Assembly (NCBI RefSeq): GCF_030553055.1
Contig: NZ_CP130713.1
Location: forward strand, 372,001 to 436,000
Length of the DNA stretch: 64,000 nt
DNA from: Streptomyces sp. XD-27
GTDB lineage: Bacteria; Actinomycetota; Actinomycetes; Streptomycetales; Streptomycetaceae
Reading direction: 5' to 3'
Within the stretch, counting starts at the first letter, position 1; every line of letters starts with the position of its first letter. The notes under the pieces were generated by a model that saw only the letters and a program-made list of their open reading frames with translations, did not search any database and was not told the DNA's origin. This document shows, one piece after another, positions 1 to 64,000 of this stretch. Made by a program: the position numbers and the translations under genes.

Positions 1-463
1 GCGCGGCGAACGCCTCCTGGGTGAAGGTCTCGGCCAGCGGGTCCGGGCCCAGCCGGGCGATGCCCGGCACCTGGCGCGGGTCGTCGACGACGTACACGGC
101 AAGCCCCTTCTTGGTGCCCGCCTCGGTGAGGTCGAAGCCGGTGCCCGGCGGTGCGGTGAACAGCAGGCGCAGCGCCAGCGGCCCCTTGCCGGGCCGGGGC
201 GGGGCCGCCGGGAGGCCGTCCTGCCACCGCAGCCAGCCGGCCCGGGCGAGATGGACGACCAGATGCGGCCCGCCGGTGGCGAGGTCCAGGAACTTGCCGT
301 GCCGGGCCGCGGCGGTGACCGTGCGGCCCTCCAGGGCGGTCAGCGGCGGGTCGTAGGTCTTGAGCACGCTCACCGCGACGGGGTACACGCGGGCGATCTC
401 CCGGCCGACGGCGTGTCCGGCCAGGAATCCGGCGAGGGCCTCGACCTCGGGCAGCTCCGGCAT
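1..463 (-). CDS. Fpg/Nei-family DNA glycosylase (partial, 3' end outside window)
   Basis: The minus-strand frame starts at an ATG (461-463) and runs off the left edge without a stop. It begins MPELPEVEAL, the hallmark of the formamidopyrimidine-DNA glycosylase/endonuclease VIII family, in which Pro at position 2 (after Met removal) is the catalytic nucleophile and the next Glu assists. About 154 N-terminal residues are visible (beta-sandwich domain); the helix-two-turn-helix and zinc finger would lie outside. The family excises oxidised bases in base-excision repair. Whether it is Fpg- or Nei-like cannot be settled without the C-terminal half. It is divergent from the permease starting at 635. 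Confidence 0.88.
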   Translation of the reverse strand, partial: MPELPEVEALAGFLAGHAVGREIARVYPVAVSVLKTYDPPLTALEGRTVTAAARHGKFLDLATGGPHLVVHLARAGWLRWQDGLPAAPPRPGKGPLALRLLFTAPPGTGFDLTEAGTKKGLAVYVVDDPRQVPGIARLGPDPLAETFTQEAFAA

Positions 464-634
464 GGCACCAGTGTGCCGCAGCGGGCGGGGGCGGCAACCG
501 CGCGCCGCGCCCGGCGATCGCGTCCAGCGGCGGGCCGCGGGTGGGCCGTCCCGCGCGGCGGCTTCCCCCACGCCCGGTGCTGCTTCATCATGTTCCGCCG
601 TCAGCAGTCGCCGTCGGCGGAGAGGACACACACC

Positions 635-2074
635 ATGGCCGGACTCCGGATCGGGCAGGGCGTACTGCGCCGTAAACCGATCGAACACATCGAGGAGCCG
701 GAGGGCGCCGCGAGCGAGCGGCTGACCCGGGTGCTGGGGCTGTGGCAGCTCACCGCCATCGGCGTCGGCGGCATCATCGGCGCCGGGATCTTCACCCTGG
801 CGGGCACCGTGGCCAACGGCACGGCGGGGCCCGCCGTGCTGGTCTCGTTCCTCATCGCGGGCGTGGCGAGCGCGGCGGCGGCGTTCTCCTACGCGGAGTT
901 CGCCGGCCTCATCCCGAAGGCGGGGTCGGCGTACACCTACGGCTACGCGGTGCTCGGCGAGTTCGCGGGCTGGTTCATCGGCTGGGACCTGCTGCTGGAG
1001 TACACCGCGATCGTCGCGGTCGTGGCCATCGGCATCTCCGGCTACTTCTCCTTCCTCGTGGAGGAGATGGGCGCGGACCTGCCGGACTGGATGCTGGGCG
1101 CGCCGGGCACCGGCGAGGGGCACAAGGTGGACCTGTTCGCCGTCGTCCTGTGCCTGTTCGTGGCGTACCTGCTCAATCTCGGCATCAAGAACGCGGCCCG
1201 GTTCGAGATGGTGGTCGTGGCCCTGAAGGTCGCGGTCGTGCTGCTGGTGATCGTGGTGGGCTTCTTCCACGTCGAGACCGGGCACTACTCGCCGTTCTTC
1301 CCGTACGGGGTGGGGGGCGCGTTCACGGGCGCGGCCACGGTCTTCTTCGCCGTCTTCGGGTACGACGCGATGAGCACGGCCGCCGAGGAGTCCAAGGACG
1401 CGCAGCGGCACATGCCGAAGGCGATCCTGTACTCGCTGGCCGTCTCGATGGTGCTGTACGTACTGGCGTGCCTGGTGCTGACGGGGATGCAGGACTACAA
1501 GGAGATCGACAAGGAGAGCGGGTTCTCCTCCGCCTTCAAGGCGGCGGGCCTGAGCGGCATCGCCGACGTGATCGCCGTCGGCGCGATCATCGGCATCCTC
1601 ACCGTCATGTTCACGTTCATGCTGGGAGTCACCCGTGTGTGGTTCAGCATGGCTCGCGACGGGCTGCTGCCGCACTGGTTCGCCAAGACGCACCCGACGC
1701 GGCATGTGCCGACCCGGGTGACCTGGATCGTGGGGGTCGGCTCCGCGGCCATCGCCGGGTTCGTGAAGATCGGCGAGGCGGCGGAACTGACGAACATCGG
1801 GATTCTGCTGGCGTTCGTGGTCGTCTGCGTCTCGGTGATCGCGCTGCGCTACCGGCGGCCGGACCTGCCGCGCGAGTTCCGGTGCCCGTGGATGCCGTTC
1901 GTGCCGCTGGTCGGGGTCGGCGCCTCGATCTGGCTGACGACGTATCTGACGTGGGAGACCTGGGTGCGGTTCGCGGTGTGGTTCGCCATCGGCCTGGTCG
2001 TCTACTTCGGCTACGGCTACCGGCGCTCGGAGCTGGCCAGGGCGGAGCGTGCGGCGAGGGCTGCGGACAGGTAG
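635..2074 (+). CDS. APC-superfamily amino-acid permease (cationic amino acid transporter type)
   Basis: A 479-aa polytopic membrane protein. The start is the ATG at 635, preceded by GAGAGG about 10 bases upstream; residues read before it look non-coding. The N-terminal region carries the APC fingerprint GVGGIIGAGIFTL in the first membrane helix (about residues 35-55). There are about 12 hydrophobic segments, with a YAEF motif after helix 2 and the family's FGYDAMSTAAEESKD stretch near helix 6. This resembles the CAT/YfnA branch, which moves cationic or branched amino acids by proton symport or exchange; the substrate cannot be read here. Its last 58 bases overlap the convergent UvrA-like gene. 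Confidence 0.9.
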   Translation: MAGLRIGQGVLRRKPIEHIEEPEGAASERLTRVLGLWQLTAIGVGGIIGAGIFTLAGTVANGTAGPAVLVSFLIAGVASAAAAFSYAEFAGLIPKAGSAYTYGYAVLGEFAGWFIGWDLLLEYTAIVAVVAIGISGYFSFLVEEMGADLPDWMLGAPGTGEGHKVDLFAVVLCLFVAYLLNLGIKNAARFEMVVVALKVAVVLLVIVVGFFHVETGHYSPFFPYGVGGAFTGAATVFFAVFGYDAMSTAAEESKDAQRHMPKAILYSLAVSMVLYVLACLVLTGMQDYKEIDKESGFSSAFKAAGLSGIADVIAVGAIIGILTVMFTFMLGVTRVWFSMARDGLLPHWFAKTHPTRHVPTRVTWIVGVGSAAIAGFVKIGEAAELTNIGILLAFVVVCVSVIALRYRRPDLPREFRCPWMPFVPLVGVGASIWLTTYLTWETWVRFAVWFAIGLVVYFGYGYRRSELARAERAARAADR

Positions 2075-4494
2075 GGGGCGGTGCGGCTCGCCGCCGAGCG
2101 GGCCACCTCGGCGGGGGTGCCTGCGGCCACGATCCGGCCGCCTTCGGCGCCCCCGCCGGGGCCGAGGTCGATGACCCGGTCGGCGCCGGCCACCAGATCC
2201 ATGTCGTGTTCGACGACCACCACCGTGTGGCCCGCGTCGACCAGCCCGTGCAGCTGCCGCAGGAGCAGTTCGGTGTCGGCCGGGTGCAGTCCGGTGGTGG
2301 GCTCGTCCAGCAGGTAGACGGTGTGGCCGCGGCGGGTGCGCTGGAGCTCGGTGGCGAGCTTGATGCGCTGCGCCTCGCCGCCCGACAGCTCGGTGGCGGG
2401 CTGGCCGAGCCGCAGATAGCCCAGGCCGACGTCGCGCAGGGTGCGCAGGGCCCGTACGGCGGCGGGTACGTCGGCGAGGAACCCGGCGGCGGTGTCCACG
2501 GTCATGTCCAGGACGTCGGCGATGGTCGCGCCCCGGTAGGTGACCGACAGGGTCTCCGCGTTGTAGCGGGCTCCGTGGCAGTCCGCGCAGGGGGCGTAGG
2601 TGCCGGGGAGGAACAGCAGCTCGACGGCGGTGAATCCCTCGCCCTGGCAGGTCTCGCAGCGGCCCCCGGCGACGTTGAAGGAGAACCGCCCGGCGGTGTA
2701 GCCGCGGGCGCGGGCGTCATCGGTGGCCGCGAACACCTTGCGTACGGCGTCGAACAGGCCGGTGTACGTGGCGAGGTTGGAGCGGGGGGTGCGGCCGATC
2801 GGCTTCTGGTCGACCTGCACGAGCCGGTGGACGGCCGCCAGCCCCTCGGCCGCGGCGAGGTGGGCGGCGTACGCGCTCCGCTCGCCGCCGGGCTCCTCGT
2901 CCGCGCTCGCCTCACCGCCGAGGCCCAGATGCTCGGCGAGGACACCGGCCAGTACCTGCGAGATGAGGGTGGACTTGCCGGAGCCGGAGACGCCGGTGAC
3001 GGCGGTGAACACCCCCAGCGGCAGTTCGGCGTCCAGGTCGCGCAGGTTGTGCCGGGTGACGCCGCGCAGCCGCAGCCATCCGGCGGGGGTGCGCGGCGCG
3101 CGGGGCGCGGGCCGGGCGCCGTCGGGGAAGAGGAACGGGCGGGTGGCCGATGCGGCGACGGACTCCAGGCCGGGCACCGGGCCGCTGTAGAGCACCTGGC
3201 CGCCGCCTTCGCCGGCCGCCGGGCCGACGTCGACGATCCAGTCCGCGCGGCGGACCAGCTCCATGTGGTGCTCCACCACGAACAGCGAGTTCCCCGCCGC
3301 CTTGAGCCGGTCCAGCACGGTCAGCAGCGCGGCGCTGTCGGCCGGGTGCAGTCCGGCCGACGGCTCGTCGAGCACGTACACCACCCCGAAGAGTCCGGAG
3401 CGCAGTTGGGTGGCGAGCCGCAGCCGCTGGAGTTCGCCGGCCGACAGGGTGGGGGTCGGCCGGTCGACGGACAGATAGCCGAGGCCGAGTTCGGTGAGCA
3501 CCTCGATCCGCGCGGTCAGGTCGCGGGCGAGGGTCGCGGCGGTCTCGTCGGCCCCGTCCGCGGCGGGCCGCAGCACGTCGGCGAGGGCGGTCAGCGAGAG
3601 CGCGGCCAGCGCCGCGATGTCCTGCCCGGCGAAGGTGACGGCGAGCGCCTCGGGGCGCAGCCGCCGCCCTTGGCAGTCCGGACACGCCGTGCTGACCAGG
3701 AAGCGTTCGGCGCGGGTGCGCAGCGTCTGGCTCTTGGAGTCGGCGAAGGTGTGCAGCACATAGCGCCGGGCGCTGGTGTACGTGCCCTTGTACGGGCGCT
3801 GGATGCGGTGGGCCTCGCGCTCGGGGTGGACGGTGACGACGGGCTGCTCGTCGGTGAACAGGATCCACTCGCGCGCCTCGCGCGGCAGGTCGCGCCAGGG
3901 CAGGTCGATGTCGTGGCCGAGCGTGGCGAGGATGTCCCGCAGGTTCTTGCCCTGCCAGGCGCCGGGCCAGGCGGCGATGGCGCCCTGGCGGATGCTCAGG
4001 GACGGATCGGGGACCAGCGACTCCTCGGTGACCTCGTGGATCCGCCCCAGGCCGTGGCACGCGGGGCAGGCCCCGGCGGCCGTGTTCGGGGAGAACGCGT
4101 CGGAGTCCAGCCGCGCCGCGCCCGCCGGATAGCCGCCCGCCCGCGAGAAGAGCATGCGCAGGGAGTTGGACAGCGTGGTGACCGTGCCGACGGAGGAGCG
4201 CGCGGTGGGCGCGGAGCGGCGCTGCTCCAGCGCCACGGCGGGCGGCAGCCCGCTGACCTCGTCGACCTTGGGCGCGCCCGCCTGGTGGATCAGCCGGCGG
4301 GCGTAGGGCGCGACGGACTCCAGGTAGCGGCGCTGCGCCTCGGCGTAGAGGGTGCCGAAGGCGAGCGACGACTTCCCGGAACCGGACACTCCGGTGAACA
4401 CGACGAGGGCGTCGCGCGGGATGTCCACGTCGACGCCCCGGAGGTTGTGGACGCGGGCGCCGCGGACGCGTACGAACGGGTCATGCGGTGGCAT
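2017..4494 (-). CDS. UvrA-like ABC ATPase (class II UvrA / DrrC type)
   Basis: An 825-aa protein with two ABC ATPase modules in UvrA order. Module 1 has Walker [21 protein letters not shown] (about residues 34-53) and signature [14 protein letters not shown]; module 2 has Walker [11 protein letters not shown] and signature [14 protein letters not shown]. Zinc-binding CxxC pairs are present ([32 protein letters not shown]). It is about 100-130 residues shorter than canonical UvrA (~940-1000 aa), as in UvrA2 proteins that lack the UvrB-binding domain. These proteins occur in DNA-damage tolerance and in drug resistance (DrrC); no drug cluster is adjacent. The start ATG is at 4494, and the 3' end overlaps the APC permease tail to tail. 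Confidence 0.9.
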
Positions 4495-4603
4495 TCAGGT
4501 GATCTTAGGCGATGCGGGTACCCTGCGCCGTGGCGGTATGTCCGGCTGTGCTCAACTGATCCCTTTTCCGCGCGTTGCCATGAGTTTCCCAGGAGGAGAC
4601 CCG

Positions 4604-5170
4604 ATGTCCGATGAGCACGTTCTGACCTGGGAGATCACGGGCACCGGCGGCTACGAGACGGCATGGGCCACCCTGTCGGGGACCGGGCTGCGGGCGCGGG
4701 GCCGGGTGATGGCACTGCGTCCGCGTCCGTACTGGATGACGTACGAGCTGGAGACGGGCCAGGGCTATGTGACCCGGCGGCTCCAGGTCACCTCCGAGAC
4801 CGCCGACGGTACGTACCGGCTGGACCTGCGGCGTGACGGTGGTGAGTGGACGGCGGACGGGAAGCCGCTCCCGGAACTGGACGGCGCGCTCGACTGCGAT
4901 CTGGGCATGTCGCCGCTGACGAACACGATGCCGGCGCTCCGCCATCAGCTGCACACCGGGCCGGGCGAGCGGGAGTTCCTGATGGCGTGGGTGTCGGTGC
5001 CCGACCTGACGGTGCGGCCGACCCTCCAGACCTACACCCACATCGGCCCGACCGCGCGCGGCGGCCGGGTCCGCTTCACCTCCGGCGACTTCGCCGAGGA
5101 CATCGAGTTCAGCCGGGAGGGGCTGGTGCTGACGTATCCGGGGATCGGGCACCTGCTGCGGACCGACTGA
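4604..5170 (+). CDS. Putative glycolipid-binding family protein (PF06475-like)
   Basis: A 188-aa cytoplasmic protein with no signal peptide or membrane segment. The start is ATG 4604, preceded by AGGAGG at the expected spacing (4591-4596). The motif [16 protein letters not shown] near residue 100 matches the conserved D-L-G-x-(S/T)-P-x-T-N-T-L-P signature of the PF06475 family ('putative glycolipid-binding'), whose function is inferred from structure only. It is divergent from the UvrA-like gene (109-bp gap) and convergent with the ABC operon (14-bp gap). Confidence 0.75.
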
Positions 5171-5184
5171 GGGGCTTCGCCCCC

Positions 5185-5958
5185 TCACCTGGTGGACACG
5201 CCCAGGGTCCTTGCGTACGGCGGTGTGGGCGCGGCCGCCGCCATCAGGGACGTGGTGAACGGGTGCCGGGGCCGGGTCAGCACCTGGGCTGCGGTGCCCT
5301 GTTCGACGATCTCTCCCGCGTCGAGCACGGCGATCCGGTCCGCCAGCGCCGCCGCCGTGTCCAGGTCGTGGGTGATGAGCACCAGCGCCATGTCCCGGCG
5401 GTCCCGGAGCAGCGCGGCCAGGAGGTCGAGGACGCCGCGGCGGGTGACCATGTCGAGGCCGGAGGTGATCTCGTCGCAGACCAGCAGCCGGGGCCTGGCC
5501 GGCAGGGCGCGGGCGAGCGCGGCGCGCTGGAGTTCGCCGCCGGAGAGCTCGCCGGGCCGCCGCCGCACCAGGCCCGTGTCCAGCCCGGTCTCGGCCAGCG
5601 TCCGCAGGGCCTCGGCGGCCGCCTCGTCGGGCGCGGCGCCGCGGAGCCGTACGGCCGTGCGCGCGACCTGGTCCAGCACCGGGCGGTGCTCGTCGAACGC
5701 GGCCCGCGCGTCCTGGAAGATGTACTGCACGGCCGCCAGCTGATCCCGGCCGCGGGCGCGCAGGCTGGGCGGCAGCACGGCGCCGTCGAGCAGCACCTCG
5801 CCGTCGTAGGACCGGTGCAGCCCGGCGACGCAGCGGGCGAGCGTGGTCTTGCCGCTCCCGGAACGCCCGACGACGGCCAGGCACTCCCCCGCGGCGACCG
5901 TGAGCGCCGCGTCCCGCAGCACGGCGGTGGAGCCGTGCCGGGCCGTCAGCGCGCGCAC
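5185..5958 (-). CDS. ABC transporter ATP-binding protein, nickel/peptide family (second ATPase)
   Basis: A 257-aa ATPase and the last gene of the leftward operon. Walker A is GRSGSGKTTLA (about residues 31-41), the signature LSGGELQRAALARAL and Walker B RLLVCDEI, followed by ITHDL. Ending in a PHPFT-like segment (RPRHPFTTSL) is typical of DppF/OppF/NikE ATPases of peptide/nickel importers. The start is taken as GTG 5958, two bases after the upstream TGA, so translation is probably coupled; no better in-frame start exists upstream. It should pair with the ATPase encoded at 5961-6938 on the two permeases at 6935-8879. Confidence 0.86.
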   Translation of the reverse strand: MRALTARHGSTAVLRDAALTVAAGECLAVVGRSGSGKTTLARCVAGLHRSYDGEVLLDGAVLPPSLRARGRDQLAAVQYIFQDARAAFDEHRPVLDQVARTAVRLRGAAPDEAAAEALRTLAETGLDTGLVRRRPGELSGGELQRAALARALPARPRLLVCDEITSGLDMVTRRGVLDLLAALLRDRRDMALVLITHDLDTAAALADRIAVLDAGEIVEQGTAAQVLTRPRHPFTTSLMAAAAPTPPYARTLGVSTR

Positions 5959-5960
5959 CG

Positions 5961-6938
5961 TCAGCAGGGGGCGCGGGCCGGTGGCGGGCTCCTCGCGCGG
6001 CGGCTCCGGGCGGGCGATGCCCCGAGCTCCTCCGCGCGAGAGCAGGCGTCGGCGCCCAACTGGTGCGCGCGCGCTGGCAGCGGGGGCCGAGCGTCAGTGG
6101 CGAGCCCGGCAGGCGGCGGCTCCGGGCGGGCCTCAACTCCGAGCTCCTGCGCGTGCGGCTCCGGGCGGGCCTCGGCGCCGGGCTCGTCCGTGCGCGGCGT
6201 CGGCAAGGGTCGGGACTCGGTGGACAGGAGGCGGCGGGTCCACGCGTGCCGTGGGGCGTTCCAGATCCGGTCGGCGGGGCCCGATTCCACGACCCGGCCG
6301 TCCTTCATCACCACGACGTCGTCGGCGAGTTCCCGTACGACGGCCAGGTCGTGGCTGAGCAGGACGACCGCGATGCCCTGGGCGGCGACCGACGCCAGTT
6401 CGTCGACGATGCGCCGCTTGGTGAGCGCGTCCTGGCCGGTGGTCGGCTCGTCGGCGACGACGACCCGCGCGCCGAGCAGCAGCGCCTGGGCGATGACGAC
6501 GCGCTGCTGCTGGCCGCCGGAGAGCTGGTGCGGGTAGCGGCGCAGCAGTTCGGCGCCGTCCGGGAGCTGGGCCAGTTCGAGGGCGCGCAGCACCCGTTCG
6601 CGCGCGGCCGCCCGCCGCGGCCCGCGGGGCAGCGTCCGTACCTGGGTGCGGGCGATGTCGTGCAGGAGGGCGCCGACGCGGCGGACCGGGTTGAGGACGG
6701 CCGCCGGGTGCTGCGGCACGTAGCCGACCAGCCCGTCGACCACCTGGACCTCGCCGGTGACCCGGGCGCCGGCCGGGTACTCGCCGAGCAGCGCCAGGCC
6801 GGTCGTGGTCTTGCCGCTGCCGGACGGGCCGACCAGCGCGGTCACCGCGCCGGGCCGGGCCGCGAGGCTCACCCCGTCGACGATCGCGCTGCCGTCGACC
6901 TCGACCCGCAGGTCCGTGATCCGGGCCACCGCGCTCAC
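5961..6938 (-). CDS. ABC transporter ATP-binding protein, nickel/peptide family (first ATPase) with odd C-terminal tail
   Basis: A 325-aa ATPase. Walker A GPSGSGKTTTGLALL lies near residue 36, the signature is LSGGQQQRVVIAQALLL, Walker B VVVADEPT and the switch LLSHDLAVV; it matches DppD/OppD/NikD ATPases. The start GTG overlaps the permease stop (GTGA at 6935-6938) behind AAAGGAG. The recognisable domain ends near residue 245 (RHAWTRRLL). The last ~80 residues form a Pro/Ala/Glu/Arg-rich tail with near-repeats (AEARPEP, VEARPEP), unlike the usual OppD C-terminus, which in many members has a Cys-rich 4Fe-4S segment. The tail may be a slipped-repeat extension. Confidence 0.85.
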   Translation of the reverse strand: MSAVARITDLRVEVDGSAIVDGVSLAARPGAVTALVGPSGSGKTTTGLALLGEYPAGARVTGEVQVVDGLVGYVPQHPAAVLNPVRRVGALLHDIARTQVRTLPRGPRRAAARERVLRALELAQLPDGAELLRRYPHQLSGGQQQRVVIAQALLLGARVVVADEPTTGQDALTKRRIVDELASVAAQGIAVVLLSHDLAVVRELADDVVVMKDGRVVESGPADRIWNAPRHAWTRRLLSTESRPLPTPRTDEPGAEARPEPHAQELGVEARPEPPPAGLATDARPPLPARAHQLGADACSRAEELGASPARSRRARSPPPARAPC

Positions 6939-7930
6939 CGGTGTGTCTCCTTTCCCGTGCGCCGGCGCCGGCTTGGTCCGCGGTGCGCCAGGGCCGCGTC
7001 GAACAGCAGGTTGGTGCCCATCGACAGGGCGACGATCAGCAGGGCGGGCACCACGACAGCCCAGGGCTGGACGAACAGTCCGGTGCGGTTGCGGTCCACC
7101 ATCACCGCCCAGTCGGCGGCGTCGGGTGCCACGCCCACTCCGAGGAAGGCGGCGGTGGCCACCAGGTAGAGCACGCCGGTGAGCCGGACGCCCGCGTCCG
7201 CGGCGAGGGTGCGCAGCGTGGAGCGGCCGACGTAGCCGAGGGCGATCCGCGCCCAGCTCTCGCCCTGCATCCGCAGCGCCTCGACAGCCGGGCGGGCGGC
7301 CGCCTCCGCCGCCGTGGCGCGCGCGATGCGGGCCGCGTCGGGCACGTTGACCGCCGCGACCAGCAGCACCAGTCCGGCGGCGCCGGGTGCGTAGACGGAG
7401 GCGACGAGCAGCACCACCAGCAGGGAGGGCACGGCGAGCAGCACATCCAGCGGACGCATCAGCAGGTCCTCCAGCCACGGCCGGTGGGTGAGGGCGGCGC
7501 CCAGCCCGAGCGGCAGCGCGGCGGCGTAGGCGAGCGCGGTGGCCGCGAGCGCGACGAGCACGACCGACTGTCCGCCGAGCAGCACCTGGCGCCACACGTC
7601 GCGGCCGACGAAGTCGGTGCCGAGCCAGTGCCCGCCGCCGAGGGTGAAGGACGGCGCGCGCCTGCCGGGCTCGCCCGCGAACAGCGGGCCGATCAGGGCC
7701 AGCAGCAGGGGGACACCGGCGAGTACGGCGCCGAGCGCGTAGCGGCCGGGGCCGGGAGATGTGCGTGTCGCGGCGCCGCGCGCGTCGCGGCCCGCGCCGG
7801 GAGACGTACGCGTCGCGGCGCCGCGCGCGTCGCGGGCAGGGCCGGGGGACGACGTACGTGTCGCCGCGGCAGTGGTAGGCGTCCTCGCCCAGAATCCACG
7901 CGTCCTCGCGGAAGACATACGGCCGGTCAC
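6935..7930 (-). CDS. ABC transporter permease, DppC/NikC type, with repeat-bearing N-terminus
   Basis: A 331-aa membrane protein. The GTG at 7930 overlaps the frame-corrected stop of the upstream permease (GTGA, 7927-7930). The first ~55 residues are hydrophilic and contain two full copies and one partial copy of a 15-residue unit (TRTSPGAGRDARGAA). The core starts with a hydrophobic helix and then the periplasmic motif LGTDFVGRDVWRQ, diagnostic of the DppC/OppC/NikC subfamily. The BPD_transp_1 domain with an EALRMQGESWARI coupling segment (EAA-like loop) follows. It probably forms a heterodimer with the permease encoded at 7927-8879. Confidence 0.87.
   Translation of the reverse strand: MTGRMSSARTRGFWARTPTTAAATRTSSPGPARDARGAATRTSPGAGRDARGAATRTSPGPGRYALGAVLAGVPLLLALIGPLFAGEPGRRAPSFTLGGGHWLGTDFVGRDVWRQVLLGGQSVVLVALAATALAYAAALPLGLGAALTHRPWLEDLLMRPLDVLLAVPSLLVVLLVASVYAPGAAGLVLLVAAVNVPDAARIARATAAEAAARPAVEALRMQGESWARIALGYVGRSTLRTLAADAGVRLTGVLYLVATAAFLGVGVAPDAADWAVMVDRNRTGLFVQPWAVVVPALLIVALSMGTNLLFDAALAHRGPSRRRRTGKETHR
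7751..7864 (+). repeat. 45-bp tandem direct repeat inside permease gene
   Basis: Two 45-bp units (7751-7795 and 7796-7840) share most positions, and a third partial unit begins at 7841. The unit length is exactly 15 codons, so copy-number change keeps the reading frame. It encodes the hydrophilic N-terminal extension of the DppC-type permease. Confidence 0.85.
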
Positions 7931-8879
7931 GCCGCCACCCCCGACCTGGGGCGAGGCGGTGGGCGACCAGGTCGGCACCGAGGTTGAGGACGACGGCGAT
8001 CAGGCCGAAGACCACCGCGAGCCCCTGGACCACCGGCACGTCGCGGGCGGCGACCGCGTCCATCAGGACCGTGCCGAGGCCGGGGATGACGAACAGCGCC
8101 TCCACCACGATCACTCCGCACAGCAGCCAGTCGACGGTGCGGGCCAGTTGCTGGGCGGCGGGGACGACGGCGTTGGGCAGGGCGTGGGTGTAGCGCACGC
8201 GGACTCCGGAGACGCCGTAGCGGCGCGCTTGGGCGGCGTACGGCGAGGCCAGCGCGTCGATCATGCCGGCGCGGACGAGGCGGCTGATGGAGCACACGGG
8301 CCGGGACAGCAGCACCAGGACGGGCAGCACCAGGACGGCCGGGTGGCCCGCCAGGTCCGTGCCGTAGCCGACGGCGGTCGGCGGCAGCCAGTCCAGGCGC
8401 AGCGCGAAGACCGTGACCAGCAGCACGCCGAAGGCGAACTCCGGTACGGCGTAGATCCCCAGGGTCGCCGAGCTGACCAGTCGGTCGGCCCAGCCGCCCT
8501 CGCGGCGCGCGGCGAGCACGCCGAGGCCCACCGAGAGGGGCACCAGCAGCGCCAGGGTGAGCCCGGCGAGCAGCAGCGTGGGCCCGAATCCGCCGGACAG
8601 GTAGGTGGTGACGGGCCGACCGGAGGCCAGCGAGGTGCCGAAGTCGCCGTGCAGCATTCCGGCGGCCCAGTCGGCCAGCCGCTCCAGGGCGGGCCGGTCC
8701 AGCTCCATGGCCTCGCGGATGGCGGCGATCCGTGCGGGGTCGGGCTGGTCGCCGGCCAGCGAGGTGGCGGCGTCGCCCGGCAGCGCCTCGGTGAGCGCGA
8801 AGACCAGGGCCACGACGGCCACGATCTGCAGGCACCCGAGGATCAGCCGCCGGACGAGCCAGGAACGCAGGTTCCTCAC
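7927..8879 (-). CDS. ABC transporter permease, DppB/NikB type (one-base frameshift near 3' end)
   Basis: It starts at GTG 8879, overlapping the binding-protein stop (GTGA). The sequence is a typical DppB/NikB permease: an N-terminal helix, EALPGDAA near residue 30, an extracytoplasmic loop, then the BPD_transp_1 domain with a YAAQARRYGVSGVRVRYTHA-like coupling loop and a C-terminal VLNLGADLVAHRL. As given, the frame has no stop before the downstream ATPase and would read through to 5961. Adding one base to the GGGG run at 7948-7951 gives ...HRLAPRSGVAA and a TGA at 7927-7929 that overlaps the next start exactly as at the other junctions. Corrected length is 317 aa, normal for the family. Confidence 0.85.
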
Positions 8880-10485
8880 GCGAGCCACACCTTGTCGAAG
8901 CGCGCCCAGTCCAGGGTGTTGGCCGGGGCCTTGCGCGCCACGCCCTTGACGTTGCGCGCGGTGCCGACGATCCAGTCGGCGAAGCCCCAGATCAGGAAGC
9001 CGCCTTCGGTGTGCAGGCGGCGCTGCATGCGCTCGTACACCGCGGCGCGTGCCTTGGGGTCCTTGGTGGACTGCGCCTGCTGGTACAGGGCGTCGAAGTC
9101 CTTGTGCTTCCAGTGGGTGGCGTTGGTGGTGGAGCCGGTGAGCAGCCGCTGGGAGATGTGCGACTCGATGGGCATGGCGCCGGAGCGGTAGCAGCACAGG
9201 GTGCCGGAGTCGAGGATGTCGGCCCAGTAGCTGTCCTTGGCTCCCGTCCTGACCTCGATCTTCACGCCCGCCTTGGCGGCCTGGTCCCGGAAGACGGCCG
9301 CGGCCTCGGTGAACCCGGCGGCGACCTCGGAGGTGTCGAGGGTGACCCGCAGGTCCTCGGCTCCGGCCTGCTTGAGCAGGTGCCGGGCGCGGTCCAGGTC
9401 CTGTTCGCGCTGCGGCAGCCCGTCGGCGTAGTACTGGTACCCCTTGCCGAACAGGTCGTTGCCGATCTCGCCGGCGCCGGACAGGGCGCCGTCGACCAGC
9501 TCCTGGCGGTCGGCGATGAGGAAGAACGCCTGGCGGACGCGCTTGTCGTCGAAGGGCGCGCGGTCGGTCTTCATGGCGAAGCCCTGCATGGCGCTGTTGC
9601 GCAGGCGCACGATCTCGACCTGGCCGTTGCCCTCGTGGGCGCGGGCGGTGGCAGGGTTGAGCTCGTGGGCGTACTCGATCTGGCCGCCGAGCAACGCGTT
9701 GATCCGGGCGGACTCCTCGTTGGCGACGACGAACTCCAGCTCGTCGAGGTGGGGCGCGCCCTCCCAGTAGTCGCCGTACGCCTTGAGGACGGTGGACCGG
9801 CCCGGCGCGAAGGAGACGAAGCGGAAGGGCCCGGACCCGATGGGGTGCTTGTCGAACTCCTCGGCGCCCTTGGGCACGATGTACGCGCCGAACGCGGCGA
9901 GCACGTTGGGGAATTCGGCGGTGGGCCGCTTGAGCCGGAACTCGATCACGCGCTTGCCCTTGGCGCGGCTGGCGGCGAGGTCGATGGGTTCCAGGGACGC
10001 CTTGGCGCGGAAGGCCCGCTTCGGGTCGGCGATGCGTCGGTAGCTGGAGAGGACGTCGTCGGCGGTGACCGGCTTGCCGTCGTGGAACGTCGCCTCGCGC
10101 AGGGTGACCGTCCAGCGGTCCAGGGTGGCGTTCGGCTCCCACGTGGCGGCGAGCCGGGGGACGGCGGCCATGTCGGAGCCGTAGTCGGCGAGCTTGTCGA
10201 ACAGGGCCTTGGCGCGGGCGGCGTCGGCGAACAGGTTGGTCATGTGCGGGTCGAGGGTCTCGCCGGCTCCTCCCCCGCGAAGGCGGCCCGCAGTCGGCCC
10301 CCTGGCTTGGGCTTGCCGTCCGCCGCGCCGGATTCCGACGGCTTGGACGAGCCGCACCCGGTGAGCGCGAGGCCGCCGAGCCCGGCGGCACCGACGGCGC
10401 CCGTGGCGGCGAGGAAGCCGCGGCGGCGCAGACCGGGGTACCGCGTGGTGTGGTCGAGGGCGGTGTGGTCGGGGGTGGTGTTCAT
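8876..10485 (-). CDS. Nickel/peptide-family ABC substrate-binding lipoprotein (one-base frameshift)
   Basis: The first gene of the importer section, 536 aa after correction. The N-terminus (ATG 10485, behind GAGGAG) has a Tat-type lipoprotein signal: RRRGFLAATG, a hydrophobic stretch, then the lipobox LTGC. The mature part is an SBP_bac_5 protein with TLDPHMTNLFADA, the domain-II motif VTADDVLSSYRRI and a C-terminal GGFLIWGFADWIVG. These proteins capture peptides, or metal-chelate complexes in the NikA/CntA branch, outside the membrane. The signal and the mature domain are in different frames; one extra base in the CCCCC run at 10272-10276 joins them (AFAGGGAGETLDPH). Confidence 0.87.
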
Positions 10486-10497
10486 GCGGGGTTCTCC

Positions 10498-11418
10498 TCA
10501 GAGGGGGTTGGGTCCGTCCGGCGCCAGCCGGGCGATCACATGCAGCCGGTCTCCGTCGGCCGTGGACGACGTCGATGGGTCCCCCGGCCGCCAGGGCGGT
10601 TCCGTGCGCGGGCCGGGGCCGTCGTACAGCGCCAGCACGGTGAAGCCGTGCGCGGCCAGCACGTACCGCAGTTCCTGGGGGAAGAGCAGCCGCCACGCGG
10701 AGTGCTGTTCGACCGGCGGCGTGCCGTCGTCGGCGGTCCACACGCGCCGGCGCCTGAGCAGTTGCGCGGCGCGGTCGACCCGCAGCGTGGTGACGGACCG
10801 GTAGCCGGTGCCCTGCCAGGTGAAGCGGCTGACGGCGGGTGCGTCGAGGAGTTCGGTGCTGCCGAGGAAGAACGCCCCGTTGCGCATTTCGGCCACCAGC
10901 AGCCCGCCGGGGGCCAGCGCGGCGCGGCAGCTGCGCAGCATGCCGTCGAGCTGGTCGTTGGTGTGGCAGTACAGGAAGGCGCTGTCCAGGCAGACGACGG
11001 CGTCGAAGGGGCGCCCGCCCAGTTCGGACAGGTCGAAGTCGCGCAGGTCGGCGTGGCGGTAGTCGGGCCCGGGGTGGTGGGCGCGGGCGTGGTCGAGCAT
11101 GGCGTCGGAGACGTCGGCGGCGACGACGCGCCGTCCGGCCGCGTGCAGATGGGCGGCGTCCCGGCCGGTGCCGCAGCCCAGGTCCAGGACGCGGGGCCCG
11201 GCGCCGTACCGCCGCAGCCGGTCCTCGGCCCAGCGGGCGGCGAGCCGGTCGGGGTCGGGGAAGCGCGCCTCGTACAGGGCGGGGTGGTCGGTGAGCAGGT
11301 TTCCGCTCGTGTTGTCCGTGGCGGTCAGGCGGGATCCGCTCGTGCCGTTCCGGGGGGTCACAGGAGATCCGTTCGGCGCGGTCACGGGAGATCCGTTCGT
11401 GCGGTGCGTGGCGGTCAT
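10498..11418 (-). CDS. Class I SAM-dependent methyltransferase
   Basis: A 306-aa protein; the start ATG 11418 follows GAGAGGAACCCC. The SAM-binding motif I is VLDLGCGTGRDAAHL (about residues 76-90), followed by VVAADVSDAML and an ADLRDFDL motif, all typical of Methyltransf_25/11 folds. The first ~40 residues are low-complexity Thr/Asn/Gly/Ser with near-repeats (NGSPVTAPNGSPVTPRNG). It sits between the exporter gene and the importer genes, so it may methylate the operon's product (inference). The acceptor is not predictable from sequence. Confidence 0.85.
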   Translation of the reverse strand: MTATHRTNGSPVTAPNGSPVTPRNGTSGSRLTATDNTSGNLLTDHPALYEARFPDPDRLAARWAEDRLRRYGAGPRVLDLGCGTGRDAAHLHAAGRRVVAADVSDAMLDHARAHHPGPDYRHADLRDFDLSELGGRPFDAVVCLDSAFLYCHTNDQLDGMLRSCRAALAPGGLLVAEMRNGAFFLGSTELLDAPAVSRFTWQGTGYRSVTTLRVDRAAQLLRRRRVWTADDGTPPVEQHSAWRLLFPQELRYVLAAHGFTVLALYDGPGPRTEPPWRPGDPSTSSTADGDRLHVIARLAPDGPNPL

Positions 11419-11428
11419 GGGGTTCCTC

Positions 11429-12694
11429 TCACGCCGTCGCCGGTACGGGGACCGGGGCCGGCGGCGCCGGGAGGGCGCGCAGCCGGTGCAGCCAGGCGAC
11501 CCCGGCGGCGGAGGCGAGCCCGAAGCCCGCGCAGCACAGCCAGGGCAGCCAGGCCGCGCCGCCGTGGTCGCCCGCGTCCATGGCCCAGCCGACGGCGGTG
11601 TTGCCGAGGGCCGCGGCGACGCCCGAGACGACGTAGAAGATCCCGAAGTACGTGCCGGTGAGTTCGGCGCGCCCGAAGGCGGGGATGAGCTCCATCACGA
11701 ACGGCTGGGCGATCATGGCGCCGAGGTAGAGCAGCAGGGCTCCGCCGAGGACGGGCAGCAGGGCGAGGGCGGCGGCGGTGGTGCCGTCCGGTGCGCCGCT
11801 CCCGGCGGCGGTCAGCAGCGGCGGGAGGAACGCCAGCCCCATCAGGGCGAGTCCGCCGCCGATCCACCGGGCGCGGCTGCCCCGCTCCTTCAGCGCCCGC
11901 GTGATGCGCAGTTGGAGGGCGAGGTTGGCGGCGGTGCCGACGAGGAACACCAGCCCGGCCGCGCCGTCCCAGCCGGTGGCGCGGCGGGCTCCGTCGGGCA
12001 GCAGCAGGTACAGCTGGTTCTCCATGGTGAACATGCCGACCATGGCGAGGGAGAAGGCGAGGAACGTCCGGTTGCCGAGGACTTCGCGCCAGTCGCCGAG
12101 GACGCTGCCGCCGGCCGGGGGCACCTCGCGGGCGGGCAGGACGAGCGCCTGGGCGACGGTGAGCACGGCGAAGATGGCGGCGGCGGTGAGCGCGGAGAGC
12201 CGGAAGTCCACCAGGAGCAGCGCGCTGCCGAGCAGCGGGCCGATGAGCGCGCCGGTGGTGGCGAAGACGTTGAACAGGGCGAACGCCTCGGCCTTGCGGT
12301 CTCCGGCCTCCTGGGCGAGGTAGGCACGGACGGCCGGGTTGAACAGGGCTCCGGCCAGTCCGCTGAGCACGGAGGCGGCGAGCAGCACCGGCAGCCCGTC
12401 GCCGAGGGCGAACAGCGCGAAGCCGGCGGTGCGCAGCGCGCAGCCGGCGATGATGACGCCGCGTGCGCCGAGCCGGTCGGCGGCCGAGCCCCCGACGATG
12501 AACAGGCCCTGCTGGCTGAGGTTGCGGACGCCGAGCACGATCCCGACGACCGCCGCGGACATCCCCAGGTCCTCGCCGAGGTGGGTGGCGAGATAGGGGA
12601 TGAGCAGGTAGAAGCCGGTGTTGACGCCGAGCTGGTTGATCAGGAGGAGGCGGATGGCGAGCGGGAAGCCGCGCATCTCACGCCAGGTCTTCAC
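11429..12694 (-). CDS. MFS transporter, probable exporter of the operon product
   Basis: A 421-aa protein with about 12 membrane helices. The GTG at 12694 overlaps the epimerase stop (GTGA). The motif LGVRNLSQQGLFIVGGSAADRLGAR between helices 2 and 3 is a drug-exporter-like MFS motif A region, and a central charged loop separates the two six-helix halves. The domain resembles MdtH-type exporters. In metallophore systems such as staphylopine (CntE), an MFS exporter is encoded with biosynthetic genes and a peptide/nickel importer. Position and family suggest the same role here (inference). Confidence 0.83.
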   Translation of the reverse strand: MKTWREMRGFPLAIRLLLINQLGVNTGFYLLIPYLATHLGEDLGMSAAVVGIVLGVRNLSQQGLFIVGGSAADRLGARGVIIAGCALRTAGFALFALGDGLPVLLAASVLSGLAGALFNPAVRAYLAQEAGDRKAEAFALFNVFATTGALIGPLLGSALLLVDFRLSALTAAAIFAVLTVAQALVLPAREVPPAGGSVLGDWREVLGNRTFLAFSLAMVGMFTMENQLYLLLPDGARRATGWDGAAGLVFLVGTAANLALQLRITRALKERGSRARWIGGGLALMGLAFLPPLLTAAGSGAPDGTTAAALALLPVLGGALLLYLGAMIAQPFVMELIPAFGRAELTGTYFGIFYVVSGVAAALGNTAVGWAMDAGDHGGAAWLPWLCCAGFGLASAAGVAWLHRLRALPAPPAPVPVPATA

Positions 12695-13779
12695 GGGTTG
12701 GGTGCCTTTCCGAGGGCTGTGGGCTGGTGCTGGTGGCCGGTGCCGCTGGGCCGTACGCCGAGTCCGGCGCGGCCGTTCGCCCGTACGGTGCCGTCGGTGC
12801 CGCCGATGCCGGTCCACGGGTCGTGGGCGAGCAGCAGGTGCCCGTCGAGGTCGGTCCAGCGGGCGCGGTCGGCGAGGTGGACGGCGGGGGCGATGCCCAG
12901 CGAGCTGGCGGTGAGGCAGCCGAGCATCAGGTCGGTGCCGCTGCCCGCGAGGAGTTCGGCGATCCGCAGGGCGGCGTGGACGCCGCCGCACTTGGCGAGC
13001 TTGACGTTGACGCCGTGGACGCGCCCGGCGAGGCGGCGGGCGTCCTCGTAACCCACCGCGTCCTCGTCGGCGATGACGGGCAGCGGGGAGCGCTCGGCGA
13101 GTTTCGCGAGGGCTTCGGGGTCGCCGGGGGCGGTGGGCTGCTCGACGGCCTCGACTCCGAGGTCGGCGAAGCGCGGGATCAGGGTCTCGGCGTCGGCGGG
13201 GCTCCAGGCGCCGTTGGGGTCCAGCAGGAGCCTCACGTGCGGGGCGGCGTCGCGGATGGCCGCCACGCGGGCGAGGTCGTCGTCCGGGTCGGGGGTGCCC
13301 GCCTTGACCTTGAGCAGGGTGAAGCCGCTGTCGGCCAGGCAGCGGGCCTGGACGGCGGCGCGCGCCCGCTCGGTGATGCCGATGGTGCGGGCGGTCGCGG
13401 CGGCGGGGGCGGTGAAGCCGCCGAGCAGTTGGTGGACGGCGCATCCGGCGCGCTTGCCGACGAGGTCGAGCAGCGCCGACTCCACGGCGGCGACGGCCGC
13501 GGGCGGGGTGCCGTCCGCGATCAGGTCGCCGTCGCGGAAGGCGGCCAGCGCCGTCTCCGGGTCGGGGAAGCGGCCGAGCTCGACGGCGGCGTCGCTCATC
13601 AACCGGGTCAGGGTCGCGGCGTCGAGGCCGAAGTACGCGCTGGCGACGGCCTCGCCGCAGCCGCGCAGGCCGCCGTGTTCGACGCTGATCCAGACGGCGT
13701 CGCGGGCGGCCATGGTGGAGCGGGATATCCGCAGCGGCTCGGTCAGCTCCAGCCGTACGGTGCGCAGGGTGGTCTTCAT
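12691..13779 (-). CDS. Enolase-superfamily enzyme, dipeptide epimerase-like
   Basis: A 362-aa protein of the muconate lactonizing/mandelate racemase group. It shows the catalytic KVKAG (first acid/base Lys), metal ligands in LLDPNGAW, EQPT and IADED, and the second Lys in NVKLAKCGG. This KxK...D...E...D...K arrangement is that of L-Ala-D/L-Glu and related dipeptide epimerases. It would invert the alpha-carbon of an amino-acid or dipeptide unit. It starts at ATG 13779, sharing one base with the stop of the PLP gene. The product of the neighbouring ligase is a plausible substrate (inference). Confidence 0.86.
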   Translation of the reverse strand: MKTTLRTVRLELTEPLRISRSTMAARDAVWISVEHGGLRGCGEAVASAYFGLDAATLTRLMSDAAVELGRFPDPETALAAFRDGDLIADGTPPAAVAAVESALLDLVGKRAGCAVHQLLGGFTAPAAATARTIGITERARAAVQARCLADSGFTLLKVKAGTPDPDDDLARVAAIRDAAPHVRLLLDPNGAWSPADAETLIPRFADLGVEAVEQPTAPGDPEALAKLAERSPLPVIADEDAVGYEDARRLAGRVHGVNVKLAKCGGVHAALRIAELLAGSGTDLMLGCLTASSLGIAPAVHLADRARWTDLDGHLLLAHDPWTGIGGTDGTVRANGRAGLGVRPSGTGHQHQPTALGKAPNP

Positions 13780-14896
13780 CAGGTGGACTCCGGTGCGGTG
13801 TGGGGGTACGGCACCTCGCCGCCGCTCAGCGGGTCGACGACGGTGGCGCAGCGGGCCCAGCCGGCGGCCTCGGCGGCGTGCGGGTGCCGGAGCTCCACCG
13901 GCCGGGTGGCGGCGCTGCCCGGGCCGATGCCGTGGGCGGCGGTGAAGTCGTCGTCGTAGACGGTGCCGAGATACCGCTGGGGGCCGTCGGGGAAGACGGT
14001 GGCGACGACGGCGCCGGGGTGCACGCGGGCGGCCCAGGCCGAGACGAGCGCGACGGCGCCGGTGCTCCAGCCGCCGCTGACGAAGTTGTCGCGGGCCAGT
14101 CGGCGGCAGCAGTCGGCGGATTCGGCGGGCCCGACCCAGTGCACCTCGTCGAAGGCGTCGTAGGCGACGTTGCGCGGGTGGATGCTGCTGCCCAGGCCGC
14201 GCATCAGGCGGGGCGGGCGGGCTGGCCGAAGATGGTCGAGCCGGTGGCGTCCACGCCGATGAGCCGCAGCGCGGGCCAGCGGCGGCGCAGCGGGGCGGCG
14301 ACGCCCGCGCTGTGGCCCCCGGTGCCGACGCTGCACACGAGGATGTCCATGTGGTCGAGCTGGTGGGTGAGTTCGGTGGCGAGTGAGGCGTATCCGGCGA
14401 CGTTGTCGGGGTTGTTGTACTGGTCGGGCCAGTAGGCGCCGGGGAGTTCGGCGAGCAGGGCGCGCAGCCGCGCCAGGCGTGCGGCCTGCCAGCCGCCGGC
14501 GGCGGCCGGGCGGTCGACGAGTTCGAGGCGGACGCCGTGGGCGCGCAGCAACCGCCGCATCGAGGGTTCGAGTTCGGCGTCGCCGACGAGGACGACGGGG
14601 TGGCCCAGGGCCTGTCCGGCGAAGGCGAGCCCGATGCCGAGGGTGCCGGAGGTGGATTCCACCACGGGCGCGCCGGGGCGCAATTCGCCGCGCCGCCGGG
14701 CGCCGAGCAGCATGGAGACGGCGGCGCGCGCCTTCATGCCGCCGGCGCCGAGCCCTTCGAGCTTGGCCCAGAAGCCGGGCTGGGGGCAGGGCAGGTCGCA
14801 GCTGATCCGGGCGAGCGGGGTGCGGCCGAGGAGGGCGAGCAGGTCGGGGTTGGCGGTGGTACACGGTGCGATGGCGGTCGGCGCGGCGGCGGTCAC
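13779..14896 (-). CDS. PLP-dependent cysteine synthase/SbnA-like enzyme (one-base frameshift)
   Basis: A fold-type II PLP enzyme, 372 aa after correction. The GTG start at 14896 lies behind GGAGGT and overlaps the upstream stop (GTGA). GGMKARAA carries the Schiff-base Lys (residue 55); the phosphate/substrate loop is STSGTLG (about 81-87), and a Gly-rich VGTGGHSAG follows. Compared with O-acetylserine sulfhydrylases, the PSGSIKDR context is altered, as in SbnA-type 2,3-diaminopropionate pathway enzymes that join amino groups to activated serine. As given, the frame ends at 14204, but the conserved C-terminal part ([11 protein letters not shown] onward) continues in another frame; one base added in GGGG 14210-14213 restores it. 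Confidence 0.84.
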
Positions 14897-15699
14897 GGGG
14901 CACCTCCGTAGCGGTAGACGAAGCCGGGGCCGCCGTCGAGCCAGAAGAACGGGTAGGGCTCGGCGCAGACGGCGGTGACCCCGTCCCCGAGGAAGTGCGG
15001 CAGGACGGCGCTGCCGGTCTGGGCGAACATCACCAGCGGTGTGCCGTGCCGGGCGGCGTGCGCGCGCAGGGTCTCGAACGTGCCGTTGCCCAGGGTCATC
15101 CCGGAGGCGAGGACCCCGTCGCAGCGGGCGAGTTCGGCGGCGGCGTCGGTGCGGACCGGCTCGCCCCATTCGGTGGTTCCGCCCTTGAGGTCGCAGGGCA
15201 CGTAAGCCAGCCCGCGGGAGCGCAGCGCCTCGAGGAGGGAGTTGACGACGCCGACGACGAGGACGGTGCTGCCGGGCGGCAGGTCGAGCAGGCCGACGAC
15301 GGCGTGGGCGCGGGCGCGGGACTTCTCCAGCGAGCTGCCGGCGGGCAGCGGCCAGGGGCGGGCGCCGCTGCCGGGTCGGGTGTGCGGGGCGGCGTGCATC
15401 AGGTACGCGTCGAGGGCGGCGGTCCTGACCGGCGGCAGCGGATGGTCGAGCAGGGTGGCGATGTCGGTGCCGACGCAGTCGTCGAGGGTGGTGGCGGGCA
15501 GTTCGCCGGGTTCGACGGCGCAGGAGCCGACGGCCTCGGCGAGCCGCAGGCTCAGCACCTCGTTGCGGTAGCCGCCGTCTCGGCCTTCGTGGCGTACGGC
15601 CTGGCTGGTGGTGAAGGCGACGGAGACGTACGTCCCGGCCGGGTCGGGGCCGAGCGCCCCGGCCCGCACCCGGCGTATGAGGTCCTCGTAGGCACTCAT
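14893..15699 (-). CDS. DUF4213/DUF364 Rossmann protein ('putative heavy-metal chelation' family)
   Basis: A 268-aa soluble protein. Its N-terminal half (to about 125) fits the enolase-N-like DUF4213 domain; the C-terminal half has a Rossmann-like core ([10 protein letters not shown] at 144-153, then [16 protein letters not shown] near 194-209, and [16 protein letters not shown]) matching DUF364. Pfam describes this pair as putative heavy-metal chelation; its catalytic role in biosynthesis is not established. Start ATG 15699 overlaps the ATP-grasp stop (ATGA) and the 3' end overlaps the PLP gene (GTGA), so it is firmly inside the operon. The Zur-type box upstream agrees with a metal-related role. 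Confidence 0.8.
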
Positions 15700-16955
15700 C
15701 GACTCACCACACAGGGCCGCAGACCGGCTATGAGGGACTCGACGTGGGCGCGGGCCCGGCCGCCGCCGGCGGGGTCGGTGGCCATGACGTGGCCCAGGTA
15801 CTCGTTGTTGCTGCCCGCGGCCCTCACATCCGTGCCGGGCTCTGCGAGTTGGACCTCCAGCACGCCGGGGGCGCCGTCGAGGGCGCCGGTGCCGTCGATG
15901 CGCTCCAGCACGCCTGCGGTGGCGGGCACCAGGAAGCCGATGGCGGCGCTGCGCGCGCCGGTCTCCTGTACCGCCAGGTCGGGCTCGCGGCCCAGGGCCA
16001 CGTCCACGAAGGCGGCGGCAAGGTCGATGCCGGTGACGTGCCGGACGAGTTCGGTGATGCGGTTGCCGGCGGGCCGTGGGTTGACCTCGACCACGCGCGG
16101 GCCGCGGGTGGTGAGCTTGATCTCGGTGTGGGCGACGACGTCGTCCAGGCCGAGGGCGGCCAGGGCGGCCAGCGCGGTGTCGGCGGCCGCGGCCGCGTCG
16201 GCCCCGGCGAGCGGGGCGGGGAACATGTGGCCGGTCTCGATGAACGCCGGGGCGCCGCCGACGCTCTTGTCGGTCACGCCGACGACGTGCGCGGCGCCGC
16301 GGAACGAGACGGTCTCGACGCTTACTTCGGGTCCGTCGAGGAGTTCTTCGAGGAGCACCTGGGGGGCGCGCCGCTGGCCGCGCGCGTTGACGGGGAAGTC
16401 GGCGAGCGCCCGGTAGGCGGCGGACAGCGCGGCTTCGTCGTCGACGCGGCGTACGTACATCCCGGCGCACAGGTCGACCGGCTTGAGGACGAGAGGGTAG
16501 CCGATCTCGCGGGCGGACCGGACAGTGGCCGCCCAGTCGTCGCAGACCGCGAAGCGCGGGCCGGGCACGCCCGCGGCGGCCAGGGCCCGGCGGGTGGCGT
16601 CCTTGCGGCAGGCGTCGGCGACGGCGTCGGGAGCGGGTCCGGGGAGGCCGAGGTACGCGGCGATGCGGGCGACGGTCGGCAGGTAGTAGTCGCAGGAGGT
16701 CAGCACGCCGTCGAAGCGCAGCACCTTGTGCAGCTCGCCGATGCGGGGCAGCAGCGTGTCGAGGTCGTTGGTGTCGGCGGTGAGGACGTTGCGCGCCGAG
16801 AGCAGCGGGTGGGCCGTTCCTTCGGGGGCCGAGCGCAGGTAGTGGTGCAGGTCGCGAGTGAGGAAGGTGAACTCGTGGCCGCTCTCGCGCAGCGCCCGCG
16901 GGAGCAGCCTGCTCATCGACCCGACCCAGCTTTCGACCATCAGCAGATGACCCAC
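15696..16955 (-). CDS. ATP-grasp ligase, first gene of Zur-boxed operon
   Basis: A 419-aa ATP-grasp enzyme. The start is GTG 16955 behind AAGGAG with 6-base spacing (a longer frame upstream would cross the operator). A pre-ATP-grasp domain is followed by the nucleotide-binding [11 protein letters not shown] (about 155-165), HTEIK (about 278) and the metal-binding EVNPRPAGN (about 290-298). The family includes L-amino-acid and dipeptide ligases that join carboxylates to amines through an acyl-phosphate. With the PLP enzyme and epimerase behind it, it probably assembles a small pseudopeptide (inference). The untranslated leader is about 70 bases, starting at the Zur-type box. Confidence 0.85.
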
Positions 16956-17024
16956 GACTCTCCTTCGTCTCGAGGATTGGTCCCGGAGCTTCGTTTCGAA
17001 GCTTTGACCGAGCCCCCACATTAA

Positions 17025-17039
17025 CGATAATCATTTTCA
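17025..17039 (-). promoter_or_regulatory. Zur-type operator upstream of the putative metallophore operon
   Basis: On the minus strand this reads TGAAAATGATTATCG, 13 of 15 matches to the Streptomyces Zur consensus as I recall it (TGAAAATGATTTTCA). It is embedded in a 19-base Fur-family dyad, GATAATCATTTTCATTGTC on the plus strand. It is a striking AT-rich island in very GC-rich DNA. It lies 70 bases before the ATP-grasp GTG and 18 bases before the divergent S33 peptidase ATG, so it could control both. A generic Fur-family site (iron or nickel) is the alternative. Confidence 0.75.
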
Positions 17040-17057
17040 TTGTCATCTGACTGGACC

Positions 17058-18584
17058 ATGCCTGCCCCGATTGCGAGACCCGTGACCCCCACCGCCACCC
17101 GACGCGCCGCCCTGCTGGGCGCACTTGCCGTCGGCGCGACCGTCCTCACCCCCACCGCCGTCGCCGGACCACAGCCCCCCGCCATCGCCTTCGGGCCCTG
17201 CCCGGCCTCCGTCCCCGCCCCTCCCCCGCCGGACCGGGTGGAGTGCGGCACCCTGCGCGTCCCGCTGGACCACCGGCACCCCGGCGGCCGCCACATCGAC
17301 ATCGCCGTCTCGCGCGTCCCCGCCTCCGGCACCCCCGCCGAGCGGCGCGGCGTCCTGCTGGTCAACCCCGGCGGCCCGGGCGGCTCGGGGCTGCCGTACG
17401 CCGTCACCAAGCGCGCCAAGCTGCCCGCGAGCGTGCGCCGTTCCTACGACGTCATCGGCTTCGACCCGCGGGGCACCGGCCGCAGCGCGCCCGCGGACTG
17501 CGGACCGATGGGCGGGCTGTTCGACAGCCCGGGGGCCGATCCGGTGCCGCGCGGCCGCACCGCCGAGCGGGCCCACCTCGACGCGCTGCACCGGATGGCC
17601 GCCGACTGCGCGGCGGGAACGGGCGAGGCGCTGCCGCATCTGTCGACGGCGGAGACGGTCCGCGACATGGACGCGATACGCACCGCCCTCGGCGAGCCCC
17701 GGATCGCCTTTCTGGGCGTGTCGTACGGCAGTTACCTGGGCGCGGCGTACGCGGCCCGGTATCCGCGGCGGGTCGGCGCGATGGTGCTGGACAGCGTCGT
17801 CGGCCCGTGGGACTGGTACGACTTCGACCTGCGGCAGAGCCGGGCGCTGCTGGACCAGCGCGCGGTCCTCTTCGGCTGGATCGCGGAACACCACGAGCGC
17901 TTCGGGCTCGGCGGCACCGCGGCCGCCGTCCGCGCCGCGTACCAGCGGGTGCGCGACGGCCTCGCGGACCGGCCGGTGGACGGCTTCGGCGCGGCCGGGT
18001 TCGACCGGGCGGTCTACCGGGCGCTGGGCCGGACCGAGCGCTGGACCCCGCTGGCGGAGGCCCTGCGCGCCTACCTCCGGGACGGCACCGTGGCCGGACT
18101 GCGCCCGGCCGCGCCGTTCGACGGCCCCGACTCACGCACGTACGAGGCGGCCAACCGCGCGGTGAAGTGCGCCGACGGGCCGGGCCCTGATCCGGACCGG
18201 CTGCTGCCCGACATCCGCCGGCTGCGCCGGGCCGATCCGCAGCCGGTGCTCACCGGCATCGAGGCGTCGGTGTGCGCCTTCTGGCCGCACCGACCCGCGC
18301 GCCGTACCCCGCTCGGCGGCCCGGACGTGCCGCCGCTGCTGCTGATCGCCTCCGAGCACGACCCGGTCACCCCGATCGCGGGGGCCCGGGAGCTGCGCCG
18401 TACGCTGCCCGGCTCCCGGCTGGTGACCTTGTACGACGACTACTCGCACGGCGTCTTCGCCAGCCGGGGCAACGTCTGCGTGGACGCCGCCGCGGCGGCG
18501 TACCTGGTCGGCGGGTCGGTACCGGCGGCCGATGTGCGCTGCCAGGGCCCGGGACTTCCGGAGCCGGGCGCCCCCGCCTCGTGA
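17058..18584 (+). CDS. Secreted S33-family tripeptidyl aminopeptidase-like hydrolase
   Basis: A 508-aa alpha/beta hydrolase. The start is ATG 17058; the N-terminus has a twin-arginine-like signal (TATRRAALLGALAVG...TAVA) with cleavage near residue 35, so it is exported. The oxyanion loop is NPGGPGGSG, the nucleophile elbow GVSYGSYLG, and the late Asp/His region is ASEHDPVTP ... DDYSHGVF, as in Streptomyces Tap/SlpD/SlpE. These enzymes release tripeptides from protein N-termini. It is divergent from the metal operon with the Zur-type box between them, so metal-controlled secretion is possible (inference). Confidence 0.88.
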   Translation: MPAPIARPVTPTATRRAALLGALAVGATVLTPTAVAGPQPPAIAFGPCPASVPAPPPPDRVECGTLRVPLDHRHPGGRHIDIAVSRVPASGTPAERRGVLLVNPGGPGGSGLPYAVTKRAKLPASVRRSYDVIGFDPRGTGRSAPADCGPMGGLFDSPGADPVPRGRTAERAHLDALHRMAADCAAGTGEALPHLSTAETVRDMDAIRTALGEPRIAFLGVSYGSYLGAAYAARYPRRVGAMVLDSVVGPWDWYDFDLRQSRALLDQRAVLFGWIAEHHERFGLGGTAAAVRAAYQRVRDGLADRPVDGFGAAGFDRAVYRALGRTERWTPLAEALRAYLRDGTVAGLRPAAPFDGPDSRTYEAANRAVKCADGPGPDPDRLLPDIRRLRRADPQPVLTGIEASVCAFWPHRPARRTPLGGPDVPPLLLIASEHDPVTPIAGARELRRTLPGSRLVTLYDDYSHGVFASRGNVCVDAAAAAYLVGGSVPAADVRCQGPGLPEPGAPAS

Positions 18585-18681
18585 AGCGGTGTGCAGCCGT
18601 GTGAAGCCGTGTGAATGAACTTCCCTGCCGCCCCGTCGCACCGCGTCCCCCCGGTGCGGCGGGGATGGTAGGCACCAGGGC

Positions 18682-20118
18682 ATGGAGTGGTTCACGTCAT
18701 CCGACTACTGGCTGAGCCGGCTGGTCTTCCAGCGGGGCCTGGCCGCCGTCTACGTGGTCGCCTTCGTGGCGGCGGCCCTCCAGTTCCGGGCGCTGATCGG
18801 CGAGCGGGGGATGCTGCCGGTGCCCGACTTCGTGAGCCGCACGCCGTTCCGCCGCTCCCCCAGCCTGTTCCATCTGCGGTACTCGGACCGCCTGTTCGCG
18901 GGGTGCGCCTGGCTGGGCGCGGCGCTGGCCGCGGCCGTCATGGCGGGCGCCGCCGACGCCGTGCCGCTGTGGGTGTCGATGCTGATGTGGACGGCGCTGT
19001 GGGCGCTGTACCAGTCGATCGTCAATGTGGGGCAGGTCTGGTACGCCTTCGGATGGGAGTCGCTGCTGCTGGAGACGGGGTTCCTCGCGGTGTTCCTCGG
19101 CAACGACGAGGTCGCGCCGCCGGTGCTGGTGCTGTGGCTGCTGCGCTGGGTGCTGTTCCGCGTCGAGTTCGGCGCCGGGCTGATCAAGATGCGCGGCGAC
19201 CGCTGCTGGCGCGATCTGACCTGCCTGTACTACCACCACGAGACCCAGCCGATGCCGGGCCCGCTGAGCTGGTTCTTCCACCGGATGCCGCGGCCGCTGC
19301 ACCGGGTCGAGACGGGCGCCAACCACGTGGCGCAGCTGGGCATGCCGCTGCTGCTGTTCACTCCGCAGCCGGTCGCGAGCGTGGCGGCCGGGCTGATGGT
19401 CGTCACGCAGCTGTGGCTGGTGCTCTCGGGCAACTTCTCCTGGCTGAACTGGCTGACGATCCTGCTCGCCTTGTCCGCCGTCGACGGCCGCCGCGCCGCC
19501 GAGGTGCTGCCGCTGCCCGAGCCGCGGGGGCTGCCGGACGCCCCGGTCTGGTACGAGGTGCTGGTCCTCGCGCTCACCGCGTTCGTGCTCGTGCTCAGCT
19601 ACTGGCCCGCCCGCAACCTGATGTCCGGCGGCCAACTGATGAACTACTCCTTCACTCCGCTCCATCTGGTCAACGCCTACGGCGCGTTCGGCAGCATCAG
19701 CCGCACCCGGCAGGAGGTGGTGATCGAGGGCACCGACGAGGTGGTGGTCACCGAGGACACGGTGTGGAAGGAGTACGAGTTCAAGGGCAAGCCCGGTGAC
19801 GTGCGCCGGGTGCCGCGCCAGTTCGCCCCGTACCACCTGCGGCTGGACTGGCTGATGTGGTTCGCCGGGCTCTCCCCGGTCTATGCGAGCTCCTGGTTCG
19901 TACCGCTGGTCGCGCGGCTGCTGGAGAACGACCGGGCGACGCTGCGGCTGCTGCGGGTGAACCCCTTCCCCGGCGCTCCGCCGCGGTACGTCCGCGCGCG
20001 CGTCTACCTGTACCGGTTCACCACCTGGCGCGAGCTGCGCGCGACCGGCGCCTGGTGGCACCGCACGCTCATCCGCGACTTCCTGCCGCCGGTGCGGCGC
20101 GAGCACGCGGCCGAATGA
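18682..20118 (+). CDS. Lipase maturation factor-family membrane protein
   Basis: A 478-aa protein with roughly seven or more hydrophobic segments in the first 330 residues and a soluble C-terminal domain. Motifs LLLETGFLAVFLG, RVEFGAGLIKMRGDRCWRDL and YHHETQPMPGPLSW are characteristic of lipase maturation factor (LMF1-like) proteins, which are widespread in Streptomyces but of unproven bacterial function. Start ATG 18682; stop 20118, 14 bases from the convergent nmtR-like stop. Confidence 0.85.
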   Translation: MEWFTSSDYWLSRLVFQRGLAAVYVVAFVAAALQFRALIGERGMLPVPDFVSRTPFRRSPSLFHLRYSDRLFAGCAWLGAALAAAVMAGAADAVPLWVSMLMWTALWALYQSIVNVGQVWYAFGWESLLLETGFLAVFLGNDEVAPPVLVLWLLRWVLFRVEFGAGLIKMRGDRCWRDLTCLYYHHETQPMPGPLSWFFHRMPRPLHRVETGANHVAQLGMPLLLFTPQPVASVAAGLMVVTQLWLVLSGNFSWLNWLTILLALSAVDGRRAAEVLPLPEPRGLPDAPVWYEVLVLALTAFVLVLSYWPARNLMSGGQLMNYSFTPLHLVNAYGAFGSISRTRQEVVIEGTDEVVVTEDTVWKEYEFKGKPGDVRRVPRQFAPYHLRLDWLMWFAGLSPVYASSWFVPLVARLLENDRATLRLLRVNPFPGAPPRYVRARVYLYRFTTWRELRATGAWWHRTLIRDFLPPVRREHAAE

Positions 20119-20131
20119 CGCCGACGGCCCG

Positions 20132-20494
20132 TCAGTCCCTCTCCGCCGGCAGGTCGCGGGCGCCGAGCCGCAGATGCTCGATGTGGTAGACCGCCTCGTC
20201 CAGCAACTGCGCCACATGGTTGTCGTAGAGGCTGTAGACGATGCGGCGGCCCCGGCGGGAGCCGGTGACCAGCCCCAGCGCGCGCAGCAGCCGCAGCTGA
20301 TGGGAGACGGCGGACTGCTCCATGCCGACCGCCTCGGCCAGCTCGGTGACCGGGCACGGACCCTGGCGCAGCCGCGTGAGGATCATCAGCCGGGAGGGGG
20401 TGGCCAGCGCCTGCAGCGTCGCCGCGATCGTGGCGGCGGCCTCCGCGTCCAGCAGCGTGACCGGGGTGGTGCGGCCGTCTACTCCATGTCCCAT
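20132..20494 (-). CDS. nmtR: NmtR-type ArsR/SmtB nickel/cobalt-sensing repressor
   Basis: A 120-aa winged-helix repressor, the same length as M. tuberculosis NmtR and similar throughout (MGHGV N-terminus, LATPSRLMILT, MEQSAVSHQLR recognition helix). The NmtR alpha5 ligands are present at the same numbers: Asp91, His93, His104 and His107. The N-terminal Gly-His used by NmtR for nickel is also present, which supports the ATG at 20494 over the in-frame ATGs at 20503 and 20512. NmtR binds DNA when metal-free and releases on Ni/Co. It is divergent from the P1B-4 ATPase, its expected target, across a 12-2-12 operator. Confidence 0.9.
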   Translation of the reverse strand: MGHGVDGRTTPVTLLDAEAAATIAATLQALATPSRLMILTRLRQGPCPVTELAEAVGMEQSAVSHQLRLLRALGLVTGSRRGRRIVYSLYDNHVAQLLDEAVYHIEHLRLGARDLPAERD

Positions 20495-20515
20495 GCAGGT
20501 CATCGTATCCATGGC

Positions 20516-20541
20516 AACACTTGAAGACCTCTTCATGTGTT
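20516..20541. promoter_or_regulatory. 12-2-12 inverted-repeat operator for NmtR-type repressor
   Basis: Half-sites AACACTTGAAGA and TCTTCATGTGTT are separated by CC; 11 of 12 positions pair. The spacing is that of SmtB/ArsR-family operators (12-2-12). It lies in the divergent intergenic region, 22 bases before the nmtR ATG and 82 bases before the ATPase ATG, so one dimer pair could silence both promoters. Confidence 0.85.
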
Positions 20542-20623
20542 CCGCTATGGTGGCGGTGTCCCGTCGCCCCGTGGCGACGGATGCCCCCGCCCTTGCCAGG
20601 AACCCAGGAAGAGGTACCCCTCG

Positions 20624-22717
20624 ATGACCTCCGAGCTGGTCGACGACCGGCCCTTGTCCGTCCCGCGCCACCCGGCGCCCGTGGCCCCGCGCCGCACCCG
20701 CGCGGCCGCGCTGCCGGAAGTCCGCTGGGCGGCGCTGTCCGCCCTCGCCTTCCTCCTGGCCCTGCCGCTGGATCTCGCGGGCGCCCCCGCCTGGACCTGG
20801 GGCCCGCTGTACGCGCTGGCCTACGCGGCGGGCGGCTGGGAGCCCGGCTGGGCCGGGCTGTGCGCACTGAGAGACAAAACCCTCGACGTCGATCTGCTGA
20901 TGGTCGTCGCGGCGCTCGGGGCCGCGGCCATCGGCCAGTTCCTCGACGGCGGACTGCTGATCGTGATCTTCGCGGTGTCCGGCGCGCTGGAGGCGCTCGC
21001 CACCGAGCGCACCGCCGACTCCGTACGCGGCCTGCTGGATCTGGCCCCGGCGCGGGCGGTACGGCTGTCCGCACCGGACGGCGAGGAGGAGGTGGACGTC
21101 GCCGCTCTGCGCGTCGGCGACACGGTGCTGGTACGTCCCGGGGAACGGCTGCCCGCCGACGGCACCGTGGTCGGCGGCGCCAGCGAGGTGGACCAGGCCA
21201 CCATCACGGGCGAACCGCTGCCGGTCGCCAAGAGCGCCGGCGACGAGGTGTTCGCGGGCACGCTCAACGGCACCGGTGCGCTGCGGGTGCGCGTCGACCG
21301 CGACGCCTCGGGGTCGGTGCTCGCGCGGATCGTGGCGATGGTCGAGGAGGCCGCCGGGACCAAGGCGCGCACGCAACTGTTCATCGAGAAGGTCGAACAG
21401 CGGTACTCGGTCGGCGTGGTGGCCGCGACCCTCGCGCTGTTCGCGGTGCCACTGGCGTTCGGCGCGGACTTCACGCCGACGCTGCTGCGGGCCATGACCT
21501 TCATGATCGTGGCCTCGCCGTGCGCGGTGGTGCTGGCCACCATGCCGCCGCTGCTGTCGGCGATCGCCAACGCCGGGCGGCACGGCGTCCTGGTCAAGTC
21601 GGCGGTGGTGATGGAGCGGCTGGGCGCGGTGGACCACGTGGCGCTGGACAAGACCGGCACGCTCACCGAGGGCGCGCCCGTCGTCGTGCGGGTACAGGTG
21701 CTGTCCGGATCCGCGTCCGACGGGGACAGGGCGCTCGGCGAGAGTTCCGCACGTGACGAGGGGTCCGTGGTCGACGAGGGTTCCGTAGTCGACGAGAAGG
21801 CCCTCCTCGACGAGGACGGCGTGCTCGCCCTCGCCGCGGCCGCCGAGCACGGCAGTGAGCACCCGCTGGCACGCGCCGTGGTCGCCGCGGCGCGCGACCG
21901 GGGGCTGCCTCTGGAGCGGGCGCGCGACTTCTCCTCGGTGCCCGGCCGGAGCGTCCGAGCGCGGGTCGCGCGCGTCACCGTCGAGGTGGGCCGCCCTGAC
22001 GCGCTGTTGTCCGACGGGACGGGCACGGACCGGGTACGGCTCACCCGGGCGCGCCGCGCCGTCGCCGAGGCCGAGGAGGCGGGCCGTACCGCCGTGGTGG
22101 TGCTGGCGGACGGCGTGCCCGTCGCGGTGCTGGCCTTCGCCGACCGGCCGCGCCCGGGGGCCGCCGAGGCGGTGGCCGCCCTCGGTCGGCTGACCGGCAC
22201 CACCCCGGCCCTGCTGACCGGCGACAACGAACGCGCGGCCGCCCGGCTCGCCGCCGAGACCGGCATCACCGACGTACGGGCCGGACTGCTGCCGGAGGAC
22301 AAGGTGGCGGCCGTACGCAGCTGGGCGGACGCGGGCCGGCGTGTCCTGGTGGTCGGCGACGGCGTGAACGACGCGCCGGCGCTGGCTGCGGCGCACAGCG
22401 GGATCGCGATGGGCCGGGCCGGTTCCGACCTCGCCCTGGAGACCGCCGACGCCGTCGTCGTCCGCGACGAACTGGCCACCGTACCCGCGGTCGTCGCCCT
22501 CTCCCGACGGGCCCGCCGCCTGGTCGTGCAGAACCTGGTGATCGCGTCCGTGTGCATCGGCGCGCTGGTCGTCTGGGACCTGGCCGGTCATCTGCCGCTG
22601 CCCCTGGGGGTCGCCGGCCACGAGGGGTCGACCGTACTGGTGGGCCTCAACGGGCTGCGGCTGCTCCGCGAGTCGGCGTGGCGCCGGGCGAGCGAACCTG
22701 CTGCCGGTGAGGGCTGA
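20624..22717 (+). CDS. P1B-4-type metal-transporting ATPase (Ni/Co/Fe export, CtpJ/CoaT-like)
   Basis: A 697-aa P-type ATPase; start ATG 20624 behind AGGAAGAGG. It has the phosphatase motif TGEP (195-198), membrane motif SPC (298-300), phosphorylation site DKTGT (342-346), TGDN, GDGVNDAP and a late HEGST. SPC plus HEG(G/S)T and the lack of an N-terminal CxxC domain place it in group P1B-4, which exports Co(II), Ni(II) or Fe(II), rather than the CPC-type Cu/Zn pumps. The paired NmtR-like sensor fits. A 30-residue acidic insert near residues 365-395 contains a duplicated EGSVVD and is unusual for the family. Confidence 0.9.
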   Translation: MTSELVDDRPLSVPRHPAPVAPRRTRAAALPEVRWAALSALAFLLALPLDLAGAPAWTWGPLYALAYAAGGWEPGWAGLCALRDKTLDVDLLMVVAALGAAAIGQFLDGGLLIVIFAVSGALEALATERTADSVRGLLDLAPARAVRLSAPDGEEEVDVAALRVGDTVLVRPGERLPADGTVVGGASEVDQATITGEPLPVAKSAGDEVFAGTLNGTGALRVRVDRDASGSVLARIVAMVEEAAGTKARTQLFIEKVEQRYSVGVVAATLALFAVPLAFGADFTPTLLRAMTFMIVASPCAVVLATMPPLLSAIANAGRHGVLVKSAVVMERLGAVDHVALDKTGTLTEGAPVVVRVQVLSGSASDGDRALGESSARDEGSVVDEGSVVDEKALLDEDGVLALAAAAEHGSEHPLARAVVAAARDRGLPLERARDFSSVPGRSVRARVARVTVEVGRPDALLSDGTGTDRVRLTRARRAVAEAEEAGRTAVVVLADGVPVAVLAFADRPRPGAAEAVAALGRLTGTTPALLTGDNERAAARLAAETGITDVRAGLLPEDKVAAVRSWADAGRRVLVVGDGVNDAPALAAAHSGIAMGRAGSDLALETADAVVVRDELATVPAVVALSRRARRLVVQNLVIASVCIGALVVWDLAGHLPLPLGVAGHEGSTVLVGLNGLRLLRESAWRRASEPAAGEG

Positions 22718-22862
22718 GGACTGACCGAAACGGGACCGAGGGGGCCTGCAAGAATTCGTCGAGAACCCGGCGAGCTTTCCGTCCCGGCGGCGGGGCATCC
22801 CTCCTGAGCGGCTCGACGGAGTCGCATCCACCGAGAGGCATCGAGAGACATGGGGGGATGTC

Positions 22863-24104
22863 ATGTCTGCTGCCAGCAGGCGGACGGGGACCGCACTGAT
22901 CCGCCGGGGGCACTGGCTGACCTTGCCGGACTGCAAGCAGGTCCTGGTCGTCGCCCACACGATGACGTATGCACAGCGGCTGCGGGAGGTGTGCGCGCTG
23001 CTGGAGTCCGATCTGCGGATCCAGGTCGCCTTCACGATCGCACCGCACGTCTTCGGTGACGGCGTCAGCCGCCTCCTCCAGGACCTGCGAACGGCCGTGC
23101 TGCCCTGGGAGGAGGCGGTGCGGACCGAGTTCGATCTGGCGTTGGCGGCCGGATCGCGCGGCATCGAGCAGGTGCGCGCCCCGCTCGTGCGGCTGTCCCA
23201 CGGAGCCGGGCACATCAAACTGCTGCGTGAGACGGAGAGTCCAGAGGCGGCCGACCCCATCCGGCCGCCCGGGATGCTCAGTCGCCGGTATCTGGTCCGT
23301 GACGGGCGGGTGGTGCCGGCCGCCATCGCGCTCGGGCACGAGCAGGACCGGGAGCAGCTGGCGCAGTCGTGTCCCGAGGCGCTGCCCGTCGCCGCGGTCG
23401 TCGGCGACCCGTGCTACGACCGGATCGCGGCCAGCCTGCCGCACCGGGCCGAGTACCGTCGGGCCCTGGGTCTCGGCGACCGGCAGGGACTGGTGGTCGT
23501 CGCCTCCACATGGGGGCGCTCGTCATCGTTCGGCCACTTCGACGCCCTGCTTCCCCGGCTGCTCAGCGAGCTGCCGCGGGACGGGTACCGTACGGCGCTG
23601 CTGGTCCACCCGAACGTGTGGGCCGGACACAGCAGTTGGCAGATGCAGGCATGGTTGGCCGCCCTCCGCCGCCGGGGCGTCGCGGTCGTGCCTCCCGAGG
23701 CCGACTGGCAGACGCTCCTGATCGCCGCGGACTGGGTCATCGGCGACCACGGCTCGGTCACCTCGTACGCCACGCTCGCCGGCGCGCCCATCCTCCTCGC
23801 CCGCTCCCCGGACCGGGAAGTGCATCCCGCCTCGCCCGCCGCCGCACTGGCCCTCACCGCCCCCGCCCTGTCGCCGCTGCACCCGTTGGAGGAGCAGCTG
23901 CGGTACGCGGCAGCCGAGTACCGCTCGGAGGAGCACGCGCGCGTGGCGGGACTCATCTCCTCCGAACCCGGCCGTTTCCACCGGAACATGCGCGCGCTGT
24001 TGTACCGGCTCCTGCGGCTGGGCCAGCCCGCGTATCTCCCCGCGGCCGGGCAGCTCCCCGCCCCGCCGCCCCTCTCCTCGTGGACCGGGGAGGCAGTGGC
24101 ATGA
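22863..24104 (+). CDS. Hypothetical protein, possible GT-B/CDP-glycerol-transferase-like fold
   Basis: A 413-aa soluble protein I do not recognise at family level. It starts at ATG 22863 after a GGGGGATGTC leader. An early QVLVVAHTMTYAQRL, a linker containing a turn GDPCYDRI, VVASTWGRSS near residue 205, and a late DWVIGDHGSVTSYATLAGAP resemble GT-B proteins of the CDP-glycerol glycerophosphotransferase type (which have a late D-x-x-I/V-x-D-x-S-S). The function is not established. It overlaps the next gene by 4 bases (ATGA), so the two form a pair. Confidence 0.7.
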   Translation: MSAASRRTGTALIRRGHWLTLPDCKQVLVVAHTMTYAQRLREVCALLESDLRIQVAFTIAPHVFGDGVSRLLQDLRTAVLPWEEAVRTEFDLALAAGSRGIEQVRAPLVRLSHGAGHIKLLRETESPEAADPIRPPGMLSRRYLVRDGRVVPAAIALGHEQDREQLAQSCPEALPVAAVVGDPCYDRIAASLPHRAEYRRALGLGDRQGLVVVASTWGRSSSFGHFDALLPRLLSELPRDGYRTALLVHPNVWAGHSSWQMQAWLAALRRRGVAVVPPEADWQTLLIAADWVIGDHGSVTSYATLAGAPILLARSPDREVHPASPAAALALTAPALSPLHPLEEQLRYAAAEYRSEEHARVAGLISSEPGRFHRNMRALLYRLLRLGQPAYLPAAGQLPAPPPLSSWTGEAVA

Positions 24105-24739
24105 CGCTCACCGGTCCCTCGCATCCGGGACGGCGCATGGCCGTGGTCGCGCCGGTCACCGGCCGGCCGGCGGATACGCGGGCCCTCATCCGGGGTCCCG
24201 CCCCGGCACTGGCCGTATCCGTCACGTCCGAAACCGGGCGGCACAGCGCGGTCGTACGGCTCTCGGACCCGTCCCGCTGGTCGGTCGAGGTCGCAGCCGC
24301 CCCCGGGGGCGCGGTGGACGTTCATCTGAGCGTCGATCCCGGCGTACGGCAGGATCCCGCCTGGGCGGCATGCGCCGATGTGCTCCACTGGGCGCGCTCC
24401 TCGCCCCCCGGCCTCGCGTTCGCCCGGGTGCGGTGGCTGCTCGACCGCCACCCCGGCTGTCTGATCGCCTCGGTGGCGGTGCGGGGCGGCGGCTGCGTGG
24501 TCGGCGCCCGGAGCGGTGAGATAGTCGCGGCGCTGCCCGAGCCGGGCTCCAACCCGTCAGGCGAGGCAGGTCGGTGCGCGGGACTGGTGTCCTTCCTCCA
24601 CGGGTGGCTCGTGGCGGGTCGCCCGCTGACGACGCTGGCGGCGGCCGTCGTGGCGAGAGCGGGTACGGCGAGCAGGCTCCGCATCGGGCCGCCGGCTCCT
24701 GTTCCGCGTCGCGCCGTCGCCGCGCGGTCCGTGCGCTGA
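24101..24739 (+). CDS. Hypothetical protein, translationally coupled partner
   Basis: A 212-aa protein, not recognised. The ATG at 24101 overlaps the upstream stop (ATGA). It is Ala/Arg/Val-rich with no signal peptide, no clear membrane helix and no catalytic motif; a beta-rich first half (SVEVAAAPGGAVDVHLSVD) is followed by a WAACADVLHWARSSPPGL helix region. It probably acts with the 413-aa protein. It ends before a strong hairpin at 24747-24785. Confidence 0.65.
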   Translation: MTLTGPSHPGRRMAVVAPVTGRPADTRALIRGPAPALAVSVTSETGRHSAVVRLSDPSRWSVEVAAAPGGAVDVHLSVDPGVRQDPAWAACADVLHWARSSPPGLAFARVRWLLDRHPGCLIASVAVRGGGCVVGARSGEIVAALPEPGSNPSGEAGRCAGLVSFLHGWLVAGRPLTTLAAAVVARAGTASRLRIGPPAPVPRRAVAARSVR

Positions 24740-24746
24740 GCCTTCG

Positions 24747-24785
24747 CGTTTCCCCGGCACAACCGATGGTCGTACCGGGGAAACG
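24747..24785. terminator. Bidirectional terminator-like hairpin
   Basis: CGTTTCCCCGG (24747-24757) pairs perfectly with CCGGGGAAACG (24775-24785) around a 17-base loop. It lies between convergent genes ending at 24739 and 24796, with no T-tract, as is common in Streptomyces. Confidence 0.8.
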
Positions 24786-24795
24786 TCCATGCCGG

Positions 24796-26994
24796 TCAGG
24801 TCCCGGGCCGCGTGTCCGGGTCGAGCGAGCGGAGCCGGTCGCGCAGCCGCCGGGAGTCCGCGGGGCTGATGGGCTCGTAGATCTCGAGGGACCGTGCGAA
24901 ACACCGCCGGGCTTCCGCGTGGTCGGCACAGTCCTGGGCGGACTGCCCGAGGAGTTCCAGCGTCCGGGCCTGCCAGTGCGGGGATCCCGCGGCCTCGAAC
25001 TCCGCCAGTGCCCGGCGAAGGTGCCCGGCGCCCGTCGCGTAGTCCCCGGCGCCGACGGTGGCACGGCCGAGATGGGCCAGGGCACGTGCCGCGTCATAGG
25101 CATCGCCCTCGGCCAGCAGCGCGGCGTGAGCGGAGGTCAGGTGGTCCACAGCCCCGGTCACATCGCCCTGTGTCAGGGCGACCTCGCCCAGGCAGAGCCG
25201 GGACAGTGCCGCGCCACGCCGGTAGCCGATCGACTCGCGCAGCACATGGGCACGGGCGAAGTACGCCCGGGCTCTGTCCAGCGAACCCGCTCCCAGGGAG
25301 GACTTGCCGAGCCCGTGCAGAGCCTGCGCCTGCTGCCGGAGGTCCCCGTCACGTCTCGCGTGCTCGAACGCCTCGGCGAACCAGGCCGAGGCCTCCTCGG
25401 CACGTCCGGCGTTGCACAGGCCGTTGCCGCCGGAGGTGAGCATCCGGCCCTCGCCCGCGCGGTCTCCCGCGCGACGAGCGGCGGCGAGCCCTGTCTCGTG
25501 TGCCTCGACCCACAGGTCGTAGGGGCGCAACCGCAGGAACAGGGGCCACATCGCATCGACCAGCTGCCAGCAGCTCGCGTCCCACCCCTTCCCGGCTGAC
25601 AGCCGTACCGCCGCCATGAGGTCGAAGCGACGGGCGTCCAGCCAGGCCAGAGCCGTCTCCTGGTCCGGGAAGGCCACCGGGACCGAGGGCGGGTGGGCAA
25701 AGGTGCGCGCCAGGTTGCGGTGGCTGGGCGAGAGCAGTTCCTCAGCCGACGTGGCCCGCGCCAGACACCAGTCCACGAAGCGGCGCAGGGTGGTGTCGCG
25801 CGCTTCCGGACCGTCGTCGGTCTCGCCGCGCCGGGCCGCGTGCAGCCGTACGAGGTCGTGGAAGCGGTAGGCGTCCACACCGAGGTCCTCGACGAGGTTC
25901 GCCTCGACCAGCACATCCAGCAGCTGTTCCGTCTCCTCCTCGCCGAGACCGCTCACCGCGGTGACGAGCGAGAGGTCGAACACGGCGACCGGCAGCGCTC
26001 CCATGCGCCGGTACACGCCGGCCGCGTCATCGGGCAGCTGCTGGTAGGACGCGTCCAGAACCGTGCCCACAGCGGTTTCCCCCTCCACTTTCAGTGCCTC
26101 CAGCGGTCCGCCGCCCCGGGCCAGCGCCTCGGCGACCGCCGCCACCGGATGGCGGGGCCTGGCGGCCAGATGCGCGGCGGCCAGGGACAGCGCCAGCGGG
26201 AGGAACGCACAGCGCTCCGCCACCCGGCGGGCCGCCGTCGGGTCCTGGGACATCCGGGAGACGCCGATCGCCCGTGAGAGCAGCTCCACCGCGGACGCGG
26301 GGTCGAGCATACCCAGCTGATGGAGGCCGGCACCGTCGGTGACGAGGCCGCTCAGCCGGCTCCTGCTCGTGATCACCACGAGGCTGCCCGGAGCCCCGGT
26401 GAGCAGCGGACGTACCTGCGCGGCGGTGAACGCGTTGTCGAGCATGACGATCAACCGCAGATCGGCTGTCATCGACCTCCACAGAGCCGTTCGTTCGGCC
26501 GTCTCCGTCGGCACCGACGAGACACCCAGCGCCCGAAGGAAGCGGTCCAGCACGCTGCCAGGGCTCATGGGGCCCGCCGGGGAGTACCCGCCGAGATCCA
26601 CGTACAGCTCTCCGTCGGGAAACTCGTGCGCGATCTGCCGCAGCCACACCAGGACCAGACTGGTCTTGCCCACGCCGCCCGGCCCGCTGACCATCACCAC
26701 CTGTGGCGCGCTGCGGTGCCGGGCGGCCCGCAGCGCCTCCAGCTCTGCCAACTCCCGTCGTCGGCCGGTGAAGTGCGCGGGTACGGGCGGGAGCTGGCGT
26801 GGCAGCGGCATCCGCTGCGGTGCGGCCGTGCCCTGGTACACGTGGATGCCGCCCGCCACGTCCCGCGCCTGCACGGCAGGGCCCCAGAAATGGCCGCCGC
26901 CGATCTCGTTCCTGTGACCGGCCGTCGAGGTCTCGGAATCCACTGGACTCCCCACCCTCGCCCGGCTCTCGTCGACGAACTCAGGCTCCGTCAC
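24796..26994 (-). CDS. STAND-class NB-ARC/TPR regulatory ATPase without DNA-binding domain
   Basis: A 732-aa protein. A short N-terminal tag (FWGPAVQARDVAGGIHVYQG, residues 36-55) is followed by an NB-ARC module with P-loop SGPGGVGKT (103-111), Walker B LIVMLDN, sensor VVITSRSRL, a helical/winged region ending YRFHDLVRLHAARRGE, and then TPR-like repeats to the C-terminus. No BTAD or HTH is present, so unlike AfsR it should act through another protein. The N-terminal tag recurs in actinobacterial STAND proteins (recalled, not searched). It is divergent from the SARP gene (114-bp gap), which has a matching NB-ARC/TPR layout. Confidence 0.85.
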   Translation of the reverse strand: MTEPEFVDESRARVGSPVDSETSTAGHRNEIGGGHFWGPAVQARDVAGGIHVYQGTAAPQRMPLPRQLPPVPAHFTGRRRELAELEALRAARHRSAPQVVMVSGPGGVGKTSLVLVWLRQIAHEFPDGELYVDLGGYSPAGPMSPGSVLDRFLRALGVSSVPTETAERTALWRSMTADLRLIVMLDNAFTAAQVRPLLTGAPGSLVVITSRSRLSGLVTDGAGLHQLGMLDPASAVELLSRAIGVSRMSQDPTAARRVAERCAFLPLALSLAAAHLAARPRHPVAAVAEALARGGGPLEALKVEGETAVGTVLDASYQQLPDDAAGVYRRMGALPVAVFDLSLVTAVSGLGEEETEQLLDVLVEANLVEDLGVDAYRFHDLVRLHAARRGETDDGPEARDTTLRRFVDWCLARATSAEELLSPSHRNLARTFAHPPSVPVAFPDQETALAWLDARRFDLMAAVRLSAGKGWDASCWQLVDAMWPLFLRLRPYDLWVEAHETGLAAARRAGDRAGEGRMLTSGGNGLCNAGRAEEASAWFAEAFEHARRDGDLRQQAQALHGLGKSSLGAGSLDRARAYFARAHVLRESIGYRRGAALSRLCLGEVALTQGDVTGAVDHLTSAHAALLAEGDAYDAARALAHLGRATVGAGDYATGAGHLRRALAEFEAAGSPHWQARTLELLGQSAQDCADHAEARRCFARSLEIYEPISPADSRRLRDRLRSLDPDTRPGT

Positions 26995-27108
26995 CAGCCC
27001 CGCCCTCCTCCCCCGCTGACAACCCCTGTCCTGAGCACTACCCTGTTCAAGTTGGCGTCATGGCATGATCATTTCAGCGCGGGGATCCGAACCGGCCGGG
27101 GGGCGCTG

Positions 27109-30100
27109 GTGGAGTTCCGAATTCTGGGCACGATCGAACTGCGCTCCGGTGACCGGCGCAGCGAACTCAACTCCAAGAAGGAGCGGTGCACGCTGGCCGC
27201 GCTGTCGTGGGACGCGGGCCGGCCGGTGAGCTTCGACGCTCTGGCCGGCCGGGTCTGGGACGACTCCCCGCCGCGGCGGTTCCACGCGAGTCTCTACACC
27301 TACGCCTCCCGCATCCGCCGCGCGCTGCAGGAGGTGGGCGGGCCGGACGCGCCGCCGCTGGTCCGAAAGGCGCATACATACACCCTTGAAGTCGACGCGG
27401 ACGCGGTCGATCTGCACCACTACCTCAGGCTCACGGCCGAGGCCCGCGCGCTCGCGGAGGGCGACGACCCCCTGCGGTGTCTTCGCCTCCTCGACGAGGC
27501 GGCCGGGTTGTGGCGCGGCGAACCGCTGGCCGGGCTGTCCGGACAGTGGGTCGAGCACATCCGCGCCACCTTCGCCGAACGGAGCCTGGCCGCCGCCTCG
27601 ACCTACAGCACCATCCAGTTGCGGCTCGGCCGCTTCGAGGAGGTCGTGGAGAACCTGTCCGCCCTGATCAACGCGCATCCGACGAACGAGACGATCATCG
27701 GAAACCTCGTGCTCGCGCTGCACGGCTGCGGTCGCACCGCCGAGGCCACCGGTATCCTCCAGCGGACCAGCCGCCGGTTGCGCGACGAGTTCGGCACCGA
27801 ACCGGGGGCGGATTTCCAACGGCTGCAGCAGGGCGTTCTGAACGGCGTGCCGGCCTCCGAACTCCTGTCACCGCCGAAGGCGGCGAAGGGCACCGGCGCG
27901 GGGCGGGTCTGCGCGCCCGACAATCTGCCGCGCGATGTCCCCTGGGTGGGCCGCGACGCCGAGCTGCGTCAACTGTCCGCCGCCCTGGCCGCGTCTTCCA
28001 CCCTCCCGCGTTCCGTCGTCACGCTGGAGGCGATCGACGGGATGGGCGGCGTCGGCAAGACATCGCTTGCCGTGCACATCGGACACCAGTTGCGCGAACG
28101 CTTCCCCGACGGCCGCATCTACCTCGACCTGCACGCGCACTCGTCGTTCCAGGAACCGCTCAGCCCAACCGCCGCGCTGCACCAGCTGTTACGCCTCCTC
28201 GGTACACCGGTGCAGCAGATCCCCCACGGGCTCGACGAACTGACCTCGATGTGGCGCACCCTGCTGACCGACCGGCGCGCCTTCGTGATACTCGACGACG
28301 CGGCCGACCCGGAGCAGGTGCGGCCGCTGCTTCCGGGCGCCTCCCCGTCAGTAGTGATCATCACCAGTCGACGCCGTCTCACCGGCCTCCCAGGCGTACG
28401 GCCGATCTTTCTCGATGTGCTTCCGCTGCACGACGCGGTGGCGCTGTTCAACCATCGCGTCGGCGTCGAGCGCTCGGTCACGCCGGAGGAGGGGGCTCAC
28501 ATCGCCCGTCTGTGCGGCTGTCTTCCCCTCGCCATCGAAATCGCCGCGAGCCGCTTCACCGCACGTACGTCCTGGGGCGCGAAGGACCTGATTCGGCGGC
28601 TGGCGCGCGAGGGAGGGCGGCTCGCCGAAATCCGCGACGGATACCGGGAGATCGCCCGCACATTCGAGTTCTCCTATCGCTCGCTGACCGCCGAGCAGCG
28701 AAGCGCGTTCCGCCGTCTTGGTCTGCACGTCGGCGCGGAGTTCGGCGCGTACGCCGCCGCGGCGCTCACCGGCCGGTCACTCGAGGACACCGAGCGGATC
28801 CTGGAAGACCTCATCAACTGCCACCTCCTCCTGGAGCCTTCGCCCCATCGGTACCGGATTCACGACCTGTTGCGCGAGTACGCCCAGATCCTGGCGATGT
28901 CCGAGGACGACAGCACGGTCCGGGACCTCGCCTTGGAGCGCCTGCTCGACTTCTACGCCGCCACCGCCGACCGGGCCGACCACATGCTGCGTCCCCATCG
29001 CTGCCGCACAGACCTGGATCTCGCGCACCCGCCGCCCGAGTCTCCGGTCTGGCTCGACCGCGCCGGTCCGCAGGACTGGTTCAGCGCGGAGAGTGCCAAT
29101 CTGCTCGCGGTCCTGGAGTACGTCCGGATGCACGGCTCACCGCGGCGGCAGGCCCACTACGCCAACGTACTCGCCGGCTTCCTGGGGACCGAGGGGTACT
29201 GGAACATCGCCACGCCGCTCCACCAAGAGGCTGTCGCCTACTGGCATGACGTCGGCGACGGACGGGCCGAGGCCCACGCCCTGGTGGACCTGGCCGAGGT
29301 ACGTGCGCTCAGCGGGGACTACCCCTCGGCCATCTCCTGCGCCGACCGGGCACTGATCCTCGCGCGGGCCTCGGGGGACCGGGAGGTCGAGGCCGAGGCA
29401 CTGCATCAGCTCGCCATCACGTACTGGCACGAGGGGCGCTGCCTGGAGGCACTGCCGCTCGAGAACGAGGCGCTGACGATCCGTATGGGCCAGCCGGACC
29501 GATTGCAGCAGGCGCGCTGCCTGAACAACATGGGCATCATGTTGCTCGGCGCCGGCCGGCATCATGAGGCGCTGGGGTGCTTCCGCGACGCGCTCACCAG
29601 ATTCCGCGAGATGGACGATCCGCGCGGTCAGTGCCGCACGCTCAACAATCTGGCCGAGCTCTACCGGGAGACGGGCCGTATCGATGACGCCTGCCGCGCG
29701 TACCGGAAGGCTCTCGCCCTGTCACGCGCGAACGGCAGCCGCTGGGACCAGGCGACGGTCCAGATGAACCTCGCGGACACGCTGCGCAGCTCCGGCGACC
29801 TGCGCGGGGCCCTTGACGTATGCCAGGAGGCACTGGTCATCTTCCGTGAACTCGGCGACAGACGCAGCGAGTCCGTGGCGGCGAACGAGGCGGGGCGCAC
29901 CCTGGCCGCCGCGGGACGCGATGATGAGGCGATGGCGCACCACATGGCCGCGCTGGAACTGGCGCAGCGCATCGGCGCCGCCGCGGAAGAGGCCCAGGCG
30001 CTCAGGGACCTGGGCCAAGTGGAACTGCGGACGGGAAGAACGCTCAAGGCGACCGAGCACCTGGAAGCCGCGCTCGCCGTGACCCGACGTATCCAGGCCC

Positions 30101-30246
30101 CGGCCGAAGAGGCCAGGACCCTTGAGGCTCTTGCTCAGCTCTGGGAGGGGCGCGATCGAGCCGACACGGCAGCAACGCTGCGCCAAGACGCCAAGTCGAT
30201 CATTAACAGACTCAATCGATCAAAGGATGGCGCGATAGGCGCCTGA
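27109..30246 (+). CDS. AfsR/SARP-family transcriptional regulator with NB-ARC and TPR domains
   Basis: A 1045-aa protein. The start GTG 27109 gives VEFRILGTIEL, the classic SARP beginning. Order: winged-helix Trans_reg_C (1-~95, DALAGRVWDDSPPRR), BTAD domain (~100-245), NB-ARC with P-loop GMGGVGKTS (~313-321) and FVILDDA, winged region ending YRIHDLLREYA, and about ten TPR-like repeats in the last 350 residues (NNMGIMLLGAGRHHEAL, LNNLAELYRETGRIDDA). Large SARPs activate secondary-metabolite or developmental genes from direct-repeat promoters; NB-ARC/TPR parts sense an unknown signal. A TTA codon at 28189-28191 makes it bldA-dependent. Confidence 0.92.
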   Translation: MEFRILGTIELRSGDRRSELNSKKERCTLAALSWDAGRPVSFDALAGRVWDDSPPRRFHASLYTYASRIRRALQEVGGPDAPPLVRKAHTYTLEVDADAVDLHHYLRLTAEARALAEGDDPLRCLRLLDEAAGLWRGEPLAGLSGQWVEHIRATFAERSLAAASTYSTIQLRLGRFEEVVENLSALINAHPTNETIIGNLVLALHGCGRTAEATGILQRTSRRLRDEFGTEPGADFQRLQQGVLNGVPASELLSPPKAAKGTGAGRVCAPDNLPRDVPWVGRDAELRQLSAALAASSTLPRSVVTLEAIDGMGGVGKTSLAVHIGHQLRERFPDGRIYLDLHAHSSFQEPLSPTAALHQLLRLLGTPVQQIPHGLDELTSMWRTLLTDRRAFVILDDAADPEQVRPLLPGASPSVVIITSRRRLTGLPGVRPIFLDVLPLHDAVALFNHRVGVERSVTPEEGAHIARLCGCLPLAIEIAASRFTARTSWGAKDLIRRLAREGGRLAEIRDGYREIARTFEFSYRSLTAEQRSAFRRLGLHVGAEFGAYAAAALTGRSLEDTERILEDLINCHLLLEPSPHRYRIHDLLREYAQILAMSEDDSTVRDLALERLLDFYAATADRADHMLRPHRCRTDLDLAHPPPESPVWLDRAGPQDWFSAESANLLAVLEYVRMHGSPRRQAHYANVLAGFLGTEGYWNIATPLHQEAVAYWHDVGDGRAEAHALVDLAEVRALSGDYPSAISCADRALILARASGDREVEAEALHQLAITYWHEGRCLEALPLENEALTIRMGQPDRLQQARCLNNMGIMLLGAGRHHEALGCFRDALTRFREMDDPRGQCRTLNNLAELYRETGRIDDACRAYRKALALSRANGSRWDQATVQMNLADTLRSSGDLRGALDVCQEALVIFRELGDRRSESVAANEAGRTLAAAGRDDEAMAHHMAALELAQRIGAAAEEAQALRDLGQVELRTGRTLKATEHLEAALAVTRRIQAPAEEARTLEALAQLWEGRDRADTAATLRQDAKSIINRLNRSKDGAIGA
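28189..28191 (+). other. TTA leucine codon in the SARP gene (bldA-dependence site)
   Basis: In frame from GTG 27109, codon 361 is TTA in the context CTG-TTA-CGC. TTA is very rare in Streptomyces and is read only by the developmental tRNA bldA, so full-length translation should be delayed until differentiation. I noticed no other in-frame TTA in the genes read here, but I did not scan all codons. Confidence 0.85.
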
Positions 30247-30419
30247 TCGATACATCCCGATCATCTCGATCGAAGTGCCGAGCGAACCCCGAACAAGAGC
30301 TTGATCTTCGAGCGGTGATGGGTATCAAATGACCTCCCTGCACGCGGGCGATCAAGGACTGCCCCGGCAGCAGGTACGTCATTCGATACCCCCGCGAAGT
30401 CGAAGGGTTTCCTCAGCAC

Positions 30420-30542
30420 ATGTTCCGAGCTCGCAGTGCGGTCGCCGTACTCACCGTGGCCGTCACGACGGTCGTCGTCACCTGCCTGATGTCCACCGCC
30501 GCACTGGCCATCTGCATGCCGACAGGCGCACCGATTCCGTAG
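30420..30542 (+). CDS. Small secreted peptide precursor (40 aa)
   Basis: An ATG-to-TAG frame of 41 codons, too short for most gene callers. The product has a short basic start (MFRARSA), a hydrophobic core of about 22 residues, then AALA followed by ICMPTGAPIP. This is a textbook Sec signal with an A-x-A cleavage site that would release a ten-residue peptide, ICMPTGAPIP. AAGGG lies 12 bases upstream of the ATG, and third positions are about 80% G/C, like coding DNA. It sits 173 bases after the SARP stop on the same strand and before a strong hairpin. It could be a signal peptide sensed by the TPR regulators; a single-span membrane peptide is the alternative. Confidence 0.5.
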   Translation: MFRARSAVAVLTVAVTTVVVTCLMSTAALAICMPTGAPIP

Positions 30543-30557
30543 TCTGCAAAAACGTAT

Positions 30558-30592
30558 CGGCGGCCCGCGGCGATGTTCGCTCCGGGCCGCCG
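30558..30592. terminator. Terminator-like hairpin between small peptide gene and CDF gene
   Basis: CGGCGGCCCG (30558-30567) pairs perfectly with CGGGCCGCCG (30583-30592) around a 15-base loop. It sits between convergent genes ending at 30542 and 30606 and can serve both strands. Confidence 0.75.
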
Positions 30593-30605
30593 ACATGTCC
30601 GTCTG

Positions 30606-31574
30606 TCACTCAGCGATCGCCGGGGCGGCACGGTGCACACGGCCGTGAGCCGTCACACAGTGCCGCTGGTCGGGTACGTGGTCCACCTGCAAGGTGGTGT
30701 GGGTGATGCCGTACTCCTCGCGCAGCACCTGCTCCAGCCGCTCGCGCACCGCGTGGCAGTCGCCGCCCGGCGCGACCAGGACATGGCAGGACAGCGACAC
30801 CTCGCCCGAGGTGATCTGCCAGACGTGCAGGTCGTGGACCTCGGCCACCCTCGGGTCGGCGACCAGGCGGTCCCCCACCTCGTCCGGTTCGACGCCGGAG
30901 GGCGCGGCCTCCAGCAGGATCCGGCCGGAGGCGCGGACCAGGCGGACTCCGGCGGTGGCCATGAGGGCCACGACCACGAGCGAGGCGATGGCGTCGGCGC
31001 GGGCGAAGCCGGTGGTCAGGACGACCAGGCCGGAGATCGCGGTGCCGATGAAGGCGTAGAGGTCGTTGAGGACGTGCTGGAAGGCGCCTTCGACGTTGAG
31101 GGAGGTGCGGTTGGCGCGCGACAGGCACCACGCCGCGGCGAAGTTCACGGCCACGCCGGCGAGTCCGGTGCCCAGGACGAGGGCGCCGTTCACCTCGGGC
31201 GGGTCGATCAGCCGCATCACCGACTCGTATCCGAGAAATGCCCCGAGCAGCAGCAGGGACAGCCCGTTCGCCTGTGCCGAGAGAATTTCCGCGCGTTTCA
31301 GGCCGTATGTGTAGCCGCCGGCGGCGGGCCGTGCGGACAGCCGGATCGCGACGAGCGCCAGCACGATGGCCGCCGCGTCGGTGAGCATGTGGGCGGCGTC
31401 GGACAGGAGCGCCACCGATCGGGCGAGGATTCCGATGGCGGTCTCCACGACCATGAATCCGCAGATCAGCGCCAACGCGAGGGCCAGCCAGCGGCGGTCC
31501 GCCCCCGCTGTGACGCCGTGCGTGTGACCGTCGTGCGTGTGACCGCCGTGCCCCTCATGCGTGTGCGCGCCCAC
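30606..31574 (-). CDS. Cation diffusion facilitator (Zn/Co/Cd exporter, CzcD/ZitB type)
   Basis: A 322-aa protein with a His-rich N-terminus (MGAHTHEGHGGHTHDGHTHG) and six membrane helices. Helix 2 carries the metal site SDAAHMLTDAA (His62 and Asp66 near Asp59) and helix 5 carries HVLNDLYAF, the His/Asp pairing of Zn-transporting CDFs. The C-terminal cytoplasmic domain (DLHVWQITSGEVSLSCHV) is the ferredoxin-like metal sensor. It exports excess zinc or related divalent cations by proton antiport. GTG start at 31574. A perfect inverted repeat lies about 90 bases upstream. Confidence 0.92.
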   Translation of the reverse strand: MGAHTHEGHGGHTHDGHTHGVTAGADRRWLALALALICGFMVVETAIGILARSVALLSDAAHMLTDAAAIVLALVAIRLSARPAAGGYTYGLKRAEILSAQANGLSLLLLGAFLGYESVMRLIDPPEVNGALVLGTGLAGVAVNFAAAWCLSRANRTSLNVEGAFQHVLNDLYAFIGTAISGLVVLTTGFARADAIASLVVVALMATAGVRLVRASGRILLEAAPSGVEPDEVGDRLVADPRVAEVHDLHVWQITSGEVSLSCHVLVAPGGDCHAVRERLEQVLREEYGITHTTLQVDHVPDQRHCVTAHGRVHRAAPAIAE

Positions 31575-31662
31575 CCCGAACTCCTCTCGCCCTCACCGTC
31601 GCGGCGAAGGCAAGTGAACCGCATACCGTCCGATTATCCAAAGACTGCAATGGACACGGTTA

Positions 31663-31682
31663 TCAATTGGACTGTCAATTGA
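31663..31682. promoter_or_regulatory. Perfect 7-6-7 inverted repeat in CDF promoter region
   Basis: TCAATTG-GACTGT-CAATTGA is a perfect dyad in an AT-rich patch 89-108 bases upstream of the CDF start. On the minus strand TTGACA overlaps it, so the dyad could be an operator over the -35 element. The binding protein is unknown; it does not match the Zur consensus. Confidence 0.45.
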
Positions 31683-31821
31683 CGTCATATTCGACGGCGA
31701 TTTCGGAAACCCTTTTCAGATGAGGGTCGCCGAGGTGTGCGAGGGGACGCCGGTCCGGGTGAGCGGTGCGCGCGGGCGGTGACCGTACCTTCTGACGGGG
31801 CGTTGGCCGGATGTGGCAACA

Positions 31822-32010
31822 ATGACACAGCAACGGCGCCCCCTGGCGCAGCAACGGGTTCGTCAAGCGACGCACGTACCCATCTACATGGCCCTGGTGC
31901 AGCGCTGGTCCTCGGCGGGCAGAACGGTGCCCGGCGCTTACGACCACGAGTGGGCCGAACTCGTCCGCCGTCCGGCCTGGCCGGACGGCGGACGTCTGCT
32001 CTCCTCGTAG
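31822..32010 (+). CDS. Small hypothetical protein
   Basis: A 62-aa frame from ATG 31822 (or GTG 31813, +3 aa). The C-terminal two thirds (THVPIYMALVQRWSSAGRTV ... DHEWAELVRRP) read like a real globular small protein: alternating hydrophobics, Trp/Tyr and a P-G-x-x-D-x-E-W segment that I recall from short Streptomyces orphan proteins. No clear Shine-Dalgarno is visible, and the stop is 9 bases from the convergent cobN stop. Function unknown. Confidence 0.42.
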   Translation: MTQQRRPLAQQRVRQATHVPIYMALVQRWSSAGRTVPGAYDHEWAELVRRPAWPDGGRLLSS

Positions 32011-32019
32011 CGCGGCGCG

Positions 32020-35000
32020 TCAGGCGTCGGCGCCCGCGCCGTCCGCCTTCCCCTCGAGGTCCCCCTCGGTCTCCAGGTACAGCTCGCGGACCGCCGCGAG
32101 CACCTCGGCGTCCGGCTCGGCCCACATGCCGCGGCTCTCGGCCTCTAGCAGCCGCTCCGCCATGCCGTGCAGCGCCCAGGGGTTGGCCTGCTCCAGGAAC
32201 TCCCGGTTCTCCGGGTCCAGGAGATAGGTCTGCGCGAGCTTGTCGTACATCCAGTCGGCGACCACGCCGGTGGTGGCGTCGTAGCCGAAGAGGTAGTCGA
32301 CGGTCGCGGCGAGTTCGAAGGCGCCCTTGTAGCCGTGCCGGCGCATCGCCTCGATCCAGCGCGGATTGACCACCCGGGCCCGGAAGACGCGCGAGGTCTC
32401 CTCGTGCAGCGTGCGGGTGCGCACCGTCTCCGGGCGGGTGCTGTCGCCGATGTACGCGGCCGGCGCGGTGCCCTTCAGCGCGCGCACGGTGGCCACCATG
32501 CCGCCGTGGTACTGGTAGTAGTCGTCCGAGTCGGCGATGTCGTGCTCGCGCGTGTCGGTGTTCTTGGCCGCGACGGCGATCCGCTTGTACGCCGTCTCCA
32601 TCTCCTCCCGCGCCGGGCGGCCTTCGAGGCCGCGGCCGTAGGCGTAGCCGCCCCAGACGGTGTAGACCTCGGCCAGGTCGGCGTCGGTGCGCCAGTCCCG
32701 GCTGTCGATCAGCTGGAGCAGTCCCGCGCCGTAGGTGCCGGGGCGGGAGCCGAAGATCCGGACGGTGGCGCGGCGTTCGTCGCCGTGCTCGGCGAGGTCG
32801 GCACGGGTGTGCGCCCGTACGTGGTTGTCCGCGTCGGGTTCGTCCAGCGAGGCCGCGAGCCGGACGGCGTCGTCCAGCAGCCCCACGACATGCGGGAAGG
32901 CGTCGCGGAAGAAGCCGCTGATGCGCAGGGTGACGTCGATGCGGGGACGGCCCAGCTCGGCGAGGGCGATGGGTTCGAGTCCCGTCACCCGCCTGGACGC
33001 GTCGTCCCACACCGGGCGGATGCCGAGCAGCGCGAGCGCCTCGGCCACGTCGTCCCCGGAGGTGCGCATCGCGCTCGTGCCCCACAGCGACAGGCCGACG
33101 GACTGGGGCCATTCGCCGTTGTCGGTGCGGTAGCGCTCCAGCAGCGAGTCGGCCAGCGCCTGGCCGGTCTCCCAGGCGAGCCTGCTGGGGACGGCCTTGG
33201 GGTCGACGGAGTAGAAGTTGCGGCCGGTCGGCAGCACGTTGACCAGGCCGCGCAGCGGGGAACCGGACGGCCCGGCGGGGACGAAGCCGCCGCCCAGGGC
33301 GTGCACCGTGTGGTCGATCTCGTCGGTCGTGGCGGCGAGCCGCGGGACGACCTGGCGGGCGGCGAAGTCCAGGATCGCGGCGACGGCCTCGCGCCGCTCC
33401 TCGGGCACGTCGCGGCTGACCTCGGCCACGGCCTCCGGCGCCCAGTCGGCGTCCTCCATCGCCTGCACCAGTGCGCGGGCCCGCTCCTCGGCGTCGTCCG
33501 CGTCGGTGCGGGTGGCCGCCGACTCGTCCAGGCCGAGGGCTTCGCGCAGGCCCGGCAGGGCGGACGTACCGCCCCAGATCTGGCGGGCGCGCAGGATCGC
33601 GAGAACGAGGTTGACCCGCTCGGGGCCGGTCGGCGCGCCGCCGAGGACGTGCAGGCCGTCGCGGATCTGGGCGTCCTTGACCTCGCACAGCCAGCCGTCG
33701 ACGTGCAGCAGGAAGTCGTCGAAGCCGTCGTCGTCCGGCCGGTCCTCCATACCGAGGTCGTGGTCGAGCTTGGCGGCCTGGATCAGGGTCCAGATCTGGG
33801 CGCGGATGGCGGGCAGCTTGGCCGGGTCCATCGCGGAGATCGACGCGTACTCGTCCAGCAGCTGCTCAAGGCGCGCGATGTCGCCGTAGGAGTCGGCGCG
33901 GGCCATCGGCGGGACGAGGTGGTCGACGAGGGTGGCGTGGACGCGGCGCTTGGCCTGGGTGCCCTCACCCGGGTCGTTGACCAGGAACGGGTAGACCAGC
34001 GGCAGGTCGCCGAGCGCGGCGTCCGGGCCGCAGGCGGCGGACAGGCCCGCGTTCTTGCCGGGCAGCCACTCCAGGTTGCCGTGCTTGCCCAGGTGGATCA
34101 TGGCGTCGGCGCCGAAGCCGCCGTCGGCGCGCGGGGTGGCGATCCAGCGGTACGCGGCCAGGTAGTGGTGGGACGGCGGCAGGTCCGGGTCGTGGTAGAT
34201 CGCGATGGGGTTCTCGCCGAAGCCGCGCGGCGGCTGGATGAGGACCAGGAGGTTGCCGAAGCGCAGGGCGGCCAGCACGATGTCGCCGTCGGGGTTGCCG
34301 CTCTTGTCGACGAACATCTCACCGGGCGGCGGGCCCCAGTGCTCCTCGACCGCGTCCCGCAGCTCCTTGGGCAGCTGCCCGTACCAGCGGCGGTAGTCGG
34401 CCGCCGGGATCCGCACCGGGTTGCGGGCGAGCTGCTCCTCGGTGAGCCACTCCTGGTCGTGGCCGCCCGCCTCGATCAGGGCGTAGATCAGCTCGTCGCC
34501 GTCGCCGGAGGCCAGTCCCGGCACGGGCTCGGTGCCGAAGTCGTAGCCCTCGGCCTGGAGTCGGCGCAGCAGCGCGACGGCGCTGGCCGGGGTGTCCAGG
34601 CCGACGGCGTTGCCGATGCGGGAGTGCTTGGTGGGGTACGCGGACAGCACGAGGGCGAGCCGCTTGTCCGCCGGGGCGATGTGCCGCAGCCGGGCGTGTC
34701 GTACCGCGATTCCGGCGACACGCGCGGCGCGCTCGGGGTCGGCGACGTACACCGGCAGCCCGTCCGCGTCGACCTCCTTGAAGGAGAACGGCACGGTGAT
34801 GAGCCGTCCGTCGAACTCGGGGACGGCGACCTGGGTGGCGGCGTCCAGCGGGGAGAGCCCCTCGTCGTTCTCCTCCCACGCGGCGCGCGGGCCGGTCAGG
34901 CACAGCGCCTGGAGGATGGGGACGTCGAGGGCGGCGAGCGCGCCCGCGTCCCAGGACTCGTCGTCGCCGCCGGCGGAGGCGTCTGCGGGCCGGGTGCCGC

Positions 35001-35684
35001 CCGCGGCCAGGACGGTGGTGACGACGGCGTCGGCCGTGCGCAGTTCGTCGATCAGCCCGGCCTCGGGGGCGCGCAGCGAGGCGACGAACAGCGGCATGGC
35101 GCGGCCGCCCGCCTGCTCGACGGCCTGGCACAGCGCCTCGACGAAGGCGGTGTTGCCGCTCATGTGGTGGGCGCGGTAGTAGAGCACGGCGACGGTCGGG
35201 CCGTCCCCGGTGTGTGGGCGCGGTCCAGCGGGCCCCAGGACGGCGCGGGCGCGGGCGGCTCGAAGCCGTGGCCGGTCAGCAGCACGGTGTCGGACAGGAA
35301 GCGGCCGAGCTGTTCGAGGTTGGCGGGTCCGCCGTGGGCCAGGTAGGCGTGGGCCTCGGCGGCGATGCCCACGGGCACGGTGGACGCCTCCATGAGCTGG
35401 GCGTCGGGGGCCTGTTCGCCGGTGAGGACGACGACCGGGCGGGGCCCGGCGAGGAGGATGTCGAGCCCTTCCTCCCAGGCGCGCAGGCCGCCCAGGAGGC
35501 GTACGACGACGAGGTCGGTGCCGTCGAGGAGGCCGGGCAGGTCGTCCAGGTGGAGGCGCGCGGGGTTGGCGAGCCGGAACGAGACCGGCCCCTGTGCGGC
35601 GCGGGCGCTGAGCAGGTCGGTGTCGGAGGTCGACAGCAGCAGGACTCGGGGGGACTGGGGGTGCTCCCCGGACGAATGCAGCAT
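32020..35684 (-). CDS. cobN: Cobaltochelatase subunit CobN (one-base frameshift near 5' end)
   Basis: The large subunit of aerobic cobaltochelatase, which inserts Co(II) into hydrogenobyrinate a,c-diamide with ATP, together with CobS/CobT or ChlI/ChlD-type partners (not in the window). About 1221 aa after correction, normal for CobN. Motifs include YYRAHHMSGNTAFVEALC near the N-terminus, IHLGKHGNLEWLPGKNAGLS centrally and PRIDVTLRISGFFRDAFPHV. The start ATG 35684 lies behind GAGGAAGG and downstream of a cobalamin riboswitch. The N-terminal ~160 residues are in a different frame from the rest; one base added to CCCC 35205-35208 gives DRAHTPGDGPTVAVLYYR and joins them. Confidence 0.9.
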
Positions 35685-35689
35685 GCGGC

Positions 35690-35875
35690 AGCAGGCCTTC
35701 CTCGGGGTCCGCGCCCCGGGCGGTGGGAGGACGGCGGGAGTTCCTGGCTCACTCGGCCGCGGTGTGCTGCCGTGCTCACAGTGGCGGGACCGCGCCGGAC
35801 TCTCACCGGCTTCCTCCCCTGGCGCCGTCGCTGGCGTCCGGCGGACCGGGTCGGTCCGCCGAGGAGCATAGTAAG
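35690..35875 (-). promoter_or_regulatory. Cobalamin (B12) riboswitch upstream of cobN
   Basis: Read on the minus strand, the core GGAAGCCGGTGAGAGTCCGG leads into GCGGTCCCGCCACTGTGA (plus coordinates about 35777-35814), followed by the B12-box AGCCAGGAACTC (35738-35749). These are the conserved P3-P6 and B12-box elements of the cobalamin class. A leading 8-bp hairpin (35840-35860) may be a peripheral stem. The cobN start codon follows about 55 bases after the B12 box, so translational or transcriptional repression by adenosylcobalamin is expected. Confidence 0.92.
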
Positions 35876-35931
35876 GGCTGATCATGCGAGCGGGGCAGGC
35901 GGCCGATGTGATGGTCGGTATGCTCGCCGCC

Positions 35932-37302
35932 ATGCCGCTCACCCCCAAAACCAGCCCAACCCGGGGCGAACCACCCCCTCGCGGGCGTGGCGACGCCTGT
36001 CCCGGGGCGCTGCGACTGCATCAGGCGGACGACGGCGCACTGGCGCGCGTCCGGTTGCCCGGCGGCTTGCTGACGCCCCATCAGGCCGAGGTGCTGGCGC
36101 GTGCCGCCGAGGAGCTGGGGAACGGGCGGCTGGACCTCACCTCGCGCGGCAACATCCAGTTGCGAGGGCTGGGTTCGGACTGCGGCGGCCCGCTCGCGGA
36201 CCGGCTGCGGGGAGCCGGGCTGCTGCCGTCGGACCGGCACGAGCGGGCCCGCAACGTGGTCGCCTCGCCGCTGGCGGGGCTGGACGGCGGGGGGCACGCG
36301 GATGTGCAGCGGTGGGCGCGGCGGCTGGACGAACTCCTGTGCACGGAACCCGACACAGCGTCTCTTTCCGGGCGATTCCTGTTCGCGGTGGACGACGGGC
36401 GCGGTGATGTGGCGGCGCTGGACGCCGATGTGACATTGATCGCACGCCCCGGCGGCGGCGCGGTGCTGCATGTCGGCGGCTCCGAGGACGATGGCGCGCC
36501 GGCGTGTCGCGGGCTCATGGTGCGCGCCGAGGACGCGCCGGGCGCCGCCGTAGTGGCCGCGTTGGAGTTCCTCGCGGCCGTACGGGAGAGCGGCACGCGT
36601 GCCTGGCGGGCGCGCGAACTGCCCGCGCCGTATGCCGTGTCGGCGCGGCGCCTCGCGGCGCGACTCGCGGCGGCGGGGATCGCGGCGACCGCCCTCGCCT
36701 CGCCGTACGCGGCCGACGCCGGCGACGCGGAGGCGGCGCGACCCGCGCCCGGGCTCGTCAGCGGGCCGGACGGGCGGTGCGCGCTGTCCGTCCTCGCGCC
36801 GCTGGGCAGGGTGACCGCCGGGCAGTGGCGCCTGCTCACGGCGACCGCCGCCCGGGAGGGCGCCGGTGAACTGCGTGTGACACCCTGGCGCGGCGTGGTG
36901 CTCCCGGGCGTGTCGGCCGGAGGCGGCCGCGAGCTGCTGGCCGCGTTGGCGGACGCCGGACTCGTCACCGACCGGAACTCGCCGTGGTACGGCGTCGGGG
37001 CGTGCACGGGGCGGCCCGGCTGCGCCAAGTCGCTGGCCGACGTACGGGCGGACGCCGAGCGAGCCGCACGGGCGGCGCCCGCGGTGTCCGGGGCGGCGGC
37101 GCACGCGCTCCCCGTGTACTGGTCGGGGTGCGAGCGCCGGTGCGGCCACCCCGGCGGCCGGTGGGTCGACGTCCTGGCCACCGGCGACGGCTACCGGGTC
37201 GCGGCACGCGGCACGGGCGCACCGGAGACGGAGCACGCGGTGCGGGTGGTAACAGCGGAACAGGCGGCCGACGCAGTGGCGGCGGCACGCGGAACGACAT
37301 GA
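35932..37302 (+). CDS. cobG: Precorrin-3B synthase CobG
   Basis: The aerobic-pathway mono-oxygenase that converts precorrin-3A to precorrin-3B. About 456 aa from ATG 35932 (upstream in-frame ATGs at 35884 and 35911 are possible). It is a nitrite/sulfite-reductase-like protein: [13 protein letters not shown] near residue 50, [10 protein letters not shown], and the Fe-S/siroheme-type cysteines [11 protein letters not shown] and [10 protein letters not shown] near the C-terminus. It is divergent from cobN; its own promoter must lie in or beside the riboswitch DNA. It overlaps cobH by 4 bases (ATGA). Confidence 0.92.
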
Positions 37303-37949
37303 TCGAGGACACAGTGTTCGACTACGAGAAGGACGGGGCGGAGATCTACCGCCAGTCCTTTGCCACCATCCGCGCCGAGGCGGACCTCGCCGGGCTCCCC
37401 GCCGACGTCAGCCGGGTCGCGGTGCGGATGATCCACGCCTGCGGGATGGTCGATCTCGTGCAGGATCTCGGGTACACGCCCGAGGTGGTCTCCCGCGCCC
37501 GCGCCGCGCTGCGCGCCGGCGCGCCCATCCTGTGCGACGCGCAGATGGTCGCCAGCGGGGTGACACGTCGGCGGCTGCCCGCGGACAACGACGTGGTGTG
37601 CACCCTGTCCGACCCGTCGGTCCCGGACCTGGCCGCCCGGATGGGGACGACGCGTTCCGCCGCGGCGCTGGAGCTGTGGCGGGACCGGCTGGACGGCGCG
37701 GTCGTCGCCGTCGGCAACGCGCCCACGGCGCTGTTCCGGCTGCTGGAGATGATCGAGGAGGGCGGGCCGGGCGCGCCGCGCCCGGCCGCGGTCATCGGTG
37801 TGCCGGTCGGGTTCATCGGCGCCGCGGAGTCCAAGGACGCGCTGGCGGGTCATCCGGCGGGGCTCGACCACCTGGTGGTGCGCGGGCGGCGGGGCGGCAG
37901 CGCCATGGCCGCGGCCGCGATCAACGCGATTGCGAGCGAGGAAGAGTGA
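37299..37949 (+). CDS. cobH: Precorrin-8X methylmutase CobH
   Basis: A 216-aa enzyme that moves the C11 methyl to C12 to give hydrogenobyrinate. It contains [12 protein letters not shown] with the catalytic His, [30 protein letters not shown] and [14 protein letters not shown], all conserved in the CobH/CbiC family. Start ATG overlaps the cobG stop and the stop overlaps the cobIJ GTG start (GTGA), so the three are co-translated. Confidence 0.95.
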
Positions 37950-39553
37950 GCGAGCAGCAGGCGACGAGCGGCGGTGGCGGCGAGGCCGGTGGCGCCGGCG
38001 CGGGCGGCGGCACGAGCGAAGGTCTCGGGGCCACCGGCGACAGCGGGGCCACCGGGCGGCTGTACGGCGTGGGCCTCGGCCCCGGGGACCCGTCCCTGAT
38101 GACCGTGCGGGCCGTGGAGGTCATCGCCGAGGCCGACGTGGTCGCGTACCACAGCGCCCGGCACGGCCGCAGCATCGCGCGCTCCATCGCCGAGCGGCAT
38201 CTGCGCCCGGACCACATCGAGGAACGCCTGGTCTACCCGGTGACCACGGAGACCACCGACCACCCGGGCGGATACCGGGGCGCGATGGAGGAGTTCTACG
38301 CGGAGGCCGCCGAACGGCTGGCCGCGCACCTGGACGCGGGGCGTACGGTCGCGGTGCTCGCCGAGGGCGATCCGCTCTTCTACGGCTCGTACATGCACAT
38401 GCACAAGCGGCTGGCCGACCGCTACCCCACCGAGGTGGTCCCCGGCGTCACGTCGGTGAGCGCGGCGGCGGCCCGGCTGGGCAAGCCGCTGGTGGAGGGC
38501 GAGGAGGTGCTGACCATCCTTCCGGGCACCCTCCCGGAGGAGGAGTTGGCGGCGCGGCTGGCGGCCACGGACGCGGCGGCCGTGATGAAGCTCGGCCGGA
38601 CCTTCCCGACGGTACGGGCGGCGCTGGAGCGGTCGGGCCGGCTCGCGGACGCGCACTATGTGGAGCGCGCCACGATGAGCGCGGAGCGCGCCGCGCCGCT
38701 GGCGGAGGTCGACCCGGAGTCGGTGCCGTACTTCTCGATGGCGGTCCTGCCGAGCCGGGTGGAACTCACCGATCGCGCGGACGACGCGCCCGCGGCGGCG
38801 GACTGCGGCGAGGTCGTGGTCGTCGGGCTGGGACCCGCGGGGCCGCTGTGGCTGACGCCCGAGGCGCGCGGCGAACTGGCCGCCGCCGAGGACCTCGTGG
38901 GCTATACGACGTATCTCAACCGGGTACCGGTGCGGCCCGGACAGCGGCGGCACGCCTCCGACAACAAGGTGGAGGCCGAACGCGCCGAGTTCGCCCTGGA
39001 CCTGGCCCGCCGCGGTCGGCGTGTCGCCGTGGTGTCCTCCGGTGACCCGGGCGTGTTCGCCATGGCGACCGCCGTACTGGAGGCCGCGTCGGAGGATCCG
39101 TACCGCGAGGTGCCGGTGCGGGTGCTGCCCGGGATGACGGCCGCGCACGCGGCCGCCTCGCGCGTCGGTGCGCCGCTGGGCCACGACTACGCGGTCATCT
39201 CGCTCTCCGACCGGCTCAAGCCGTGGGAGGTCATCGCCGAGCGGCTCTCCGCGGCGGCCGCCGCGGACCTGGTGCTGGCGCTGTACAACCCCGGTTCACG
39301 CAGCCGGATCTGGCAGGTGGGCAAGGCGCGCGAGCTGCTGCTGGCGCACCGTACGCCCGACACGCCGGTGGTGCTGGGCCGGGACGTCGGCGGTCCCGAG
39401 GAGAGCGTACGGATCGTGTCGCTGGCCGATCTGGACCCCGCGCAGGTGGACATGCGGACGATTCTGCTGGTGGGGTCCTCGCAGACCAGGACGGTACGGC
39501 GGGGCGACGGGACGCGGATCGTGTGGACGCCACGCCGGTATCCGGAACGGTGA
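37946..39553 (+). CDS. cobIJ: Fused precorrin-2 C20-methyltransferase / precorrin-3B C17-methyltransferase (CobIJ)
   Basis: A 535-aa fusion. After a Gly-rich N-terminal extension (~35 residues), the CobI half has [34 protein letters not shown] and [16 protein letters not shown]. The CobJ half (from about 290) has [53 protein letters not shown] and [10 protein letters not shown]. Both are Gly-rich SAM-dependent tetrapyrrole methylases. The I-J fusion is common in actinomycetes. The GTG start overlaps the cobH stop. A strong hairpin follows at 39584-39619. Confidence 0.95.
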
Positions 39554-39583
39554 CGCCTCCCGGCGAGGGGCCGTGAAGCGGGA

Positions 39584-39619
39584 GGGCCCGCCGTGCGGGT
39601 GCGCCCGCGACGGCGGCCC
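39584..39619. terminator. Long GC hairpin after cobIJ
   Basis: GGGCCCGCCGTGCGGG pairs with CCCGCGACGGCGGCCC around a four-base TGCG loop, with small bulges. It lies between the convergent cobIJ (stop 39553) and cobK (stop 39721) genes. Confidence 0.7.
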
Positions 39620-39720
39620 GCGGCGGCGGGTGGGGCGGGCTCCCTGGTCCGGCCGCTGACCGCTCGTAGCCGCTGCCGGCCCAGCCGGCAGCCGGTGGCC
39701 CACCGCCCGTGGCCCGGGTG

Positions 39721-40485
39721 TCAGTCCAAGGTCCGGCGGAGCCAGGTCACTGCGGCGGGCACGTCGGCCGCGACCGGTACCCCTGCCGGGGCCGGCGGTC
39801 GGCGGACCACCACGACGGGAATCCCGGCCGCGCGCGCCGCGGTCAGCTTCGGGGCCGTGGCGTCTCCCCCGCTGTCCTTGGTCACCAGGACGTCGACGCG
39901 GTGCCGGCGCAGGAGCCCGGTCTCCCCTTCGAGGGTGAACGGGCCGCGGTCCAGCAGCACCTCCATGCGCGGCGGGACCGGCGGCTCCGGGGCGTCCACG
40001 GACCTGACCAGGAACCACAGGTCGGCCAGGTGCGCGAAGGCCGCGAGCCCCATGCGGCCGGTGGTGAGGAAGACCCGCTCGCCCAGGGCGGGCAGCGACG
40101 CGGCCGCCTCGTCGAGCGAGCCGACCGTGTGCCACCGGTCGCCGGGCCCGGCCACCCAGCCGGGACGGCGCAGCGCGAGCAGGGGAACATGGACCGTGGC
40201 GGCCGCCTGAGCCGCATGGAAACTGATCGTTCCGGCGAAAGGATGGGTGGCGTCGATGAGCGCGTCCACCTGGTGCTCGCGCAGCCAGCGGGCCATGCCT
40301 TCGGGCCCTCCGAACCCGCCGACGCGGACCTGCCCGGCGGGCAGTCGCGGTTCGGCGACCCGGCCCGCGAGGGAGCTGGTGACACGCAGCGCCGGGTCGG
40401 CGACGAGTTCGGCCGCGAGCCGCCGGGCCTCGGTGGTGCCGCCCAGGATGAGCACATGGCGGGGCCTGGTCGCGGCGTCGGTCAT
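39721..40485 (-). CDS. cobK: Precorrin-6A reductase CobK
   Basis: A 254-aa NADPH-dependent reductase. It has an N-terminal LILGGTTEARRLA Rossmann loop, VDALIDATHPFAGTIS (signature of CobK/CbiJ), RRPGW, FLTTGRMGLAAF and VLVTKDSGGDATAPKL near the C-terminus. It reduces precorrin-6A to 6B. Start ATG 40485; transcribed away from cbiD across a 485-bp gap. The frame stays open upstream, so a longer form cannot be excluded, but the Rossmann start position supports this ATG. Confidence 0.93.
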   Translation of the reverse strand: MTDAATRPRHVLILGGTTEARRLAAELVADPALRVTSSLAGRVAEPRLPAGQVRVGGFGGPEGMARWLREHQVDALIDATHPFAGTISFHAAQAAATVHVPLLALRRPGWVAGPGDRWHTVGSLDEAAASLPALGERVFLTTGRMGLAAFAHLADLWFLVRSVDAPEPPVPPRMEVLLDRGPFTLEGETGLLRRHRVDVLVTKDSGGDATAPKLTAARAAGIPVVVVRRPPAPAGVPVAADVPAAVTWLRRTLD

Positions 40486-40970
40486 CTCGAACCTCTCGTG
40501 GTGCGGGTCCCGGCGCAGGCCGGACGGCGTGTCGCGGTGGTACGCGGCGGCCCGGCCCGGAGCATGGGCTCGCCGTGCGGCGGCCGGGTCCGGCGCGCGG
40601 ACGCGGTGCGCGACACGGCTGGATGATGCCAGGGCCCCACACGCGGCCGGGACACCGGGCGGCGGGTACGGGGCCGGGTACGGGTGCGTGGGCGCGTCGG
40701 CGTACGGCGGTGACACGCACGAGCGCGCCGCCGCGCGAGGCGGCCCGTACCCGCGCGCGGGCGCGTCCCCCAGCGCCGCGTACCGGCGCCCGGGTGCCGC
40801 CGCGTACGGCGCGAACCCCTGCGCGGAAGCGGCGGCGGACGGCAGTCCCGGGCCCGGGCGCCCCGACCGGCCATCGGCCGGCAGCGGCAGCGGCGAAAGC
40901 CGAGACGAGAACACCGGCGCGGCACGCGGCGGCTGCGGAGGCGTCGGCGTGTCGGCCGGTCGGAGGCGCC
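40486..40970. other. 485-bp low-complexity gap between divergent cobK and cbiD
   Basis: Very GC-rich, with frequent GTACGG/CGTACGG words and several short CG-rich dyads. All frames are unusually open, and translations are Arg/Pro/Ala-rich without a domain. I found no riboswitch core (no GCCACTG or B12 box) and no clear gene. It must contain the two divergent promoters unless CbiD has a long N-terminal extension. Confidence 0.5.
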
Positions 40971-42101
40971 GTGGCTGAGGCACAGGCATCCGGGCGTGCC
41001 GCGCAGTTGGCGCGGACCGGGCTGCGGCACGGCTGGACCACCGGCGCGTGCGCGACGGCCGCCACGACGGCCGCGTACACCGCGCTGCTCGGTGGGGACT
41101 TCCCCGACCCGGTCACCATCACCCTGCCCAAGGGCCATCGGCCCGCGTTCGCCCTGGCCGGTGAGCGGTTGGGGCCCGGTCGGGAGGCGATGGCCGCCGT
41201 GGTGAAGGACGCGGGCGACGACCCGGACGTCACGCACGGCGCGGTGATCCGGGCCACCGTGCGGATCCTGCCGCCCGGCGCGGGCGTGGTCTTCCGGGCC
41301 GGGCCGGGGGTCGGCACGGTCACCCGGCCCGGGCTGCCGCTGGCCGTCGGCGAACCCGCCATCAACCCCGTGCCCCGGCAGATGATGCGCGAGCACGTCG
41401 AGGCGGTCGCCGCCGAGCTCGGCGGCACCGGTGACGCGGAGATCGAGATCTCCGTGGACCACGGGGAGGAGATCGCCCGCAGTACGTGGAATCCGCGGCT
41501 GGGCATCCTGGGCGGCCTGTCCATCCTCGGCACGACGGGCATCGTCGTGCCGTACTCGTGCTCCGCCTGGATCGACAGCATCCGGCGGGGCGTGGACGTG
41601 GCCCGCGCGGCCGGGCGGACGCATGTCGCCGGGTGCACCGGCTCGACGTCGGAGAAGGTCGCGGTGGCGGTGCACGGGCTGCCCGAGGACGCGCTGCTCG
41701 ACATGGGGGACTTCGCCGGTGCCGTACTGAAGTACCTGCGCCGCCACCCGGTGGACCGTCTGACGATCGCCGGAGGCTTCGCCAAGCTGTCCAAACTCGC
41801 CGCCGGCCACCTGGATCTGCACTCCTCGCGCTCGCAGGTGGACAAGGGCTTCCTCGCGGACCTCGCCCGCCGGGGCGGGGCCGACGCGGAACTGGCGGCC
41901 GCGGTGTCCGGGGCGAACACGGGACTGGAGGCGTTGCAGTTGTGCGCCGCGCGGGGCGTGCCGCTCGGTGATCTGGTCGCCGCGGCCGCGCGGGACCAAG
42001 CACTCGGCGTGCTGCGCGGGGCACCGGTGGCGGTGGACGTGATCTGCATCGACCGGGCGGGGACGGTGGTGGGGCGCGCGGACCCCCGTGGACCGCGCTG
42101 A
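40971..42101 (+). CDS. cbiD: Cobalt-precorrin-5B (C1)-methyltransferase-type protein CbiD
   Basis: About 376 aa from GTG 40971, preceded by GGAGG. It has LRHGWTTGACATAATTAAY (CbiD N-terminal signature), GVGTVTRPGLPLAVGEPAIN, STWNPRLGILGGLSILGTTG and VAGCTGSTSEK, and ends with a domain containing GGFAKLSKLAAGHLDLHSSR. CbiD methylates C1 in the anaerobic route; in actinomycetes with CobG it commonly accompanies the aerobic genes and is thought to replace CobF. The frame is open far upstream, but the GTG is close to the conserved core and gives normal length. Confidence 0.92.
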   Translation: MAEAQASGRAAQLARTGLRHGWTTGACATAATTAAYTALLGGDFPDPVTITLPKGHRPAFALAGERLGPGREAMAAVVKDAGDDPDVTHGAVIRATVRILPPGAGVVFRAGPGVGTVTRPGLPLAVGEPAINPVPRQMMREHVEAVAAELGGTGDAEIEISVDHGEEIARSTWNPRLGILGGLSILGTTGIVVPYSCSAWIDSIRRGVDVARAAGRTHVAGCTGSTSEKVAVAVHGLPEDALLDMGDFAGAVLKYLRRHPVDRLTIAGGFAKLSKLAAGHLDLHSSRSQVDKGFLADLARRGGADAELAAAVSGANTGLEALQLCAARGVPLGDLVAAAARDQALGVLRGAPVAVDVICIDRAGTVVGRADPRGPR

Positions 42102-42106
42102 GGTTT

Positions 42107-42164
42107 CCCCTCCCCGCATCAATCGCCGGACAGGCTCGAATGTCCAGCCCGGGGCGGGGAGGGG
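42107..42164. terminator. Terminator-like inverted repeat between cbiD and cobM
   Basis: CCCCTCCCCGC (42107-42117) pairs perfectly with GCGGGGAGGGG (42154-42164). The loop contains AATCGCCGGACAGGCT, a wording I recall as recurrent in Streptomyces intergenic DNA. It separates convergent genes. Confidence 0.75.
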
Positions 42165-42179
42165 TCGAACGCCCAGCCC

Positions 42180-42944
42180 CTACAGGGCCGGGTCCGGGGC
42201 ACACGGACGGTGGCGCTCCGTCGAGTACAGGTGGCTGTCGCGGAACTGCTCCGCGCCCAGGGTCCGGCCGACCAGGATGACCGCCGTGCGCGTCACCCCG
42301 GCCGCCTTCACCTGGTCCGCGATGTCGGCCAGCGTGCCGCGCAGCACCAGTTCGTCGGGGCGGCTGGCCATCGCGACGACGGCTGCCGGGCAGTCGGCCC
42401 CGTAGTGCGGCAGCAGTTCGGCGACCACCCGGTCCGCGTACCGCGCCGCGAGGTGCAGCACCAGCAGCGCCCCGCTGCGGCCCAAGGTGGCCAGGTCCTC
42501 GCCCTCCGGCATCGGAGTGGCCTGCTGGGCGACACGGGTCAGGATGACGGTCTGGCCGACGGTCGGCACGGTCAGTTCCCGCTTGAGGGCGGCGGCCGCG
42601 GCGGCGAAGGCGGGTACGCCGGGCACCACCTCGTACGGCACGCCGACGGCGTCCAGGCGCCGCATCTGCTCGGCTACCGCGCTGAAGACGGACGGGTCGC
42701 CGGAGTGCAGCCGCGCCACGTCGTGGCCTGCCTCGTGGGCCTGGACGAGCTCATGCGTGATCTGGTCGAGGTCGAGTTGCGCGGTGTCGACCAGCCGGGC
42801 GTCCGGCGGGCATTCGGCGAGCAGTTCCCGCGGTACGAGGCTGCCCGCGTACAGGCAGACCCGGCAGCGGGCGAGGGTGCGCGCCCCGCGCAGGGTGATC
42901 AGGTCGGCGGCGCCGGGGCCCGCGCCGATGAAGTACACCGTCAT
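42180..42944 (-). CDS. cobM: Precorrin-4 C11-methyltransferase CobM
   Basis: A 254-aa tetrapyrrole methylase. It begins MTVYFIGAGPGAADLITLRG and continues with VCLYAGSLVPRELL, VARLHSGDPSVFSAVAEQ, VVPGVPAFAAAAAALKREL and VILTRVAQQATPMPEGE, all diagnostic of CobM/CbiF. It methylates C11 of precorrin-4. ATG start at 42944. The last ~15 residues (STERHRPCAPDPAL) are a non-conserved tail. It follows cobL on the same strand with a 93-bp gap that contains a tandem repeat. Confidence 0.95.
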   Translation of the reverse strand: MTVYFIGAGPGAADLITLRGARTLARCRVCLYAGSLVPRELLAECPPDARLVDTAQLDLDQITHELVQAHEAGHDVARLHSGDPSVFSAVAEQMRRLDAVGVPYEVVPGVPAFAAAAAALKRELTVPTVGQTVILTRVAQQATPMPEGEDLATLGRSGALLVLHLAARYADRVVAELLPHYGADCPAAVVAMASRPDELVLRGTLADIADQVKAAGVTRTAVILVGRTLGAEQFRDSHLYSTERHRPCAPDPAL

Positions 42945-42955
42945 CGTTCTCTCCT

Positions 42956-42991
42956 CAGTCGGCTTGGTCGGCTCAGTCGGCTTGGTCGGCT
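42956..42991. repeat. Perfect 18-bp tandem direct repeat between cobL and cobM
   Basis: CAGTCGGCTTGGTCGGCT occurs twice back to back (42956-42973, 42974-42991), and each unit is itself two GTCGGCT-containing halves. It is non-coding and lies just upstream of the cobM start on the minus strand. Confidence 0.85.
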
Positions 42992-43037
42992 CATGGGGCC
43001 GGCGGGGACAAGGGCCTGGAGTTCGTCAGGCCGGCGC

Positions 43038-44261
43038 TCATCCGGGTTTGACCACGGACCACTGGGTGACCGGCATCGCCTGCCGCCAGCCGGTGAAACC
43101 GCCGACGGGGACGGCGTGCGCCACGGCGAGCCGGACCAGTTCGCCGCCGTGCCGCCGGTAGTGGTCGGCGAGCAGCGCCTCGGATTCGAGGGTCACGGTG
43201 TTGGCGACGAGCCGCCCGCCGCCGGGCAGCGCCGCCCAGCACGCGTCCAGCAGTCCCGGCGCGGTGAGCCCACCGCCGATGAACACCGCGTCGGGGGTGG
43301 GCAGTCCGGCCAGTGCGGCGGGCGCGGCGCCGGTGACGACACGCAGGCGGGGCACGCCGAGCGCGGCGGCGTTGCGCACGATGCGTTCCGCGCGCGCGGG
43401 GTCGCGCTCGACGGTCACGGCACGGCAGGTGCGGTGGGCGCGCAGCCACTCCACGGCGATGGAGCCGGAGCCGCCGCCGACGTCCCACAGCTGTTCGCCC
43501 GGTGCCGGGGCGAGCGCCGCGAGGGTGACCGCCCGTACGTGGCGCTTGGTCAGCTGGCCGTCGTGCTCGTACGCCTCGTCCGGCAGGCCCGGGACCACGG
43601 CCAGGCGGGGCGTGCCGGGCGCGGCGGCGCACTCCAGGGCGACGAGGTTGAGCGGGTCGCCGGGCGGATGCGGCCAGTCCTCGGCCGTGCCGTCGGCACG
43701 GCGCTCGCGGTCTCCGCCGAGCTGTTCGAGCACGTACATCCGGCTGGGGCCGAAGCCGCGGTCGCGCAGCAGCGCCGCGACCTCGCCGGGCGTGTCGGCG
43801 CCCGCCGAGAGGACCAGCAGCCGGCGGCCGGGGGCCAGGGCGGCGGTCAGTGCGGCGAGGGGCCGCCCGACGAGGCTGACGACCTCGGTCTCCTCCAGTG
43901 CCCAGCCGAGCCGCGCGCAGGCGTAGGACGCGGACGACGGGTGTGGCAGGACGTGCAGGGCGTCCGCGCCCAGCTCCTCCACCAGGGTCCGCCCGATGCC
44001 GAAGAACATGGGATCCCCGCTGGCCAGGACGGCGACACGCCGTCCCGCGTGCGCGGCGAGCAACCCGGCCACGGCGGGGCGCAGCGGCGACGGCCACGGC
44101 ACGCGCTCGGCGGCGCAGTCGGCGGGCAGCAGGGCGAGTTGGCGCGGGCCGCCGATCACGGTCTCCGCGGCGCACAGAGCCTCCCGCGCGGCCGGGCCGA
44201 GCCCGCCCCATCCGTCGGCCCCCAGCCCCACGACGGTCACTGCGGGGCGTGCGGTGCTCAC
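43038..44261 (-). CDS. cobL: Precorrin-6Y C5,15-methyltransferase (decarboxylating) CobL (CbiE-CbiT fusion)
   Basis: A 407-aa fusion. The N-terminal CbiE domain has VVGLGADGWGGLG, VLASGDPMFFGIGRTL and LPHPSSASYACARLGWALE. The C-terminal CbiT methyltransferase (from ~215) has LTKRHVRAVTLAALAP, LWDVGGGSGSIAVEWLRA and PDAVFIGGGL. It methylates C5 and C15 and removes the ring-C acetate. The start is GTG 44261 behind GAGG, 8 bases downstream of the FhuF-like stop (44269), so the two may be co-transcribed. Confidence 0.94.
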   Translation of the reverse strand: MSTARPAVTVVGLGADGWGGLGPAAREALCAAETVIGGPRQLALLPADCAAERVPWPSPLRPAVAGLLAAHAGRRVAVLASGDPMFFGIGRTLVEELGADALHVLPHPSSASYACARLGWALEETEVVSLVGRPLAALTAALAPGRRLLVLSAGADTPGEVAALLRDRGFGPSRMYVLEQLGGDRERRADGTAEDWPHPPGDPLNLVALECAAAPGTPRLAVVPGLPDEAYEHDGQLTKRHVRAVTLAALAPAPGEQLWDVGGGSGSIAVEWLRAHRTCRAVTVERDPARAERIVRNAAALGVPRLRVVTGAAPAALAGLPTPDAVFIGGGLTAPGLLDACWAALPGGGRLVANTVTLESEALLADHYRRHGGELVRLAVAHAVPVGGFTGWRQAMPVTQWSVVKPG

Positions 44262-44268
44262 GGTTACC

Positions 44269-45093
44269 TCATCGTGGGAGTTGGAGTGGGAGTGGAGTGG
44301 GAAGTACGGGGATCGGTCCGGCGACGGAAACTCTACTGACCTGGTGGGGCGGGGCGGCGCGCGGGCCGGGCGCCCGGGGTGTGAGCGCGCAGTCGCCGCA
44401 GAGTCCGCCGCCCGGCACCCGGTAGTACAGGCAGCAGCTCCGGCGCCGGAAGTCGCGCTCGGGGCCGAGGTGCCAGGTGCCGGTGTTCTCCAGCGGTGGA
44501 GCGGCGAGGAGCGCGCGGGCCAGGTCGACGGCCCGCCGTGCGGCCTCCGGGCGCCCCTGGGCGCGGCACCAGCCGCACAGGACGCGCAGCGAACCGGCGA
44601 GCGCGGCGGCGGCGTTGCCCCACAGCAGCGCCTCGGAGATCCGGCACGCCGTGCGCGTGGCGCGGTGCAGCGGCAGGAGGTTGACGTACACGGCGTGGCC
44701 CAGTTGTCCGGCGACCCCGCCCGGCTCGCCCAGGGCCCGGACGGGACCGGGCAGCCACAGGTCGTGCGGCGCGGTACGGGCGGGGTTCCACCACAGGGTG
44801 TCGGGGCGCAGGTCGGGGACGCGGCCGTGGAGCGCGGCCGGGCCGAGTGCGATGGACCACAGCCGGGCGGCCAGCCCTTGGAAGACGAGGGACGCAGCGA
44901 CCCGCCGCTCGCCGGCGCCCAGGGTCGCCGCGACGGCGTCGATGCGGTCGAGCAGCGGTTGCGCCGCCGTTCCATCGGTCGTCCGGTACGCCTCACCGAG
45001 CGCTACGTACCCCTCGGCGCGGGGCCCGCCGGGGCCGGGCGCGGCGTCGGTACGGACGCCGAAGAACGGCCCTACTGCGGCTGCCTCGTGCAC
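44269..45093 (-). CDS. FhuF-like (2Fe-2S)-binding ferric reductase-family protein
   Basis: A 274-aa protein. The C-terminal cysteine cluster SCCLYYRVPGGGLCGDC is the C-C-x10-C-x2-C 2Fe-2S motif of FhuF, the E. coli ferrioxamine reductase. The upstream body (LWWNPARTAPHDLWLPGPV, NLLPLHRATRTACRISEALLWGN) matches the actinobacterial (2Fe-2S) family often placed near siderophore or corrin genes. It probably reduces Fe(III) chelates in the cytoplasm; reduction of cobalt corrinoids is a speculative alternative given its place before cobL. Start GTG 45093 behind AAGGAA. About 30 disordered residues follow the cluster. Confidence 0.85.
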   Translation of the reverse strand: MHEAAAVGPFFGVRTDAAPGPGGPRAEGYVALGEAYRTTDGTAAQPLLDRIDAVAATLGAGERRVAASLVFQGLAARLWSIALGPAALHGRVPDLRPDTLWWNPARTAPHDLWLPGPVRALGEPGGVAGQLGHAVYVNLLPLHRATRTACRISEALLWGNAAAALAGSLRVLCGWCRAQGRPEAARRAVDLARALLAAPPLENTGTWHLGPERDFRRRSCCLYYRVPGGGLCGDCALTPRAPGPRAAPPHQVSRVSVAGPIPVLPTPLPLQLPR

Positions 45094-45115
45094 GTGGGTT
45101 CCTTTCCCCTACCCG

Positions 45116-45162
45116 CCCCTTCCCTCAACTGGGGCTCCGCCCCAGACCCCGCGGGGAAGGGG
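45116..45162. terminator. Nested hairpin after meaB (common Streptomyces intergenic type)
   Basis: Outer arms CCCCTTCCC (45116-45124) and GGGAAGGGG (45154-45162) enclose TGGGGCTCCGCCCCA (45130-45144), the GGGGCTCCGCCCC word seen after many Streptomyces genes. It lies 32 bases past the meaB stop on the minus strand and before the FhuF-like gene, so it probably ends the mutAB-meaB transcript. Confidence 0.75.
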
Positions 45163-45193
45163 AGAGCCCGCCGCAGGCGCCAACCACGCCCCG

Positions 45194-46210
45194 TCAAGCG
45201 TCCGTCGTGCCGAACGCCTCCAGCAGCCGGTCCGCCGCCAGCGTCGCCGTCAGCGTCCCGTCGCGTACCTGCTGCTCCAGTACGGGCCCCAGCCTCCGCA
45301 CCGCCGGATGTTCGTGGAGGCGCGCCAGCAACTGGTCCCGGACCATCGACCAGGTCCACTCCACCTGCTGGTCGCGGCGCTTGGCCGCCAGCGCGCCCGA
45401 GGCGTCCAAGACCTTGCGGTGCTGCTCCAGGCGGTCCCACACCACGTCGAGACCGGTGCTCTCGCGCGCGCTGCACGTCAGGACGGGCGGGTTCCACGGC
45501 GCGTCAGCGGGCTGCAACAGCCTGAGCGCGCCCGCCAGTTCGCGCGCCGCCGACCTGGCGTCGCGTTCGTGCGGGCCGTCGGCCTTGTTGATGGCGACGA
45601 CGTCCGCCAGCTCCAGCACGCCCTTCTTGATGCCCTGCAACTGGTCGCCGGTGCGGGCCAGGGACAGCAGCAGGAAGGAGTCGACCATGCCCGCCACGGC
45701 GGTCTCGGACTGGCCGACGCCGACGGTCTCCACGAGGATGACGTCGTGGCCCGCGGCCTCCATGACCACCATGGACTCGCGGGTGGCGCGCGCCACCCCG
45801 CCGAGCGTGCCCGCGCTGGGCGAGGGCCGGACGAACGCCGCGGGATCGACCGCGAGCCGCTCCATCCGGGTCTTGTCCCCCAGGATGGACCCGCCGGTCC
45901 GGGTCGAGGACGGGTCGACGGCGAGCACCGCGACCCGGTGGCCGAGCCCGGTGAGCATGGTGCCCAGGGCGTCGATGAAGGTGGACTTGCCGACGCCGGG
46001 CACCCCGCTGATGCCGACCCGCCGCGCCCGGCCGGTGTGCGGCAGCAGCTCGATCAGCAGCCGCTGGGCCAGCTCGCGGTGGTCGGGCCGGGTGGACTCG
46101 ACGAGCGTGATCGCGCGCGCGATGAACGCGCGCGACCCGTCGAGCACCCCCTTGGCGTAGGTGTCGATGTCGATGCTCCGCCGCTGCCCGTTGGGCCGCA
46201 CCGTGCTCAA
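45194..46210 (-). CDS. meaB: MeaB-type GTPase, methylmalonyl-CoA mutase chaperone
   Basis: A 338-aa G3E GTPase with P-loop [12 protein letters not shown] (66-77), [29 protein letters not shown] and NKAD, and a C-terminal dimerisation arm. MeaB gates adenosylcobalamin loading into methylmalonyl-CoA mutase and protects it from inactivation. The start is a rare TTG overlapping the mutB stop (TTGA), consistent with strict coupling to mutB. Confidence 0.95.
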
Positions 46211-48423
46211 CGCGTCTCCTCGTTCTCCCCCAGCTCGTGGCCGAGGTCCTCGGCGAGCGACCTGACCAGGTCGTACGCGGCGTCCGGGACCACCGTGCCG
46301 GGCAGGAAGACGGCGGCGGCACCGGCCTCGTGCAGGGCCTCGACGTCCTGCGGCGGGATGACGCCGCCGACCACGATGGTGATGTCCTCCCGGCCCGCCT
46401 CGGCCAGTTGCTCGCGCAGCGCGGGCACCAGGGTCAGATGGCCCGCCGCGAGCGAGGAGACGCCGACGATGTGCACGTCGGCCTCGACGGCCTGGCGTGC
46501 CACCTCCTCGGGCGTCTGGAACAGCGGGCCGACGTCGACGTCGAAGCCCAGGTCGGCGAAGGCGGTGGCGATCACCTTCTGGCCGCGGTCGTGGCCGTCC
46601 TGGCCCATCTTGGCGACCAGGATGCGCGGGCGGCGGCCCTCCGCCTCCTCGAACGCGTCGACGAGCCGCCGGGTCTTCTCCACGGAGGACGACGGTCCTG
46701 CCTCTTCTCGGTACACACCGGAGATCGTACGGATCTGGCCGGAGTGGCGTCCGTAGACCTTCTCCAGTGCGTCGGAGATCTCACCGACGGTGGCCTTGGC
46801 GCGGGCCGCGTCCACGGCGAGCGCGAGGAGGTTGCCCTCCAGGCCGCTGCCCGGTCCCGACTCGGCCGCCGCGGTCAGCGCGCGCAGCGCGTCCTGGCAC
46901 GCCGCCTCGTCGCGTTCGGCGCGCAGCCTGCGGAGTTTGTCGATCTGCTGGGCGCGCACCGCCGAGTTGTCGACCTTGAGCACCTCGATCTGCTCGTCGC
47001 TGTCGACGCGGTACTTGTTGACGCCGATGACCGGCTGGCGGCCGGAGTCGATGCGCGCCTGGGTGCGGGCCGCGGCCTCCTCCACGCGCAGCTTGGGGAT
47101 GCCCGCGTCGATGGCCTTGGCCATGCCGCCCGCGGCCTCGACCTCCTCGATGTGCTGCCAGGCCCGCCGCGCGAGGTCGTGGGTGAGCTTCTCGACGTAC
47201 GCGCTGCCGCCCCAGGGGTCGATGACCCGGCAGGTGCCCGACTCCTGCTGGAGCAGGATCTGGGTGTTCCGGGCGATGCGGGCGGAGAAGTCGGTGGGCA
47301 GGGCGAGGGCCTCGTCCAGGGCGTTGGTGTGCAGCGACTGGGTGTGGCCCTGGGTGGCGGCCATCGCCTCGACGCACGTGCGCGTCACGTTGTTGAACAC
47401 GTCCTGCGCGGTCAGCGACCAGCCGGAGGTCTGCGAGTGGGTGCGCAGGGACAGCGACTTGGGGTTCTTCGGGTCGAACTGCTTGACCAGCTTGGCCCAC
47501 AGCAGCCGGGCCGCGCGCAACTTGGCGATCTCCATGAAGAAGTTCATGCCGATCGCCCAGAAGAAGGAGAGCCGGGGCGCGAAGGCGTCCACGTCCATGC
47601 CGGCGGCGATGCCCGCGCGCAGGTACTCCACGCCGTCGGCGAGGGTGTAGGCCAGCTCCAGGTCGGCCGTGGCACCCGCTTCCTGGATGTGGTAGCCGGA
47701 GATGGAGATGGAGTTGTAGCGCGGCATCTTCTGCGAGGTGTACGTGAAGATGTCCGAGATGATCCGCATCGACGGCTGCGGCGGATAGATGTAGGTGTTG
47801 CGGACCATGAACTCCTTGAGGATGTCGTTCTGGATGGTCCCCGCCAGCTTCTCCGGCGGTACGCCCTGCTCCTCGGCGGCGACGATGTAGAGCGCCAGGA
47901 CCGGCAGCACGGCCCCGTTCATCGTCATCGACACGCTCATCCGGTCCAGCGGGATGCCGTCGAAGAGCTGCCGCATGTCGTAGATCGAGTCGATCGCCAC
48001 GCCTGCCATGCCGACGTCGCCGGTGACCCGCGGGTGGTCGCTGTCGTAGCCGCGGTGGGTCGGCAGGTCGAAGGCGACCGACAGGCCCTTCTGCCCGGCC
48101 GCGAGGTTGCGGCGGTAGAAGGCGTTGGACTCCTCGGCGGTGGAGAAGCCCGCGTACTGCCGGATGGTCCAGGGCTGGTTGACGTACATCGTCGGGTACG
48201 GGCCGCGCAGGTAGGGCGCGATGCCCGGGTAGGTGCCCAGGAAGTCGAGGCCCGCCAGGTCCTCGGAGGTGTACAGCGGCTTGACGCCGATGCCCTCCGG
48301 GGTGTCCCACACCAGGGCGTCGACGTCCTTGCCGGTGGACTCGCGCAGCGCGGCGCGCCAGGCGTCGGCGCTCGCCGGTGCGGCCGGGCCGTCGAGTTCG
48401 ACGGACGAGAAGTCGGGGATCAT
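46207..48423 (-). CDS. mutB: Methylmalonyl-CoA mutase large (catalytic) subunit
   Basis: A 738-aa subunit. The N-terminal TIM barrel has [38 protein letters not shown] and [13 protein letters not shown]; the C-terminal B12-binding domain has GQDGHDRG with the DxHxxG cobalt-ligating His. It interconverts (R)-methylmalonyl-CoA and succinyl-CoA, feeding polyketide extender pools and propionate metabolism. ATG 48423 overlaps the mutA stop (ATGA). It consumes the cofactor made by the neighbouring cob genes. Confidence 0.97.
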
Positions 48424-50303
48424 CGCGTCACTCCCATGGTGTCGAGAGCCGAGGAGAGGACCTCGACCGCGTCGCAGCCCGCGAAGACGAAGGCGTCCAC
48501 TCCGGCCTGTTCGTACGTCTCGCGCAGTTCGCCCGGTCGACCGGCGAGGTGGACCCGCAGGGCGCCCGCGGCCTTGAGCCGCTCGGCGACGGCGGCGGCC
48601 TGCTCCGCGTACAGCGCGTCGCTGGAGCAGATGCAGGCGATCCGGGCGCCGCTGGCGGCGAACGCCTCGGCCACCGACTCCGCGTCGACGGAGGCCGGTT
48701 GGTGTACGGCCTCGATGCCGCCCGCCTGGAAGAGGTTGGCGGCGAAGGAGGCGCGGGCGGTGTGCGCGGCGGCCGGGCCGAGCGCGGCGAGGAAGACGCG
48801 CGGGCGGGTGCCGTCGGCGGCCAGAGCCGCGTCGCTGCGGGCGCGCAGCGCCTCGTACGCCTCGTCGCGGCGCACCCGCGGCAGTCCACCGCCGACCGGG
48901 TCGGGGGCCGGTTCGCGGGTCACCGGCTGCTCCGCCAGGTTGGGGAACTCACTGACGCCGGTGATGGGTTCCTTGCGGCGCGCCAGGTCGCGCGAGCGGC
49001 GCTCCCAGGTGGCGGCGAGCCGGTCGCGGACGAGGCCGGACGCCAGGGCCTTGGCCAGTCCCCCGGCGCGCTCGATCTCCTGGAACCAGGCCCAGGCGGC
49101 GCGCGCCACGTCGTCGGTGAGCCGCTCGACGTACCAGGAGCCGCCGGCCGGGTCGATCACGCGGGCCAGGTGCGACTCCTCCAGCAGGATCGTGGAGGTG
49201 TTCCGGGCGATCCGGCGGGCGAAGTCGTCGGGCAGGCCCAGGGCGTGGTCGAAGGGCAGCACGGTGACGGCGTCGGCGCCGCCGACTCCGGCGGCCAGGC
49301 TCGCGACGGTGGTCCGCAGCATGTTCACCCACGGGTCGCGGCCGCTCATCATGACCGGCGAGGTCACGGCGTGCTGGCGCTGCGCGCCCGCCGCGTCCGC
49401 CCCGCACACCTGGGCCACGCGGGCCCACAGGCGCCGGGCGGCGCGCAGCTTGGCGATGGTCAGGAACTGGTCGGCGGTGGCCGCGTAGCGGAACTCCAGC
49501 TGTGCGCAGGCGGCTTCGGCCGTCAGTCCGGCGGCGGTGAGCTCGCGCAGGTACGCCACGGCGGCAGCCAGCGAGCAGCCGAGCTCCTCGGCGGTGGAGC
49601 CGCCCGCCTCGTGGTACGGCAACGCGTCCACGGTGAAGGTCCGGACGCCCGGGTGGTCGCGGTGGACCAGCTGGGCGAGGCCGGTGGCGGCGGACAGGTG
49701 GGCGGCCAGGTCGGTGTCCTGGCCGGTGCGGGCCACCAGGCCGAGCGGGTCGGCGCCGAGGTTGCCGAGCGCGGCGCGCGCGGGCACCTGGCGGTCGGCG
49801 TACAGGCGCAGCAGGGCGCGGGCGGCGGGTTCGAAGTCGGCGCCCGCGTCGAGGACCACGGGGGCCAGGTCCAGGTAGACGCCGTCGAGGGCCTGTGGGA
49901 GGGCGTGGACGGGGATGCCCGAGGAGCCGACCGTCAGCCATACCGACGCGGCGCCGTTCTCCAGGTCCGCGAGGACGGCCTCGTTGGTGCGGCGCGGGTC
50001 GGGGTGGGTGTGCCGGGGGCGTACGTCCCAGCCGGAGGCCGCCGAGCCTTCGGCCCGCGCGCCGCGGACGAACGGGGCGAATCCCGGATATCCGGCATCG
50101 CCGGGTGCGTCCTGCGCGGTGTACAGGGGGCGTACCGAGACGCCGTCCTGGAGCGCGGTGGCGAGCGCATGTTCGGCGTCGGCGCCCACGGCATCGTGTG
50201 TGCCTGATTTGCGCAGCACGCCTTCGACCAAGTGGCACCATTGTTCCCGGGTAGCGTCGGGGAACTCGGCGGCTAGGGGAAGCCCGTCGGGCAGGACCGT
50301 CAT
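48420..50303 (-). CDS. mutA: Methylmalonyl-CoA mutase small subunit
   Basis: A 627-aa paralogue of the large subunit. The barrel domain is recognisable ([49 protein letters not shown]), and [20 protein letters not shown] corresponds to the conserved mutase segment. The C-terminal domain lacks the DxHxxG cobalamin ligand ([20 protein letters not shown] at that place), as expected for the non-catalytic subunit of heterodimeric actinobacterial mutases. First gene of mutA-mutB-meaB; ATG 50303. Confidence 0.95.
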
Positions 50304-50411
50304 GGGGGAAGGCTAGTGTGCGCTGGTCAGCCCATCAGAGTGGCCGCACCTGTGAGCTTGCTCTCTTGGGCTCCGGGCCCGCTCGCTCGAGCCTGGCCGC
50401 GACTCACAAAG

Positions 50412-50449
50412 GCCTGCCCGGTGCGACGGGGGATGCACACCGGGCAGGC
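50412..50449. terminator. Strong terminator hairpin between P450 gene and mutA
   Basis: GCCTGCCCGGTG (50412-50423) pairs perfectly with CACCGGGCAGGC (50438-50449) over a 14-base loop. On the minus strand it follows the P450 stop (50511) and is trailed by CTTT. On the plus strand it is trailed by a T-run at 50458-50462. Confidence 0.85.
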
Positions 50450-50510
50450 ACAGCACCTTTTTACCGCATGGAAGAGGTGCCCTGCATCAAAAACGTGTTC
50501 GTTTGCGTGT

Positions 50511-51725
50511 TCACCAGGAGACCGGCAGCGAAATCAAGCCACGCGCGCGGATACTGGGACGGTGTCGCAGTTCCTCGCGCGGAACGCCGAGCCGGAGCCG
50601 CGGAAAGCGCTTCAGCAAGGCGCTGAGCGCGATTTCCGTCTCCAGCCGGGCCAGGGACGCGCCCAGGCAGTAATGGATCCCATGGCCGAGGGCAAGGTGC
50701 CCGGAATGGCTACGGTGGATATCCAGCCGATCCGGCTCATTGAAGTGCGCGGGGTCGCGATTGGCGGCGGCGAGCGATAGCAGCACGGTCTCGCCGGCGG
50801 GCACCGCCACCCCGCCGATCTCCATGTCCGCCAGCGGGAAGCGGCGGATCGCCAGGGGGGCCGGGCCGTCGTAGCGGAGGAACTCCTCGACGGCGGGTCC
50901 GATCAGCTCCGGCTGTGCGCGCAGCTTGTCCAGCGCCTCGGGTTGGTCCAGCAGCGCGAGCAGGGAGTTCGCGATGAGGTGGACGGTGTTCTCGTACCCG
51001 GCGAAGAGGATGAGGAAGGCCAGCGAGGTCAGTTCGTCCTCGCTGAGCCGGTCGCCGCCGTCCTCGTCGTCGCGGACGGCGATCAGGTCCGAGAGCAGGT
51101 CGTCGCCCGGCTCGGCGCGCTTGCTCGCGATCAGGCCGGTGTAGAAGCGCAGCATGTGGCCGACGGCTTCCTTCGCCTGCTCCGGCCGCTGGGGGTCCGG
51201 CGTGATCATCGCGTCGGTCCAGGCGCGGAAGTCGGGCCGGTTGTCCTGCGGGACTCCCAGGAGGTCGCAGATCACCGTGATGGGCAGCGGTGTCGCGTAG
51301 TGAGTGAGCAGGTCGGTGCCACCGTCGGCCTCGACGGCGTCCAGCAGCGCGTCCGCGATCCGCCGGATCGGCTCCCGCATTCTCTCGACGCGGCCCGGGG
51401 TGAACGCCTTGACCACCATCCGGCGCACCCGGGTGTGGTCCGGCGGATCCATGTTGAGGAGGTTGGCGTCCAGGGCGGGCGGCAGGGAGAACCCCCGGTA
51501 GTTGCCGGGGAGGGCATGGCGCTTGTCCAGGGAGAGCCGGGGGTCGGCCAGCGCCTGCCGGACGTCGTCGTACCGCGTGACCAGCCAGGCGGTCTGGCCG
51601 TCGGGGTAGCGGATACGGTGCACCGGACCGGCATCGCGCAGCCGGGCGAGGGCGGCGTACGGGTCCGGGATCAGGGTGGTCGTGTCGATCGGTTCCGGGG
51701 TGCCGGGGGTGGCGGTGCTCTGCAT
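50511..51725 (-). CDS. Cytochrome P450
   Basis: A 404-aa soluble bacterial P450 from ATG 51725 (a GTG 17 codons upstream is possible). It has DPPDHTRVRRMVVKAFTPGR, I-helix LFAGYENT, K-helix ExxR in EEFLRYDG, and heme loop GHLALGHGIHYCLGASLAR with the Cys ligand. The usual Phe seven residues before Cys is replaced by Leu (LGHGIHYCLG). It is close to CYP105/CYP107-like actinomycete P450s, but the substrate is not predictable. No ferredoxin gene is adjacent. It lies 225 bp downstream of the membrane-protein gene on the same strand, so it may belong to that module. Confidence 0.9.
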   Translation of the reverse strand: MQSTATPGTPEPIDTTTLIPDPYAALARLRDAGPVHRIRYPDGQTAWLVTRYDDVRQALADPRLSLDKRHALPGNYRGFSLPPALDANLLNMDPPDHTRVRRMVVKAFTPGRVERMREPIRRIADALLDAVEADGGTDLLTHYATPLPITVICDLLGVPQDNRPDFRAWTDAMITPDPQRPEQAKEAVGHMLRFYTGLIASKRAEPGDDLLSDLIAVRDDEDGGDRLSEDELTSLAFLILFAGYENTVHLIANSLLALLDQPEALDKLRAQPELIGPAVEEFLRYDGPAPLAIRRFPLADMEIGGVAVPAGETVLLSLAAANRDPAHFNEPDRLDIHRSHSGHLALGHGIHYCLGASLARLETEIALSALLKRFPRLRLGVPREELRHRPSIRARGLISLPVSW

Positions 51726-51950
51726 GAACACCGACTCTAGACGCGGCACTTGGGTGCGGTGGGTGCGGGTCGACACAGCCGGACCGGTCCTCTCCCTCGC
51801 CCCTTGGCGCGGCGGGCAGCGCGCGCATCCCGGTCACCCGCACGACAGCGCGGTGCGGCCTAGGGGCGGCGCCGGGTCTCCCCGGCGCCGCCCTGTGCCA
51901 CAGGCGGCCCCGACCCCCGTCCAGGGCCACCTCGTCTGCGGTCCCCCGCG

Positions 51951-53134
51951 TCACTCGCCGCGGGCGACGGTCCGTTCCCTCACCTCGTCGAGCACGGCGT
52001 CGACCAGCGGCAGGTGGTAGACGTCGGCGACCCTGGCCAGGTGCTCGTGTTCCTCGGCCAGGCCGGCGCCGGTGGCCACCACCACGTTGTCGGCGCAGGA
52101 CGCCGGCAGGTGTCCCACCGCCTGGTTCTGCAAACCACGGCGGAGCGCGGCTGCTTCCACCACGGCAGCAACCTGCCAATCGCCCAACCGCGCCTCACGG
52201 GCCTTGACACGGGCGAGGTCGAGGGTTTCGGCCTCCACATGGCGCCGTACGCCGCGCTGTACGTCGCGGATCTCGGCCATCTGCCGGTTCGCCCGCCACT
52301 CCAGGTCGGCGAAGGGCCACCAGGCGGACCAGCGCGAACGGCCCATGGACACCTCGGGAGCGGCGTCGGTGACCGCGCGCCACAGCGGCTCCAGCCGCCG
52401 GAGCCGGCGCCAGGCCGAGACCCGGGGGCCGACCGCGGGGATGGCGAAGCCGGACAGCACCAGCAGGGCGGCGACGGAAGCGGTCAGCGGTGCCACGCCG
52501 TTGGAGAGCCAGTGCAGGTCCCTGCCCGCCCACGAGAAGACGAACCCGATGAGCTTGCAGGCGCAGTAGACCAGGCCCAGCCAGCAGCCGGCGGCCAGCA
52601 CCCGCAGGCCCCGGGCGAGCCAGGAGCCCTGCAGGCTCGCGGCGTAGCGCGGACACAGCAGCCCCAGTCCGGCGAGCGCGGCGCCGAAGATGGCCAGATA
52701 CAGCACGAGGAAGGTGACGACGCCGGGGGCGTGGGCGTAGGCGGTGCTGAAGTCCCGCGGGTGCTCGACGGAGTCCGGGCGGCCGACGGCGAAGCCGGTG
52801 ACGGCGACGGCCCAGAGGGCGGCGATGACCGCCACCACGGTACGGGGCCGTACCGCCGACCCGGTCCAGCGCAGCAGCAGCACCAGGGCGCCGGTGGCGA
52901 AGACCACGACGGAGGAGTACAGGAAGACCATCGCCAGGTTCGCCACGCCCACCAACCGGTCGAACCAGCGGTAGACGCTGGGGCGGACAGCACGAAGACG
53001 TTCGCCACGCCGCCGGTCATCAGGCACGCCAGGCCCAGGTCGGCGTTGGCGCGGTCGCGGAACCAGGCGCGGGCCTTGTAGACCACGATCGTCCAGGCCG
53101 CGGCGCCGAAGCACAGGTAGACGAGGTCAAACAC
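51951..53134 (-). CDS. MAB_1171c-type membrane protein (one-base frameshift)
   Basis: About 394 aa after correction. It begins with VFDLVYLCFGAAAWTIVVYK and shows about seven hydrophobic helices in the first ~250 residues, then a soluble C-terminal domain (PFADLEWRANRQMAEIRDVQ). This arrangement matches the actinobacterial 'MAB_1171c family putative transporter' group, which I recall being encoded with ImmA-type peptidase and XRE genes; no transport activity is established. The start GTG 53134 overlaps the peptidase stop by 8 bases. The first ~51 residues and the remainder are in different frames; adding one base to GGGG 52980-52983 joins them (VLSAP-SVYRWFDRLV). Confidence 0.78.
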
Positions 53135-53746
53135 GGGCGCCTCCGCCGGGCCCGCCGGGCTCACTGTCCCCGTCGTCCGCGTTCGCGTCGTCAGCGGCGG
53201 GCCGGCCGCCGCTGCGGTCGTGGCGCAGCGCGGGGCCGAGGGCGGCGACGAGCTCGGCCGCCCGGCCCTCCAGCGGCAGGTTGCGGTCGGGGCGGTGGGC
53301 ACCAGGTGTTCCATCAGCAGGGTGCCGAGGACCTCGGTCTCGCGCTCGGTGATGTCGTCGTAGCAGTGGTGGCGGGCGAACCCCGGGGCCAGCCCCATGC
53401 GCCGCATGGCGGTGGCCACGTCGACGGTGGGGGCCCACATCCGCAGGGCGTCCTCGGTGACGGCCGGGTCGTGGTCGTGCCCCAGCAGCAGATGTCCGAT
53501 CTCGTGCAGCACGATGTGGATCTGGTGCCAGGGGGAGGTCTTCTGTTCGTAGAAGACCCACAGCTCGTCGTCGGTGCTGGCGGTCATGCCGGAGACCACG
53601 CCGCCCAGGCTCATGGGCACCAGCCGGATGGGGCGGCCGACGCGGCGCGCGACGATGTCGCACAGGCCCTGAAGGTCGGTCGACGCGGGCAGGCCCAGCT
53701 CCTGGATGAGCTGTCTGCACTGCCGGCGTATCCGCCGCACTCGCAT
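53127..53746 (-). CDS. ImmA/IrrE-type metallopeptidase (one-base frameshift near 3' end)
   Basis: About 206 aa after correction. HIVLHEIGHLLLGHD has the zinc HExxH motif of ImmA/IrrE proteases, followed by ITERETEVLGTLLMEHL, the family's third-ligand region. Such peptidases cleave partner XRE repressors to switch genes on. The adjacent XRE gene is the obvious candidate. The start is ATG 53746 (MRVRRIRRQCRQL), GAGGAC upstream; a GTG at 53845 would add 33 residues and overlap the XRE gene. The last ~45 residues are out of frame unless one base is added to GGGG 53289-53292, giving PTAPDRNLPLEGRAAELV. Confidence 0.82.
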
Positions 53747-53801
53747 GCTTGCACCGTCCTCGCATCCGGTCCGCCGCCAGGTGACGAACAGCTGGTCGGT
53801 G

Positions 53802-54278
53802 TCATCGACGAGGCTGTTCACGCGGTGCCTCACCGCCCGACTCACCCGGTCCGGCCGGATCCGGTGGCAGGTTCATCTGCCGGCGGAACTGGGCGATGAT
53901 CGTGGTGAGGCTGTCCTGGACCTCCGGGGGCAGGCCCACGGCGCGCAGCGCGATCCCGCGCACCCGCTGGTCGCGCATGGCGACGAGGAACCGTACCTCT
54001 TCCTCCACCCGTTCCGTCTGGGACTCCGAGAGATCCCCGAGGAGGTAGCCGACCGGCACGGCGAAGAACTTCGCCAGCGCGCGCAGGACGTCGGGGCTGG
54101 GGTTGGTGCGCTTGCCGGTGCGCAGCATCGACAGGTACTGCTCGCTGAGGCGGACGCCGCCGTATTCGTCGCCGCCGCTGATCTCCTCGGCCACGTACGC
54201 GTTGGTGTAGGGAGCGCCGGGTGGGTGCATGTTCGCGAACAGGTAGTTGAGCCGGTCCGCCAGCGGGCTGCCCGTCAT
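53802..54278 (-). CDS. XRE-family helix-turn-helix regulator
   Basis: A 158-aa protein starting at ATG 54278 behind GGGAGG. A Cro/CI-type HTH spans about residues 10-75, with VRLSEQYLSMLRTGKRTNPS as recognition region and LAKFFAVPVGYLLGD closing it, typical of Streptomyces XRE proteins. The C-terminal ~80 residues are helical (RGIALRAVGLPPEVQDSLTTI). It lies just upstream of the ImmA-type peptidase. Two CTTAACCA motifs in opposite orientation flank the promoter region (about 54305 and 54390) and could be its operator (weak). Confidence 0.85.
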   Translation of the reverse strand: MTGSPLADRLNYLFANMHPPGAPYTNAYVAEEISGGDEYGGVRLSEQYLSMLRTGKRTNPSPDVLRALAKFFAVPVGYLLGDLSESQTERVEEEVRFLVAMRDQRVRGIALRAVGLPPEVQDSLTTIIAQFRRQMNLPPDPAGPGESGGEAPREQPRR

Positions 54279-54525
54279 CCCGACCTCCCTTCCACTCACG
54301 GCTGGTTAAGACGAGGGTTTCCTCGGAGCGCATCCTGCCATGGGAAGAAGGGCCGCACCAGTCCATGCGACGTGCCACTGGCCAGGCAACTTAACCACCA
54401 GTTGCTCGGCCAGGGGCGGCGTCACACGTTCAGGTCGAGCCGCTTGCGCGTCGAGCCGAGCCCGAGCCGCTTCGCCGTCGGGCCGAACTCCCCCGGCTCC
54501 AGCGCGTATTCGACTCGGAAGGATC

Positions 54526-54696
54526 TCAGTCGACTCCCGGAAGGATGTGCGGTTCCGCGAGGTCGTCCTCGTAGCCGGCGAGCCGGATCGGCGCGGCCCT
54601 CGCCCACACCTCCAGGCTGCCCAGCTGGCCGTCCCTGGCGGGCCGCTCCTCGCGGTCGGCCGACGCCTCGTTCCGCTTGGTCTTCTCGGGTGTCAC
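54526..54696 (-). CDS. Small ORF, 56 aa, unknown (possible precursor peptide)
   Basis: The frame begins at GTG 54696 with GGAG six bases upstream, or at ATG 54708 (+4 aa). It has a Lys/Arg/Glu-rich first half (TPEKTKRNEASADREERPAR), then LGSLEVWARAAPIRLAG and an acidic end YEDDLAEPHILPGVD. The split between a charged leader-like part and a distinct conserved-looking C-terminus resembles RiPP precursors, but no maturase is adjacent and I cannot name a family. It is on the same strand as, and 247 bases upstream of, the XRE-ImmA-membrane protein-P450 genes. Confidence 0.5.
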   Translation of the reverse strand: MTPEKTKRNEASADREERPARDGQLGSLEVWARAAPIRLAGYEDDLAEPHILPGVD

Positions 54697-54954
54697 CGCA
54701 CACTCCATTCGTGTCGGGACCGGATGTGCCGACGCACGCGCTACCGGGCGCCGGACGCCCGGTGGGGTTCGATGTCACAGCACGTCGGACGCGGTAGCGA
54801 TCCGTTGCCTCAGATTAACGACGCGCCCGGGTCGGCGCCCGCCGATTTCGGCCACGACCCGCCGGGCAAGATGCCCCTGCCGACACGCCGCTGAGGCCAG
54901 CGGGTGCGCGGCGGCCGGGTACGTGGTGAGCTGGTGCCGGAAGAGGTGAGAGCC

Positions 54955-55923
54955 GTGCGGGTCAATCGGGTCGGTGGAGCCGGAGGGCGAGCGCTTGCCC
55001 TGCTCGCGGCCGCGGTGCTGGTCGCGCTGCCTGCTTGCGACAGCGACGGCGAGGCGAAGCGGAAGACCGACGGCAGGTCGACGTTCACCGGGGAGCCCGC
55101 CGTGCCGCGCCCCGTGCTCGCCGTGAAGATCGACAACGTCGCGCCCGCCCGCCCGCAGACCGGGGTCGACCGGGCCGACGTCGTGTACGTGGAGCGGGTG
55201 GAGGCGGGGCTCAGCCGCATACTGGCGATCTTCTCCTCCGACCTGCCGCCCCTGGTCGGCCCGGTGCGCAGCGCCCGCGAGTCCGATCTGGACCTGCTGC
55301 GGCAGTTCGGCCGCCCGGCGCTGGCGTACTCGGGCGTGCAGTCCAAGCTCCAGCCGGTCATCGACGGCGCCCCGCTGTTCCCGGTGACGCCCGGCCGCGC
55401 GCCCGACGCGTTCCTCCGCAGCCCGGACCGGGCCGCGCCGCACAACCTCTACGTACGCCCCGCCGCCGCGCTGCGCGCCGCCCCCGACGCGAGCGACGCC
55501 AAGGACATAGGGTTCCACTTCGGCGCGGCCCCGGCGAGCGGCGGTGAGCCGGTCCGGCAGGAGACGGTGCGCTATCCGGCCGCGCGGTTCGGGTTCTCCT
55601 GGTCCGGTGAGCAGAAGCGGTGGCTGGTGTCGATGGACGGGACGCCCGCCGCGACCACGGACGGCAAGCGGCTCTCGGCGGCGACGGTCGTCATCCAGCA
55701 CGTGGACATCCGCGACTCCCGCTTCCGCGACCGGCTGGGCAGCGTGTCGCCGTTCACGGAGACCACGGGGTCGGGCACGGCCGAGGTGCTGCGCGACGGC
55801 AAGTCGTATCCGGCGCGCTGGGTGCGGCCGGACGCCGAGGACGGTACGGAGTTCACGACGCCGGACGGTGACGAGCTCAACTTCGCCCGCGGCCAGGTGT
55901 GGGTGGTCTACGCGCCCCGGTGA
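54955..55923 (+). CDS. DUF3048-domain lipoprotein
   Basis: About 322 aa from GTG 54955 behind AGAGGTGA. The signal peptide ends in a lipobox-like LPAC. The mature protein has LAVKIDNVAPARPQTGVDRA, VVYVERVEAGLSRILAIF and GPVRSARESDLDLLRQFGRP, all conserved in the DUF3048 family (YerB-like), whose role is unknown. The C-terminal region FTTPDGDELNFARGQVWVVY closes the second DUF3048 subdomain. It would sit on the outer face of the membrane. Confidence 0.88.
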   Translation: MRVNRVGGAGGRALALLAAAVLVALPACDSDGEAKRKTDGRSTFTGEPAVPRPVLAVKIDNVAPARPQTGVDRADVVYVERVEAGLSRILAIFSSDLPPLVGPVRSARESDLDLLRQFGRPALAYSGVQSKLQPVIDGAPLFPVTPGRAPDAFLRSPDRAAPHNLYVRPAAALRAAPDASDAKDIGFHFGAAPASGGEPVRQETVRYPAARFGFSWSGEQKRWLVSMDGTPAATTDGKRLSAATVVIQHVDIRDSRFRDRLGSVSPFTETTGSGTAEVLRDGKSYPARWVRPDAEDGTEFTTPDGDELNFARGQVWVVYAPR

Positions 55924-55969
55924 GAACGCTCCCGCTCGCGAAGAGGGCACCCCGAGAGCACCCCGCTTG

Positions 55970-55984
55970 TGAAAATGATTTCCA
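55970..55984 (+). promoter_or_regulatory. Zur box upstream of COG0523 gene
   Basis: TGAAAATGATTTCCA differs at a single position (13) from the Streptomyces Zur consensus TGAAAATGATTTTCA as I recall it. It ends 18 bases before the GTG at 56003, so a bound repressor would block initiation. It is an AT-rich island in GC-rich DNA and resembles the box at 17025-17039. Confidence 0.87.
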
Positions 55985-56002
55985 ATTGCATAGCATCCGG
56001 GT

Positions 56003-57253
56003 GTGGCCGACGAGAGCGGCCGTACCCGGGGCCTGCTGAGCGTCGTGTACGGCAACACCCCCGAGATGCGTGGTCGCGCGCTGGAACTCCTGCTGCGCGC
56101 CGCGCCGCGGGCGATCGTGCTCTCCGTCTCGCTGCCCGCCGACGGCGGCGACGGGCACGGCGGGAGCGGTGGGGATGGCGGGCGCCGCGCGCGTGGCGGA
56201 GGCGGCGGGCGTCCCGCCGTGCAGCGCTTCACCTCGGGCGGCGACACGCATGAACCGTGGGCGCGCGGCGCCACCGGCATCCCTTCCGTGATCCTCCGTC
56301 AGGACCTGCTGGAGCTCTCCCGTACGGCGCGCGCCCCGCACGTCATCCTGTCGCTTCCGGAGCACATCGACGTCACGCCCTTTCTGGCGGACGTGTGGCG
56401 GCCGCCGCTGGGCTCCACCCCGCTGGCCTCCCGCTACGAGCTCGCCCCGGTCGTCGCGGCGCTCGATCCCGACCGGTTCCTCGCCGACCTGCGGTGCGTG
56501 CACCAGGCCGTACGGGTATGGGGCGACGCGGAGCGCCCCGCGCCCTTGACCCTGGCCGAGGCCGCCGCCCGGCAGGCGGAGGGCGCCGGGGTGCTGATCA
56601 TCGGGAGCGGCCCGCCGGAGACGGCGGGACGGCACGCGGGCGTCCGGGCGCTGCTCGGCCATATGAACCCCTCCGCCGCGGTGCTCGCCGACGGCGTGGA
56701 CGCCGCCGAGCTGGCGGCGGCGGTGGTGCCCGGCGGCCGGGGCCCGGCGGCCGATCCGGCCGACCGGCTGGACCCGCTGTCCGGGTCGGGTGTGTGCCGC
56801 CGCGGGGTGCACCACGGGGTGTCCTCGGTGCTGTGGCGGGCCCGGCGCCCGATGCATCCCCAGCGGCTGGCGGAGGCGCTGCACCGGGTGCTGCCCGGCG
56901 TGGTGCGCGGCCGCGGGCACCTGTGGCTCGCCGGCCGCCCGGACACGATCGTCTCCTGGCGGTCGGCCGGCGGCCATGTGGAGCTGGCGGAGGCAGGGCG
57001 CTGGCTGGCGCGCGACGACGCCGAGGCGTGGCGGCGCGCGTCGCCGGAACGCCGCACGCTGGCCGCCTGGTTCTGGGACGACTACTACGAGGAGCGGCGC
57101 AACGAGATCGTGTTCACCGGCGGCGGCCTGGACCCGGACCGCGTGCGCGCCGAGCTGGACGCCGCGCTGCTGGACGACGGTGAACTCGCCCTGGGGGCCG
57201 CGGAGTGGGCCCGGTTCCCCGACCCGCTGTTCGGTACGCGGCCCGGGGCCTGA
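56003..57253 (+). CDS. Degenerate COG0523 (CobW-family) protein under Zur control
   Basis: A 416-aa protein. The C-terminal half is a clear CobW_C domain (SSVLWRARRPMHPQRLAEAL, GRGHLWLAGRPDTIVSWRSA, ERRNEIVFTGGGLDPDRV). The N-terminal half keeps the GTPase layout, but the P-loop position reads LLSVVYGNTPEMRGRALELL, with no GxxGxGKT. The usual CxCC metal site before 'LREDLL' reads GIPSVILRQDLL, with no Cys. A Gly-rich insert (about residues 48-70) follows strand 2. COG0523 GTPases deliver Zn to client proteins under zinc limitation. This one probably does not hydrolyse GTP and may act as a Zn-responsive scaffold (inference). Confidence 0.85.
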   Translation: MADESGRTRGLLSVVYGNTPEMRGRALELLLRAAPRAIVLSVSLPADGGDGHGGSGGDGGRRARGGGGGRPAVQRFTSGGDTHEPWARGATGIPSVILRQDLLELSRTARAPHVILSLPEHIDVTPFLADVWRPPLGSTPLASRYELAPVVAALDPDRFLADLRCVHQAVRVWGDAERPAPLTLAEAAARQAEGAGVLIIGSGPPETAGRHAGVRALLGHMNPSAAVLADGVDAAELAAAVVPGGRGPAADPADRLDPLSGSGVCRRGVHHGVSSVLWRARRPMHPQRLAEALHRVLPGVVRGRGHLWLAGRPDTIVSWRSAGGHVELAEAGRWLARDDAEAWRRASPERRTLAAWFWDDYYEERRNEIVFTGGGLDPDRVRAELDAALLDDGELALGAAEWARFPDPLFGTRPGA

Positions 57254-57521
57254 CCCCCGGCCAGGGGCCGGCACGCATCCCGTCCGCGCCGAACGGGTAG
57301 GAGACCGTATCGGGGTGGAGTTCAGCGGAGATCAGTCGGGGTGGAGATCATCCATGAGTCCCTCGACGTGCTCGGACCTACGGCGCAAGTAGGGAATCGA
57401 GCCGTCGGTCGTACTCCTTCGGTAGTACATGAAAATGCGTGCTCAGGGACGACGCACCGGCGCGGGTTCCAGGCCAGGGTAGGGACATGGACGATGACCG
57501 ACCAGCGCGGCTGGTCCCGAC

Positions 57522-58652
57522 GTGACCGCGCTCGCGCTGTCCGTGCTGCTCGCTCTGGTCTCGGCGGTCTGTTACGCCGCCGGGGCCATCCTGCAGGAGC
57601 ACGTGGCGGCCACGACGCCGGGGCAGTCGTACGCCCCGCTGCGGCGCGGGAGTTGGTGGGCCGCCGTTTCCCTGAACGGCGCGGGCGCGGTGCTGCATGT
57701 GCTCGCGCTGGCTTACGGGCCGCTCAGTGTGGTGCAGCCCCTGGGCGCGCTCACCATCGTCTTCGCACTGCCGATGGCCGCGTTGTTCGTGCGCCGCGAG
57801 ATCGGCGCCTCGGGCTGGCGCGGCGCGGTCCTGGCGACGGCGGGGCTGGCCGGTCTGCTGTCGCTGACCGGGTCCTCACCCGCTGAGTCGCTGTCCCGCA
57901 TGGAGCGGGCCGGGCTGACGGCCGTCACCGTCGGGTCCGTCGCCGTGCTCGCGCTGGCCGCGCGCTGGATACGCCGGCCCGTCGTCCGCAGCGTCCTGCT
58001 CGCCACGGCCGCGGGCACCGCGTTCGGTGTCTCGTCGGTGTTCACGAAGAACGTGACCGTGGACTGGAGCTGGACGGCGTGGGCCGACGGGCTGCCCAGT
58101 CTGATCATGATCGTGCTGCTCGCGGGGGCGGGGGTGTTCCTGTCCCAGGCCGCCTACCGCGGCGCCGGGCTGACCGCTCCGCTGGCCACCGCCACGGTCG
58201 TCAACCCCGTGGTGGCCACGGCGGTCGGCATCGCCGCGCTCGGGGAGCACTTCCGGCACGGGACGGCGGGCACGCTGCTGGCCCTGCTGGCCGGGGCCGT
58301 GGCGAGCGCCGGTCTGGTGCTGCTGGCCCGGCACGGGACGGGGGCGACCGCCCCGGGTGCGACCGCGCCGGGTACGGACATGGGTACGGACACGGGTACG
58401 GGTACCGACACCGGTACGGACACACCGGAGGAGCCGCCCTCCAGGCCGGAGCAGCCTGGCGGCGCCGACGCGGCCGGGGGCGCGGACCCGGCCGCGAAGC
58501 CTGTCCTGGAGGAACGGCCCGACGGCGCCCGCACCGGCGGGGAGCCGGGCACGGGCGTTCCGGTGCCGGCCGCCCGCCGGGTGCACGTGCCCCGGCAGTT
58601 GGGACGCGTCGACCGCGACTGCGCCGAAGGCGTGCTCCAGCCGCACGGTTAG
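57522..58652 (+). CDS. DMT-superfamily (EamA-like) membrane transporter with low-complexity tail
   Basis: A 376-aa protein from GTG 57522. About nine to ten hydrophobic helices fill residues 1-275 in two repeated halves (LSVVQPLGALTIVFALPMAA; AGLTAPLATATVVNPVVATA), the drug/metabolite transporter arrangement. It resembles the actinobacterial DMT family lacking a defined substrate. The last ~100 residues are hydrophilic, with Thr/Gly/Asp near-repeats (GTDMGTDTGTGTDTGT) from a GGTACGGACACG-like DNA repeat, then Pro/Glu/Arg-rich sequence. The tail is probably disordered in the cytoplasm. Confidence 0.82.
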   Translation: MTALALSVLLALVSAVCYAAGAILQEHVAATTPGQSYAPLRRGSWWAAVSLNGAGAVLHVLALAYGPLSVVQPLGALTIVFALPMAALFVRREIGASGWRGAVLATAGLAGLLSLTGSSPAESLSRMERAGLTAVTVGSVAVLALAARWIRRPVVRSVLLATAAGTAFGVSSVFTKNVTVDWSWTAWADGLPSLIMIVLLAGAGVFLSQAAYRGAGLTAPLATATVVNPVVATAVGIAALGEHFRHGTAGTLLALLAGAVASAGLVLLARHGTGATAPGATAPGTDMGTDTGTGTDTGTDTPEEPPSRPEQPGGADAAGGADPAAKPVLEERPDGARTGGEPGTGVPVPAARRVHVPRQLGRVDRDCAEGVLQPHG

Positions 58653-58754
58653 GGGCTGTCCAGTTGGCCGTCCTCGCCTACGGCGGTCACCAGGGCATCG
58701 GTGTCCTCGATCGCCACCGGGGCCACTGCGTCCGCCCGGGCGGACACGGCGGCG

Positions 58755-60493
58755 TCACTTCGCGAGGTCGATCAGCCCGCGCCCCCAGGTGTCCGCAGGG
58801 GGGTTCTGGCCGTTCCTGGTGGCGTACTTGAGTTGCGTCAGCACCTTGCCCGAGTCGAGGGTCTTGTCCTTGGACAACAGGAGCGCGACGACGCCGGTCG
58901 CGAACGGGCACGCCATGCTCGTACCCTGCATCGCGACATGGTTCTGGTCGATCATCCAGTGGCGAGCGCGTCTGGAGTCGCGGGACAGCGCGGAGACGAT
59001 CATCGCGCCGGGAGCGGTGAGATCCGGTTTCGCCCTGCCGTCGCGTCGCGGCCCCAGGCTGCTGAAGGGGCGATGTCATCGGCCTTCAGCCAGCTGGCGA
59101 CGCGGCTGCGGCCGTCGATGTCCTTCCACTGGGTCTTGGTGGTGTAGGCCGCGACCGTGATGGCCTTCGTCGCGGTTCCCGGAGAGCCGATCGTCATGGA
59201 GTTCCTGGCGTGCGGCCCGGAGAACGTGCCGTCGCCCAGGGTCCAGACGTCCACCCGCGTCTTCTGCTGGGCGACCTTCTTCCCCCTCAGCAGCAGCCTC
59301 CAGGTGCGTGTTCCTGTCGCGTTGGCGGGGGGCTGGAGCCGCACGGTGAAGTTGTGGTCCTGGTTCCTGCTGTCGGGCCCCGGGGTACCGATCATCACGA
59401 TCCAGTCGCCCAGTCGGTGCTGCTTGTTCGGGCTGCCCTGCGGGCCGTTGGGCAGAACCCCCTGAAACGGCGTGGTCTGGCCGCCGGGTGCGGCGACCGC
59501 CACCTCCACCTCGTCACCGCCCGCGTACCAGCCGTTGAACCACAGATCGTTGACGACGCCGTCGACGTCCGGGCTGTGCAGACACGGAGTCGTCTGGACC
59601 TCTCCCGCCTTCAGTTCGAGCTGCGCGTGGATGTTGTCCTCCCCCTCGTTCCCCGCCGCGCAGCAGACGATCCGGCCAGGACCGGACTCCTCGTCGATCG
59701 CCTTCGACAGGGAGTCCGTCCCGTCGTGGGCGTCACTGTGGCCGCCGAGGCTGAGGTTGACCACGGCCGGCTTCCCGAGCTCCTTCGCGACCCGGAACAC
59801 GTACTGGATGCCGTCGATGATGCCCACGTTGGTCATGTTCGTCTTGACCACGACGAACTGACACTCCGGCGCCACGCCTTGGTACTTCGCGTCCGTGCCG
59901 GCGGCGATGCCCGCGACATGGGTGCCGTGGCCCACCTCGTCCTTGGACTTGACCAGGTCGTCGCCGGTGTGCTCGATGCCGTACCCGCCTTCCCGCACGC
60001 CGTTCCCACCGCGCGCTTCCTGGTCCCAGATCCGCAGGACGCGGCCGGCGAAGGCCGGGTGCCGCGCGTCGATCCCGCTGTCGACGACCCCGACGATGAC
60101 GTTCTTCCCCGTGAGCGTCGTCTTCGTCAGAAAGGCGGGGAGCCCCACCTTCCCCGGGGCCGCGTCCATCCGCGGATGCAGCCGCTGCGCCGGGGCGATG
60201 CGCTCGACTCCCGGATGCTGGGCCAGCGTCGGGAGGTCGTCCAGCGGCAGGATGGCCGTGCGCACCCTGTCCCCACCGGCGTTGATCTCGATTCCGCTGT
60301 TCTCGAGATCACTGAAGTCGGCACCCGGGGAGCAGTCCAGTGTGACCACCACCCGGGCCGGCTTCGCGAAATCCCGCGGCGCCACGAAGCCCGGCATCTG
60401 GTCTTCCCGCACATGGTCCGCGAGCGCTTCGCGCCCCTGTGCGTACTCGTCGTAGGCCATCGCCAGAGACGGCGCGAGTTTGCTGTAGTCCAC
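58755..60493 (-). CDS. S8 subtilisin-like serine protease without signal peptide (one-base frameshift)
   Basis: About 579 aa after correction, starting at GTG 60493 behind AGGGAG. The catalytic Asp is in VVDSGIDARHP (Asp138), the His in GHGTHVAG (His189) and the Ser in QGTSMACPFATG near the C-terminus. A ~150-residue insert separates His and Ser regions. The N-terminus (MDYSKLAPSLAMAYDEYAQ) has no signal, unlike most Streptomyces subtilases, so it may act inside the cell or leave by another route. Residues after DDIAP are out of frame as given; one base added to GGGG 59067-59070 gives PFSSLGPRRDGRAKPDLTAP, the expected pre-Ser segment. Confidence 0.87.
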
Positions 60494-60870
60494 GAAAGGT
60501 CTCCCTCATCAAGGCCATCGGCTTCACCGCAGGGCATGCGGCCGTTCATCGGGGAAAACGGAGGTGTCTGCCGTCCGCCATACGACGGGACGGCGGGACG
60601 GCGGGCGCCGCGGCTTGGCATAGTCCTGCGGCATGCGCCCTCAACACTTTCCTAGCAGCCCGAGGTGGAGCACGCTTCTTGATCAAGGGAGGCTCTGGCG
60701 GGCGCGCGGGCTCGGGGCGGCCGTTCCCCCTGCCGGCCGACCAGGGCGCGCATCACCCATACGGGTGCGGCCGGTCGGCGCATCTGCCGACCGGCCGGCA
60801 CCGGATCGCGGGTTTCGTGACGTCCGCGCGCTCAGCCCTGCCGTTCACCCGCCTCGACAGCCGGGCGGGC
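60494..60870. other. 377-bp intergenic region between protease and DUF1876 genes
   Basis: No gene-like frame that I can support. It holds the promoter side of the minus-strand protease (start 60493) and the 3' end region of the DUF1876 gene, including the hairpin at 60768-60797. Translations in any frame are Arg/Pro/Gly-rich. Confidence 0.55.
60768..60797. terminator. Perfect 12-bp terminator hairpin after DUF1876 gene
   Basis: CGGCCGGTCGGC (60768-60779) pairs with GCCGACCGGCCG (60786-60797) across a six-base loop. On the minus strand it lies about 75 bases after the DUF1876 stop and upstream of the protease. Confidence 0.8.
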
Positions 60871-61143
60871 TCAGCGGACCAGGTCCGCGTGCACGTGTGT
60901 GACCTCCTCGATGTCCACCCCTGCCTTGTCGAGCAGCTGCTTGGAGAGGTCGGTCAGTGCCCGGGCGGCCGCGATCTCCTCGCCGACCCGCTGCTGCGCC
61001 GGGTCGTCGGGGTGCCGGTGGGCCACGCCGTACCCCTTGAGTTCCGTGCCGTCGTGGAGTCGCACCCGGACCGCCGCCTCGGTCTTGGTGGCGTCGATCT
61101 CGTGGAACTCCATCTCGATATTGCATCCCACGATCGTCTCCAT
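60871..61143 (-). CDS. DUF1876-family small protein
   Basis: A 90-aa protein (METIVGCNIEMEFHEIDATK ... HVHADLVR) matching the dsRBD-like DUF1876 family of actinobacteria, with the conserved GxGxAxRHPxDPxxxxVGxExAxARAL segment (here GYGVAHRHPDDPAQQRVGEE). Function is unknown; homologues often sit beside universal-stress or redox genes. The ATG at 61143 follows GGAGGTGG. It is 38 bp downstream of the phosphoribosyltransferase/hydrolase fusion, on the same strand, and probably co-transcribed. Confidence 0.88.
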   Translation of the reverse strand: METIVGCNIEMEFHEIDATKTEAAVRVRLHDGTELKGYGVAHRHPDDPAQQRVGEEIAAARALTDLSKQLLDKAGVDIEEVTHVHADLVR

Positions 61144-61181
61144 GGGGGACCACCTCCTGTGTCACCCTTCTGCGTCGTCTT

Positions 61182-62636
61182 TCAAGAATGCGCGCGGAAC
61201 CACTCCAGCGCGAGGTCGGAGACGGCCCGCAGCGCGCCCGGCTCCTCGAAGAGATGGCCCGCCCCGGGGACGACGGACAGCCGGTTCTCGCAGCGGAGCC
61301 GGGACTGGGCCTGGCGGTTGAGGTCCAGTACGGTCGCGTCGCGGCCGCCGACGATCAGCAAGGTGGGCGCGGTGACGCGCGGCAGCCGGTCGTCCCCGGC
61401 CAGATCGGGGCGGCCGCCCCGGGAGACGACGGCGGCGATGTCCGCTCCGGGCTCGGCCGCCGAGCGCAGCGCGGCGGCGGCTCCGGTGCTGGCGCCGAAG
61501 TAGCAGACGGGTACGGAGACCCGGCGCACCCACCGGGTCACCTCGGTGAGCCGTCCGGCCAGCAACCCGATGTCGAAGACGTTCGCCCGGTCGATCTCCT
61601 CCTCGGGGGTCAGCAGGTCGAACAGCAGGGTGCCCAGGCCCGCCCGGTTCAGTTCCTGGGCGACCGCCCGGTTGCGCGGGCTGTGGCGGCTGCTGCCACT
61701 GCCGTGGGCGAAGAGCACGACGGTGGGCGCCCCCTCGGGGACGGTGAGATCGCCCGGCAGCCGCACCGCGCCGTCGGCCACCGGGATCAGGACCGCGGCG
61801 GTACCGACGATGGCGCTCGGCACCCCGGCGTCCTCGGGCCCGGAGGCGGGGTCCCGGCCCGGGGCCGGGTCGGGGTCGGGGGCGGCGTCCGGGCCGGGGC
61901 CCGGGTTCGAGCCGCGGGGATGCGGATCCGGGTCCGGGTCCGCGGCGACTCCCCCGCCCGCGGCGCCTCCCCGGTCCGCGTCCCGAGCCGGGTCCGGCCG
62001 TTCGGCCGCGGCCCTGGCCAGCAGGTCCACGACCTCCTGGTCCGCGGTCTGGGAGAAGTCCCGATACCACTCCCCCACCGCGGCGAACCCCGCGGGCGCG
62101 GACAGATACACCACCTCGTCCGCCTCGGCGCTCAGCGGGCCCAGCGCGCTCGGCGACGTCACCGGCACGGCCATGACGACGCGCGACGCGCCCTGGGCGC
62201 GGGCCACGCGGCAGGCGGCCTCGGCCGTCGCACCGGTCGCGATGCCGTCGTCGACCACGACCACCGTGCGGCCCGCCAGGCTCAGCCGGGGCCTGTCGCC
62301 TCGGAACCGCCGCGCCTGCCGGTCGAGTTCGGCCTCCTCGCGCCGTTCGACCTCCGCGAGCTCGTCCTTGCCGGCCCGGCTCATGCGGACGATGTCGTCG
62401 TGGATGACGCGCGCCCCGCCCTCGCCGATGGCGCCGAAGCCCAGTTCCCGGTGGTAGGGCACGCCGAGTTTCCGGACGATGATGACGTCGAGCGGTGCGC
62501 CGAGCGCGTGGGCGACCTCGTAGGCCACGGGGACCCCGCCCCGTGGCAGGCCGACGACGACCGGTCTCTCGTCGCGCAGCCGTTCCAGGCGTTCGGCGAG
62601 GCGCCGTCCGGCGTCCGTGCGGTCGGTGAACAACAT
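61182..62636 (-). CDS. Phosphoribosyltransferase-alpha/beta hydrolase fusion protein
   Basis: A 484-aa two-domain protein from ATG 62636. The N-terminal PRTase-like domain (1-~215) has VVGLPRGGVPVAYEVA, DVIIVRKLGVPYH and the PRPP loop VVVVDDGIATGATAEAA. The C-terminal dienelactone-hydrolase-like domain (~275-484) has LFAHGSGSSRHSPRN, nucleophile elbow YFGASTGAAAA, and Asp/His in VGGRDATVLDLN and PGAGHLFEEP. The linker (~220-270) is a Asp-Pro/Gly-Pro repeat (PDPDPHPRG, DAAPDPDPAPG). This fusion is widespread in actinobacteria with unknown substrate. Confidence 0.88.
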   Translation of the reverse strand: MLFTDRTDAGRRLAERLERLRDERPVVVGLPRGGVPVAYEVAHALGAPLDVIIVRKLGVPYHRELGFGAIGEGGARVIHDDIVRMSRAGKDELAEVERREEAELDRQARRFRGDRPRLSLAGRTVVVVDDGIATGATAEAACRVARAQGASRVVMAVPVTSPSALGPLSAEADEVVYLSAPAGFAAVGEWYRDFSQTADQEVVDLLARAAAERPDPARDADRGGAAGGGVAADPDPDPHPRGSNPGPGPDAAPDPDPAPGRDPASGPEDAGVPSAIVGTAAVLIPVADGAVRLPGDLTVPEGAPTVVLFAHGSGSSRHSPRNRAVAQELNRAGLGTLLFDLLTPEEEIDRANVFDIGLLAGRLTEVTRWVRRVSVPVCYFGASTGAAAALRSAAEPGADIAAVVSRGGRPDLAGDDRLPRVTAPTLLIVGGRDATVLDLNRQAQSRLRCENRLSVVPGAGHLFEEPGALRAVSDLALEWFRAHS

Positions 62637-62691
62637 GATCCGCTCCCAGCCCGGGGAGAGGTGGCAGGAAGAGTCGCCGCCCTCCTTCGAA

Positions 62692-63648
62692 TCAATCCGA
62701 AATATCCTGGTTTGGCAAATGCTCACGTGAGGCCGCCGCACCATCCGGGCGGCCGTCCCGGGGGGCGCCACGACCGCCGCGCATGGCGTCACGGAACGCA
62801 CCTGGCGCCTGGCCGGTGCGGTGCTGGAAGAACTTGGAGAAGTTGGCCGCGTCGGTGAACCCGGTCTGGGCCGCGACCCGCGACACCGACAGCTCGCTGT
62901 GCGCGAGGAGCCGTCTCGCCTCCAGCACCACCCGGCGGTCGAGGAACTCCTTCGCGCCCACCCCGGCCGCCGCCAGCGTGGCCCGGGAGAGCGTACGCGG
63001 GGAGTATCCGAGCGCCTCCGCGTAGTCGGCGACCCGGTGGGTCCGCGCGAAGTCGCGTTCGACGGCGTCGCGGAAGCGCAGATACGTCTCGGAGGGCTCC
63101 GGCAGGGGGCTGCCCGCCGGCGCCCTCTGATGCGCGACGCACAGCACCAGGACGGCGAGCAGGTGGCGGAGCATCGCGGTGTGCACCTCGGCGGGCAGCC
63201 CGCGCCCCGACCGGAAGACGTACTCCAGATGCCGCAACGCCGCGCGCACCGCCTCGCGGTCCTCCCCCACCGGCTGCCACCACGTACCGCCGAACCGGTC
63301 GTCCAGCCGGGCGGCCCGGGCCGTCTCCGGCGCCAGGAAGCCTGGCTGGAACAGCACCAGCGTGCCCTCGATCGCCGTCAGGTCGCCGAACTGCTGCACC
63401 TGCCCCGGCCGCACCCACAGCACGCTGCCCGGCTTGAGCGTGTAGCCGGTGAAGTCGACGGTGTGCGAGGCGGTTCCCGACTCGATGGCGAACAGGGAGT
63501 GGAAGCGCGGCCGCTGCGGCGCGTCGAACTCGCCTTCCGGAGCCCGTCGGCGAAGCTCGCTCAGGGACATCACCTCGACGCCCGGCGAGGTCCCCGCCGG
63601 CGCCTGGTAGAGGATCTCGGGAATCGCATCGTGTCGCTTTTTCACCAT
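62692..63648 (-). CDS. AraC-family transcriptional regulator
   Basis: A 318-aa regulator from ATG 63648. An N-terminal cupin-like sensor (FTGYTLKPGSVLWVRPGQVQ) is followed by a C-terminal double-HTH AraC domain (~200-300) with RVADYAEALGYSPRTLSR and VAAQTGFTDAANFSKFFQHR. The ligand is unknown. It is divergent from the DsbA-family gene (96-bp gap), its likeliest target. Confidence 0.9.
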   Translation of the reverse strand: MVKKRHDAIPEILYQAPAGTSPGVEVMSLSELRRRAPEGEFDAPQRPRFHSLFAIESGTASHTVDFTGYTLKPGSVLWVRPGQVQQFGDLTAIEGTLVLFQPGFLAPETARAARLDDRFGGTWWQPVGEDREAVRAALRHLEYVFRSGRGLPAEVHTAMLRHLLAVLVLCVAHQRAPAGSPLPEPSETYLRFRDAVERDFARTHRVADYAEALGYSPRTLSRATLAAAGVGAKEFLDRRVVLEARRLLAHSELSVSRVAAQTGFTDAANFSKFFQHRTGQAPGAFRDAMRGGRGAPRDGRPDGAAASREHLPNQDISD

Positions 63649-63744
63649 GGCGAGTCACCACGCTACCTCGTTCACCTGCGGCGACGGACGTAGCGTGGAC
63701 ATCGTTGACCGAAACGGTCCCAGGAGAGTGCAAGGAGTCCCCGC

Positions 63745-64000
63745 ATGGTCCACGAGCGCGTCCGTCTCACGTACGCCTTCGACGCGTACTGCGGCTGGTG
63801 CTACGGCTTCGGCCCGGCGCTGCGCGCCTTCGCGGCGGGCAACGCCGACCGCGTCGAGGTCCAGGTCCGCAGCGGCGGCCTGTTCAGCGGCGGCCGGGCC
63901 GCGCCCTTGTCGGCGTTTCCGTACATCCCCGCGGCGAACGAGCGCATAGCCGAGCTGACCGGCGCGGAGTTCGGCGCGCCGTTCCAGGCCCTGCTCGCGG
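63745..64000 (+). CDS. DsbA-family oxidoreductase (partial, 3' end outside window)
   Basis: ATG 63745 behind AAGGAG (63732-63737). The first 85 residues include FDAYCGWCYGFGPALRAF with a CGWC redox motif at residues 16-19, and GGLFSGGRAAPLSAFPYI. It is a thioredoxin-fold DsbA/FrnE-like protein without a signal peptide, so probably cytoplasmic. It runs off the right edge. Confidence 0.85.
   Translation, partial: MVHERVRLTYAFDAYCGWCYGFGPALRAFAAGNADRVEVQVRSGGLFSGGRAAPLSAFPYIPAANERIAELTGAEFGAPFQALLA

Follow-up and report, generated by a model that had tools for sequence, protein, structure and literature searches.

Genes of the operon

The analyzed window was a 64-kb stretch of the Streptomyces sp. 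XD-27 genome. It contains an operon of eleven genes (g1 to g11) on the minus strand. Pfam and NCBIfam matches gave, in order, an ATP-grasp ligase, a DUF364 protein, a SbnA/CysK-type PLP enzyme, an enolase-superfamily epimerase, an MFS transporter, a SAM methyltransferase, an SBP_bac_5 protein, two permeases, and ATPases, confirming the gene order and families of the original prediction for this locus. The genes had also been described as overlapping. Overlaps were found at junctions, but some junctions are gapped by about a dozen bases.

The first gene, g1 (15696..16955, GTG start at 16955), encodes an ATP-grasp ligase of the L-amino acid ligase type (ATP-grasp_4, LAL_C2). The closest solved relative of its orthologue in the related locus L061 is 3vot. 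The second gene, g2 (14893..15699), had been labeled DUF4213/DUF364. Its product matched DUF364 (PF04016, 28.4 bits, cut-off 23), whereas DUF4213 had no Pfam match. No PDB chain matched the g2 sequence, so a structure model was built (pLDDT 89.8). It shows the two-domain DUF364 fold, and Foldseek placed the solved DUF364 proteins 3l5o (TM 0.57/0.62) and 3npg on top.

The PLP enzyme gene g3 (13779..14896) is frame-interrupted, with pieces at about 14204–14896 and 13779–14228. For both pieces, the top NCBIfam match was the SbnA family (TIGR03945), with scores below the equivalog cut-off, and the top PDB match of the L061 orthologue was SbnA (5d87/5d84). The product of g4 (12691..13779) is an epimerase of the dipeptide-epimerase type by Pfam/NCBIfam matches, which did not reach the NCBIfam equivalog cut-offs. 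The best matches of its L061 orthologue were dipeptide epimerases and relatives (nearest solved structures 3iji and 3jva), and NCBI annotates the orthologues in S. angustmyceticus and Rhodococcus as dipeptide epimerases. The lysines and the DxD motif, which are catalytic in the enolase superfamily, align with those of 3iji. An N-acetyl-D-Glu racemase model was also matched, below its cut-off.

A predicted MFS exporter (g5, 11429..12694; PF07690) and a SAM methyltransferase follow (g6, 10498..11418; start uncertain, with homology to L061 from near 11307). Next is a solute-binding lipoprotein of the NikA/OppA type (g7, 8876..10485; SBP_bac_5, PF00496), whose frame is interrupted near the N-terminal part. 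Its top NCBIfam match was a NikA-type model, scoring below cut-off. The twin-arginine motif and the lipobox were assigned by eye. The permeases are encoded by g8 (7927..8888; PF00528, 85.4 bits) and g9 (6935..7930; PF00528, homology to L061 from near 7714); the g8 frame continues beyond the stop position of its L061 relative. Two ATPase genes had been predicted, and two ORFs are present here, g10 (5961..6938) and g11 (5185..5958). They correspond to the N- and C-terminal halves of a protein that is fused in most relatives: of the 101 relative loci holding the gene, 61 have it as a single ORF, and in some of the others the fetched stretch ends inside the gene. The fused form also occurs in the annotations of the S. 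angustmyceticus and Rhodococcus records. In NCBIfam searches, the top models for g7 and the ATPases were of nickel and staphylopine (Cnt) importer types, all below cut-off.

Domain searches of g1 to g11 gave no match to NRPS adenylation or condensation domains, IucA/IucC-type (NIS) synthetases, opine dehydrogenases, or nicotianamine-synthase-like enzymes, as had been predicted. They also found no peptidase or other breakdown enzyme.

The operon had further been called an unbroken run, which did not hold because of the frame changes inside g3 and g7. These changes, the missing expected end of g8 and the split of g10/g11 would fit an operon that is decaying and non-functional in this particular strain. 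However, its Zur box (described below) is intact, and identity to L061 is 65–90% across the gene pieces, except for the short N-part of g7 (51%). A binding-protein gene located at a different Zur site in XD-27 (L085) is likewise interrupted while rpoB is open, so assembly indel errors are likelier than decay, and we consider decay unlikely.

The predicted Zur box and its conservation

A Fur/Zur-type dyad had been predicted 70 bases before the first start. It was found at 17025–17039, 70 nt from the g1 start, and it matches the 15-bp Streptomyces Zur motif reported in PMC5472717. The predicted Zur box extends over 17022..17042 on the minus strand, with 2 mismatches to the 21-bp motif from the same source. 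Scanning of the whole window with the Zur pattern (≤2 mismatches) gave 6 matches, located at 4 distinct sites (shuffle mean 0.16), and the match at 17025 was the only one with zero mismatches. Scanning of the whole genome (7.55 Mb) gave six sites, and the reversed control gave 0. Apart from the present one, they lie at an operon of znuA/C/B and a Fur-family gene, at a second ZnuA-type operon, at an NRPS gene and at a CobW-domain gene; the remaining one looks like chance. An importer like the g7 type faces the site near the NRPS gene.

Four Fur-family proteins are encoded in the genome, and any of them could in principle recognize such a box. Of the NCBIfam models, those for Fur gave the one beside znuACB a higher score than the Zur model did, all below cut-off, and it was named Zur because of its genomic place. 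A metallophore operon serving nickel, cobalt or several metals, or controlled by another Fur-family regulator, would be consistent with these four genes and with the top importer models for g7 and the ATPases, which are of the nickel and staphylopine types and scored below cut-off; staphylopine itself carries several metals (PMC9598555). The box, however, corresponds to the Zur motif from the literature, whose other strong sites in the genome are located at zinc genes. This supports assignment of the operon to the predicted Zur regulon and makes another metal or regulator quite unlikely.

Co-occurrence of the genes in other genomes had been set beforehand as a test, and they were colinear in many Streptomyces and in another bacterial order. 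In Streptomyces, colinearity of the set was seen in about 100 fetched loci. A Rhodococcus plasmid carries a colinear operon with about 51–62% identity and its own Zur motif at 1 mismatch upstream. The importer genes belong to the operon in Rhodococcus and in the loci long enough to show them. A close DUF364 relative was present in 40 of 150 sampled Streptomyces genomes. Scanning one genome per species found 289 loci with DUF364 relatives, of which the best 80 were examined. Three Streptomyces loci with weak DUF364-like matches (L038–L040) and two of the 17 non-Streptomyces DUF364 loci (L232 and L233) had neither operon-protein matches nor a Zur motif and were not counted as members. A divergent alpha/beta hydrolase gene was also rejected as an operon part, being present in only 56 of the 113 loci for which an upstream neighbor was called.

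The Zur footprint is kept in 38 relatives. Across 39 upstream sequences it covers 27 nt, with 1.46 bits per column versus 0.27 in the flanks. Among loci of the present build (type A), a Zur site with ≤3 mismatches precedes g1 in 35 of 38; it is absent from the other 3 and from one of two type-A loci outside Streptomyces.

A second cluster type (type B) consists of a SbnA-family PLP enzyme, DUF364 and MFS genes; a GHMP kinase and a FecBCD-type importer are often present as well. The search for an ATP-grasp relative found none in type-B clusters, and a g7 relative (49%) accompanies one of them (L022). Zur motifs (≤3 mismatches) were present at 16 of 19 type-B loci and absent from 3; outside Streptomyces, 12 of 13 had the motif and one lacked it. 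The type-B clusters carrying Zur motifs are new here.

Iron control was rejected. The search used a pattern for the DmdR-type iron box. In the XD-27 genome, it found 10 distinct sites at ≤3 mismatches and 0 in the reversed control, indicating that the pattern works. At ≤4 mismatches, the iron box was found at 0/19 type-B loci, at 1/38 type-A loci (L066) and nowhere in the window. Of 17 further loci, one had it (L221), away from the cluster. Since Zur motifs recur at type-B clusters without an iron box, the PLP enzyme and DUF364 appear to be the core. We lean towards the view that an undescribed class of metallophore biosynthesis in Actinomycetes, controlled by Zur, is built around these two, with DUF364 as a chelator-forming enzyme. 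At least two builds would share this core: type A, which adds an ATP-grasp ligase, a dipeptide epimerase, and an Opp/Nik-type importer, and type B.

Proposed function

Support from sequence comes from the conservation of the Zur motif, from the composition of the operon and its colinearity across several genera, and from the presence of the same importer family at a further Zur site in XD-27.

The operon probably directs the synthesis and uptake of a metallophore, most likely for zinc, and would be repressed by Zn-Zur and induced by zinc starvation. The data support the metallophore reading of the original prediction and do not prove it. In the proposed pathway, g3 would form an amino-polycarboxylate conjugate by coupling O-phosphoserine or O-acetylserine, as the serine donor, to an acidic amino acid at its amino group. 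This conjugate is probably retained, since the operon lacks a splitting gene of the SbnB or argininosuccinate-lyase type. Against this, the genome contains a strong SbnB-family gene outside the operon, and free diaminopropionate may therefore be available. The ligase g1 would attach an amino acid via an amide bond, g4 would invert one center, and g6 and g2 would complete the chelator. Export may be carried out by g5. The lipoprotein g7 would then capture the metal complex for re-import by the Opp/Nik-type ABC transporter.

The operon might instead serve to import and remodel chelators or peptides of other organisms (xenometallophore use or peptide scavenging), with the ligase, epimerase, and PLP enzyme serving recycling. 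In favor of this, peptides are also among the substrates of Opp/Nik-type importers, dipeptide epimerases and related enzymes function in peptide utilization, and g4 matches the racemase model, although below cut-off. Yet the ATP-spending ligase, the SbnA-type enzyme, and the MFS protein in one colinear operon suggest making and export, and the operon proteins include no breakdown enzyme in domain searches, which makes scavenging very unlikely. A dipeptide antibiotic or signal timed by Zur, with the importer serving another purpose, is scarcely probable: g1 has L-amino acid ligases and BacD among its relatives, enzymes that produce dipeptides and the antibiotic bacilysin, and ATP-grasp and MFS genes are common in such clusters, but the importer stays within the operon in Rhodococcus and in sufficiently long loci, and Zur motifs recur at type-B clusters, where no ATP-grasp relative was found.

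If the zinc metallophore reading is true, a large share of Streptomyces has a zinc-scavenging pathway without an NRPS, NIS, or opine enzyme, DUF364 gains a testable function, and new amino-polycarboxylate chelators may be within reach. DUF364 is an orphan family with solved structures, and the operon suggests a role for it. The 2010 structure paper, in its available portion, went no further than suggesting a role in chelator synthesis (PMC2954201).

Nearest known systems

Among the matches listed from the CC-licensed PubMed Central literature, no title or abstract described this operon. As far as the available parts of the published descriptions go, the operon resembles [S,S]-EDDS biosynthesis of Amycolatopsis japonicum. 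EDDS is a Zur-controlled zincophore made by neither an NRPS nor an NIS route (PMC4993170, PMC9252823) and a biodegradable ligand (PMC9252823); Zur control and the non-NRPS, non-NIS route are common to both. antiSMASH has a rule for aminopolycarboxylic acids (PMC10320115).

Fungal AMA synthase (aspergillomarasmine A/toxin A) is, like g3, a SbnA/cysteine-synthase-type PLP enzyme, and it keeps the serine–amino acid conjugate (PMC12751119). Aspergillomarasmine A is a zinc-binding amino-polycarboxylate (PMC12751119, PMC8319579) that removes zinc from metallo-beta-lactamases (PMC8319579). A ligase, an epimerase, DUF364, and Zur are not evident in the available part of the published description of this fungal system.

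The staphylopine system (cntKLMABCDFE) is a single Fur/Zur-controlled operon that covers synthesis, export of the MFS type, and re-import of the NikA/Opp type (PMC9598555). The present operon likewise has an MFS exporter and a NikA/Opp-type importer, but its proteins include no opine dehydrogenase or nicotianamine-synthase-type domain. The SbnA-family enzyme is shared with staphyloferrin B (sbn), whereas SbnB and an NIS synthetase are absent here. Coelibactin-type clusters share Zur control but use NRPS assembly, and there is no NRPS in the present operon. The Zur-boxed NRPS gene of XD-27 near an Opp-type importer may, at a guess, be coelibactin-like.

Conservation of the operon and its reading frames

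The operon occupies positions 16955 to 5185 on the minus strand of the window (G000:C1:372001-436000, part of a 7.55-Mb genome). Gene calls and profile matches gave, in order, an ATP-grasp ligase (g1), a DUF364 protein (g2), an SbnA-family PLP enzyme (g3), an enolase-superfamily epimerase (g4), an MFS protein (g5), a methyltransferase (g6), a solute-binding protein (g7), two permeases (g8 and g9) and two ATPases (g10 and g11). The original prediction had named all these families correctly; its additional DUF4213 had no Pfam match. The top PDB matches of the AlphaFold2 model of g2 (mean pLDDT 89.8, built from 35 sequences) were the solved DUF364 proteins 3l5o and 3npg. Among the matches listed, the nearest relatives of the window's DUF364 protein were from Streptomyces.

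DUF364 relatives were present in 67 of 150 same-genus genomes. Forty of these, counting the window, had a relative with at least 70% identity (type A, loci like the window operon), and 27 had a full-length relative at 41–46% (type B, a second cluster type). One genome had both, and three further places were weak. Of the 39 type-A loci other than the window, 38 were taken with wide flanks. The expected co-occurrence was observed: g1–g4 were in order in 38/38, with later genes beyond the stretch end in some, and plasmid pRZP2 of Rhodococcus sp. ZPP carried the entire gene set in identical order. A phylum-wide draw gave matches in 8/396 genomes.

In the window copy, g3 and g7 each contain a frame shift, g8 extends beyond the stop position of its counterpart in L061, the relative locus used for comparison, and a single L061 protein corresponds to g10 plus g11. 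We compared 118 relatives (38 loci from whole genomes and 80 from genome contigs), two subsets that have some genomes in common and are not independent. Counts of loci with the gene, followed by those of them where a single ORF reached 85% or more of the reference, were 118/113 (g1), 117/111 (g2), 117/87 (g3), 114/109 (g4), 112/111 (g5), 108/103 (g6), 106/100 (g7), 105/103 (g8), 103/96 (g9) and 101/61 (fused ATPase), where some absences reflect the end of the fetched stretch and the simple gene caller shortens starts. Another binding-protein gene of the same genome (locus L085) was likewise interrupted, and rpoB was an open frame. Assembly indels are the likelier cause of the breaks.

Zur-type sites at the operon and elsewhere in the genome

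The dyad predicted 70 bases before the first start was located as a 15-bp core at 17025–17039, 70 nt from the g1 start, and it fits the published Zur pattern. Part of PMC5472717 gives the S. coelicolor Zur motif as tGaNNatSatNNtCa and a 21-bp motif, taaTGaNAANNNTTNtCANta, from actinobacterial znuA genes. In each of 39 upstream regions, one from the window and the others from the 38 loci, the best 15-mer was scored against a typed consensus. It had at most five mismatches in 39/39 and at most four in 38/39; among 300 mononucleotide shuffles, nine reached five and none reached four. The 27-nt box held 1.46 bits per column in these regions versus 0.27 in the flanks. At up to three mismatches, the 21-bp motif preceded g1 in 35/38 type-A loci, whose 695,009 bases contained 37 sites in all, two of them not before g1. 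The motif had one mismatch in pRZP2 (approximately 40–60 nt upstream of g1), two in Embleya, and only a 3–4-mismatch form in S. angustmyceticus. The case for predicted Zur regulation of the operon is strong.

The genome was also scanned with the pattern TGAAAAYSRTTDTCR, allowing one mismatch. Six distinct sites were found, and the reversed control pattern gave none. One was the g1 promoter. Others were upstream of an operon encoding ZnuA, an ABC ATPase, an ABC-3 permease and a Fur-family protein, between an Opp-type importer and a second ZnuA/ABC-3 operon, upstream of a 2473-aa NRPS gene, and upstream of a CobW-domain gene. The sixth, between chitinase-like and PhoD-like genes (judged by eye), is probably there by chance. 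The Fur-family protein was named Zur from its location, because Fur models outscored the Zur model and all scores were below the cut-off. The site at the CobW-domain gene (COG0523 type; 55970–57253 of the window) had one mismatch and lay 30 bases upstream of it. The region 712000–742000 of the genome (L085 and L086) contained two of these Zur-type sites, the second ZnuA/ABC-3 operon, the Opp-type importer (45–48% to L061 g8–g11) and the 2473-aa NRPS; it is probably a coelibactin-like zincophore locus.

A second cluster type

Nineteen type-B loci were analyzed: 17 from the 27 Streptomyces genomes' places, plus two on plasmids. They encode DUF364 and an SbnA-family PLP enzyme (31–35% to the type-A enzyme), with an MFS transporter in those inspected closely. 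Several also had a GHMP kinase, a small methyltransferase and a FecB/FecCD importer; L022 had a different importer instead, with a binding protein 49% identical to its L061 counterpart. The 17 Streptomyces loci yielded no ATP-grasp relative. The 21-bp motif, at up to three mismatches, was present in 16/19 loci and absent at this threshold from L021, L023 and L032. By our gene calls, 20/20 sites were intergenic. Background stretches of 136,930 bases gave no site, and a larger background (163,205 bases) gave 0, 2 and 14 sites at three, four and five mismatches, respectively.

In a class-level draw, PF04016 (DUF364) matched in 32/394 genomes, the source of all 17 DUF364 loci outside the genus. 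Thirteen were type B, two type A and two neither; the motif was found in 12/13, 1/2 and 0/2, respectively, and a GHMP kinase matched in 11/13 of the type-B loci. The type-A locus lacking the motif (L230) had just a 4–5-mismatch version upstream of g1, which the background also yields. The recurrence of Zur motifs at type-B clusters extends beyond the original prediction and is the strongest reason to think that the PLP enzyme and DUF364 would make something wanted under zinc starvation. The type-B locus L027 also encodes its own Fur-family regulator (PF01475, 10623–11036) and a protein resembling, by eye, a 2-oxoglutarate oxygenase (7521–8300).

Proposed product and chemistry

There is a good case from the sequence that the operon makes, exports and re-imports its product; by analogy, it would work like the EDDS, AMA and staphylopine systems. 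It lacks, as claimed, the enzymes that define the opine, NIS and NRPS classes. No published description of the operon was found among the matches listed from open-licence PMC literature.

SbnA was nearest to g3 among both curated families and solved structures. Alignment of the L061 g3 orthologue to the SbnA structure showed that the lysine motif and the QY-motif tyrosine are kept. The family nearest to g1 was the L-amino acid ligases, and that nearest to g4 the dipeptide epimerases, which would fit formation of an amide-linked dipeptide by g1 and its subsequent inversion by g4. As described in part of PMC12751119, SbnA couples O-phosphoserine with Glu and SbnB then frees diaminopropionate, and AMA synthase couples O-phosphoserine with Asp without free diaminopropionate. 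Because no conjugate-releasing enzyme is among g1–g11, the operon suggests that the g3 conjugate may be retained as the chelating backbone. This reading is weakened by an SbnB-family gene elsewhere in the genome, far from the operon (G000:C1:1364561-1365532; 415.6 bits, cut-off 326.9). For DUF364, a role in synthesis of metal-chelating compounds was already put forward in 2010 on structural and contextual grounds (PMC2954201); the Zur link found here sharpens that proposal.

A Streptomyces plasmid (sp. ITFR-16; L187, 6037–12190) carries a kinase, a PLP enzyme, an ATP-grasp protein (37% to g1), an argininosuccinate lyase and an MFS protein adjoining an NRPS; this looks like another amine-releasing route to diaminopropionate. 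Two-gene units on actinobacterial plasmids (L184, 6923–9297; L185, 6926–9327; L186, 5926–8324) encode a PLP enzyme (57–58% to L061 g3) and an MFS protein (43–47% to g5), and a metal ligand may be what they produce and export. In R. opacus B4, such a unit adjoins copper-resistance genes.
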